DNA of 36,697 bases from Terriglobales bacterium. GTDB lineage: Bacteria; Acidobacteriota; Terriglobia; Terriglobales; Acidobacteriaceae. The position numbers and the translations under genes are program-made. Positions 1-36,697 of this stretch are shown in pieces. The DNA lies in contig DATIGQ010000207.1 of the NCBI GenBank assembly GCA_035454605.1, positions 1-36,697 of the forward strand, given 5' to 3'. Under the pieces are notes generated by a model. It had not been told where the DNA came from, made no database searches, and worked only from the letters and a program-made list of their open reading frames with translations. The first letter of the stretch is position 1; every line of letters begins with the position of its first letter.

Positions 1-172
1 GACCGGGGTGGCGGAGCTGCCCGGGGGCACGGAGATGGTGATGCCGGGGGACAACGTGAACCTGGAAGTGGAGCTGATCACGCCGGTGGCGATGGAGAAG
101 GGGCTGCGGTTCGCTATCCGCGAGGGCGGCCGCACCGTGGGTGCCGGCACCCTCACCGAGATCGTGAAGTGA
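1..172 (+). CDS. tuf: Elongation factor Tu, C-terminal fragment
   Basis: This is the last 56 residues of EF-Tu; the start lies outside the window. EF-Tu is the GTPase that carries aminoacyl-tRNA to the ribosome. The visible part is the end of beta-barrel domain III, recognisable by the near-invariant stretch MVMPGDNV, the [19 protein letters not shown] block and the terminal [10 protein letters not shown]. The frame begins at base 2 and ends at the TGA at 170-172. It sits 66 bp upstream of rpsJ, the usual tuf-S10 arrangement, so co-transcription with the ribosomal operon is likely. Identification rests on direct recognition of the conserved C-terminus. Confidence 0.97.
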
Positions 173-238
173 TTGCAGCATCGACCGCGGTAGTCCAGCC
201 CTTGGGGCGGCTTGCCGCATGATCTTTGAGGAAACACA

Positions 239-568
<330 letters not shown>

Positions 569-590
569 CAGCCGAGTGCAGAGCCTACAG

Positions 591-611
591 TGCCCATCGA
601 ATCGGTGGGCA
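591..611 (+). other. Hairpin between rpsJ and rplC
   Basis: TGCCCA (591-596) pairs with TGGGCA (606-611), and the inner TC/GG pairs may extend the stem to 8 bp. No T-run follows, so it is not an intrinsic terminator. It lies just upstream of the GAGGG ribosome-binding region of rplC and could influence rplC translation or mRNA stability. Function is unknown. Confidence 0.4.
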
Positions 612-632
612 TGATGAGGGAAAACAGGGAAC

Positions 633-1355
633 ATGATTAACGGAATTTTGGGCAAAAAAGTCGGCATGACGCAGCTCTTCGATGACCAGGGCGACGTTCA
701 CCCGGTCACCGTGCTGCAGGCCGGTCCCTGCATCGTCACCCAGCGCAAGACGGCGGCGCGCGACGGCTATGACGCCGCGCAGATCGGCTTGGTCGAATTC
801 GTCAAGGAGAGCCGGCTCTCGCAACCCGAGCGCGGACACCTGGCCAAGCACAGCCTGCCTCCCATGCGCTTCCTGCGGGAAGTGCCGGTGGAGACCGCCG
901 GAGAAGGCGACAAGGTCAAGGCCGGCGACCGTGTCCTGGTGGACATCTTCCAGGACGAGAAGTACGTGGACATCATCGGCACCAGCAAGGGACGCGGATT
1001 CGCGGGCGTCGTGCGCCGGCATAATTTCGGCGGCGGCCCCCGGTCGCACGGGCACATGTTCCAGGTGCAGGGCTCCATCGGCGCCTCCTCGTTCCCGTCG
1101 CGCGTCTTCCCGGGACAGCGCATGTCGGGACACATGGGCAACCAGCACGTTACGGTGCGCAACCTGCGCGTCCTGGGCGTCGACCTGGAAGAGAACCTGC
1201 TCGTCGTCGAAGGCGCCGTGCCCGGTCCCAGGAACGGCTACGTGGTCATCACCAAGGCTCTGAAGCCGCCGCGTGAACACCGCGGTTTCATTGAGAGCGC
1301 CTCGGTGGATCCGCTGAAAGCGGCCAAGAAGGCGGCCGCAGGCAAGAAGCGTTAA
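633..1355 (+). CDS. rplC: 50S ribosomal protein L3
   Basis: L3 is an early-assembling 23S rRNA binding protein whose central loop reaches toward the peptidyl transferase centre. The N-terminus [17 protein letters not shown] and the central [12 protein letters not shown] / [18 protein letters not shown] blocks are diagnostic. At 240 residues it is longer than the E. coli protein (209), mostly from insertions and an Ala/Lys-rich tail ending [11 protein letters not shown]. The ATG at 633 has an AGGGAA-type purine run upstream. rplD follows after 11 bp, so the two are translationally close. Confidence 0.97.
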
Positions 1356-1366
1356 TCGGAATCGTT

Positions 1367-2026
1367 ATGGCGAAAATCGACGTACTCGATCTGAACGGCA
1401 AGAAAGTGGGCAGCATGGAGCTGGCCGACGAGGTCTTCGGCCGCGTCAACGCCGCCTTGCTGTGGGAGGCCGTGCGCCACTTCCGCGCCGCGCAGCGCTC
1501 CGGCACTCACAAGACCAAGGGCCGTGGCGAAGTGGCTGGCTCGGGCAAGAAGTTGTGGCGGCAAAAGGGAACCGGGCGCGCCCGCATGGGCTCCATCCGC
1601 TCTCCCATCTGGCGGCACGGCGGCACCGTCCACGGGCCGCAGCCCCGCTCCTATGACTTCACCTTCCCGCGCAAGAAGCTGCAGGGCGCGTTGCGCTCCG
1701 CCCTGGCCGCCAAGCTGGAAGACGGCAAGCTGACCGTGGTCGAAAGCTTCGAACTCCAGCAGCCCAAGACCAAGGAGTTCCGCAAGGCGCTCGACGCCCT
1801 GCAGGTCGAAAAGACCGCATTGATCGTGGATGGCGCCGCGGAGAATCGGAACCTCGAGCTCAGCGCGCGCAACCTGGAAGGTGTCGAGATGGTGCGCGGC
1901 CACCAGGTGCATCCCTATCACCTGCTGCGCTATGACCGCGCCATCTTCGCCCGGCCCGCGCTGGAGAAGCTGCAGCAGTCGCTCAAGCGCACCGCCTCGC
2001 GTCGCCGCGCTCCGGAGGTGGCCTGA
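1367..2026 (+). CDS. rplD: 50S ribosomal protein L4
   Basis: L4 binds 23S rRNA and lines the exit tunnel; in E. coli it also autoregulates the S10 operon. The extended tunnel loop is visible as KTKGRGEVAGSGKKLWRQKG followed by TGRARMGSIRSPIWRHGG, and PRSYDFTFPRKKLQGALRSAL is typical. Length is 219 residues, slightly above the usual 200-210. The stop TGA overlaps the ATG of rplW by one base (TGATG), indicating translational coupling. L4-mediated leader regulation cannot be judged here because the operon promoter is outside the window. Confidence 0.96.
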   Translation: MAKIDVLDLNGKKVGSMELADEVFGRVNAALLWEAVRHFRAAQRSGTHKTKGRGEVAGSGKKLWRQKGTGRARMGSIRSPIWRHGGTVHGPQPRSYDFTFPRKKLQGALRSALAAKLEDGKLTVVESFELQQPKTKEFRKALDALQVEKTALIVDGAAENRNLELSARNLEGVEMVRGHQVHPYHLLRYDRAIFARPALEKLQQSLKRTASRRRAPEVA

Positions 2027-2319
2027 TGAAGTCGGCTTACCAGATTATCCGTCGCCCGGTCATCACCGAAAAAGGATTGGGCGTGAAAGAGACCCAGGCC
2101 ACGCTGGTCTTCGAGGTCGCCTCGAAGGCCACCAAGACCGAAGTCAAGGAAGCGGTCGAAGCCATCTTCAAGGTCAAGGTGGCTTCCGTGCGTACCGCGA
2201 ACTTCCCCGGCAAGGAGCGCCGCCGCGGACGGTTCGCCGGCTACCGCCCCGACTACAAGAAGGCTTTTGTCCGCCTGAAGTCGGGCGAGAAGATGCCCGA
2301 GTACGCGCAGAACATGTAG
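2026..2319 (+). CDS. rplW: 50S ribosomal protein L23
   Basis: L23 sits at the tunnel exit and is the docking point for trigger factor and SRP. The 97-residue product has the family start YQIIRRPVITEKG and the ferredoxin-like core ending in RRGRFAGYRPDYKKAFVRLKSGEK. The start ATG overlaps the rplD stop. The 27-bp spacer to rplB begins with purine-rich 7-bp words (GAGAGCA, GAAAGCG), too short to call a repeat with confidence but matching the heptad style seen elsewhere in this window. Confidence 0.96.
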   Translation: MKSAYQIIRRPVITEKGLGVKETQATLVFEVASKATKTEVKEAVEAIFKVKVASVRTANFPGKERRRGRFAGYRPDYKKAFVRLKSGEKMPEYAQNM

Positions 2320-2346
2320 TGGAGAGCAGAAAGCGAAACTTGATTT

Positions 2347-3171
2347 ATGGCGATTAAAACTTACAGACCGGTCACCGCGACGCGACGCGTGCAAACCACG
2401 CTCGCCAACGACGACTTGACCACCGATCGTCCGTACAAGCCTTTGACGGCCCCGCTGAAGAAGACCGGCGGACGCCGCAACGCGGGCGACGTCACCATCT
2501 GGCACCGTGGCGGCGGACACAAGCGCAAGCTCCGCCTCATCGACTTCAAACGCGACAAGGCCGGTGTTCCCGCTCGTGTCGCCTCCGTCGAGTACGATCC
2601 CAATCGTTCCGCTCGCATCGCCCTGCTCGAGTATGCCGACGGCGAGAAGCGCTACATCCTCCAGCCCATGGGCCTGGAGGTCGGCCAGAAAGTCGTGAGC
2701 GGTCCTGAGGCGGACATCCTGGTGGGCAACGCCCTGCCGCTGCGCAACATTCCGCCCGGCACCACCATCCACAACATTGAACTCCGCCCTGGCAAGGGTG
2801 GGCAGATGGTGCGCTCCGCCGGCGGTGCCGCGCAGTTGGTCGCCAAGGAAGGCGACTACGCCCTGATCAAGCTGCCATCCGGCGAAACCCGCAAGGTGCT
2901 GGTGGACTGCATGGCCACCATCGGCCAGGTCGGCAACCTGGACCACGAGAACATTGCCATCGGCAAGGCCGGTCGCCGCCGCTGGATGGGCATCCGGCCC
3001 ACCAACCGCGGCGTGGTCATGAACCCGGTGGACCATCCGCACGGCGGCGGCGAGGGCAAAACCAGTGGCGGTCGCCACCCGGTCACCCCCTGGGGCCAGC
3101 CCACGCGCGGCTACAAGACGCGGAACAACAAGCGCACGGACCGCTTCATCGTCCAGCGCCGAACCAAGTAA
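2347..3171 (+). CDS. rplB: 50S ribosomal protein L2
   Basis: L2 is a universally conserved 23S rRNA binding protein needed for subunit association and peptidyl transferase assembly. At 274 residues it has the standard length. Diagnostic segments are [20 protein letters not shown] near the N-terminus and, at the C-terminus, [20 protein letters not shown], which contains the conserved histidines of the catalytic-centre region. ATG at 2347 follows the AAGCGAAACTTGATTT spacer, which has no strong Shine-Dalgarno. It is followed by a 29-bp spacer built of heptads and then rpsS. Confidence 0.97.
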
Positions 3172-3173
3172 CG

Positions 3174-3200
3174 GAGAACTGGGAACTGAGAACTTAACTT
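3174..3200 (+). repeat. Heptad repeat array, rplB-rpsS spacer
   Basis: Three consecutive 7-bp words of the form GRGAACT (GAGAACT at 3174-3180, GGGAACT, GAGAACT) plus a partial TAACTT fill nearly the whole spacer and touch the rpsS ATG. No other ribosome-binding sequence lies between them and the start, so the GGGA/GAGA part of the words probably serves as a weak Shine-Dalgarno. Confidence 0.75.
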
Positions 3201-3578
3201 ATGGCGCGTTCTACTAAAAAAGGACCTTACGTCGAGCAGCGGCTCCTGGCCCGTGTCGAGGCCATGAACCAGCGCAACGAGAAGAAAGTGCTGCGCACCT
3301 GGTCGCGACGCTCCACCGTGGTGCCGGAGATGGTGGGCCACACCCTGGCCGTCCACAACGGCAAGAAGTTCATCCCGGTGTACGTCACCGAGAACATGGT
3401 GGGGCACAAGCTGGGTGAGTTCAGCCACACCCGCATCTTCAAGGCGCACTCCATGAGGGCCGCCACGGAAACCGTGGCCAAGCCGGCTGGCGTGCCCGGC
3501 GGTCCGGGCGCCATCGTGCCCTCGGCTCCGGCCGGCGGTGCGGCTCCTCCGGCGGCCCCGGCGGCGCCCAAGGCGTAG
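3201..3578 (+). CDS. rpsS: 30S ribosomal protein S19, with Ala/Pro-rich tail
   Basis: S19 is a 30S head protein contacting S13 and bridging to the 50S. Residues 1-90 are typical: [15 protein letters not shown] at the N-terminus and [29 protein letters not shown] in the core, then [11 protein letters not shown]. The 125-residue product is about 30 residues longer than most S19 proteins (about 92). The extra C-terminus is low complexity, rich in Ala, Pro and Gly (for example [16 protein letters not shown]). rplV begins 10 bp after the stop. Confidence 0.96.
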
Positions 3579-3588
3579 GAGAAGAACC

Positions 3589-4011
3589 ATGGAATTTCGT
3601 GCTGAGGCAAAATTCGTTCGCGTCTCGCCCCAGAAGGCGCGCCTGGTCCTCGACCTGATCCAGGGACGCCAGGTGGAGGACGCGCTCAACACTCTGGCCT
3701 TCACCCGCAAGGGTTGCGTGCCGGACGTCAGCAAGGTGTTGCACTCGGCCATCCAGAACGCCAGCTACCTCAGCCAGGAAAAGGGACTGGACGTCGACCT
3801 GGACCGGCTGTACGTCAAGCGCGCCGTGGCCAACGAAGGCCCGCGCATGAAGCGCATCCGGCCGGCCCCCATGGGTCGTGCTTTCCGCTACCAGCGGCGC
3901 ATGGCGCATATCGAGATCGCGCTCGCCGAGCGTGGCCGGGGAAACGCCCCCGCCAGGGAAGCCACCGCTCCTAAAGCGGTCGCCGGGAAGAAATCGAAAG
4001 GGAAGAGGTAA
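3589..4011 (+). CDS. rplV: 50S ribosomal protein L22
   Basis: L22 binds all 23S rRNA domains and forms part of the exit-tunnel constriction with L4. The product of 140 residues starts [20 protein letters not shown], the expected N-terminus, and carries the tunnel-hairpin region [22 protein letters not shown] at 3589 follows AGGAGAAGAACC, a good Shine-Dalgarno. An upstream in-frame start inside rpsS would only add an Arg-rich shadow peptide and is rejected. The C-terminus has a Lys/Ala-rich extension of roughly 20-25 residues. rpsC starts 4 bp later. Confidence 0.96.
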
Positions 4012-4015
4012 GCAG

Positions 4016-4675
4016 ATGGGACAGAAGGTTCATCCATACGGATTCCGCCTCGGCTACAACAAGCCGTGGAAATCACGCTGGTTCGTGGTGCGCGACTACG
4101 ACAAGCTGTTGTACGAGGACGTCAAGCTGAAGGCCGAGCTCAAGGAGAAACTCCGTGGCGCCGGCGTCAGCTCCATCGAGATTGAGCGTCCCGGCAACAA
4201 GCTGCGCATCATCATCCGCACCGCCCGGCCGGGCATCATCATCGGCCGCAAGGGCGCGGAGATCGACAAGCTCAAGCAGGAGCTGCAAAAGCGTACCTCG
4301 CGCGAGATCTATATCGACATTCAGGAAGTCCACAAGCCGGAGCTCGACGCCCAGCTCGTGTCCGAGAACATTGCGCTGCAACTGGAAAAGCGCGTCGGCT
4401 TCCGCCGCGCCATGCGCAAGGCCGTGGACTCCGCGTTGCGGTTCGGCTGCAAGGGCATCAAGGTGCGTGTCGGCGGTCGTCTGAACGGCAATGAGATTGC
4501 CCGCTCGGAGTGGTACCTGCAGGGCCGCCTGCCTTTGCACACCCTCCGTGCCGACATCGATTACGGCTTCACCGAGGCCAAGACCACTTACGGCGTGATT
4601 GGCGTGAAGTGCTGGATCTACAAGGGCGAGATCCTCGGCCAGAAGAAGCGCCAGCCGCAGGCGGCGGGGTTCTAG
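4016..4675 (+). CDS. rpsC: 30S ribosomal protein S3
   Basis: S3 is a head protein at the mRNA entry channel with helicase activity. The 219-residue product begins [20 protein letters not shown], the classic start. It has a KH domain with [14 protein letters not shown] around residues 77-90 and the C-terminal domain block [20 protein letters not shown] followed by [16 protein letters not shown] at 4016 lies 4 bp after the rplV stop, with GGAAGAGGTAAGCAG upstream. Longer upstream readings run through rplV in another frame and are not credible. Confidence 0.97.
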
Positions 4676-4688
4676 GAGAACGGCGACC

Positions 4689-5105
4689 ATGCTGATGCCC
4701 AAGAAAGTCAAGTACCGCAAGCAGCAGCGCGGCCGCATGCGCGGCAAGGCCTGGCGCGGTTCCGAGCTCGCCTTCGGCGATTACGGCTTGAAGGTGCTCG
4801 AACCCGGTTGGATCACCGACCGCCAGATCGAAGCCAGTCGCGTGGCCATGACCCGCTTCGTCAAGCGGGGTGGCAAGGTGTGGTTGCGCCTGTTCCCGGA
4901 TAAGCCCGTGACCAAGAAGCCGGCGGAAACCCGCATGGGCAAGGGCAAGGGCGCGCCCGACCACTGGGTTGCGGTGGTGCGGCCGGGCAAGATCCTGTTC
5001 GAGATGGAAGGCGTCACCGCGACGGAAGCGGCGGAAGCTTTGCGCCTGGCCGCGCACAAGCTCCCGCTCCGTACCCGGATGGTTTCCCGCGCGGGAGCGC
5101 ACTGA
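4689..5105 (+). CDS. rplP: 50S ribosomal protein L16
   Basis: L16 organises the A-site region of the 50S subunit. The 138-residue product has the expected length and the family N-terminus [18 protein letters not shown], plus the conserved [22 protein letters not shown] block. ATG at 4689 is chosen because family members usually begin ML(M/Q)PK; a second ATG two codons in is possible. GGAGAACGGCGACC upstream gives a reasonable ribosome-binding site. rpmC follows after 14 bp. Confidence 0.97.
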
Positions 5106-5119
5106 GTCGGAGGAGAGCC

Positions 5120-5410
5120 ATGGCAGCGAAGCGAGCAGCGCAGCGCAAGAGCGAGGTCGGGCAGTCCACTGCCGTCCTGCGCCATGAGAACCGCCGGGCG
5201 GAGAAGTTCCGTAACCTCTCCCCGGCCGAGCTCACGCACCACCAGCGCGAGCTCCAGGACCAGCTCTTCCGCCTGAAGTTCCAGATGAAGATGGGCCAGA
5301 CCGAGAGCCTCAAGAAGATTCAGGAGCTGCGGCGCAACCTGGCGCGGGTCAAGACCATCCAGCGCGCCCGTGATTTGGGTCTCGAATCGGTCGGAACGGA
5401 GAAAAAGTAG
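5120..5410 (+). CDS. rpmC: 50S ribosomal protein L29, N-terminally extended
   Basis: L29 lies near the tunnel exit beside L23. The core from about residue 30 is typical: [20 protein letters not shown], then [14 protein letters not shown] and the helix ending RRNLARVKT. The product has 96 residues where 60-70 are usual; the extra 29 residues at the N-terminus are basic and Ala-rich. ATG at 5120 has an excellent GGAGGAG Shine-Dalgarno at the right distance, and there is no ATG at the usual core start, so the extension is likely real. rpsQ begins 3 bp after the stop. Confidence 0.92.
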
Positions 5411-5413
5411 TCC

Positions 5414-5722
5414 ATGACCCAGGAAGCATCCAAGCACGTGAAGTCGCGCAAGGTTCGCGTCGGGGAAGTGGTCTCCACCAAGATGCAGAAGACCATCGTG
5501 GTCGAAGTGACCAGTCAGAAGGCGCACCCGCTCTACCGTCGCGTCTTGAAGCGGTCGCGCCGGTTTTACGCCCACGACGAGAAAGGGCAGGCCCGTGTCG
5601 GCGATATTGTGCGCATCGAGGAGACCCGCCCGCTCTCGCGTCTGAAGCGTTGGCGGCTCAAGGAGATTGTGCGTCGCTCGGCCTTGGTGCCCGAGCGTGT
5701 CGAGGAGGCCCAGGCTTCCTGA
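5414..5722 (+). CDS. rpsQ: 30S ribosomal protein S17
   Basis: S17 is a primary 16S rRNA binding OB-fold protein. The conserved blocks [47 protein letters not shown] and the ending KRWRLKEIV are clear. At 102 residues it has short N- and C-terminal extensions relative to E. coli (84). ATG at 5414 lies three bases after the rpmC stop, implying coupled translation. rplN follows after 26 bp. Confidence 0.96.
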
Positions 5723-5748
5723 TCGGCGGCCCTACGGGAGATGACACC

Positions 5749-6120
5749 ATGGCAGTCATGATGCGATCCATGCTCGAGGTGGCCGATAACTCCGGCGCCC
5801 GCAAGCTGCAGATGATCCTGCCGCTCGGCGGGCACACCGGGCTCTCGGCCGGTCTGGGCGACGTGATCACGGCCAGCGTCAAGGAGGCCTCGCCCGATAG
5901 CCAGGTCAAGAAGGGAAAGGTGGTCAGGGCGGTCGTGGTCCGCACCCGCAAGGAGCATCGCCGTCGCGATGGGACCTACATCCGCTTCGACCAGAACGCC
6001 GCCGTGCTCATCAACGAGGCCGGCGAGCCCGTCGGCACCCGCGTCTTCGGACCGGTCGCCCGCGAGCTGCGTGAAAAAAAGTTCTTGAAGATTGTGTCCC
6101 TCGCTCCCGAAGTGCTTTGA
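5749..6120 (+). CDS. rplN: 50S ribosomal protein L14
   Basis: L14 forms intersubunit bridges with 16S rRNA. The 123-residue product has the standard length and the family start [14 protein letters not shown] preceded by MAVMMRS. It ends [18 protein letters not shown], which is highly typical. ATG at 5749 is preceded by GGGAG at 5736-5740, 8 bp away; an out-of-frame ATG at 5741 is ignored. The next gene, rplX, is 100 bp away across a long heptad repeat array. Confidence 0.97.
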
Positions 6121-6126
6121 GGGCTC

Positions 6127-6217
6127 GAACGAGAGACGAGAAAGTGAAACAAGGTTTAGCTAACAGCCAAAAGCCAAGAGCTGGGGGCTGTGAGCTAGAA
6201 ACTAGGAGCTAGAAGCT
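6127..6217 (+). repeat. 13-unit heptad repeat array, rplN-rplX spacer
   Basis: From 6127 to 6217 the spacer divides exactly into thirteen 7-bp words. The last nine (6155-6217) mostly follow NNNAGCT or NNNAGCC, for example TTTAGCT at 6155-6161, AGGAGCT at 6204-6210 and AGAAGCT at 6211-6217. The first four are a purine-rich variant with GAG/GA in phase. The array ends three bases before the rplX ATG, and AGGAG within it (6204-6208) is the only plausible Shine-Dalgarno, at an unusually long 12-nt spacing. Confidence 0.85.
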
Positions 6218-6220
6218 TCC

Positions 6221-6544
6221 ATGCACGTACGCGTAGACATTCGGCGCAACGACACGGTGCGGGTCATCACCGGGCGCGACAAGGGCAAGGAGGGGCGCGT
6301 GCTCCGCGTCTTCCCCGGCGACCGCAAGGTGCTGGTCGAGCACGTTGCCATGGTGAAGAAGAACGTTCGCCCCAACCCGCAGCGCAACATCAAGGGCGGC
6401 GTGGCCGAGCAGGAGAGCCGCATCTCGATCTCCAACGTCATGCTCGTCTGCCCCAGTTGCGGGCCGGTGCGCATCGGGCATGACCACCGCGGCGACCGCA
6501 GGGTGCGCGTCTGCCGCAAGTGCGGCACCACATTGGATAAGTAA
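6221..6544 (+). CDS. rplX: 50S ribosomal protein L24, zinc-ribbon form
   Basis: L24 initiates 50S assembly. The KOW motif is visible as RRNDTVRVITGRDKGKEGRV near residues 8-27, followed by KVLVEHVAMVKKNVRPN. The 107-residue product carries a C-terminal CPSC...CRKCG set (C77, C80, C98, C101), a zinc-ribbon-like tail found in many bacterial L24 proteins but absent from E. coli. ATG at 6221 immediately follows the heptad array. Spacers on both sides are heptad repeats, so this gene is embedded in repeat-derived untranslated RNA. Confidence 0.96.
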   Translation: MHVRVDIRRNDTVRVITGRDKGKEGRVLRVFPGDRKVLVEHVAMVKKNVRPNPQRNIKGGVAEQESRISISNVMLVCPSCGPVRIGHDHRGDRRVRVCRKCGTTLDK

Positions 6545-6546
6545 CG

Positions 6547-6580
6547 GAGAGCGGAAAGCGGATAGCTGAGAGCGGAACCT
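6547..6580 (+). repeat. Heptad repeat array, rplX-rplE spacer
   Basis: Four 7-bp words (GAGAGCG, GAAAGCG, GATAGCT, GAGAGCG) plus a six-base remainder occupy the spacer and abut the rplE ATG at 6581. The word family differs from the adjacent rplN-rplX array in sequence but keeps the period. Any Shine-Dalgarno for rplE must come from the GAGAGCGGA part. Confidence 0.78.
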
Positions 6581-7126
6581 ATGCCAGCCAGATTACGAGA
6601 GAAGTTCAAATCCGAAGTGGCTCCGGCCCTGATGAAGGAGTTCAGCTTCAAGAACCCCATGGCCGTGCCGCGCCTCGAGAAGATCGTTGTCAACCTGGGC
6701 GTGGGCGAAGCCACCCAGAACGTCAAGGTGCTGGACCCGGCCGTGCACGAGCTCACCCAGATCGCCGGCCAGAAGCCGGTCATCACCCGCGCCAAGAAGT
6801 CGATTGCCGCCTTCAAGGTGCGCGCCGGCATGCCCATCGGGGTGATGGTGACCCTGCGTGGCGACCGCATGTACGAGTTCTTCGACCGGCTGGTGAACAT
6901 TGCCCTGCCGCGCGTGCGCGACTTTCGCGGCCTCTCCACGCGCTCTTTCGACGGCCGCGGCAACTACACCCTGGGTTTGCGCGAGCAGCTGATTTTCCCG
7001 GAGATTGACTACGCCAAGGTCGACAAGCTCAAGGGTATGAACGTAACCATCGTCACCACGGCGCGGAATGACGCCGAGGCCCGTGCCCTGCTCAAGCATC
7101 TGGGCATGCCATTCAGAGGAAATTGA
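6581..7126 (+). CDS. rplE: 50S ribosomal protein L5
   Basis: L5 binds 5S rRNA in the central protuberance and contacts P-site tRNA. The 181-residue product is of standard length and shows [20 protein letters not shown], the [19 protein letters not shown] block, and [22 protein letters not shown] at 6581 follows a heptad array rather than a spacer with a classic Shine-Dalgarno. rpsN-type-Z starts 9 bp after the stop, with AGGAAATC between. Confidence 0.97.
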
Positions 7127-7135
7127 CAGGAAATC

Positions 7136-7321
7136 ATGGCCCGAACATCACATGTCGCCAAGGCGAAAAAGAAGCCCAAGTTCTCCACCCGTCAGCACAA
7201 CCGCTGCAGTCTGTGCGGCCGCCCGCGCGCTTTCCTGCGCAAGTTCGGCATTTGCCGGCTTTGCTTCCGCAGGTTGGCGCTGCAGGGGGAGATCCCGGGC
7301 GTTTCCAAGTCGTCCTGGTAG
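7136..7321 (+). CDS. rpsZ: 30S ribosomal protein S14, zinc-binding type Z
   Basis: This is the short S14 paralogue (61 residues) that binds zinc, in contrast with the roughly 100-residue zinc-free form. The zinc ligands are C24, C27, C40 and C43 in [10 protein letters not shown] and GICRLCFR. It ends with the typical [12 protein letters not shown] at 7136 has AGGAAATC upstream. It stands at the usual place between rplE and rpsH. The downstream 115-bp spacer contains a GC-rich inverted repeat and a short heptad-like run. Confidence 0.97.
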
Positions 7322-7346
7322 AAGCCGTGCCGGCTGGGGCCGGCGC

Positions 7347-7373
7347 CGACGTACGAAGTAGGGGTACGAAGTA
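7347..7373 (+). repeat. Short heptad-like run, rpsZ-rpsH spacer
   Basis: CGACGTA, CGAAGTA, a six-base GGGGTA and CGAAGTA again form a short tandem pattern with one deletion slip. It is the weakest member of the heptad class in this window and could be coincidence. The rest of the 115-bp spacer contains GCCGGC-TGGG-GCCGGC upstream, and GAGGTAAGG as ribosome-binding site just before rpsH. Confidence 0.4.
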
Positions 7374-7436
7374 ACGCGAATTTGAACGCCGCCTTCCGGC
7401 TTGTGGAGGGGCGGCCTTAGTGAGGTAAGGATAACG

Positions 7437-7835
7437 ATGAGTGTCACCGACCCGGTCGCGGATTTGCTGGCGCGCATTCGCAATGCCGTCGGCGCCCGCC
7501 ACTCCAAGCTCGATGTGCCCGCTTCCAAGCTGAAGCAGGAGATCTGCCGCATCCTCAAGGAGGAGGGCTACATCGCCAACTTCAAGCTGGTGGAGGAAGG
7601 CGGACGCCGTCTGCTGCGCCTGCACTTGAAGTACGGTCCGGACAGTGAGAGCGTCATCTCCCACCTGGCGCGCATCTCGCGCCCCGGCTGCCGCGTCTAC
7701 GTGGGACGCAATGAGATTCCCCGCGTGCTGGGCGGCATGGGCATCAACATCCTCACCACGCCCAAGGGCGTGATGACCGGCCGCCGCGCCCGCCGTGAAG
7801 GCGTGGGCGGTGAAGTCCTGTGCGAGGTCTGGTAA
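7437..7835 (+). CDS. rpsH: 30S ribosomal protein S8
   Basis: S8 is a primary 16S rRNA binder; in E. coli it represses the spc operon. The 132-residue product starts [17 protein letters not shown], the family N-terminus, and contains [20 protein letters not shown] and the ending [13 protein letters not shown] at 7437 has GAGGTAAGG upstream at proper spacing; a longer in-frame reading from 7401 adds twelve unrelated residues and is not adopted. rplF follows after 25 bp. Confidence 0.97.
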
Positions 7836-7860
7836 CCGCGTCGCGAAGCGAGAGACCGTC

Positions 7861-8400
7861 ATGTCGAGAATTGGAAAAAAGCCGATCGCCATCCCCTCCG
7901 GGGTGAACATCCAGGTCAAGGGCAACGTGGTTGCCGTCCAGGGGCCCAAGGGCACGGTGGAGACCGCCCTGCCCGCCGGCATCCGCGTCGAAAAGAAGGA
8001 CGGATTCCTGCAGGCGGTGCGCGAGAGCGACCAACACGCCGCCGTGCACGGGTTGGCCCGCGCGCTGGTGCAGAACGCTGTCAGTGGCGTCACCCAGGGT
8101 TGGACCAAGGAGCTGGAGATCGTGGGCATCGGCTATCGCGCCGAGCTCAAGGGCAAGCACACCGTGGTTTTCAGTTTGGGATTCTCGCATCCCATCGAGT
8201 TCCCGCTGCCCTCGGGCGTCAGCGTCACCATTGACGCCAAGCAGACGCGCCTGACCGTCAGCGGTATCGATCGCCAGAAGGTGGGCCAGGTGGCCGCCGA
8301 CATGCGCGCTCTGCGCCCGCCGGATCCCTACAAGAACAAGGGTGTCCGCTACTTCGGCGAGCGCCTGAAGAAGAAGGTCGGAAAGACGGGTGCGAAATGA
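7861..8400 (+). CDS. rplF: 50S ribosomal protein L6
   Basis: L6 lies near the factor-binding site of the 50S. The 179-residue product has the standard length, the start [15 protein letters not shown], and the C-terminal signature [19 protein letters not shown] at 7861 follows AAGCGAGAGACCGTC. An upstream in-frame reading through rpsH is rejected. Its stop TGA overlaps the ATG of rplR (ATGA), a four-base translational coupling overlap. Confidence 0.97.
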
Positions 8401-8789
8401 TTGCCAAACCTTCCAAGAACGCTGTGCGGCAGCGTATCCACCAGCGGATCCGCCGCAAGCTGATGGGTACGGCCGAGCGGCCGCGTCTGAACGTCTACCG
8501 CTCGCTGAACCACATCTACGCCCAGCTCATCAACGACCTCGACGGCGTCACGCTCGTTGCCGCCAACTCGCTCGAGCCTTCCGAGGGCGCGAAGGGCGCC
8601 AAGGCCGGGAAGGGTGCGCGGCCCACGGGCGGTAACGTCGCTTCGGCCAAGGATGTCGGAAAGCGCTTGGCCGCGCGTGCCAAGGAAAAGGGAGTGTCCA
8701 AGGTTGTGTTCGACCGCGGTGGTTACCTCTACCACGGACGCATCAGAGCCTTGGCCGATGCTGCCCGGGAAGCAGGATTGCAGTTCTAG
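8397..8789 (+). CDS. rplR: 50S ribosomal protein L18
   Basis: L18 carries 5S rRNA to the ribosome with L5. The 130-residue product has [20 protein letters not shown], the [20 protein letters not shown] block, and the C-terminal [19 protein letters not shown]. It starts by ATGA overlap with rplF. A Gly/Ala/Lys-rich insertion (roughly residues 60-80, [16 protein letters not shown]) makes it slightly longer than the usual 117-122 residues. rpsE follows after 19 bp. Confidence 0.96.
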
Positions 8790-8808
8790 CCCAATTTTGA
8801 GAGAGCGG

Positions 8809-9318
8809 ATGCCGGTAGCCAAAAAGAGAATCGACGCAGGGCAGTTCCAGTTGAAGGACCAGGTGGTTTCCATCAACCGCGTCACCAAGGTCGTCAAGGG
8901 CGGCAAGAACCTGTCCTTCGCGGCCCTGGTGGTGGTGGGCGATCCCTCCGCCGCGGTCGTGGGCTACGGCTCGGGCAAGGCCCGGGAAGTGCCGCAGGCC
9001 ATCCGCAAGGGCATCGAGGCCGCCAAGAAGAATCTGGTCAAGGTGCACCTCACCCAAAGCACCATTCCCCATGCGGTGCTGGGACGCTTCGGCAGCGGCA
9101 TGGTGCTGCTCAAGCCGGCGCCGGAAGGCACGGGCGTCATTGCCGGCGGCGCGGTGCGCGCGGTCATGACCTCCGCCGGGGTGCAGAACGTGCTCACCAA
9201 GTCCATCGGCACCGCCAACCCGCACAACGTCGTCAAGGCCACTTTCGACGCCCTGCGCCAGTTGCGCGATCGCGCCGCTGTCGCCAGCTTGCGCGGCAAG
9301 GCCGTGGAGGAGCTCTGA
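8809..9318 (+). CDS. rpsE: 30S ribosomal protein S5
   Basis: S5 contributes to decoding accuracy at the mRNA entry site. The 169-residue product shows [20 protein letters not shown], then [11 protein letters not shown] and the double-stranded RNA binding core [24 protein letters not shown] at 8809 is preceded by GAGAGCG and gives [13 protein letters not shown], a suitable short N-terminus; the upstream extension overlaps rplR in another frame and is rejected. rpmD begins 2 bp after the stop. Confidence 0.97.
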
Positions 9319-9320
9319 GC

Positions 9321-9533
9321 ATGACTGCCAAGGCTCACAAGAAATCCGGCACATTGCGCCTGAAGTGGGTGCGTTCCGCCATCCAGGCGCCCAAGAAGCA
9401 CAAGGCCGTCATCCGCGGGCTCGGTTTCACCCGCTTGAACCAGGTGGTCGAGCGCGAGGACACGGCTGCCATCCGCGGCATGGTGGCCGCGGTGCCGCAC
9501 CTGGTCCAGATCGTCGATGGAGCCGCGCGCTAA
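9321..9533 (+). CDS. rpmD: 50S ribosomal protein L30
   Basis: L30 is a small 50S protein of about 60 residues; this one has 70. The core [20 protein letters not shown] and [24 protein letters not shown] are diagnostic. ATG at 9321 lies two bases after the rpsE TGA, so translation is coupled. rplO follows after 13 bp with AAAGGAAACGCAACC upstream of its start. Confidence 0.96.
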
Positions 9534-9546
9534 AGGAAACGCAACC

Positions 9547-9990
9547 ATGAATCTCTCGACACTTCGCAGACCCAAGGGCGCCACCCGCAATCCCAAGCGG
9601 GTGGGCCGCGGCATGGGCTCGGGAACCGGCAAGACTTCCGGCCGCGGGCACAAGGGACAACTCTCCCGCACCGGCTACAGCCGCGCGCGCGGTTTTGAGG
9701 GCGGCCAGAACCCCCTCAAGCGCCGCTTGCCCAAGCGCGGCTTCACTAACATCTTTCGCACCGAGTATGCGGTGGTGAACCTGGAGCGCCTGGCGGCGCT
9801 CGGCGAGACCACCATTACACCGGAGACCTTGCAGAAGGCCGGCCTGGTCCGCCGCGCGTTGCCCATCAAGATCCTGGGCGACGGCGAACTCAAAACGGCG
9901 CTCACCGTCCGTGCCCACAAGTTCTCCAAATCCGCCGCCGAAAAAATCACGAAGGCTGGCGGCAAGACGGAATTGATCGCCGCCAGCTAA
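9547..9990 (+). CDS. rplO: 50S ribosomal protein L15
   Basis: L15 is a late-assembly 50S protein. The 147-residue product starts [21 protein letters not shown] and contains the Gly-rich rRNA-binding segment [19 protein letters not shown] and [20 protein letters not shown] at 9547 has AAAGGAAACG upstream. A 130-bp spacer with two palindromic elements and a heptad array separates it from secY, the largest gap within the spc block. Confidence 0.97.
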
Positions 9991-10019
9991 CCGGCGGCGA
10001 GGCTGATGGTTCGTATCAT

Positions 10020-10039
10020 GGCTCGGCTTCAGCCGTGCC
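10020..10039 (+). repeat. REP-like palindrome in rplO-secY spacer
   Basis: GGCTCGGC and GCCGTGCC form an 8-position stem with one mismatch and a TTCA loop. About 20 bp downstream, GCGG-TTTTAG-CCGC forms a second small hairpin. No T-run follows, so neither is an intrinsic terminator, and secY must be reached by transcription through them. The look is that of a dispersed intergenic palindrome; copy number cannot be judged from this window. Confidence 0.45.
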
Positions 10040-10080
10040 GAATGGGCGGTAGTAGGACGCGGTTTTAGCCGCCGATGTAA

Positions 10081-10121
10081 GGAAGCTTTTAGCGAGAGCT
10101 AGAAGCTGGGAGCTAGCAGCT
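10081..10121 (+). repeat. Heptad repeat array reaching the secY start
   Basis: Words of the NNNAGCT family (GAGAGCT 10094-10100, AGAAGCT 10101-10107, GGGAGCT 10108-10114, AGCAGCT 10115-10121) form four perfect 7-bp steps, preceded by two units with a one-base slip. The final T of the last word is the first base of the TTG start codon of secY, and GGGAG in the third word is the apparent Shine-Dalgarno, 8 bp from the start. Confidence 0.8.
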
Positions 10122-11506
10122 TGTTTGAGAAGTTAGCCAACATCTTCCGCATCCCGGACCTGCGCCGCCGTGTGCTTTTCACTCTGGCGCTGCTGGCCGT
10201 CTATCGCCTGGGCGCGCACATCCCTACGCCCGGCATTGACTCCGCCGCGCTTCAGCAATTCTTCGAGGGCAAAGAGGGAACGATCTTCGGCTACCTCGAC
10301 CTGTTCAGTGGCGGCAACCTGCGTCGGCTTACGGTGTTCGCTCTGGGCATCATGCCCTACATCACGGCCTCCATCATTCTGCAGTTGCTGACCGTGGTGT
10401 ATGAGCCGCTGGCCCGCTTGCAGAAGGAAGGCGAGCTCGGGCGGCGGAAGATTACCCAATGGACTCGCTACCTCACCGTAATCCTGGGAGCGGCGCAGTC
10501 GCTCGGCATCGCGCTCTCGCTCGAGCGCGGCGAGCAACTGGTCATCAATCCCGGCCCTGCCTTTGTCCTCTTGACTGTGCTGACCCTTACCACCGGCACC
10601 GCTTTCATCATGTGGTTGGGTGAGCAGATCACGGAGCGCGGTATCGGCAACGGCATGTCGCTGCTTATTTTCGCCGGCATCGTGGTCGGCTTGCCCGCGG
10701 CCGTGGCCGACCTCCTGCAGAAGGCCAGCACTCAGGCCTGGGGTGGGTTCACCGTCCCCGCCATGGTCATCTTGCTGGTCATCATGGTGGCCGTCATGGC
10801 GTTCATCGTCTTCGTCGAGCGCAGTGAGCGGCGCATCCCCGTGCAATATGCCAAGCGAGTCATCGGACGCAAGGTCATGGGCGGCCAGTCCACCCACCTG
10901 CCGCTGCGCGTCAACGCCGGTGGCGTCATGCCCGTCATCTTCGCTTCCTCCATCATCACCTTCCCGCAGACCATCGGCCTCGCCTTCAAGGACAACCCGT
11001 ACATCGCTCCGGTCCTGAACGCGTTGAACTGGGGCGAGCCGCTCTACAACGTGCTCTACGCCGCCGGCATCATCTTCTTTGCCTACTTCTATATTTCCAT
11101 CGTGTTCAATCCCCGCGAGGTCGCCGACAACATGCGCAAGTACGGCGGCTTCGTACCCGGCATCCGCCCCGGCCGCTGGACCGAGAACCACATCAACGAC
11201 ATCCTCACCCGCCTCACTCTGGTGGGGGCCATTTATCTCATCATCATTTCGCTCATCCCGGAGTTCCTGATCACCGGTATTCACCTGCACCATCTGCCTG
11301 GCGCCTGGGGCGCGTTTTTCGAGCGTCTGCCCAACTGGGTGCTGAACGGACTGGGTCTGAATTTCTACTTCGGTGGGACCTCGCTGCTCATCGTCGTGGG
11401 CGTGGCCATGGATACGGTGAACCAGATCGAATCGCACCTCATCATGCGGCATTATGACGGTTTCACGCCGCGCAGCGGTCGCATCCGCGGCCGCAGGGCG
11501 TGGTAG
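10121..11506 (+). CDS. secY: Preprotein translocase subunit SecY
   Basis: SecY is the central channel of the Sec translocon in the inner membrane. The 461-residue product has the expected hydrophobic pattern of ten membrane segments. Typical blocks are YRLGAHIPTPGID near the N-terminus, GGNLRRLTVFALGIMPYITASI in the plug/TM2 region, and the last loop RHYDGFTPRSGRIRGRRAW. The start is TTG at 10121, giving MFEKLANIFRIPDLRRR; no ATG is suitably placed. The ribosome-binding site is inside the heptad array. adk begins 23 bp downstream. Confidence 0.96.
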   Translation: MFEKLANIFRIPDLRRRVLFTLALLAVYRLGAHIPTPGIDSAALQQFFEGKEGTIFGYLDLFSGGNLRRLTVFALGIMPYITASIILQLLTVVYEPLARLQKEGELGRRKITQWTRYLTVILGAAQSLGIALSLERGEQLVINPGPAFVLLTVLTLTTGTAFIMWLGEQITERGIGNGMSLLIFAGIVVGLPAAVADLLQKASTQAWGGFTVPAMVILLVIMVAVMAFIVFVERSERRIPVQYAKRVIGRKVMGGQSTHLPLRVNAGGVMPVIFASSIITFPQTIGLAFKDNPYIAPVLNALNWGEPLYNVLYAAGIIFFAYFYISIVFNPREVADNMRKYGGFVPGIRPGRWTENHINDILTRLTLVGAIYLIIISLIPEFLITGIHLHHLPGAWGAFFERLPNWVLNGLGLNFYFGGTSLLIVVGVAMDTVNQIESHLIMRHYDGFTPRSGRIRGRRAW

Positions 11507-11529
11507 GCATGCACGCGGAGGCAGCCAAG

Positions 11530-12234
11530 ATGAGCGATACCAAGACCCGGCCCATCGGCCCTGTCATCCTGCTGGGCGCCCCGGGCGCCGGCAAGGGTAC
11601 GCAGGCCAAGATCATCGCCGAGAACTACGCCATTCCCCAGCTCTCCACCGGCGACCTGCTGCGCGACAACGTTGCCCGCGGCACCGACCTGGGCAAGCAG
11701 GCTAAATCCATCATGGATGGTGGCGGCCTCGTCCCCGATGAGCTGGTTTGCAACATGGTGGCCGAGCGCCTCAAGCAGCCCGACTGCGACCGCGGCTTCA
11801 TCCTCGACGGTTTTCCCCGCACCGTCGGCCAGGCCGAGTGGCTCGACAAGCTGCTCACCGGGGATTTCTTCCCCGCCTCCCGGCCCAGCCGCCGCCCGCC
11901 CATTGTGATCAACGTCGCCGTGGGATATAATCAATTGATGCAACGGCTTACGGGCCGTCGCACCTGTTCCTCCAGCGGGCACATCTATAACATTTACTTT
12001 CAGCCCCCGCGTGTTGCAGACATCTGCGATGTGGACGGTTCCAAGCTGGTCATCCGCAAGGACGACCGCGAAGAAGTGATTCGGGAACGCCTCAAGGCCT
12101 ACGAGAAGCAGACCTTGCCCTTGACCGATTATTACCGCGGCAAGGGACGCCTGCGCGAGGTCAACGGCGATCAGGCGGCGGACAAGGTTACCGGAGAGAC
12201 TCTGGGAGTGTTGGAGCATGCCGATCGTGCGTAA
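11530..12234 (+). CDS. adk: Adenylate kinase
   Basis: Adenylate kinase interconverts ATP + AMP and 2 ADP. The 234-residue product has the P-loop GAPGAGKGT (residues 16-24), the AMP-binding STGDLLR (39-45) and GFILDGFPRT. ATG at 11530 is preferred over 11509 because GGAGG at 11517-11521 lies 8 bp upstream. The LID domain keeps the exact spacing of zinc-type kinases, but its four ligand positions read C146, S149, C166, D169, so one cysteine of the usual C-C-C-C/D set is serine. Its 3' end overlaps map by 17 bp. Confidence 0.95.
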   Translation: MSDTKTRPIGPVILLGAPGAGKGTQAKIIAENYAIPQLSTGDLLRDNVARGTDLGKQAKSIMDGGGLVPDELVCNMVAERLKQPDCDRGFILDGFPRTVGQAEWLDKLLTGDFFPASRPSRRPPIVINVAVGYNQLMQRLTGRRTCSSSGHIYNIYFQPPRVADICDVDGSKLVIRKDDREEVIRERLKAYEKQTLPLTDYYRGKGRLREVNGDQAADKVTGETLGVLEHADRA

Positions 12235-12970
12235 ATCGCCGACTGAGCTGGAGAAGATGCGGCAGAGCGGTCGTGTCCTCCGTCAGGTGCTCGATGAAGT
12301 CAGCGCCATGGTCCGGCCCGGCATCACCACCATGGATCTGGAGCGCCTTGCCGAGAAGCGGATCAAGGAGCTGGGGGCCAAACCGGCCTTCAAGGGCTAT
12401 CACGATTATCCCTGCGTGCTGTGCACCTCGGTGAACGACGAGATCATCCACGGCATCCCTTCGGAGAAGCGGGTACTCAAGGCAGGCGACATCGCTTCCA
12501 TCGACTGCGGTGTGGTGCTCGACGGCTATTACAGCGACGCTGCCGTCACCGTGCCCGTGGGTAACAGCCTGCAGCCGGAGCTGAAGAAGCTGCTCGAGGT
12601 TACGGAAGCGTCGCTCTATCGCGCCATCGAGCAGATGCGCGTGGGTAATACCGTGGGCGATGTCGGCGCCGCGGTGCAGGAACTGGTGGAAGCCAATGGT
12701 TTTAGCGTCGTACGCGAGTTCGTCGGCCACGGCATCGGCACCCACATGCACGAGGAGCCGCAGGTGCCCAACTACGGTTCGCGCGGCTACGGCGCTCGCC
12801 TGGAGGAGGGCATGGTGCTCGCCATCGAGCCCATGGTCACCGCCGGCCGGCCCGATACACGCGTGCTGGACGATAACTGGACCGCCGTGACCAAGGACGG
12901 CAGCTACAGCGCTCACTTCGAGCACTGCGTTGCCGTTACCAGGAACGGCCCCATGATTCTGACGCAGTAG
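12218..12970 (+). CDS. map: Methionine aminopeptidase, type I
   Basis: MetAP removes the initiator methionine from nascent proteins. The 250-residue product has the full M24 metal-ligand set: Asp in SIDCGVVLDGYYSDAAV (two), His in GHGIGTHMHEEP, Glu in AIEPMV, and Glu in HFEHCVAV. It begins MPIVRKSPTELEKMRQSG at ATG 12218, inside the end of adk, with TTGGAGC upstream. It is a short form without an N-terminal SH3-like extension. infA follows after 6 bp. Confidence 0.96.
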   Translation: MPIVRKSPTELEKMRQSGRVLRQVLDEVSAMVRPGITTMDLERLAEKRIKELGAKPAFKGYHDYPCVLCTSVNDEIIHGIPSEKRVLKAGDIASIDCGVVLDGYYSDAAVTVPVGNSLQPELKKLLEVTEASLYRAIEQMRVGNTVGDVGAAVQELVEANGFSVVREFVGHGIGTHMHEEPQVPNYGSRGYGARLEEGMVLAIEPMVTAGRPDTRVLDDNWTAVTKDGSYSAHFEHCVAVTRNGPMILTQ

Positions 12971-12976
12971 GAGCGA

Positions 12977-13195
12977 ATGGGAAAAGAAGACGCGATTGAG
13001 GTCATGGCCACGGTGCTGGAATCCTTGCCCAACGCCCTGTTCCGCGTGGAGCTGGAGAACAAGCATCAGGTATTGGCCCACGTCTCCGGCAAGATGCGTA
13101 AGAACTTCATCCGCATCCTTCCCGGCGACAAGGTCGCGGTCGAGCTTTCCCCGTACGACCTCACGCGCGGTCGCATCGTGTATCGCTATAAGTAG
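12977..13195 (+). CDS. infA: Translation initiation factor IF-1
   Basis: IF-1 is the OB-fold factor that occupies the A site during initiation. The 72-residue product has the standard length and the signature [20 protein letters not shown] followed by [20 protein letters not shown] and a GRIVYRYK end. ATG at 12977 is 6 bp after the map stop, with GTAGGAGCG overlapping the stop as Shine-Dalgarno. A heptad repeat spacer separates it from rpmJ. Confidence 0.97.
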
Positions 13196-13200
13196 TCACC

Positions 13201-13253
13201 GGCAACTGGATCCTTGAACTGAGAACTGAGAACCGGAAACTGAGATTGAGATC
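13201..13253 (+). repeat. Heptad repeat array, infA-rpmJ spacer
   Basis: About seven 7-bp units of the GAGAACT family (clearest at 13214-13248: TTGAACT, GAGAACT, GAGAACC, GGAAACT) occupy the spacer between infA and rpmJ and end at the rpmJ ATG. One single-base slip occurs near 13213. Words match those of the rplB-rpsS and rpmJ-rpsM spacers. Confidence 0.8.
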
Positions 13254-13367
13254 ATGAAAGTTCGAGCCGCTGTCAAAAAGATTTGCGTGAAGTGCAAGAT
13301 CGTTCGCCGCCGTGGTGTGGTGCGGGTGATCTGCGTCAACTCCAAGCACAAGCAGCGACAGGGATAA
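13254..13367 (+). CDS. rpmJ: 50S ribosomal protein L36, zinc form
   Basis: L36 is the smallest 50S protein. This short frame encodes 37 residues beginning [20 protein letters not shown] and ending NSKHKQRQG. The zinc-ribbon ligands C11, C14, C27 and H32 are all present, identifying the C+ paralogue. ATG at 13254 follows the heptad array, and the TAA is at 13365-13367. Its position between infA and rpsM is the conserved one. Confidence 0.95.
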
Positions 13368-13377
13368 TGCCCTGTTT

Positions 13378-13398
13378 GAGAACTGAGGACTGAGGTAG
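13378..13398 (+). repeat. Heptad repeat, rpmJ-rpsM spacer
   Basis: GAGAACT, GAGGACT and GAGGTAG make three 7-bp units in the 38-bp spacer before rpsM. GAGG within the array is a plausible Shine-Dalgarno for the ATG at 13406. The words belong to the same GAGAACT family as the spacer on the other side of rpmJ. Confidence 0.65.
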
Positions 13399-13405
13399 CT
13401 ACTCT

Positions 13406-13792
13406 ATGGCACGCATTGCTGGCGTCGATTTACCGCGCAACAAGCACGTGGACATTGCGCTGACCTACATCTATGGCATCGGAAATTCGCGCTCGCGCCG
13501 CATCCTGGACGCGGCCCGCGTGGACGCCATGAAGAAGGTCCAGGATCTTCAGGAGGATGAGGTCAACCGCATCCGCCAGGTCATTGAGAGCGAGGGAGGG
13601 GTCGAGGGCGACCTGCGCAAGGACATCGCCATGCACATCAAGCGCCTCATCGAAATCGGCTCCTATCGCGGATCGCGTCACCGCAAGGGCCTTCCCGTGC
13701 GCGGACAGCGCACCCACACCAATGCGCGCACCCGCAAGGGTCCGCGCCGCGCCACTGTGGCCGCGAAAAAGAAAGCGACGGCGAAGACATAA
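13406..13792 (+). CDS. rpsM: 30S ribosomal protein S13
   Basis: S13 is a head protein contacting P-site tRNA and the 50S. The 128-residue product begins [20 protein letters not shown] and shows the [13 protein letters not shown] motif and C-terminal [30 protein letters not shown] block. ATG at 13406 follows GAGGTAG. rpsK starts 2 bp after the stop, in the classic alpha-operon order rpsM-rpsK-rpsD-rpoA-rplQ. Confidence 0.97.
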
Positions 13793-13794
13793 CC

Positions 13795-14244
13795 ATGGCC
13801 AAGACACCTGCTGCACCTGCCGGTGGCGCTGCCCCGGCGGCCCCGGAAAAGGAAAAGAAGGGCAAGCGCAAGCAGTTCAAGAAGAAGGAGCGCAAGAACG
13901 TGCCCTACGGGCTGGTCCACATCCAGGCGACCTTCAACAACACCATCGTGACCATCACCGATCCCGATGGCCGCGTCATCTCCTGGAAGAGCTCCGGCTC
14001 CATGGGTTTCCGCGGCTCGCGCAAGGGCACTCCCTTTGCCGCCCAGCAGGCGGCCATGAACGCCGCCAACGCCAGCCGCGAGCATGGTTTGCGCACCGTC
14101 GATGTGCGCGTCAGCGGGCCGGGTTCCGGACGTGAAAGCGCCGTCCGCGCCCTGGCCGCCGCCGGGCTGGAAGTGCGTAGTATTCGCGACGTCACTCCCA
14201 TTCCCCACAACGGCTGCCGTCCGCCCAAGCGCCGAAGGGTTTGA
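13795..14244 (+). CDS. rpsK: 30S ribosomal protein S11, N-terminally extended
   Basis: S11 forms part of the 30S platform. The core from about residue 37 is typical: [37 protein letters not shown], and the terminal [14 protein letters not shown]. The 149-residue product is about 20 residues longer than E. coli S11 because of an Ala/Pro then Lys-rich N-terminal segment. ATG at 13795 lies two bases after rpsM and no later ATG precedes the core, so the extension is likely translated. Confidence 0.96.
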
Positions 14245-14261
14245 GTTCGCTGTTGCTTTTC

Positions 14262-14296
14262 ACTGGCCACTGGTCACTGACCACTGGTTGCTGAGT
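14262..14296 (+). repeat. Heptad repeat array, rpsK-rpsD spacer
   Basis: Five 7-bp units of the ACTGGYC family (ACTGGCC, ACTGGTC, ACTGACC, ACTGGTT, GCTGAGT) lie in the 123-bp spacer between rpsK and rpsD. The remaining spacer is non-repetitive and holds AGGAAGGAG at 14351-14359, a strong Shine-Dalgarno for the TTG start of rpsD. Confidence 0.75.
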
Positions 14297-14367
14297 TCGG
14301 ATCAGGAAGAAAGAGCGCCAGGCTCCGTAAACTGATCGGCACCTGAAATAAGGAAGGAGAAACTGAC

Positions 14368-14997
14368 TTGGCACGTTACACAGGCGCGGTCTGCCGTCTC
14401 TGTCGCCGCGAAGGCATGAAGCTTTTCCTCAAGGGCGCGAAGTGTTTTTCCGAAAAGTGCCCCGTGGAAAAGCGCAACTTCGCCCCCGGCCAGCACGGCA
14501 AGGACCGCCGCGCAAAGATCGTCGGCTACGGTCTGCAACTCCGCGAGAAGCAGAAGACCAAGCGCATCTACTTCACTCTGGAGAAGCAGTTCCGCAACTA
14601 CTTCGAAAAGGCGGCGCGCAAGCCCGGCGTCACCGGCGAAATGCTGCTCCAGCAGCTCGAGCGCCGTCTCGACAACGTGGTCTTCCGCCTGGGCTTTGCC
14701 CAGTCCCGGCGTCAGGCGCGCCAGTTGGTGCGTCACGGCCACATCGCCGTCAACGGGCGCAAGGTCAACATTCCCTCCTTCCAGGTCGCCGTGGGCGACC
14801 AGGTGGAGGTGCGGGAGGCCAGCCGCCAGATGCCCGTGATCGCGCAGGCCGTCGAGTTCACCAGCCACCAGCCCGCTACCGCGTGGCTGGAGCTGGACCG
14901 CGCCGCGCTCAAGGGACGCGTGCTGGCTCTGCCCAAGCGCGAAGACATCAACCTGCCCGTCAACGAGCAGCTCATCGTCGAGCTGTATTCGAAGTAA
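14368..14997 (+). CDS. rpsD: 30S ribosomal protein S4, zinc-binding form
   Basis: S4 nucleates 16S rRNA 5'-domain assembly and, in E. coli, represses the alpha operon. The 209-residue product has the N-terminal zinc set C9, C12, C26 and C31 (CRLC...CFSEKC), the RNA-binding S4 domain [20 protein letters not shown] followed by [14 protein letters not shown], and the C-terminus [10 protein letters not shown]. The start is TTG at 14368 with AGGAAGGAG 8 bp upstream; the second residue Ala and MARYTG start fit the family. It lacks an ATG alternative at the N-terminus. Confidence 0.96.
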
Positions 14998-15108
14998 CGC
15001 GTTGTGGCGGGCGTGAGCGTGGCGAGGCAAGAGCCGCGCGGATGTCCGCCGCGGTCATCGTGAACGAAGGATCTTGAGTTGTTGCAAGTTTGAGAGGAGA
15101 TACAACGA

Positions 15109-16107
15109 ATGCTTTGGAAAGGTTTTCAGAAACCCAAGCGCCTTGCGGCCGATGTTGAGACCCTGACCGACCGCTATGGACGCTTCACTGCCCAGCCGTT
15201 CGAGCGTGGCTTCGGCACCACCATCGGCAACGCCCTGCGGCGCGTGCTGCTCTCTTCTATCGAGGGCGCGGCCGTGACCGCTGTCAAGATCGAGGGCGTG
15301 TTGCACGAGTTCCAGTCCATCCCCGGCGTCGTCGAGGATGCCACCGACATCATCCTCAACATCAAGCAGGTGCCGTTCAAGCTCAGCGGCGACGGCCCCA
15401 AGGCCATCTACCTGCGCGCCGAAAAGCCCGGCGTCGTCACCAGCGGCATGATCGAGGCCGATGGCGACGTCGAGGTCTTGGACAAGACCGTCTACATCGC
15501 CACCGTGAGCGAGGGCGGGCGCCTGGACATGGAAATGCGCCTCAAGCGCGGCCGCGGTTACGTCTCCGCCGACAAGAATTTCGACGAGGACCTGGGACTG
15601 GGATTCATCCCCATCGACTCCGTCCACTCACCCGTGCGCAAGTGCAACTACACGGTGGATGCCGCGCGCCTCGGCCAGATCACCGATTACGACAAGCTCA
15701 CCCTCGAGGTCTGGACCAACGGCTCGGTTTCGCCCGCCGATGCCATCGGCCTCTCCGCCAAGCTGCTCAAGGACCACATGAGCATCTTCATCAACTTCGA
15801 GGAGGAGATCGAAGCGGAGACCGCCGCCGATGACCACCGGCCCGTCATCCGCAACGAGAACCTTAACCGCTCGGTCGAGGAACTGGAGCTCTCCGTGCGC
15901 AGCTACAACTGCCTCAAGAACGCCAACATCCAGACCATCGGCGAGCTGGTGCAGAAGACCGAAGCCGAGATGCTCAAGACCAAGAACTTTGGCCGCAAGT
16001 CGCTCAACGAGATCAAGGAGATCCTGGGCACCATGGGCCTGGGTCTGGGCATGAAGATCGACGAGCAGGGCAACGCCGTCGTCAGCGGCGAAGCCAATCG
16101 CCATTAG
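15109..16107 (+). CDS. rpoA: RNA polymerase subunit alpha
   Basis: RpoA dimerises to scaffold the polymerase and its C-terminal domain contacts UP elements and activators. The 332-residue product starts [15 protein letters not shown] and shows the N-terminal domain block [27 protein letters not shown]. The C-terminal domain has the helix-hairpin-helix region [20 protein letters not shown] and [17 protein letters not shown] at 15109 has AGAGGAGAT upstream. The 111-bp spacer from rpsD holds no recognised gene. rplQ follows after 12 bp. Confidence 0.97.
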
Positions 16108-16119
16108 AAAGGGAAGACC

Positions 16120-16608
16120 ATGCGTCATCGTAGAGGAGGCTGGAAGCTCGGCCGCAACACCAGTCACCGCCGCGCTTTGCTGCGCAACCTGGTGACCTCG
16201 CTCATCGTCGAGGAGCGCATCGAGACCACGGTGCCCAAGGCCAAGGCCATGCGCCCGCACGTCGAGCGTATGATCACCCTCGGCAAGCGGGGCGATCTGG
16301 CTGCGCGCCGCCGCGCCGCGGCCTGGCTCATGACCTCGGAGTCCGTCCGCAAACTGTTCGACATCGCTCCCCGTTTCGGCGATCGCTCCGGAGGCTACCT
16401 GCGCATCATCCGTTCCGGCTGGCGGCAGGGAGACGGTGGCGAGAAGTGCTTCATCGAGCTTCTGGGCAGCGAGAAGCTGCAGCAGCAGAAGCGCGAGAAG
16501 CGCGCCGAGGCCCGTGCCAAGCGCGCCGAAGCCACCAAGAAGGCCATGGAAGAAGCCGAAGCTCAGCAGGCCGCCGAAAAAGGCGGCGACGAAAAAGAAA
16601 AAGAATAA
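16120..16608 (+). CDS. rplQ: 50S ribosomal protein L17, C-terminally extended
   Basis: L17 lies near the tunnel exit. The start MRHRRGGWKLGRNTSHRRAL and the core NLVTSLIVEERIETTVPKAK are diagnostic. The 162-residue product has a charged Lys/Glu/Ala tail of about 40 residues (KREKRAEARAKRAEATKKAM onward) beyond the usual 115-130 residues, probably helical. ATG at 16120 follows AAAGGGAAGACC. It is the last gene of the supercluster, followed by an intrinsic terminator. Confidence 0.97.
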   Translation: MRHRRGGWKLGRNTSHRRALLRNLVTSLIVEERIETTVPKAKAMRPHVERMITLGKRGDLAARRRAAAWLMTSESVRKLFDIAPRFGDRSGGYLRIIRSGWRQGDGGEKCFIELLGSEKLQQQKREKRAEARAKRAEATKKAMEEAEAQQAAEKGGDEKEKE

Positions 16609-16642
16609 GAATAGTTCCACCCTTCACCAGGTTTCATCACCC

Positions 16643-16674
16643 GCGCACCCGATCTCGGGTGCGCTTTTGTTTTT
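16643..16674 (+). terminator. Intrinsic terminator after rplQ
   Basis: GCGCACCC (16643-16650) pairs perfectly with GGGTGCGC (16657-16664), with GATCTC between that can itself add two inner pairs. It is followed directly by TTTTGTTTT. This is the strongest Rho-independent terminator in the window and marks the end of the S10-spc-alpha transcript. Confidence 0.93.
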
Positions 16675-16695
16675 GCCGCGTGGTACAACTCCCTC

Positions 16696-17874
16696 ATGCC
16701 TGCCGACCCGCGCGCGGGGCGCAACGTCCGCGTCTTTGGCGCCACCTCGTTCCTTAACGACACCGCCACCGAAATGTCGTACTGGGTGCTGCCGGCGTTC
16801 CTTTCCACGCTGGGTGCGGGACCCGCGCAACTGGGCATCATCGAAGGCATTGCCGAGAGCGTAGCCTCGTTCTCCAAGCTTTTTTCCGGCTATCTCACCG
16901 ATCGTCTCCCGCGGCGCAAGCCGTTGGTAGTGGCCGGATATGCCGTGGCCAACGTAGCCAAGCCGTTGCTTGCGGTCGCCACCGCCTGGTGGCACGTGTT
17001 CGTGGTTCGTTTCGCCGACCGCACGGCCAAGGGCGTGCGCGGCGCGCCGCGCGACGTCATGCTGGCCGAATCGGTCCCGCGGGAGCGCCTGGGCGCAAGC
17101 TTCGGCCTGCTGCAGGCCATGGATTCTGCCGGAGCCATTGCCGGGCCTTTGCTCGCCCTCTTCATCCTTTCCCGCTACGGCCTTCGGGCCGTGTTCTGGG
17201 CCGCTGCCATTCCGGGGCTGTTGAGCATTGCGGTGGTGGCGTTGGGCGCGCGCGAAACCGGCGCCGCTCGCGCCTCTTCTGCTGCCGCGGTGCCTTCACC
17301 CGGCGCCGAATCGCCCGCGAATCCTGCAGCGTTGCCCTCTAGCTTCTACTGGATGCTGGCTGCGATCACGCTGTTCTCACTCGGTAATTCCAGCGACATG
17401 TTTCTCATCCTGCGCGCGCAGCAGGTGGGCATCGCGCCGGTTTACGCGCCCTTGCTGGGACTGGTCTTCAACGTGGTGTACACGGCCGCTTCCTGGCCCG
17501 CGGGCCATCTGAGTGACCGCGTCTCGCGGCGCGCGCTGGCCGCAGGCGGCTACCTCGTGTTCGCTGTAGTCTACGTCGTCTTCGCCGCCGCGCCCTCGCG
17601 CCGCCTGCTCTGGGTCATGATGGGCGGCTACGGGCTCTACTACGCGCTCACCAGCCCGGTGTTGCGTGCCCTGGTGGCGGAGACCATCGCGCCGGAGGCG
17701 CGTGGCCGCGCCTTCGGCATCTTCTATTTCGCCACCAGCATCGCCACGCTGCTGGCCAGCCTGATCACCGGTTTCCTCTGGGACCGCTTCGGCGCTGCGC
17801 TGCCCTTCTATCTTTCCGCTGCACTCGCCGTGGTCGCGGCAACCATGCTGGTGATCGGGAAACGGGAAACGTGA
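16696..17874 (+). CDS. MFS transporter, substrate unknown
   Basis: A 392-residue integral membrane protein with the hydrophobic pattern of about twelve membrane segments. The cytoplasmic loop after the second segment contains YLTDRLPRRKPLV, a Major Facilitator motif-A-like sequence, and the matching loop in the second half has HLSDRVSRRAL. RFADRTAKGVRGAPRDVMLA is a conserved block in a subgroup of prokaryotic MFS exporters. A hydrophilic Ala/Ser/Pro-rich linker (residues about 190-215) separates the halves. ATG at 16696 lacks a clear Shine-Dalgarno. The final codons are written in a heptad repeat. Substrate cannot be inferred. Confidence 0.88.
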   Translation: MPADPRAGRNVRVFGATSFLNDTATEMSYWVLPAFLSTLGAGPAQLGIIEGIAESVASFSKLFSGYLTDRLPRRKPLVVAGYAVANVAKPLLAVATAWWHVFVVRFADRTAKGVRGAPRDVMLAESVPRERLGASFGLLQAMDSAGAIAGPLLALFILSRYGLRAVFWAAAIPGLLSIAVVALGARETGAARASSAAAVPSPGAESPANPAALPSSFYWMLAAITLFSLGNSSDMFLILRAQQVGIAPVYAPLLGLVFNVVYTAASWPAGHLSDRVSRRALAAGGYLVFAVVYVVFAAAPSRRLLWVMMGGYGLYYALTSPVLRALVAETIAPEARGRAFGIFYFATSIATLLASLITGFLWDRFGAALPFYLSAALAVVAATMLVIGKRET

Positions 17875-17884
17875 AACGCGAAAC
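17857..17884 (+). repeat. Heptad repeat over the 3' end of the MFS gene
   Basis: Four units of the form GNGAAAC (GGGAAAC, GGGAAAC, GTGAAAC, GCGAAAC) cover 17857-17884. The MFS stop codon (17872-17874) lies inside the third unit, and the array ends at the stop codon of the convergent VanZ-like gene. The repeat therefore encodes the last residues of the MFS protein and fills the whole convergent gap. Confidence 0.8.
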
Positions 17885-18390
17885 TATCTTTTCCGCCTGG
17901 CCGCAACCAGCAGCACTCCCTGCGCCAGGATGGCGCCGAAGCAATCCAGTGCCACGTCGCGATACGTCCCGGTCCGCTCCTTGCTGTAGCTCTGCAGCAG
18001 TTCATCGGACGAAGAAGTGAACAACACCAGGCCGAGCGCCAATGCGGCCCAGCGCCACTTCCAGCGCGCCGGGTTTCCGCTGTGCTCGTGCGCGGTGGCG
18101 CGCGCCGCGCGCAGCGCCAGCCAGCTCAGCAGCGCGTAGGCGACTACATGACCGAGCTTGCGCAGCGCCCTGTGGATCAGGTCCACCTTGGCGGCGCTGA
18201 CCGTCCCGAACAGCGTGGTGAGCAGCCACTGCACCCAGGGTGAGGTGGTTTCGGTGCCGAGTTGATCGCCGGAGGCCCACAGGATGAGCGCCGTCCAGAT
18301 GAGGGGCGGCAGCCAGTGGCGTGCGGCGATGTGAAAAAAGGACCGTTTCGTCCCGGCGGGGCCGGCGGCGGACGGTACGCTGACCTGGGG
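17884..18390 (-). CDS. VanZ-like membrane protein, start unresolved
   Basis: The frame downstream of guaB encodes up to 168 residues with about four hydrophobic segments. Typical VanZ-family features are the early HWLPPLIWTALILWASGDQ, the middle IHRALRKLGHVVAYALLSWL, and a late SSSDELLQSYSKERTGTYRD followed by a last membrane helix. VanZ-like proteins are membrane proteins of unclear role, first linked to teicoplanin resistance. No ATG, GTG or TTG lies in frame between the guaB stop and the first membrane helix, so the true start is unknown: a rare codon, an upstream start inside guaB, or a sequence error. The coordinate given is the maximal frame after guaB. Confidence 0.72.
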   Translation of the reverse strand, partial: PQVSVPSAAGPAGTKRSFFHIAARHWLPPLIWTALILWASGDQLGTETTSPWVQWLLTTLFGTVSAAKVDLIHRALRKLGHVVAYALLSWLALRAARATAHEHSGNPARWKWRWAALALGLVLFTSSSDELLQSYSKERTGTYRDVALDCFGAILAQGVLLVAARRKR

Positions 18391-18391
18391 C

Positions 18392-19994
<1,603 letters not shown>

Positions 19995-20003
19995 AGTGCT
20001 TCG

Positions 20004-20477
20004 TCAGCCAGTGGCGGGCAAGGGACGCTCACCATGCCCAACTGAGTCCGGCGCCTTTCGCTCGGCCGGGGCGGCGGCGCGATCCTGTTCGGCGTACTCG
20101 TCGAGGCGTTGCAGCAGGATTTCGGCGAAGCTGGGGCCGTTCATGTAGACGGCTTCCTGCTGCTCGCGGGCGAGCTGCTTGAGGTTGGCGCTGGCGGTCT
20201 GCAGGGCATAGATGAGCAGGGCGCAGGTCTTGGTGTCGTGCGCCTTGTCCTGCAAGGCGCGGATGACCTGCAAGAGGCCGAGCTGGATGCTGGTGGCGTC
20301 CTCGGGGATGGGCAGGTCGTAGTTGGGGCGCTTGGAGCGGCGAGCCTGCTGATGGTAGTAGCAGAGACGGCGGCCGCGGACGGCGGGCGAGCCGCAGCGC
20401 AGTCCGTTCAAGCGGACGTGCTGGCAGCGCAGAGCTTCGTGGGCGAGTTCAAGAGCGGATTGTTGTTGGGCAGTCAT
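20004..20477 (-). CDS. Uncharacterised protein with Cx9Cx10Cx2H motif
   Basis: A 157-residue soluble protein with no assigned function. Near the N-terminus, C18, C28, C39 and H42 form C-x9-C-x10-C-x2-H within RCQHVRLNGLRCGSP and GRRLCYYHQQARR, a probable zinc-binding site followed by basic residues. This spacing equals that of the plant WRC motif, though relationship is not shown. The middle (residues 60-120) is predicted helical and the C-terminus is charged. ATG at 20475-20477 has a GGGGGAGGGGG run just upstream. Short proteins of this look recur, from memory, in acidobacterial genomes. A consensus promoter at 20639-20666 would give a long 5' leader of about 150 nt. Confidence 0.72.
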   Translation of the reverse strand: MTAQQQSALELAHEALRCQHVRLNGLRCGSPAVRGRRLCYYHQQARRSKRPNYDLPIPEDATSIQLGLLQVIRALQDKAHDTKTCALLIYALQTASANLKQLAREQQEAVYMNGPSFAEILLQRLDEYAEQDRAAAPAERKAPDSVGHGERPLPATG

Positions 20478-20638
20478 ACCCCCTCCCCCGGGTAGTGTCT
20501 AGTGTAATCAAAGAGTTGCGGAGCGAGATCTCGACGAGTCTCGGGAATCAAAGGACTTAATGGTAAAGTCTCGTGGGTAAAGGAGTTAGCGTTGCGAGTT
20601 GGTAGTGGGTCAGAACTATTTAAGGCGAACATAAAGCG
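20478..20638 (-). promoter_or_regulatory. Long 5' leader of the Cys-motif gene
   Basis: This stretch lacks a gene. If transcription starts just downstream of the TATATT box it forms a leader of roughly 150 nt. It contains repeated GAGACT and CTTTGATT words on the - strand, a perfect 10-bp palindrome CGAGATCTCG, and a G-rich GGGGGAGGGGG run just before the ATG. It could fold or bind a regulator; no known riboswitch was recognised. Confidence 0.4.
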
Positions 20639-20666
20639 AATATAGCAAGAATAGCGTAGATGTCAA
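20639..20666 (-). promoter_or_regulatory. Consensus promoter for the Cys-motif gene
   Basis: On the - strand a perfect TTGACA (20661-20666) is followed after 16 bp by TATATT (20639-20644), a 5/6 match. The surrounding 70 bp is the most AT-rich in the window, which supports a real promoter. It points toward the 20004-20477 gene. Confidence 0.65.
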
Positions 20667-20731
20667 GAACAAAAATATATACGTATCAATAAGCAATAAT
20701 CTATAAGCGGCAAGCGAGGCTCATTCTGCTC

Positions 20732-20763
20732 TTGACTCCGTAGTATGGTACGGGGCGCAGAAT
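20732..20763 (+). promoter_or_regulatory. MerR-type promoter and operator
   Basis: TTGACT (20732-20737) is followed by the dyad CCGTA-GTATGG-TACGG (20738-20753) and then CAGAAT (20758-20763), giving a 20-bp spacer. An operator dyad lodged in an overlong -35/-10 spacer is the hallmark of MerR-family promoters, and CTCCGTA...TACGG matches the known mer operator half-sites (TTCCGTAC...GTACGGA). MerR would both repress and, with Hg(II), activate here. Confidence 0.75.
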
Positions 20764-20782
20764 GAACAGGAAGAGAAAAGGC

Positions 20783-21190
20783 ATGATGATCGGGCAACTG
20801 GCGCGTGCGGCGGGCGTGAACGTGGAGACGGTGCGTTTCTATGAGCGGAAGGGCCTGATGCCAAGACCACCGAGGCGGCCTTCCGGATATCGCGAGTACC
20901 CGGGCGACGCGGCCCGGCGCATCCGGTTCATCCAGCGGGGTAAGGAGCTGGGGTTCTCGCTGCGGGAGATTGCCGAGCTGCTGCGGCTGCGGGTGGACCC
21001 AGGGCGAAGCTGTGCCGAGGTGAAGGCGCAGGCGGAGGCGAAGCTGGCCGACATCGATACGAAGCTGCGCGAATTGCGCCACATGAAAGGGGCTCTGGAG
21101 AAACTGGCGGCGGAATGCAGGGGCCGGGGCCCGACCAGCCAGTGTCCTCTGCTGGATGCACTGGAGGCGGTGGAGAGGAAGAGGAAGTGA
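20783..21190 (+). CDS. merR: MerR-family Hg(II)-responsive regulator
   Basis: A 135-residue MerR-family activator. The helix-turn-helix MIGQLARAAGVNVETVRFYE is followed by the wing RPPRRPSGYREYP and a dimerisation helix. Three cysteines match the mercury-sensing set of Tn501 MerR (C82, C117, C126): one in GRSCAEVKAQAE at the start of the long helix, and a pair with exactly eight residues between in ECRGRGPTSQCPLLDAL. ATG at 20783 is preferred to 20762 because the latter overlaps the -10 box; AGGAAGAG is then the ribosome-binding site. Its TGA overlaps the next ATG by one base. Sensing of Hg is inferred from these residues. Confidence 0.88.
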   Translation: MMIGQLARAAGVNVETVRFYERKGLMPRPPRRPSGYREYPGDAARRIRFIQRGKELGFSLREIAELLRLRVDPGRSCAEVKAQAEAKLADIDTKLRELRHMKGALEKLAAECRGRGPTSQCPLLDALEAVERKRK

Positions 21191-21903
21191 TGGCGCGAGT
21201 CGAGCTGATCTACGACCGGGATTGTCCCAACATCGGTGAAGCGCGTGCCGAGCTGCTGCGGGCTTTCGAGCGGGCGGGAGCTTCTCCGCGGTGGGAGGAG
21301 TGGGAACGTTCGGCGGCAGAAAGCCCGAGCTACGTGCGGCAGTTCGGTTCTCCGACGGTGCTGGTAGACGGCAAAGACGTAGCGCCCATGGAAGAGGTTG
21401 CGGGCGAGGGCTGCTGCCGCCTGTATGGGGAAGATTCAGGAACACTGCGTGCTCCTTCGGCGGAGCAGATAGCGGTGAAGCTGCGGGCGGTGACGGAACC
21501 GGTGCGGAAGAACATCGGCTGGGGAAGCGGCGCCGTCGTGTTGCCGGGAGCCGGGGTAGCGCTGCTACCCAAGCTGGCTTGTCCGGCGTGCTGGCCGGCG
21601 TATGCAGCGGTGGTGAGTTCACTTGGACTCGGCTTCCTCCTGCAGAACAGCTATTTGCTGGTCATCACGACGGGTTTTCTGCTTCTGGCACTTGGGGCTC
21701 TGTGGTGGCGGGCCAAGGAAAGACGAGGCTACGGACCTCTGGTGCTAGGTGTGATGGCATCCGCCGTAATCCTGTTAGGGAAGTTCAAGCTGGAATCGCA
21801 GCCCATTTGGTGGGCGGGAGCCGCGTTGCTGGTTGCCGCCTGCGCATGGAATGGATGGCCGCGCCGGGGGTGTCCGGCATGTGCCGTTCCTGAGCAAATC
21901 TGA
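21190..21903 (+). CDS. Thioredoxin-like / MerC-like membrane fusion protein
   Basis: The 237-residue product has two parts. Residues 1-100 look like a thioredoxin-fold domain: VELIYDRDCPN with C12, the cis-Pro-type strand GSPTVLVDG at 53-61, and a CC pair at 75-76. Residues 112-222 hold about four membrane segments, with KLACPACWPAYA (C131, C134) at the first and a terminal GCPACAVP (C228, C231). This resembles the MerC-like mercury uptake family. The likely job is capture of Hg(II) by the soluble domain and passage through the membrane cysteines. Start overlaps the merR stop (TGATG). Function is inferred from cysteines and context. Confidence 0.75.
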   Translation: MARVELIYDRDCPNIGEARAELLRAFERAGASPRWEEWERSAAESPSYVRQFGSPTVLVDGKDVAPMEEVAGEGCCRLYGEDSGTLRAPSAEQIAVKLRAVTEPVRKNIGWGSGAVVLPGAGVALLPKLACPACWPAYAAVVSSLGLGFLLQNSYLLVITTGFLLLALGALWWRAKERRGYGPLVLGVMASAVILLGKFKLESQPIWWAGAALLVAACAWNGWPRRGCPACAVPEQI

Positions 21904-21916
21904 AGTTGGAGGAATC

Positions 21917-22186
21917 ATGAGTGCAAAGCGAAAGATAGAAATCTTCAGTGCCGGTTGTGCGGCGTGTGAAGAAACCATCCACATGGTGAATCGCGTGGCC
22001 TGCCCGTCGTGCGAGGTCAGCGTGCTGGATATGCAGGACAAACAGGTGGCAGCACGAGCGCGTTCCTTGGGCGTGCGCTCGGTGCCGGCTGTGGCGATCG
22101 ACGGCAAGCTGGTGGACTGCTGTGCGGGCAGAGGGCCGGAAGCGGCGACGCTCAAGCGTGCAGGTCTGGGACAGCCGGTTGGATGA
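21917..22186 (+). CDS. Small Cys-rich thioredoxin/glutaredoxin-like protein
   Basis: An 89-residue protein with a compact thioredoxin-like fold. IEIFSAGCAACEET carries the CxxC active site (C14, C17); a second pair lies in VACPSCEVSVLDM (C29, C32); SVPAVAIDGKLVDCCAGRG gives the cis-Pro loop and a CC pair (C68, C69). Six cysteines in 89 residues suggest metal or thiol relay rather than ordinary reductase work. ATG at 21917 has GGAGG 5-8 bp upstream. It stands within the mercury-type operon, and may replace MerP as the soluble Hg carrier. That role is inferred. Confidence 0.78.
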   Translation: MSAKRKIEIFSAGCAACEETIHMVNRVACPSCEVSVLDMQDKQVAARARSLGVRSVPAVAIDGKLVDCCAGRGPEAATLKRAGLGQPVG

Positions 22187-22269
22187 TCTCTCAAGGCTCG
22201 CGCCCTGCCGCTGCGGAATCTGGAGCGACGAGCGCGTGTCAGGCGCAACTCGGCGAACGCTCGATAACC

Positions 22270-22647
22270 ATGATGAGTGAGAAGTTATCACCGCCCGTAC
22301 CACAAGAGACGCAATGGAAGGCGCCTCTGGCCTCCATGGGAGCGTTGGTGAGCGCTCTGCTGACGCTGGGATGTTGCGTGCCAGTCGGCTTGCTGGGTGC
22401 TGCCGGCGCCGCCGGAGCAGCAATCTTTCTTGGCAAAGCTCGGCCCTGGCTGTTGGGCCTATCCGGGGTGTTCCTCATCTTCGGTTTCTTGCAGGTCTTT
22501 GGAGGGGCGCGGTGCGGCCTGAAGCCGTCCAAGGCCAACCTCGTGCCGCTGTTTCTGGCTACGGCGATCGTGGCGGTCGTTCTGCTGTTTCCACAAGTCG
22601 TCGCCCAAGTGCTTGCCGATTGGGCAAGTGGAGCGAGCCGTGGGTAA
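22270..22647 (+). CDS. MerT-like mercuric ion transport protein
   Basis: A 125-residue membrane protein with about three hydrophobic segments. The first contains the vicinal pair C35-C36 in LLTLGCCVPVGLLG, as in MerT, and is followed by FLGKARPWLLGLSGVFLIFG and a loop cysteine in GARCGLKP (C82). MerT normally has two cysteines in that loop; only one is seen. ATG at 22270 is chosen because the membrane domain follows closely, but there is no clear Shine-Dalgarno. An alternative ATG at 22183 overlaps the upstream stop (ATGA) and adds 29 residues. The next gene starts inside its 3' end. Confidence 0.75.
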   Translation: MMSEKLSPPVPQETQWKAPLASMGALVSALLTLGCCVPVGLLGAAGAAGAAIFLGKARPWLLGLSGVFLIFGFLQVFGGARCGLKPSKANLVPLFLATAIVAVVLLFPQVVAQVLADWASGASRG

Positions 22648-23242
22648 GTGGCTGGTGGCGGCAGCCGTCCTGCTGTTGGTTGCGGTGCTGGGCTGGCAGC
22701 TCTGGGGACCCTCACAGGCTCCTAGCGGACAGCCTCCTATGCTCGAGTTGAATACGGAAAACGTCGCCTCGCTGAAGCGCGGCTTCAATGAGGCTTCCGA
22801 CCGGGTTCGCATCATTGCTCTGCTTTCTCCCACCTGATCCACGTGCCTGCGGGGGGCCTCCGCAATCCAAAACGTGCTGCAACAGCAGCCTAGCGGCGAT
22901 GTAGCCATCTTCGCAGTCTGGGAGCCGATTCTGCAGACCGACTGGGCGAAGCCCGGTAGCAGCGTGCTCGCACGAATGCCGGATGGGCGAGTGCAGCAGT
23001 TCTGGGATCCGCACCACCTGATTGCCGGGGAGCTGAGTCGGAGCATGAAGCTGGACGCTGCACATCCTCGGCCGGATTGTTGCTGGGAGGAAGGCGTGCT
23101 GTGGGATCTCGTCGCCGTTTATCCCCAGGGAGCGGCGTGGGAGTCCTCAGTGCCGCGCGCGGTGTACATCCAAGGGCCGGTGGTGAACGCAGAAAGATTA
23201 CCGCAAGTCCTCGCAGAGCTATTGGGTAAGCCCGCGGAGTAG
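22640..23242 (+). CDS. Membrane-anchored thioredoxin-fold selenoprotein (UxxC), in-frame TGA
   Basis: Read through the TGA at 22835-22837, this frame gives 200 residues. A single N-terminal membrane anchor (residues 4-21) is followed by a thioredoxin beta-alpha-beta unit: VRIIALLSPT, then Sec66-Ser-Thr-Cys69, helix RGASAIQNVL, and strand VAIFAVWEPI. A UxxC motif replaces the redox CxxC. Frame and protein-like composition continue for 134 codons after the TGA, ending at TAG 23240-23242; a CC pair lies in PDCCWEEG. A SECIS-like hairpin lies at 22848-22864. GTG at 22640 overlaps the MerT-like stop, with GGAG 6 bp upstream. The rival reading is a nonsense-broken gene. A redox or Hg-binding role is inferred. 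Confidence 0.8.
22848..22864 (+). promoter_or_regulatory. Candidate bacterial SECIS element
   Basis: TGCGGGG (22848-22854) pairs with CTCCGCA (22858-22864) as a 7-bp stem containing one G-U pair, capped by the three-base loop GGC. Seventeen nucleotides separate the TGA from the loop and the loop begins with G. Both agree with described bacterial SECIS models (loop about 16-37 nt from UGA, G among the first loop bases). Confidence 0.7.
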
Positions 23243-23261
23243 ATCGGCAGGAAACGCCCAT

Positions 23262-23290
23262 TTGTTTTTTCTCATTTGCGGGCGTAGAAT
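23262..23290 (+). promoter_or_regulatory. Promoter of the rimP-nusA-infB operon
   Basis: TTGTTT (23262-23267) and TAGAAT (23285-23290) are separated by 17 bp. The -10 matches the consensus at 5/6 and the -35 keeps TTG. Transcription would begin near 23297, producing a leader of about 140 nt before rimP that includes the hairpin at 23326-23347. Confidence 0.6.
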
Positions 23291-23325
23291 GGCAATCGAG
23301 TTGACTGATGTGGCGGAAGCACACC

Positions 23326-23347
23326 AGTGGGCGCAAGCCCATTTTTT
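23326..23347 (+). terminator. Attenuator-like hairpin in the rimP leader
   Basis: TGGGC-GCAA-GCCCA (23328-23341), extendable by two outer pairs, has a GNRA tetraloop and is followed by six T residues. It is a compact intrinsic terminator located after the promoter but about 90 bp before rimP. A terminator in this place suggests attenuation of the operon, which encodes NusA itself. Confidence 0.7.
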
Positions 23348-23434
23348 ATTGCGGTGAATCATCCGTCCGCAAGCAGCCATCAGCAGTCGGTAAAGGCGCG
23401 ATTGCCAGGCGGGGAGTTCGGAGGTAGGCCGCTG

Positions 23435-23953
23435 ATGGCGTTGGATATAGAGCACATACGGGCGATTGCTGAGCGGGTAACGGGCTCGGCTGGTCTGGAG
23501 CTGGTGGAAGTGGAGATGCGCGGCGGAGGCAAGTTCCGGACGCTGCGCATCGTGATTGACCGGCCGGGGCCGACGCCGTCGAGCCCTCCGGCGGGCGTGA
23601 CGCATGAGGACTGCGCCACGGTCAGCCGGGAAGTGAGCGCCATCCTCGACGTAGAGGATGCGGTGCCGGGCGGCAGCTACACCCTGGAGGTCTCGTCGCC
23701 GGGGCTGGATCGGAAGCTGGTGCGGCCGCTCGATTACGAGCGTTTCACCGGCAGCCGGGTGCACGTGATGACGCGGGAGCCGCTCGAAGGCAACCGGCAC
23801 TTCGAGGGGAGACTCGAAGGATTCAGGGAAGGCCGGCTGACGCTGAAGGTCGAGCCCGGGCGGCGGGAGCGCCGGCGGCAGGGCGCGGTGGAGCGGAGGC
23901 TGGAGATCGAACTGGGGAACGTGGAGAAGGCGAGAGTCGTTCCTGAAATTTGA
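23435..23953 (+). CDS. rimP: Ribosome maturation factor RimP
   Basis: RimP assists 30S maturation. The 172-residue product shows GLELVEVEMRGGGKFRTLRI followed by VIDRPG, the DCATVSREVSAILDVED block, and YTLEVSSPGLDRKLVRPLDYERF, all characteristic. ATG at 23435 has GGAGG at 23420-23424. A longer upstream frame would read through the leader hairpin and is rejected. It heads the rimP-nusA-infB cluster. Confidence 0.95.
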   Translation: MALDIEHIRAIAERVTGSAGLELVEVEMRGGGKFRTLRIVIDRPGPTPSSPPAGVTHEDCATVSREVSAILDVEDAVPGGSYTLEVSSPGLDRKLVRPLDYERFTGSRVHVMTREPLEGNRHFEGRLEGFREGRLTLKVEPGRRERRRQGAVERRLEIELGNVEKARVVPEI

Positions 23954-23955
23954 TC

Positions 23956-24053
23956 CTTGAATCATTGAGTCATCGAATCAATGAAAAGCCGCGAGTACGG
24001 AAAGCGGAAGGCGGAAAGCGAGTCGCCAAGAGCTAAGAGCTAAGAGCTAGAAC
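23956..24053 (+). repeat. Composite heptad arrays, rimP-nusA spacer
   Basis: Three different word families share this 100-bp spacer: a TGAATCA/TTGAGTC/ATCGAAT group (23958-23985), a GGAARGC group of three (23999-24019), and a perfect triplet of AAGAGCT (24028-24048) that ends five bases before the nusA ATG. Short non-repeat linkers (13 and 8 bp) separate them. AAGAG from the last group is the only Shine-Dalgarno-like element. Confidence 0.8.
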
Positions 24054-25751
24054 ATGCCGAGCCTGTTGTACCAACAGATTGACGCGCTGAGCCGGGAGAA
24101 GGGCATCGACCCGCAGATCGTGGTGTCGGCGGTGGAAGACGCCATTGTGGCGGCCACGCGCAAGAGCATCAAGACGCCGGAAGACCTGCGCGCCGAGCTG
24201 GACAAGGAAAGCGGCGTGATCGCGGTGTACGCGGTGAAGCAGGTGGTGGTGGACGAAGACGAGATCGAGGACCCGCACACCCAGTGCACGCTGGAAGAAG
24301 CGCGCGAAGTGGATCCCAACGTCGAGGTGGGCGGGGAAGTGAAGTTCCTGAAGTCTACCGAGGGCCTAGGACGGATCTCGGCGCAGATCGCCAAGCAGAT
24401 CATCTTCCAGAAAGTGCGGGAGGCGGAGCGGGACACCATCTACAACGAGTACGTCAACCGCATCGGCGAGATCGTGACCGCGACGGTGAAGCGCATGGAG
24501 GGCCCGGACGTGATCTTCGACCTGGGCACGGAAGCGCGCATGCCGCGGCGGGAGCAGTCGCGGCTGGAATCGTTCGCGGTGGGCGAGCGGGTGAAGGTGG
24601 TGATCTCGCGGCTGGAGCGCGCCTCGCGCGGGCCGCAGGTGATCGTGTCGCGGGCGGCGCCGGATCTGGTACAGCACCTGTTCCAGACCGAAGTGCCGGA
24701 GATTTACGATGGCACGGTGCAGATCCGGGCCATCGCGCGCGAAGCCGGAGAGCGCACCAAGATCGCCGTCATGTCGAAAGACAAGGACGTCGACCCGGTG
24801 GGCGCCTGCGTGGGCATGAAAGGCATGCGCGTGCAGTCGATCATCCGCGAGCTGCGCGGGGAGAAGATCGACATCATCGAATACCACGAGGACCCGGTGG
24901 TGTTCGCCGAGAAAGCTCTGCAGCCTGCCAAGGTGGGCCGCGTCTCGGTGGTGGATGCGGCGGAAAAGCACCTGGAAGTCATCGTGGATGACTCGCAGCT
25001 CTCCCTGGCCATCGGCAAGAAAGGGCAGAACGTCCGCCTGGCGGCCAAGCTCCTGGGCTGGAAGATCGACATCAAGAGCGAAGAAGAAAAGCGCCAGGAA
25101 GTGGAGCAGCAGATGCAGGCGCTGGTGGCCCCGCCCACCACGCCGCTGGAGCAGGTACCGGACCTCAGTGAAGGGGTGGTGGAGAAGCTGAAAGGCGCCG
25201 CTATTACCACGGTGGAGGGCCTGGCAGACATGACGCCGGAGCAGTTGGAGGCCATTCCGGGTATCGGGCCGAAGACGGTGGAAAAAATCAGCCTCGCGGT
25301 CAATAATTACTTCCAGAGCCTGGGAGTGGCGCCGGAGCCGGTTGCCGAGGCGGCGGCGGAAAGCGCCGAGGCCGCTCCTGCCGCTGAAGGGGCAGAGACA
25401 GCAGAGGCTGAAGCGGTCGAATCTGAAGCGGCGAAGGCGGAGCCAACCGAAGCTGCGCCTGTGGAAGCGGTTGAGGCCGCGCCGGAAGCTGCGGAGGCGC
25501 CAGCCGAAGTGCCTGCGACCGAGGAAGCTGGGGCGGAAGCCGTGGCCGAAGGGGCCGTGGTCGAGGAAGCTGGACCGGAAGCTGCTGCCGAAGAGGTAGT
25601 GGTCGAGGAAGCTGGACCGGAAACTGCTGCCGAAGAGGTAGTGCTCGAGGAAGCTGGGGCGCAGGAAGAGGCTTCCGCAGAGGAAGCCCCGGCCGAGGAA
25701 GCGGCGGTCGAGGAAGCTCCCCAAGAATCGCCAGAAGAACAACAGTCGTAG
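24054..25751 (+). CDS. nusA: Transcription termination/antitermination factor NusA, long acidic tail
   Basis: NusA modulates pausing, termination and antitermination. The N-terminal domain LYQQIDALSREKGIDPQIVV is followed by an S1 domain near residues 130-200 (GEIVTATVKRMEGPDVIFDL), tandem KH domains (CVGMKGMRVQSIIRELRGEK, and LAIGKKGQNVRLAAKLLGW), and one helix-hairpin-helix (GLADMTPEQLEAIPGIG). After about residue 425 a 140-residue Ala/Glu-rich tail contains tandem 14-residue repeats. The tail is far longer than in most NusA proteins. ATG at 24054 follows the heptad array. Confidence 0.96.
   Translation: MPSLLYQQIDALSREKGIDPQIVVSAVEDAIVAATRKSIKTPEDLRAELDKESGVIAVYAVKQVVVDEDEIEDPHTQCTLEEAREVDPNVEVGGEVKFLKSTEGLGRISAQIAKQIIFQKVREAERDTIYNEYVNRIGEIVTATVKRMEGPDVIFDLGTEARMPRREQSRLESFAVGERVKVVISRLERASRGPQVIVSRAAPDLVQHLFQTEVPEIYDGTVQIRAIAREAGERTKIAVMSKDKDVDPVGACVGMKGMRVQSIIRELRGEKIDIIEYHEDPVVFAEKALQPAKVGRVSVVDAAEKHLEVIVDDSQLSLAIGKKGQNVRLAAKLLGWKIDIKSEEEKRQEVEQQMQALVAPPTTPLEQVPDLSEGVVEKLKGAAITTVEGLADMTPEQLEAIPGIGPKTVEKISLAVNNYFQSLGVAPEPVAEAAAESAEAAPAAEGAETAEAEAVESEAAKAEPTEAAPVEAVEAAPEAAEAPAEVPATEEAGAEAVAEGAVVEEAGPEAAAEEVVVEEAGPETAAEEVVLEEAGAQEEASAEEAPAEEAAVEEAPQESPEEQQS
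25557..25661 (+). repeat. 42-bp tandem repeat in the nusA tail
   Basis: Units beginning at 25557, 25599 and 25641 are spaced exactly 42 bp apart; the first two are complete and nearly identical, the third partial. Each unit opens with GTGGTCGAGGAAGCTGG or a one-base variant and encodes a 14-residue VVEEAG-type acidic repeat. Copy number may vary between strains by slippage. Confidence 0.8.
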
Positions 25752-25774
25752 GCAAGCGAGCGGGAAGCAGAAAC

Positions 25775-25795
25775 CCGCTGCGCATAGCGCAGCGG
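25775..25795 (+). other. Perfect hairpin between nusA and infB
   Basis: CCGCTGCGC (25775-25783) pairs without mismatch with GCGCAGCGG (25787-25795) around an ATA loop. No T-run follows, so it is not an intrinsic terminator, and infB is expected to be co-transcribed. It may act in RNA stability or processing. The rest of the 151-bp spacer contains no gene; ylxR and ylxQ, which often stand here, are not seen. Confidence 0.5.
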
Positions 25796-25902
25796 AACAA
25801 TGAGCACCGAAGCACCGTGTAAGCTGTCCAACCCAATGCGCAGCACAGGAACCAGGGGGTTCGGATGAAGACTTAGCGGAAATTCGGAGAAATACGGGGC
25901 GG

Positions 25903-28665
25903 ATGGATAAGGTACGAATCAACGATCTGGCCAGGGAACTGGAAGTCAAGAGCAAGGCCATCCTGGACCTGCTCCCGGGCTTCGGCGTCACGGAAAAGAA
26001 GACGCACTCGAGCTCGGTGGATCCGGACGTGGCCGAGAAGGTGCGGAAAGCCATCCGCGCCCAGGCGGAAGCGGCAACCCCGCGCGCCAGGGCGGCACGT
26101 CCCGCTCCGGCCGAATCGGACATCAAGCCCAAGTTCGACCTTTCCAAAATCTCCAAGCCCGGCGATGTGCTGAAAGCCATCTCCGGACAGGCCGCGCCGC
26201 CCGCCAAGGCGGCTGCGCCACCCGCCGCGGCGGCCAAGCCGGTGACGGCAGCACCACCCGCTGCACCCGCGGCTCCAGCCGCAAAGCCCAAGGTGGCAGC
26301 TGCACCTCCGGCGGTGGCTCCGGCAGCGCCGGCAGCCAAGCCTGCGGCGCCTGCGCCGCCTGCGCCGCCGGCTGCGGCCATCCCGCCACCGGCTGCGCCT
26401 GTCGCAAGACCGGCCGCTCCTGCGGCTACCGGCGCGCATGCCAGTGCGAGGCCTTCGCCTCCACCTCGGCGGATGATCACACCGCAGACCGGTCCGCGCC
26501 CGGTGTACAAGGCTCCCGCCGCCGCGCCACCCGCAAGCGCGAGCGCGGGTGCGAGCGCGTCGACGCCTCGTCCGGCTCCGGGACGCCCGGTGCCGGGCAA
26601 GCCCATCTTCCAGCGGCCGCGACCGGCCGCGCCGATGCGACCGCCGTCGCGTCCGGGTGAGCGCCGTCCGATGCATCCCACGCGCACGTCGCCGAGCGGC
26701 GTGGCGCGTCCCATGGGCGGAGCTCCGGGAATGCCGCCGCCTTCGCGTCCGGCAGGACGCCCGGGTGCGCCGGGGCGGCGCCCACAGTATCGCCGTGGCC
26801 CTAAAGAAGGGCCCATGAAGGGCTACAAGCCGCCTCCGCGGCTGACCCCGATCTCCACCGAGCCGCTGCCCATCACGCGCTCCATCGTGATTCCGGAAGG
26901 CATCAGCGTGAAGGACCTGGCGGAAAAGCTCGATGTGCGCGCCAAGGATCTGATCGCGCGCCTGCTGGCGCGCGGGGTATTCGCCACCATCAATCAGACG
27001 CTGGATGCCGAGCTGGCCACGGAAATGTCGCGGCAGTTCGGGGCCGACACCAAGACCATCAGCTTCGAGGAGGAAGTGGCGCAGGAATTCGCGGAAGCGA
27101 CGCCGGAAGCCGACGATGCCGCCAAGCTGATCCCGCGGCCGCCGGTGGTGACGGTGATGGGCCACGTGGACCACGGCAAGACGTCGCTGCTGGACTCCAT
27201 CCGCGAGACCAACGTGGCGGGCGGCGAAGCCGGCGGCATCACCCAACATATCGGCGCGTACAAAGTGAAGATCGTCGATTCCGAGTCGCCCGCCTACGGG
27301 CGCGAGATCGTGTTCCTGGATACGCCCGGCCACGAGGCCTTCACGCGCATGCGCGCGCGGGGCGCCAAGGTCACCGACATCGTGGTGCTGGTGGTGGCGG
27401 CGGACGACGGCGTGATGCCGCAGACGCTGGAAGCCATCGACCACGCCAAGGCCGCCAATGTGCCCATCATCGTGGCGGTGAACAAGATCGACAAGCCGGA
27501 AGCCATGCCGGAGCGGGTGAAGAAACAACTCGCCGACCGCGGCCTGCTCCCCGAAGACTGGGGCGGGAAGACGGTGTTCGTCGACGTTTCCGCCAAGAAG
27601 AAGACCAATCTCAACCTGCTGCTGGAGATGGTGTGCCTGGTGGCCGACCTGCAGGAGGTGAAAGCCAACCCCGACCGCCCGGCTACGGGCACGGTGCTGG
27701 AAGCGAGGCTGGACCGCGGGCGCGGCAACGTGGCCACGGTGCTGGTGCAGAACGGCACGCTGCGGCGCAGCGACACGTTCATCGTAGGCAACATATTCGG
27801 CAAGGTGCGCGCCATGTTCGACGACCGCGGCAGCGCGGTGGAAGAGGCCCCGCCGGCCACGCCGGTGGAGTTGCTCGGCCTCGAAGGCTTGCCCCAGGCC
27901 GGCGATCAGCTGGTGGTGATCGCGGACCGCGACCGCGCCCGGTTGATCACCCAGTATCGCGAGCAGAAGACGCGCGAGGCCATGCTGGCCAAGAGCTCCA
28001 GGGTGACGCTGGAAGGCCTGGCGGAGCAGATCAAGACCGCCGGCATCAAGGAATTGCCGCTCATCCTGAAGGGCGACGTGCAGGGCTCGGTGGAGGTGCT
28101 GGCCGATTCCCTGGACCGGCTCTCGACCGACAAGGTGAAGATCAAGATCCTGCACTCGGGCGTGGGCGCCATCACGGAGACGGACGTGCTGCTGGCCTCG
28201 GCGTCGAACGCCATCATCATCGGGTTCAACGTGCGGCCGGAACGCAAGGCGCAGGAACTGGCGGAGCAGGAAAACGTCGATCTGCGACTGCACTCGATCA
28301 TCTACGAGCTGCACGACGAGATCAAAAAGGCCATGGCCGGGCTGCTCGAGCCGACCATCAAGGAAACCTACCTGGGACGCGCCGAAGTGCGCGAGACCTT
28401 CCGCATCCCCAAGGTAGGCACGGTGGCCGGTTGCTACGTGCAGGACGGCATCATCAAGCGCGACGCCGAAGTGCGGCTGCTGCGCGACAACGTGGTGGTG
28501 TTCAAGGGCAAGGTCGGGTCGCTGCGACGCTTCAAGGAAGACGCCAGCGAAGTGCGCCACGGACTGGAGTGCGGCATGTCCATCGCCAATTACAGCGACA
28601 TCAAGAAGGGCGACGTCATCGAGTGCTTCGTGACGCAGAAGGTCGCGGCCGAGGCATTGGCCTAA
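25903..28665 (+). CDS. infB: Translation initiation factor IF-2
   Basis: IF-2 is the GTPase that brings initiator tRNA to the 30S subunit. The 920-residue product has an N-terminal IF2_N module ([18 protein letters not shown]), a roughly 260-residue linker dominated by Ala and Pro (about residues 70-310), and a second IF2_N module ([18 protein letters not shown]). The GTPase domain follows, with GHVDHGKT at 420-427, DTPGHEAF and NKID, then the fMet-tRNA binding domains. ATG at 25903 gives MDKVRIND, the expected start. AGCGGAAATTCGGAGA lies upstream. Confidence 0.96.
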
Positions 28666-28670
28666 CGGCA

Positions 28671-28740
28671 GTTTCGAGTTTCACGTTTCGAGTCCTGGGC
28701 GTCGCCTTCTTGAACTTGAAACTCGACACTTGAAACTTGC
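28671..28740 (+). repeat. 10-unit heptad array with internal dyad, infB-ylxP spacer
   Basis: Ten consecutive 7-bp steps run from 28671 to 28740. The first three are GTTTCGA, GTTTCAC, GTTTCGA; the last four are AACTTGA, AACTCGA, CACTTGA, AACTTGC, close to the reverse complement of the first group, with three less regular units between. The array can thus fold as a long imperfect hairpin. It includes the presumed TTG start of ylxP. Confidence 0.82.
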
Positions 28741-29029
28741 CTTGATTGCTTTTCTCACCGTCGAAATCCACATTGAAGGGGCGCGGTCGCTGAAGGACAA
28801 GCGACAGGTGCTGCGCAGCCTGAAGGACGGGCTGCGGGCGCGCTTCAACGTGTCGGTGGCCGAGCTGGAGTCCAATGACCTGTGGCAGCGCGCCACAGTC
28901 GGCATCGTCAGCGTCTCTTCTTCCCGTGATTACCTCGAGGGCCTGATGCAGAAGGTGGAGCGCGAGGCCAACCACATCGCTTCCTCCACGGGAGCGGAAG
29001 TCACGGAGAGCTTCCTGGATTATCTGTAG
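28730..29029 (+). CDS. ylxP: DUF503 family protein (YlxP)
   Basis: A 99-residue DUF503 protein, the family of B. subtilis YlxP, which lies between infB and rbfA there as well. ARSLKDKRQVLRSLKDGLRA and the beta-rich core are diagnostic. The function is not established, though ribosome-linked roles are suspected from conserved context. The start is uncertain: TTG at 28730 lies within the heptad array, and another TTG at 28742 would give a start nearer the family norm. Confidence 0.9.
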   Translation: MKLALIAFLTVEIHIEGARSLKDKRQVLRSLKDGLRARFNVSVAELESNDLWQRATVGIVSVSSSRDYLEGLMQKVEREANHIASSTGAEVTESFLDYL

Positions 29030-29049
29030 GTCTCAGGTCCAGGAGACTA
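29030..29049. terminator. Possible convergent terminator hairpin, ylxP/rbfA
   Basis: GTCTC (29030-29034) and GAGAC (29043-29047) flank an 8-base loop in the 17-bp gap between the convergent stops of ylxP and rbfA. Outer TAG/CTA bases may extend the stem with a bulge. Only short T-runs flank it, so termination efficiency is doubtful. Confidence 0.35.
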
Positions 29050-29412
29050 TTTCTTGCGTTTTTCGGCGCGGCGCAGCAGTTCGTCGATGCGAGCCTGCAT
29101 CCTCTGAGAGCGGTCGAGGTGAAAAGTCATCTCCGGAGGATGGGCCATGCCGAGGCGCACGCCGACTTCGCGACGGATGTAACCCTTGGCGGCCGCGAGG
29201 CCTTCCATGGTCTGCTGCGCTTCGTCGTCGTCGCCCTCGACGGAGACCAGGATGCGCGCGGAGCGGCCGTCGGACGCGAGCTTCACTTCGGTGACCGTGG
29301 CCAGGCCGATGCGCGGATCGGCCAGCTCGCCCTCGAGCAGGGAGCTGATCTCGTCACGCAGGGCGTCGGCGACACGCTCGAAGTGGTGCTCGCGGCTACG
29401 TTGTTCAGGCAT
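29047..29412 (-). CDS. rbfA: 30S ribosome-binding factor A
   Basis: RbfA is a KH-fold factor for 16S 5'-end maturation. The 121-residue product shows RVADALRDEISSLLEGELADPRIG and VTEVKLASDGRSARILVSV, followed by the C-terminal RLGMAHPPEMTFHLDRSQR. ATG at 29410-29412 is preferred over a TTG one codon upstream. Unusually the gene is on the opposite strand to infB and ylxP, converging on ylxP, while in many genomes it is the next co-directional gene of the operon. No strong Shine-Dalgarno is seen; its upstream region is the 25-unit heptad array. Confidence 0.94.
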   Translation of the reverse strand: MPEQRSREHHFERVADALRDEISSLLEGELADPRIGLATVTEVKLASDGRSARILVSVEGDDDEAQQTMEGLAAAKGYIRREVGVRLGMAHPPEMTFHLDRSQRMQARIDELLRRAEKRKK

Positions 29413-29427
29413 CAACGAAAAGATAGC

Positions 29428-29602
29428 AGTGGCTGGTGACTAGTGGCTAGTACCCAGTACCGAGTACCCAGTACCCAGTACCCAGTGGAGTTCTCAGTTC
29501 CCGGTTCTCAGCTCCCAGAAAAACCAAAACAAAAACCAAAACCAAGACAAAAGCCAAAAACCCAAGCCAAGAGCCAAGGGCCAAGGGCCAAGGGCCAAGA
29601 GG
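29428..29602 (+). repeat. 25-unit heptad repeat array
   Basis: The longest array: 175 bp dividing without slip into twenty-five 7-bp words. It opens with AGTGGCT/GGTGACT, passes to AGTACCC (four copies or one-base variants of it, in a run of five), then TTCTCAG/TTCCCGG/CTCCCAG, then an A-rich AAAAACC zone, and ends with CAAGGGC (three identical copies) and CAAGAGG. The word changes while the 7-bp phase is kept. It fills the divergent gap between rbfA and the glycosyltransferase. Confidence 0.93.
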
Positions 29603-29625
29603 CATCCCTGACTTCGCCAGGGATG
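29603..29625. repeat. Palindrome after the 25-unit array
   Basis: CATCCCTG (29603-29610) and CAGGGATG (29618-29625) form a perfect 8-bp stem around ACTTCGC. It directly follows the heptad array and lies 37 bp before the glycosyltransferase start. No T-run follows. It may be a dispersed intergenic palindrome like that at 10020-10039, or a local operator. Confidence 0.5.
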
Positions 29626-29661
29626 ACAACAGGAAACAGGCTCCTCTACACTCGAACGGCA

Positions 29662-31275
29662 ATGGCAGGACGCACGGTGCGGGAACTCGTGACGCTGGCT
29701 GCGTTCTGCGCGTTCCTGTTCTTTTTCGGGCTGGGAAGCTTCGGGCTGTTAGGCCCGGATGAGCCGCGGTACGCGCAAGTGGCGCGGGAGATGGCAGAGC
29801 GCCACGACTGGGTCACGCCCACCCTGCACGGCGAGGCGTGGCTGGAGAAGCCGGTTCTCTACTACTGGCGAGCGCGGGTTGCGTTCGCGCTGTTCGGGGT
29901 ATCGGATTGGTCGGCGCGGCTGCCCTCTGCGACCTTTGCGGCACTGATGGCGGTTGTCATCTACCTGTTCACGCGGCGCTTCCGTCCCGGCGGGCAACTG
30001 GAAGCGGCGCTCATCACGGCATCGGCAGCCGGCGTCTTAGGTTTCGCGCGCGCGGCCTCCACTGACATGGAACTGGCCGCGCCGTTCACCATTGGCATGC
30101 TGGCCTGGTACGCGTGGCACGCCACCGGGCGCAAGCTATGGTTGGCCGCGTTCTACTTCTTCCTGGCCGTGGGCACGCTGGGTAAGGGACCGGTGGCGCC
30201 GGGACTGGCGGCGCTGATCGTGGCGGCGTACGCGGGCCTGCGCCGGGATCTTCGGCTGCTGTGGCGGACGCTGTGGCTGCCGGGCGTCCTGCTCTTCCTG
30301 GCGGTGGCGATGCCCTGGTATGTAGCGGTGCAAGTGGCGAACCCGCAGTTCTTCCGCGAGTTCTTCCTGGAGCACAACCTGGCGCGCTTTGCCACCGACC
30401 TGTACCGACACAAGCAGCCGTTCTGGTTCTATCTGCCCGTGCTCATCCTCGGCTTGCTGCCGTGGACGGCGATCGCTTTCGCGTCGCTAGTGCAGGCGAT
30501 CAAGCGGGCGCGCCTGGCATGGAAGGAGCGCGGTGAGACGCGCGATCCCCTGCCGCTGTTCCTGGCGGCCTGGGCGGTGGCGCCGGTGGTGTTCTTCTCG
30601 CTGTCCCAGTCGAAGCTGCCGGGATACATCCTGCCGGCGCTGCCCGCGTGGACGCTGCTGGCAGCCGACCTGGTGTGGCGGCGACAGCATGAAGGCAAAG
30701 AGCTGAACGCAGGGCTGCTGTGGGGACATGCGCTGGTGCTGGGAGCAATCGCGGGCGCGCTGCCGCTGGTGCCATTCGTGTTCCAGCGACCGCGGCAAGA
30801 ACTGGAGGCTTGGGCTCTGGGCGTCGCGGTCGCCGTGGGCGTGGTGGTGGTCGCAGCGGCCGCGATTACGCTTCGCCGATACGGCATGGTCATGCTGCGC
30901 TTCGTGACGCTGGTGCCGGTGGTCCTGGCCGTGGCCTTCCTGGTGCGGGTGGAAGCGGTTCCCATAGACCGGGCGCTTTCCGGCCGGCCGATAGCAGCAG
31001 AACTGGAGCGGCTGGGCACGGAAGGCAAGCCGGTAGCGGCGTTCCGCATCCACCGCAACCTGGAGTACGGGTTGGGCTTCTATCGCAACCAGGAAATCAA
31101 GCGATACGAGCGCAACGAGATTCCGTCGGAAGACCATCTGTTGATCGTGCGCGAAGGGAAGCGAGAGGAAGCAGCGAAGATGGCCGGTGGGCGGAGGCTC
31201 TCGCGGATCGGAGAATTCGGGGCGCAAGGAGTGGAGTTTTATTGGGTGTCATCATCCATGCAAGCTGGGGAATGA
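29662..31275 (+). CDS. ArnT/PMT-like membrane glycosyltransferase
   Basis: A 537-residue GT-C type glycosyltransferase with about eleven or twelve membrane segments. The first periplasmic loop has GPDEPRYAQVAREMAERHDW and HGEAWLEKPVLYYW, matching the acidic DE motif and following conserved block of ArnT-like (GT83) enzymes, which transfer sugars from polyprenyl-phosphate donors to lipid A or other acceptors. ATG at 29662 is chosen because upstream codons only translate the heptad array. Substrate is unknown; no lipid A modification genes are near. Confidence 0.85.
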   Translation: MAGRTVRELVTLAAFCAFLFFFGLGSFGLLGPDEPRYAQVAREMAERHDWVTPTLHGEAWLEKPVLYYWRARVAFALFGVSDWSARLPSATFAALMAVVIYLFTRRFRPGGQLEAALITASAAGVLGFARAASTDMELAAPFTIGMLAWYAWHATGRKLWLAAFYFFLAVGTLGKGPVAPGLAALIVAAYAGLRRDLRLLWRTLWLPGVLLFLAVAMPWYVAVQVANPQFFREFFLEHNLARFATDLYRHKQPFWFYLPVLILGLLPWTAIAFASLVQAIKRARLAWKERGETRDPLPLFLAAWAVAPVVFFSLSQSKLPGYILPALPAWTLLAADLVWRRQHEGKELNAGLLWGHALVLGAIAGALPLVPFVFQRPRQELEAWALGVAVAVGVVVVAAAAITLRRYGMVMLRFVTLVPVVLAVAFLVRVEAVPIDRALSGRPIAAELERLGTEGKPVAAFRIHRNLEYGLGFYRNQEIKRYERNEIPSEDHLLIVREGKREEAAKMAGGRRLSRIGEFGAQGVEFYWVSSSMQAGE

Positions 31276-31369
31276 AAAATGCAGAACGAAGGCACAGAAC
31301 ACCTCGTGAGGAGTAGTCAGGCGGATACCAGGGCTTGGTCCGAGGCGTGAGGCGCACTAGACTGACGAC

Positions 31370-32341
31370 GTGGCGACGGCAGCGCTCAAGTCGGTGGAGA
31401 TCCTGGACCTGCGGCATTTCGGGTCGCAAGACTTGCGTCCGCTGCTGGAGGAAGAGGTCGAGCTGTGGGACCAGATGCTGGGTTGGGACTACAGCGGGTC
31501 GGCGGAGATGGTGCTGCGCTACATGGACGCGCGCATCCTGCCGGGCTACGTGGCGGTGGAGGGGCGGCAGGTGCTGGGCTACTCGTTCTTCGTGTACGAA
31601 GGCAGCAAGGGGATCATCGGCGACCTGTTCGTAAGCGGCGGAGGAAAGACACAGCGAAACGGGAGTGATCCGCTGGAGCACCGGCTGTTGACGCACGTGA
31701 TCGAGACGCTGGAGGAATCGCCGGGGGTCCATCGCATCGAGTCGCAATTGCTGCCGCACAAGACCGGGCGCGTGGCGCGGCCATTCCTCGAGGCGGGTTT
31801 CCGGCGCCATCCGCGGCTGTTCATGGTGTGGCCGCTGCGGCCGACGGCGATGGAGACGGGCGCGACGCAGGACATAGAGTTCCGCCCCTGGCGCGAGGAG
31901 GACTTTCAAAGCGCCGCGGCCGTGATCACGGCGGCCTACCGCGGTCACGTAGATTCGGAGATCAACGACCAGTACCGCACGGTGGCGGGCTCGCTGCGCT
32001 TCCTGAACAACATCGTGCGCTTCCCGGGTTGCGGCACATTCGATGGAGAATCTTCGTTCGTAGCGGTGCACCGGCCGACGCAGCTCATGGTGGGGCTGAT
32101 CCTGTGCTCGAAAGTCCGGCACGACGTGGGGCACGTGACGCAGGTGTGCGTGGCGCCGGAGTTCCGCGGGCGGAAGCTGGGCGAGCGCCTGATCGCCGCC
32201 TGCCATGCCAGTTTGCTGCGGCGGAAGTGCACGTCGCTTTCCCTCACGGTCACGGAAGCGAACGCGAACGCGGTGGGGCTGTATAAGCGGCTGGGATTTA
32301 CGGTGACGCATGTGTTCGATGCGTTTGTGTGGGAAGGGTAG
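31370..32341 (+). CDS. GNAT-family N-acetyltransferase, two-domain
   Basis: A 323-residue protein whose C-terminal half (about residues 165-323) is a GNAT domain: VTQVCVAPEFRGRKLGERLI contains the acetyl-CoA pyrophosphate-binding R-G-x-x-x-G pattern, and NANAVGLYKRLGFTVTHVF is the typical last motif. The N-terminal half (MLGWDYSGSAEMVLRYMDAR and following) appears to be a second, degenerate GNAT-like domain. The start is GTG at 31370; no strong ribosome-binding site is visible. Substrate unknown. A palindromic heptad array separates it from a convergent membrane gene. Confidence 0.82.
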   Translation: MATAALKSVEILDLRHFGSQDLRPLLEEEVELWDQMLGWDYSGSAEMVLRYMDARILPGYVAVEGRQVLGYSFFVYEGSKGIIGDLFVSGGGKTQRNGSDPLEHRLLTHVIETLEESPGVHRIESQLLPHKTGRVARPFLEAGFRRHPRLFMVWPLRPTAMETGATQDIEFRPWREEDFQSAAAVITAAYRGHVDSEINDQYRTVAGSLRFLNNIVRFPGCGTFDGESSFVAVHRPTQLMVGLILCSKVRHDVGHVTQVCVAPEFRGRKLGERLIAACHASLLRRKCTSLSLTVTEANANAVGLYKRLGFTVTHVFDAFVWEG

Positions 32342-32344
32342 CTG

Positions 32345-32393
32345 CTAGCCTCTAGCTCCTAGCCAGGAGCTAGAAGCTGGGAACCGAACCTGT
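32345..32393. repeat. Heptad array with 9-bp palindrome between convergent genes
   Basis: Seven 7-bp units (CTAGCCT, CTAGCTC, CTAGCCA, GGAGCTA, GAAGCTG, and two less regular) fill the gap between the GNAT gene and the convergent 60-aa gene. Within it CTAGCTCCT (32352-32360) and AGGAGCTAG (32365-32373) are perfect inverted repeats around AGCC, so the transcript from either strand can form a 9-bp hairpin. No U-run follows. Confidence 0.8.
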
Positions 32394-32575
32394 TAACGCC
32401 GCAACAGCCACATCAGCCAGCCTGCAATAGTCAGCCCGATCATGAAAAAGACGAAACATTCGATGCCGTAGCGCACCTGCTCGCGGGGTGTGTTGCGTTG
32501 GGTGATGCCGAAGACGATGGAGGTAAAGAAGGCGAAGATGAGCGCGGCGGAGAAGTGGGAGAGTTCGAGGCTCAC
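32393..32575 (-). CDS. Small two-helix membrane protein
   Basis: A 60-residue protein beginning MSLELSHFSAALIFAFFTSI with GTG as start. Two hydrophobic segments (about 8-24 and 40-57) flank a short charged loop TQRNTPREQVRYG. The GTG overlaps the TGA of the upstream gene (GTGA), so it is translationally coupled to the DUF6677-like protein. No function is known; the tight coupling suggests the two act together in the membrane. Confidence 0.75.
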   Translation of the reverse strand: MSLELSHFSAALIFAFFTSIVFGITQRNTPREQVRYGIECFVFFMIGLTIAGWLMWLLRR

Positions 32576-32997
32576 TGCTTCTCTCCGATGGCGATGTGGT
32601 AGGCGTCGACGGCGGCGATGACGTTCAGGAGCCCCGCCACCACGATGTACTTGGTGCCGTAGTCGGCGGTGGCGAGGTTGATGGAGCCGCGTCCCCAGTC
32701 CATCATGCGGGTGACGATGTAGAAGAGGCCGGCGCCCAGGTCGCCCACGAAGCCCAGCATATCCAGGATGTCGCCGGTATTGGGCGAGTACACCTTGCCC
32801 TGCATCAGGATCCCGAGAACGAACATGACGGCGACCGAGACCAGGAGCAGCGCGCCGCGAATCCAGCGCTGGAGCAGGAAGTGGCCGCCGCCGGGAACCA
32901 GCCAGGCGACGATGGTGACGACCACCGCCCACGGAGTGACAGGCTTGCGCGCAGGCTTGGCTTTCTCCGCCGGGGCTGCAGTGGTGGCTTCGGCCAT
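32572..32997 (-). CDS. DUF6677-like membrane protein
   Basis: A 141-residue protein with a short Lys/Ala/Pro N-terminus and three or four hydrophobic segments. The block WLVPGGGHFLLQRWIRGALL, followed by MFVLGILMQGKVYSPN and a DMLGFVGDLGAG segment, is recognised as a family seen mainly in Acidobacteriota and named DUF6677 as far as I recall. Its ATG overlaps the stop of the M24 peptidase gene (TGATG), and its stop overlaps the next GTG. The function is unknown. Confidence 0.75.
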   Translation of the reverse strand: MAEATTAAPAEKAKPARKPVTPWAVVVTIVAWLVPGGGHFLLQRWIRGALLLVSVAVMFVLGILMQGKVYSPNTGDILDMLGFVGDLGAGLFYIVTRMMDWGRGSINLATADYGTKYIVVAGLLNVIAAVDAYHIAIGEKQ

Positions 32998-34163
32998 CAG
33001 ATGAGCACGATCTCCTGCTGGATTTTCCCTGTGACTTCGGCACGGCCGGGGCGCACGAGCACGTTCACTTCGCTGCGCACGCCGAACTCGGGCAGGTAGA
33101 TGCCGGGCTCGATGGAGAAGCAGGAGTTGGGAATGATCTCGCGCTCGTCTTTGGTCTCGAGGTTGTCCATGTTGGCGCCGTTGGCGTGGACCGAGGTGCC
33201 GATGGAGTGGCCGGTACGGTGGACGAACTGGGCTCCGTAGCCGGCGGCGGCGATGTGCTGGCGAGTCGCCTGGTCCACTTCCCAGCCGCAGATACGGCGG
33301 CCCTGGGCGACGGCGTCCTGCACGGTCTTGACGCCGACATCGCGGGCGCCGCGCACGATCTCGAAAATCTTCCGGTGGCGGTCGGGAATGGACTTGCCCA
33401 CGAAGCCGGTCCAGGTGATGTCGTAGTAGACCGAATCCGGCTGGTCGAGGCGAGCCCAGATGTCGAGCAGGACGAAGTCGCCCTCACGGATGGGAGCGGA
33501 GCGGTCGGCGCGGGGCTCGTAGTGCGGGTCGCCGGAATGCGCGTTCACGCCCACGATGGGCGCGTCTTCGGTCACCAGCTTTTCGCGGGCGAAGGCTTCC
33601 ATGATCCACTGCTGCATCTCGAATTCGTGGGTGCCGCTGCTGCGGACGCGGCGTCCGATCTCCTGGAAGGCGGCGGCGGTGATGGCGTCGATTTTGTCGC
33701 GGGCGGCGTAGTGGGTCTGGATCTGGGCGTCGCTCCAGGTGGCCTCGAAGCGGGCCACCAGGTTGCCGGAGCTGGCGATTTCCTTGCCGAAGCCGCGGAT
33801 GAGCTCGATGGTGCCGGCATCAACCAAACCGATGTAGGGGACCAGGTTGTTGGGCGAATACTGCATGGCGATGACGCGATAGGGCGCGAGCATCGCCTTG
33901 AGGTTCTCCCAGAGTTCCTGCCATGCCGAGTATTCACGCTTGGAGCCGGGCAGGGAGTCGAGATGGCCGGCCTCGATGCGGTGAACAAGCTTCGAGGGCT
34001 CGCCCTGGGCGGGGATTAGATAGAACCAGCGGCGGGTGACCATCAGGCTTTCCGGGAGGCCGAGGACGCGGTAGGCAATGGGGTCGCGATGGTGGTGGTC
34101 GTAAAAGAGCCAGGCGTCAAACTGCTGCTCGCGCAGGGCAGACTGGATAGCGGCTAGGTCCAT
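32997..34163 (-). CDS. M24-family metallopeptidase, Xaa-Pro dipeptidase-like
   Basis: A 388-residue aminopeptidase P / prolidase-like protein. The N-terminal creatinase-type domain includes DAWLFYDHHHRDPIAYRVLG. The C-terminal pita-bread domain retains all five metal ligands: Asp in VLLDIWARL, Asp in VYYDITWTG, His in HRTGHSIGTSVH, Glu in SIEPGIYLPEFG and Glu in VRSEVNVLV. ATG at 34161-34163 gives MDLAAIQSALREQQFD; upstream codons would translate the heptad spacer. It is the first gene of a tightly overlapping three-gene run. Actual substrate specificity is unknown. Confidence 0.9.
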   Translation of the reverse strand: MDLAAIQSALREQQFDAWLFYDHHHRDPIAYRVLGLPESLMVTRRWFYLIPAQGEPSKLVHRIEAGHLDSLPGSKREYSAWQELWENLKAMLAPYRVIAMQYSPNNLVPYIGLVDAGTIELIRGFGKEIASSGNLVARFEATWSDAQIQTHYAARDKIDAITAAAFQEIGRRVRSSGTHEFEMQQWIMEAFAREKLVTEDAPIVGVNAHSGDPHYEPRADRSAPIREGDFVLLDIWARLDQPDSVYYDITWTGFVGKSIPDRHRKIFEIVRGARDVGVKTVQDAVAQGRRICGWEVDQATRQHIAAAGYGAQFVHRTGHSIGTSVHANGANMDNLETKDEREIIPNSCFSIEPGIYLPEFGVRSEVNVLVRPGRAEVTGKIQQEIVLI

Positions 34164-34182
34164 GGGCGAAACAGCTATTTTA

Positions 34183-34238
34183 CAGGACGCAGGAGGCGGG
34201 GCACAGGAGGCGGGAGGCAGGGGGCGGGATGCAGGAAA
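34183..34238 (-). repeat. 8-unit heptad array upstream of the M24 peptidase
   Basis: Eight words of the form CRGGRNG on the + strand (CAGGACG, CAGGAGG, CGGGGCA, CAGGAGG, CGGGAGG, CAGGGGG, CGGGATG, CAGGAAA) fill the gap between the POT-like transporter stop and the M24 start. The strand is highly purine-biased, so the - strand transcript is pyrimidine-rich and cannot supply a Shine-Dalgarno. Confidence 0.82.
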
Positions 34239-34240
34239 AT

Positions 34241-35521
34241 CTAGGCGGACGCGGTGGCCGCGGTCTTCTCCGGCTGGACGATGCGGTTGTAGATCCAGAG
34301 GAGCAGAGCGGTAGCCACGCCGACGCCGGTGACCGCCCACCAGATCAGCTCCGGCTGCTGCTGTACTTCCCCGAATTGATGGAGGAGCTTGCCGCCCAGC
34401 CAGCCCGCCGCCAGCGAGCCGATGCCGATGGGCAGGAAAGCGAAGCCCAGGTAAGCGCCCTGCTGCCCGGGCGGCGCCAGGCGCGAGATGTATTCGTAGT
34501 AGCGCGGCGCCTGCGTGATCTCTCCCAGGGCCACGACCACCAGCGTGACGTAGGCCATGGTCACCGTGGGGTGGACGGCGAGGATGACCCAGGCGAGCGC
34601 GGAGATGAGCGTCCCCAGGGTGATGGCGTGGAATGAGGGCAGCTTGCGGATGAGGAAGTTGACGACGACAGTGAGCGAAATCACCGTAAGGGGACCGGCG
34701 GTGAGCATGAGTTCGGTGTCGGCTTGAGCGTCAACATATTTGACGACGTAGAGCGGCAGGATGATGAACTCCTGCCAGAAGACGATCCAGTAGCCGGAGA
34801 AAATCAGAAGAAAAGCCATGAAGCGGGGGTTGGAGAACACCGTCCAAAAGTTGCGGGCGGTCTGGCGGAGGTCGGTGGGACGGGAGTCGGCGGAACGAGC
34901 CGGCTCCTTGAACAGGAGCAGCACGGCGAAAAACATCAGGAAGACGCTGAGAGCGGCGACGCGGAAGACGTTCTCGACACTCATGCGCTGGTGCACCCAG
35001 GAGGCAACGTAGGGCCCGGCGGCGCCGCCGATGTTCACCAGCGTGTAGTAAATCGAGTAGCCGAGGGAGCGGACATTCTCGCGCGAGGCGTGGGCGGTGG
35101 TGCCGACCACGGCGGGCTTGACCAGGGCGACGCCCAGCGCGGGGAGCATGAGGACGAACGCCACCAGCGCGCCCAGCGGAACCAGGTCTCGAACCGGAGC
35201 GAGCCACGGGGCTCCAATCGAGCCCAGCAGGAAGTAGGCGACGCTCAGGATGAGGTAGGCAAGGGAAAGGGCACGGCGGAAACCGAGGCGGTCCGTGACC
35301 GCTCCTCCGAACGCCGCCAGGAACCAGACCAGCCCGCCGAAGAGACCGGTGAGGTTCGAGGCTTCCTGCGTGGGGAACTCGAGCGTCTCATGCAGGTAGC
35401 GGGCGAGCGAGGCGAAGGCGGCGTAGTAGGAGAGGCGCTCGAAAAGCTCGGTGACGTTGGCCACCCAGAAGGGGCGGTCGAAGCCGGCGCGGATTTCGGC
35501 GAGGCGCTGGGACAAGCCCAT
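34241..35521 (-). CDS. MFS transporter, POT/PTR2-like
   Basis: A 426-residue membrane protein with about twelve hydrophobic segments. ELFERLSYYAAFASLARYL near residue 25 closely matches the proton-coupled oligopeptide transporter signature (E-x-x-E-R-F/L-x-Y-Y). The following GGAVTDRLGFRRAL is an MFS motif A, and a middle loop EPARSADSRPTDLRQTARNF joins the halves. Neighbouring a prolidase-like peptidase, a role in peptide uptake followed by cleavage is plausible, but this is inference. ATG at 35519-35521. The spacer to yggU is a short heptad array. Confidence 0.84.
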   Translation of the reverse strand: MGLSQRLAEIRAGFDRPFWVANVTELFERLSYYAAFASLARYLHETLEFPTQEASNLTGLFGGLVWFLAAFGGAVTDRLGFRRALSLAYLILSVAYFLLGSIGAPWLAPVRDLVPLGALVAFVLMLPALGVALVKPAVVGTTAHASRENVRSLGYSIYYTLVNIGGAAGPYVASWVHQRMSVENVFRVAALSVFLMFFAVLLLFKEPARSADSRPTDLRQTARNFWTVFSNPRFMAFLLIFSGYWIVFWQEFIILPLYVVKYVDAQADTELMLTAGPLTVISLTVVVNFLIRKLPSFHAITLGTLISALAWVILAVHPTVTMAYVTLVVVALGEITQAPRYYEYISRLAPPGQQGAYLGFAFLPIGIGSLAAGWLGGKLLHQFGEVQQQPELIWWAVTGVGVATALLLWIYNRIVQPEKTAATASA

Positions 35522-35525
35522 GAAT

Positions 35526-35560
35526 CAGGTCTCAGGTGTCAGGTCTCGGGTGTCAGGAAA
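35526..35560 (-). repeat. Heptad array over the 3' end of yggU
   Basis: Five units on the + strand (CAGGTCT, CAGGTGT, CAGGTCT, CGGGTGT, CAGGAAA) run from the spacer into the end of yggU, whose stop is at 35539-35541. The last several residues of YggU (PFLTPET) are therefore repeat-encoded, as with the MFS gene at 17857-17884. Confidence 0.78.
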
Positions 35561-35844
35561 GGCGCAAATCGTCGCCCCGCCTCCTCCGCCGAAAGGCCGG
35601 CAATCGCCACTACCTTGCGACGACTGCTCTGGCCCGCGGCTATGGTAATCGACGAGCGGGGCACGTTCAAAATCTCCGCCAGAAATTCCACCAGAGCCTG
35701 GTTGGCGCGCCCCTCGAGGGGCGGGGCGGTGAGCGCGATCTTCAGAGCGTCTCCGAGTTGGCCGACAATCGCGTTGCGCTTGGCGCGAGGCTGCACCTTG
35801 ACGGCAAACCTGGCGCCGTCACCCGCGTTGTGGACCGGAATCAT
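35539..35844 (-). CDS. yggU: DUF167 family protein (YggU)
   Basis: A 101-residue DUF167 protein. The motif VKVQPRAKRNAIVG followed by LKIALTAPPLEGRANQALVEFL and the VPRSSITIAAGQSSRRKVV block is diagnostic. Function is not settled; in E. coli yggU lies near yggS and yggT, and yggS is indeed the next - strand gene here. ATG at 35842-35844 is preferred over a TTG ten codons upstream. The C-terminus is written in heptad repeat sequence. Confidence 0.92.
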   Translation of the reverse strand: MIPVHNAGDGARFAVKVQPRAKRNAIVGQLGDALKIALTAPPLEGRANQALVEFLAEILNVPRSSITIAAGQSSRRKVVAIAGLSAEEAGRRFAPFLTPET

Positions 35845-35898
35845 TTCGTCGCTTATGGTCGCAAGAGCCAACAATAGGCGGCACGGTACACCTGTGCC

Positions 35899-35927
35899 TG
35901 GACTTCCGAAACGACATCGGCTCTAAT
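35899..35927 (+). promoter_or_regulatory. Possible promoter close to a GTG start
   Basis: TGGACT (35899-35904) and TCTAAT (35922-35927) are 17 bp apart, with 4/6 and 5/6 consensus matches. Transcription would start about 35934, almost at the GTG at 35936, so the mRNA could be leaderless. The evidence is only by eye. Confidence 0.35.
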
Positions 35928-35935
35928 TCTCGCAC

Positions 35936-36493
35936 GTGACGCTAGGACTGTCGGAAACGACGCCGCGAAGCGAGAGCCGCCTCAAGGCTCTATTCTGGCC
36001 GTCCGTGGATAGTGGGACGGACGTAGATTACCTGGGTACACAGGGCCTTTGGGTGGCAACGCTTGTTGCTGCTGGTTCTTTTGTGGTGTCGCTGGTTTCG
36101 GGTCAGTGGGTTGCAGGGACGCTGATGCTGGTGTTCTATTTTATCGGTGGTATTGGTATCCGAGAACGAAACAGGTACGCGGCGGTAGTTGTCTTCGTTG
36201 TCTACGCGTTGGAGGCGATCAGCGCCGGCCTAGGGATTGTGCGAATAATATTCGCCGCCTTGCTGCTTTCCAATGTACGCGCCACGTTCATCGCATCACG
36301 GTGGAAGGCGGAGTCGGAGGAAGCTGCGATTCCCCCACGTCTCAGCGAGACTCTGAGCGATCGCTTCTCTGACCAGCTGCCGATGTGGCTTTGGCCCAAG
36401 ATTCGCATTCCCTACTACATATTCTCGTCTGTGCTCCTGGCTCTGATGGCGGTCGGACTGGTTGTGATGACTGGCCGCGGCGTGACCCGCTAG
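35936..36493 (+). CDS. Uncharacterised membrane protein
   Basis: A 185-residue protein with an N-terminal soluble segment (about 36 residues), four hydrophobic segments between residues 38 and 112 with FVVSLVSGQWVAGTLMLVFY and the conserved-looking GIRERNRYAAVVVFVVYALE, a charged loop, and a last membrane helix near the C-terminus. The family is not recognised. The start is GTG at 35936 and no Shine-Dalgarno is visible. It sits on the opposite strand between yggU and yggS. Confidence 0.68.
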   Translation: MTLGLSETTPRSESRLKALFWPSVDSGTDVDYLGTQGLWVATLVAAGSFVVSLVSGQWVAGTLMLVFYFIGGIGIRERNRYAAVVVFVVYALEAISAGLGIVRIIFAALLLSNVRATFIASRWKAESEEAAIPPRLSETLSDRFSDQLPMWLWPKIRIPYYIFSSVLLALMAVGLVVMTGRGVTR

Positions 36494-36509
36494 GAGCTCC
36501 AGTCCCTCA

Positions 36510-36697
36510 TTAGGTCGTACTCCGCGGGCCGAAGATGGCGGTGCCGAGGCGGACACAGGTGGAGCCTTCTTCGATGGCAACCTCAAAGTCATGGGACATG
36601 CCGATGGAGAGTTCGTCCATGGAGACGGCGGGGAGACGACGGGCGGCGATCGTGTCGCGCAACTCGCGCAGGCGGCGGAAGTAGGGGCGGGCGCCTT
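36510..36697 (-). CDS. yggS: YggS-family pyridoxal phosphate homeostasis protein, C-terminal fragment
   Basis: The last 62 codons of a YggS/PROSC protein enter from the right edge; the start is outside. [20 protein letters not shown] followed by [12 protein letters not shown] is the highly conserved C-terminal phosphate-binding end of this PLP-binding family, which buffers free PLP. The stop TAA is at 36510-36512, 17 bp from the convergent stop of the + strand membrane protein gene. Confidence 0.95.

Follow-up and report, generated by a model that had tools for sequence, protein, structure and literature searches.

A stretch of 22640-23242 on contig DATIGQ010000207.1 of a Terriglobales bacterium (assembly GCA_035454605.1, here genome G000; the contig of 36,697 nt is referred to as the window) is, judged from its sequence, almost certainly a selenoprotein gene. 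Its product belongs to an apparently new selenoprotein family, whose genes would be split by gene callers and which is unnamed in Pfam and NCBIfam. Since several members adjoin mercury-transport genes, the family suggests that soil bacteria use selenium chemistry in handling mercury or a similar metal.

Gene structure and operon

When the TGA at 22835-22837 is taken as a residue, 22640-23242 encodes an uninterrupted protein of 200 aa, in which residue 66 is the only TGA (LLSPT-U-STC) and which has its own conserved C-terminal W/D/P pattern. With the standard code the frame is split, and an ORF listing at a minimum of 80 aa shows only 22874-23242 in that frame; the first-pass annotation had expected standard gene calling to break up the gene, and it does. 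The gene and its surroundings comprise the following features:

20762..21190, + strand: merR-type regulator (Pfam MerR; NCBIfam MerR 137 bits, cut-off 150.85)
21190..21903, + strand: DF family (seleno)protein domain (Cys form) fused to a MerC-like membrane domain (PF03203, NF049942)
21917..22186, + strand: small thioredoxin (Thioredoxin_3; PF13192, 1.2e-09)
22270..22647, + strand: MerT-like membrane protein with a vicinal Cys pair (weak NCBIfam MerT; profile built here)
22630..22633, + strand: GGAG, likely ribosome-binding site by its sequence, with the GTG start 6 bases further on
22640..23242, + strand: predicted selenoprotein gene; thioredoxin-fold domain with UxxC behind an N-terminal membrane helix (residues 2-22)
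22835..22837, + strand: TGA as predicted selenocysteine 66 (TGA in 56 and a Cys codon in 15 of the 71 loci showing this column)
22844..22846, + strand: Cys69, second Cys of UxxC (Cys in 69/71 loci, a second TGA, i.e., UxxU, in two)
22848..22864, + strand: predicted SECIS hairpin, 7 bp, GGC loop (covariation, synonymous-codon null)

The selenoprotein gene starts with GTG and overlaps the end of the MerT-like gene by 8 bases. Because the two genes overlap within an operon headed by a Hg-type MerR, they are probably co-transcribed and translationally coupled. Downstream follow rimP, nusA and infB.

The operon was described beforehand as mercury-type, which agrees with the genes preceding the selenoprotein gene: (i) a MerR in which, upon alignment with 5crl and 4ua1, all three Hg(II)-ligand positions of Tn501 MerR are Cys (the three aligned Cys of the Tn501 and Bacillus regulators being the Hg(II) ligands), the models for Hg, Zn and Cu MerR scoring close together on this regulator, (ii) the DF/MerC fusion, matching PF03203 over its cut-off (4.7e-08) and NF049942 below the respective cut-off (5.6e-12; 45.5 of 70 bits), (iii) the small thioredoxin, and (iv) the MerT-like gene. 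The latter is matched weakly by NCBIfam MerT (3.7e-05), its 24 bits lying below the curated cut-off of 130. It has no Pfam match, and PF02411 has none in G000 at 1e-5; the MerT profile built here, seeded in part by this very protein, matches it at 2e-22. No MerA over cut-off is present in the operon or the genome of G000 (best 313 bits against 454), so that Hg(II) reduction cannot be claimed for this organism.

The N-terminal domain of the fusion protein is close to NF049942 in a Cys form, and single-domain DF proteins over the cut-off occur in sister operons (L151, L150, L152).

Homologues and exchange of Sec and Cys

A protein search of 396 genomes of the phylum (Acidobacteriota) yielded 53 places in 48 genomes. 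G332 was left out, its motif lying outside the covered part, and 52 places in 47 genomes remained, so that roughly an eighth of the sampled phylum genomes have a member (47/396). The first motif position is TGA in 41 of these loci and a Cys codon in 11. From 300 genomes of the window's own family, a profile search gave 28 places, three of them already counted and five set aside as weak or short; of the 20 retrieved, G460 was dropped (a contig end cuts the locus just past the motif), leaving 19 usable loci with 15 TGA and 4 Cys. Across all Acidobacteriota loci showing the column (n = 71), 56 have TGA and 15 Cys (11 TGC, 4 TGT). Since the motif pattern demanded U or C, a check was made of what it had missed, which returned G332 and G460 only. 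Thus, nothing but TGA or Cys occurs in this column wherever it is visible, as an alignment of homologues had been proposed to reveal. The TGA had been placed at the first position of a redox motif within one continuous frame; the homologues bear out both points, with TGA or Cys at that position of UxxC in 71/71 loci and the frame conserved across 22640-23242.

A quick tree comprises 70 rows, as it excludes G613, a locus counted among the 71 that contains a TAG downstream. Along this tree, Sec and Cys replace each other in 9 instances, of which at least 7 are forced by starred branches. At the level of sequence, such repeated exchange of TGA and Cys is the classical pattern of a selenoprotein.

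The phylum search redone with an alignment found members in 50/396 genomes, losing G332 and gaining three weak partial matches (G233, G119, G368). In wider genome contigs, a first degenerate scan with the window protein itself found no relatives, and query A3 retrieved 15 loci, whose titles read Acidobacteria/Acidobacteriota in 14 cases and Aminicenantes in the remaining one. The Aminicenantes locus is filed in the same phylum, and all 15 contigs represent loci already counted, which were not added again. No member was found in IMG/VR with query A3 or among plasmid sequences with query P0001.

SECIS hairpin

A 7-bp hairpin with a GGC loop 17 nt past the TGA, noted on first inspection, is present at 22848-22864: arms 22848-22854 and 22858-22864 enclose the loop (22855-22857), the first arm being separated from the TGA by ten bases and the loop beginning after 17. 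Rfam has no match in the window, and the folding energy of the single hairpin is no better than that of shuffles (z 0.14). As folding energy alone does not exceed shuffles, covariation constitutes the evidence for its function as SECIS. Among 40 distinct Sec loci, 88.9% of the stem cells are paired (shuffles 68.6%), changes on both sides are seen in 47 cells (shuffles 11.7), and the covariation score is 0.619 (shuffles 0.264); none of 500 shuffles reached the observed paired fraction, double-change cells or covariation score. Covariation is best at slide 0, and the score drops to at most 0.26 when the partner is shifted by one column. Double changes occur at 5 of the pairs, a value within the usual range of the shuffles (159/500).

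The stem is also not forced by the peptide, since the 56 Sec loci have on average 6.32 of 7 positions paired and random synonymous codons, drawn from the same genes, give 3.95 (observed value reached in 0/2000). For the window alone, a full 7-bp stem arises under random synonymous codons with a probability of 0.010. All 7 pairs are formed in 38/56 Sec loci and at most 5 in 10/56. In the 15 Cys loci, 3.2 of 7 pairs are formed against a null of 2.72 (reached by 62/2000). The 19 own-family loci, scored as a separate set with the stem fixed beforehand, show 6-7 pairs in 13 of the 15 Sec loci and 3-5 in the 4 Cys loci.

Selenocysteine machinery

A search of the same genome for selA, selB, selD and the selC tRNA had been suggested, and all four are present in G000 (98% complete): tRNA-Sec (69 bits, anticodon TCA), SelA (542 bits), SelB (384 bits) and SelD (374 bits). 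Because another tRNA-Sec candidate of lower score (48 bits) also passed the cut-off and a control exceeded it in 5/14 genomes, ARAGORN was used to confirm the best match. SelD of G000 itself carries an in-frame TGA in GUASKL (L115 1531-1533), the usual Sec site of this protein. SelB (E up to 1e-60) is found in 36/37 genomes with a Sec form, compared to 256/396 in the phylum sample (Fisher p 9e-7). The one exception (G266) is 72% complete, and the match in G242 is weak (1.9e-61). Genomes with a Cys form possess SelB nearly as often (10/11); G329 has the Cys form only and lacks SelB.

The UGA at 22835 would accordingly be a codon for Sec, decoded by tRNA-Sec and SelB under guidance of the hairpin at 22848-22864; machinery and hairpin are evident from the sequence, and the decoding event itself is proposed. 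Two other readings of the TGA were rejected. That it is a true stop, created by pseudogene formation or a sequencing error and followed by decaying sequence, would agree with the frame being split by standard gene calling. This reading is already refuted by the homologues and practically negligible in probability, given the identical codon in the identical column of 56 loci from many genera, the conservation of residues downstream of the TGA and the covarying hairpin. Reassignment or read-through as another residue in this lineage (Trp, Gly) found no support and is equally far-fetched: the alternative residue is Cys in 15/15 cases, the Sec machinery is complete including tRNA-Sec(UCA), and the hairpin is present with TGA and weak with Cys.

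Predicted fold and membrane anchor

The AlphaFold2 model of the window protein (mean pLDDT 81.5; 16 rows) contains a strand at residues 56-62, a helix at 67-82 and a strand at 88-94, with UxxC between the first strand and the helix. This predicted arrangement fits the single beta-alpha-beta unit around the TGA that had been recognised from the letters. In the PDB, the model is matched best (Z 11-13) by thioredoxins of the TlpA/ResA/DsbE type, by GPX and by a chain bearing the title quenching protein, the top 11 rows having Z 12.0-13.2 over 121-134 residues at rmsd 2.7-3.2. The predicted fold thus matches solved TlpA/ResA-type members over most of the domain. A hydrophobic N-terminal stretch was found by a simple test in 44/65 members, the other 21/65 being below the threshold, several narrowly; a lipobox-like motif occurs in 7 of 65. 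Based on model and sequence, the protein is probably an N-terminally anchored, TlpA/ResA/DsbE-type thioredoxin-fold protein with UxxC that would face outward.

With TlpA/ResA/DsbE (PDB 2f9s, 3gl3) it shares the N-terminal anchor, the thioredoxin fold (Z about 12-13) and the position of the motif on the same beta-alpha-beta unit. Unlike these, it has Sec at the first motif position and the C-terminal W/D/P pattern mentioned above, and it matches no thioredoxin model of Pfam or NCBIfam.

Relation to known selenoprotein families

Against Pfam-A and NCBIfam 20.0, the window selenoprotein matches 0 families at E up to 0.1. Among 27 members compared at E up to 0.1, weak matches were obtained to PF00085 for 7 (best 0.0004) and to PF08534 for one (0.032); the best NCBIfam E is 0.0047, and NF040730 and PF13098 are absent from the matches.

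The selenoprotein table of a 2026 inventory (119 families; PMC13188914) lists as UxxC thioredoxin-like selenoproteins Trx (PF00085), SaoT (NF040730), a thiol:disulfide interchange protein (PF13098) and a Redoxin family (PF08534). The window protein resembles them in having UxxC in a thioredoxin-like protein, Cys homologues and a SECIS after the UGA, and differs in that it matches none of their testable Pfam/NCBIfam models. No family in this table is recognisable as the present one, entries with cd, PTHR or no models being compared by name only, and the inventory, as far as that table goes, contains no dedicated selenothioredoxin beside a MerT-like transporter. A description of the family was not found in the literature searched (the parts covered of PMC13188914, PMC9312934, PMC12013277 and PMC8261052). 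On this literature the family appears to be undescribed, the 'Redoxin family protein' HEU0032618.1 of PMC13188914 being known by name alone.

Selenoproteins of metal transport provide a second comparison: MerT-like (PF02411, C/SxxU), MerT/CopZ fusion-like (NF045683), UxxU metal-binding (NF041115) and DF (NF049942) proteins. Common to both is Sec in a protein of metal-transport type, with a DF domain and MerT-like proteins being encoded nearby in the present case. However, none of these four models matches the window selenoprotein, and, by their names and motifs, their Sec resides in the transporter, metal-binding or DF domain, whereas here it is located in a separate thioredoxin. Sec in metal transport is therefore already known (MerT-like, MerT/CopZ fusion-like, SaoL), and it is the family itself that is new.

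Genomic neighbourhoods

A neighbour was termed mer-type if at least one own-strand match was obtained with the profiles built here, which were partly seeded from these loci; G613, having MerR matches on the opposite strand only, was not counted. Own-strand MerR, MerT, MerC or HMA genes are located near 16/52 phylum loci (in one case MerR alone) and 10/19 own-family loci, four of the latter displaying the order MerR, DF, MerT, member. In total, 26/71 loci have mer-type neighbours and 45/71 have none on their own strand in the stretch compared, some of these being on short contigs. In an outside test, 48 genomes were found to contain 19 Pfam MerT (PF02411) matches, 10 of which are no more than 1.5 kb away from a member. 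When 117 ORFs from the vicinity of members, selected crudely by length, were compared with Pfam, MerR was obtained in 7, MerT in 4 and MerC in 3. The link to mercury drawn by the first-pass annotation therefore stands for the operon in the window and does not extend to the family as a whole: with 45/71 loci devoid of mer-type neighbours, mercury cannot be its only role.

Four members are fused to metal domains, i.e., HMA in G219, G042 and G071 (over the Pfam cut-off) and MerT in G086. The MerT part of the latter is at the cut-off (31.7 bits against 32.9 when proteins were scanned, 34.6 when the genome was searched), and the genes follow one another as merR, merT::member (Cys form), an ORF of 130 aa and a merA over its cut-off. 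In G188, belonging to another family, a MerT-like gene directly precedes the member.

The genome of G414, of the same genus as G000, has no member. Ahead of rimP and nusA it retains the initial part of the operon, i.e., the genes for MerR, DF/MerC and thioredoxin (76% identity; L165 6906-8592), but window positions 22175-23254, comprising the MerT-like and selenoprotein genes, have no match, 234 other bases occupying their place; in addition, the distance from the retained operon genes to the flank upstream is some 3.7 kb longer in G414. The MerT-like and selenoprotein genes thus seem to vary jointly between G000 and G414, as would result from one gain or loss.

Four members of one clade (L055, L058, L066, L067) adjoin pilM and are without mer-type neighbours.

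Proposed role and alternatives

As an explanation of the whole, a membrane-anchored, outward-facing seleno-thioredoxin partnering a MerT-like transporter is rather probable. Regarding its parts, it is quite likely that the protein acts as an outward-facing thiol/selenol exchanger, and moderately probable that it serves the MerT-like transporter of this operon. We infer an outward anchor, a first attack by the selenolate and service to the transporter by redox chemistry or metal transfer. The selenolate of Sec66 would attack first and could then either reduce the cysteines of the MerT-like transporter or of a MerP-like carrier, or strip Hg(II) or a similar soft metal off its ligands and pass it on, which would be the place of MerP in the classical mer operon. 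MerP is a small, outward-facing CxxC protein following merT, and selenium is well known to bind mercury very strongly. Similarly, the window gene follows a MerT-like gene, and MerP-like HMA domains are fused to three members; yet the predicted fold is that of thioredoxin rather than HMA, so that the comparison concerns function only. One may speculate further, albeit tentatively and with considerable doubt, that the pair forms a selenol-based uptake module for mercury (or soft metals), in which the selenothioredoxin captures Hg(II) via Sec and hands it to the Cys pair of the MerT-like protein as MerP would, the two genes entering and leaving the MerR-DF operons of Acidobacteriota together as a cassette.

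A general outward-facing redox selenoenzyme (disulfide reductase or peroxidase-like), for which metal is not the substrate and location in a metal operon is due to chance, would account for the 45/71 loci without own-strand mer-type neighbour, for GPX and ResA among the fold matches and for the pilM genes adjoining four members of one clade. It is nevertheless rather unlikely in view of the fusions to MerT and HMA domains, the adjacency to MerT, the repeated order MerR-DF-MerT-member in four own-family loci and the absence of the gene together with the MerT-like gene in G414. That the operon is devoted to sensing and handling a different soft metal or metalloid (Cu, Zn/Cd, As, Au), which the selenoprotein would then serve, would be compatible with the close scores of the MerR subfamilies, a Cys spacing of the regulator varying from 9 to 16 among loci and the lack of a MerA over cut-off in G000, but appears improbable, since the Cys triad in the window matches that of the Hg-responsive MerR of Tn501, MerC and MerT relatives are present in the window, and merA lies beside the member of G086. 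A single family comprising Sec and Cys forms with and without mer neighbours makes the benefit of Sec for metal handling testable by comparison.

Variant members

G546 possesses three Sec-form copies (L144, L146, L147), each directly preceded by a MerT-like gene. The mer-type cluster of L147, which ends in a member, also contains a flavin disulfide reductase (2580-4013), which obtains similar scores from the models for glutathione reductase and for MerA, in either case below cut-off. G250 and G113 (L092, L094) represent a UxxU form with TGA at both motif positions, in which 3/7 stem positions are paired.
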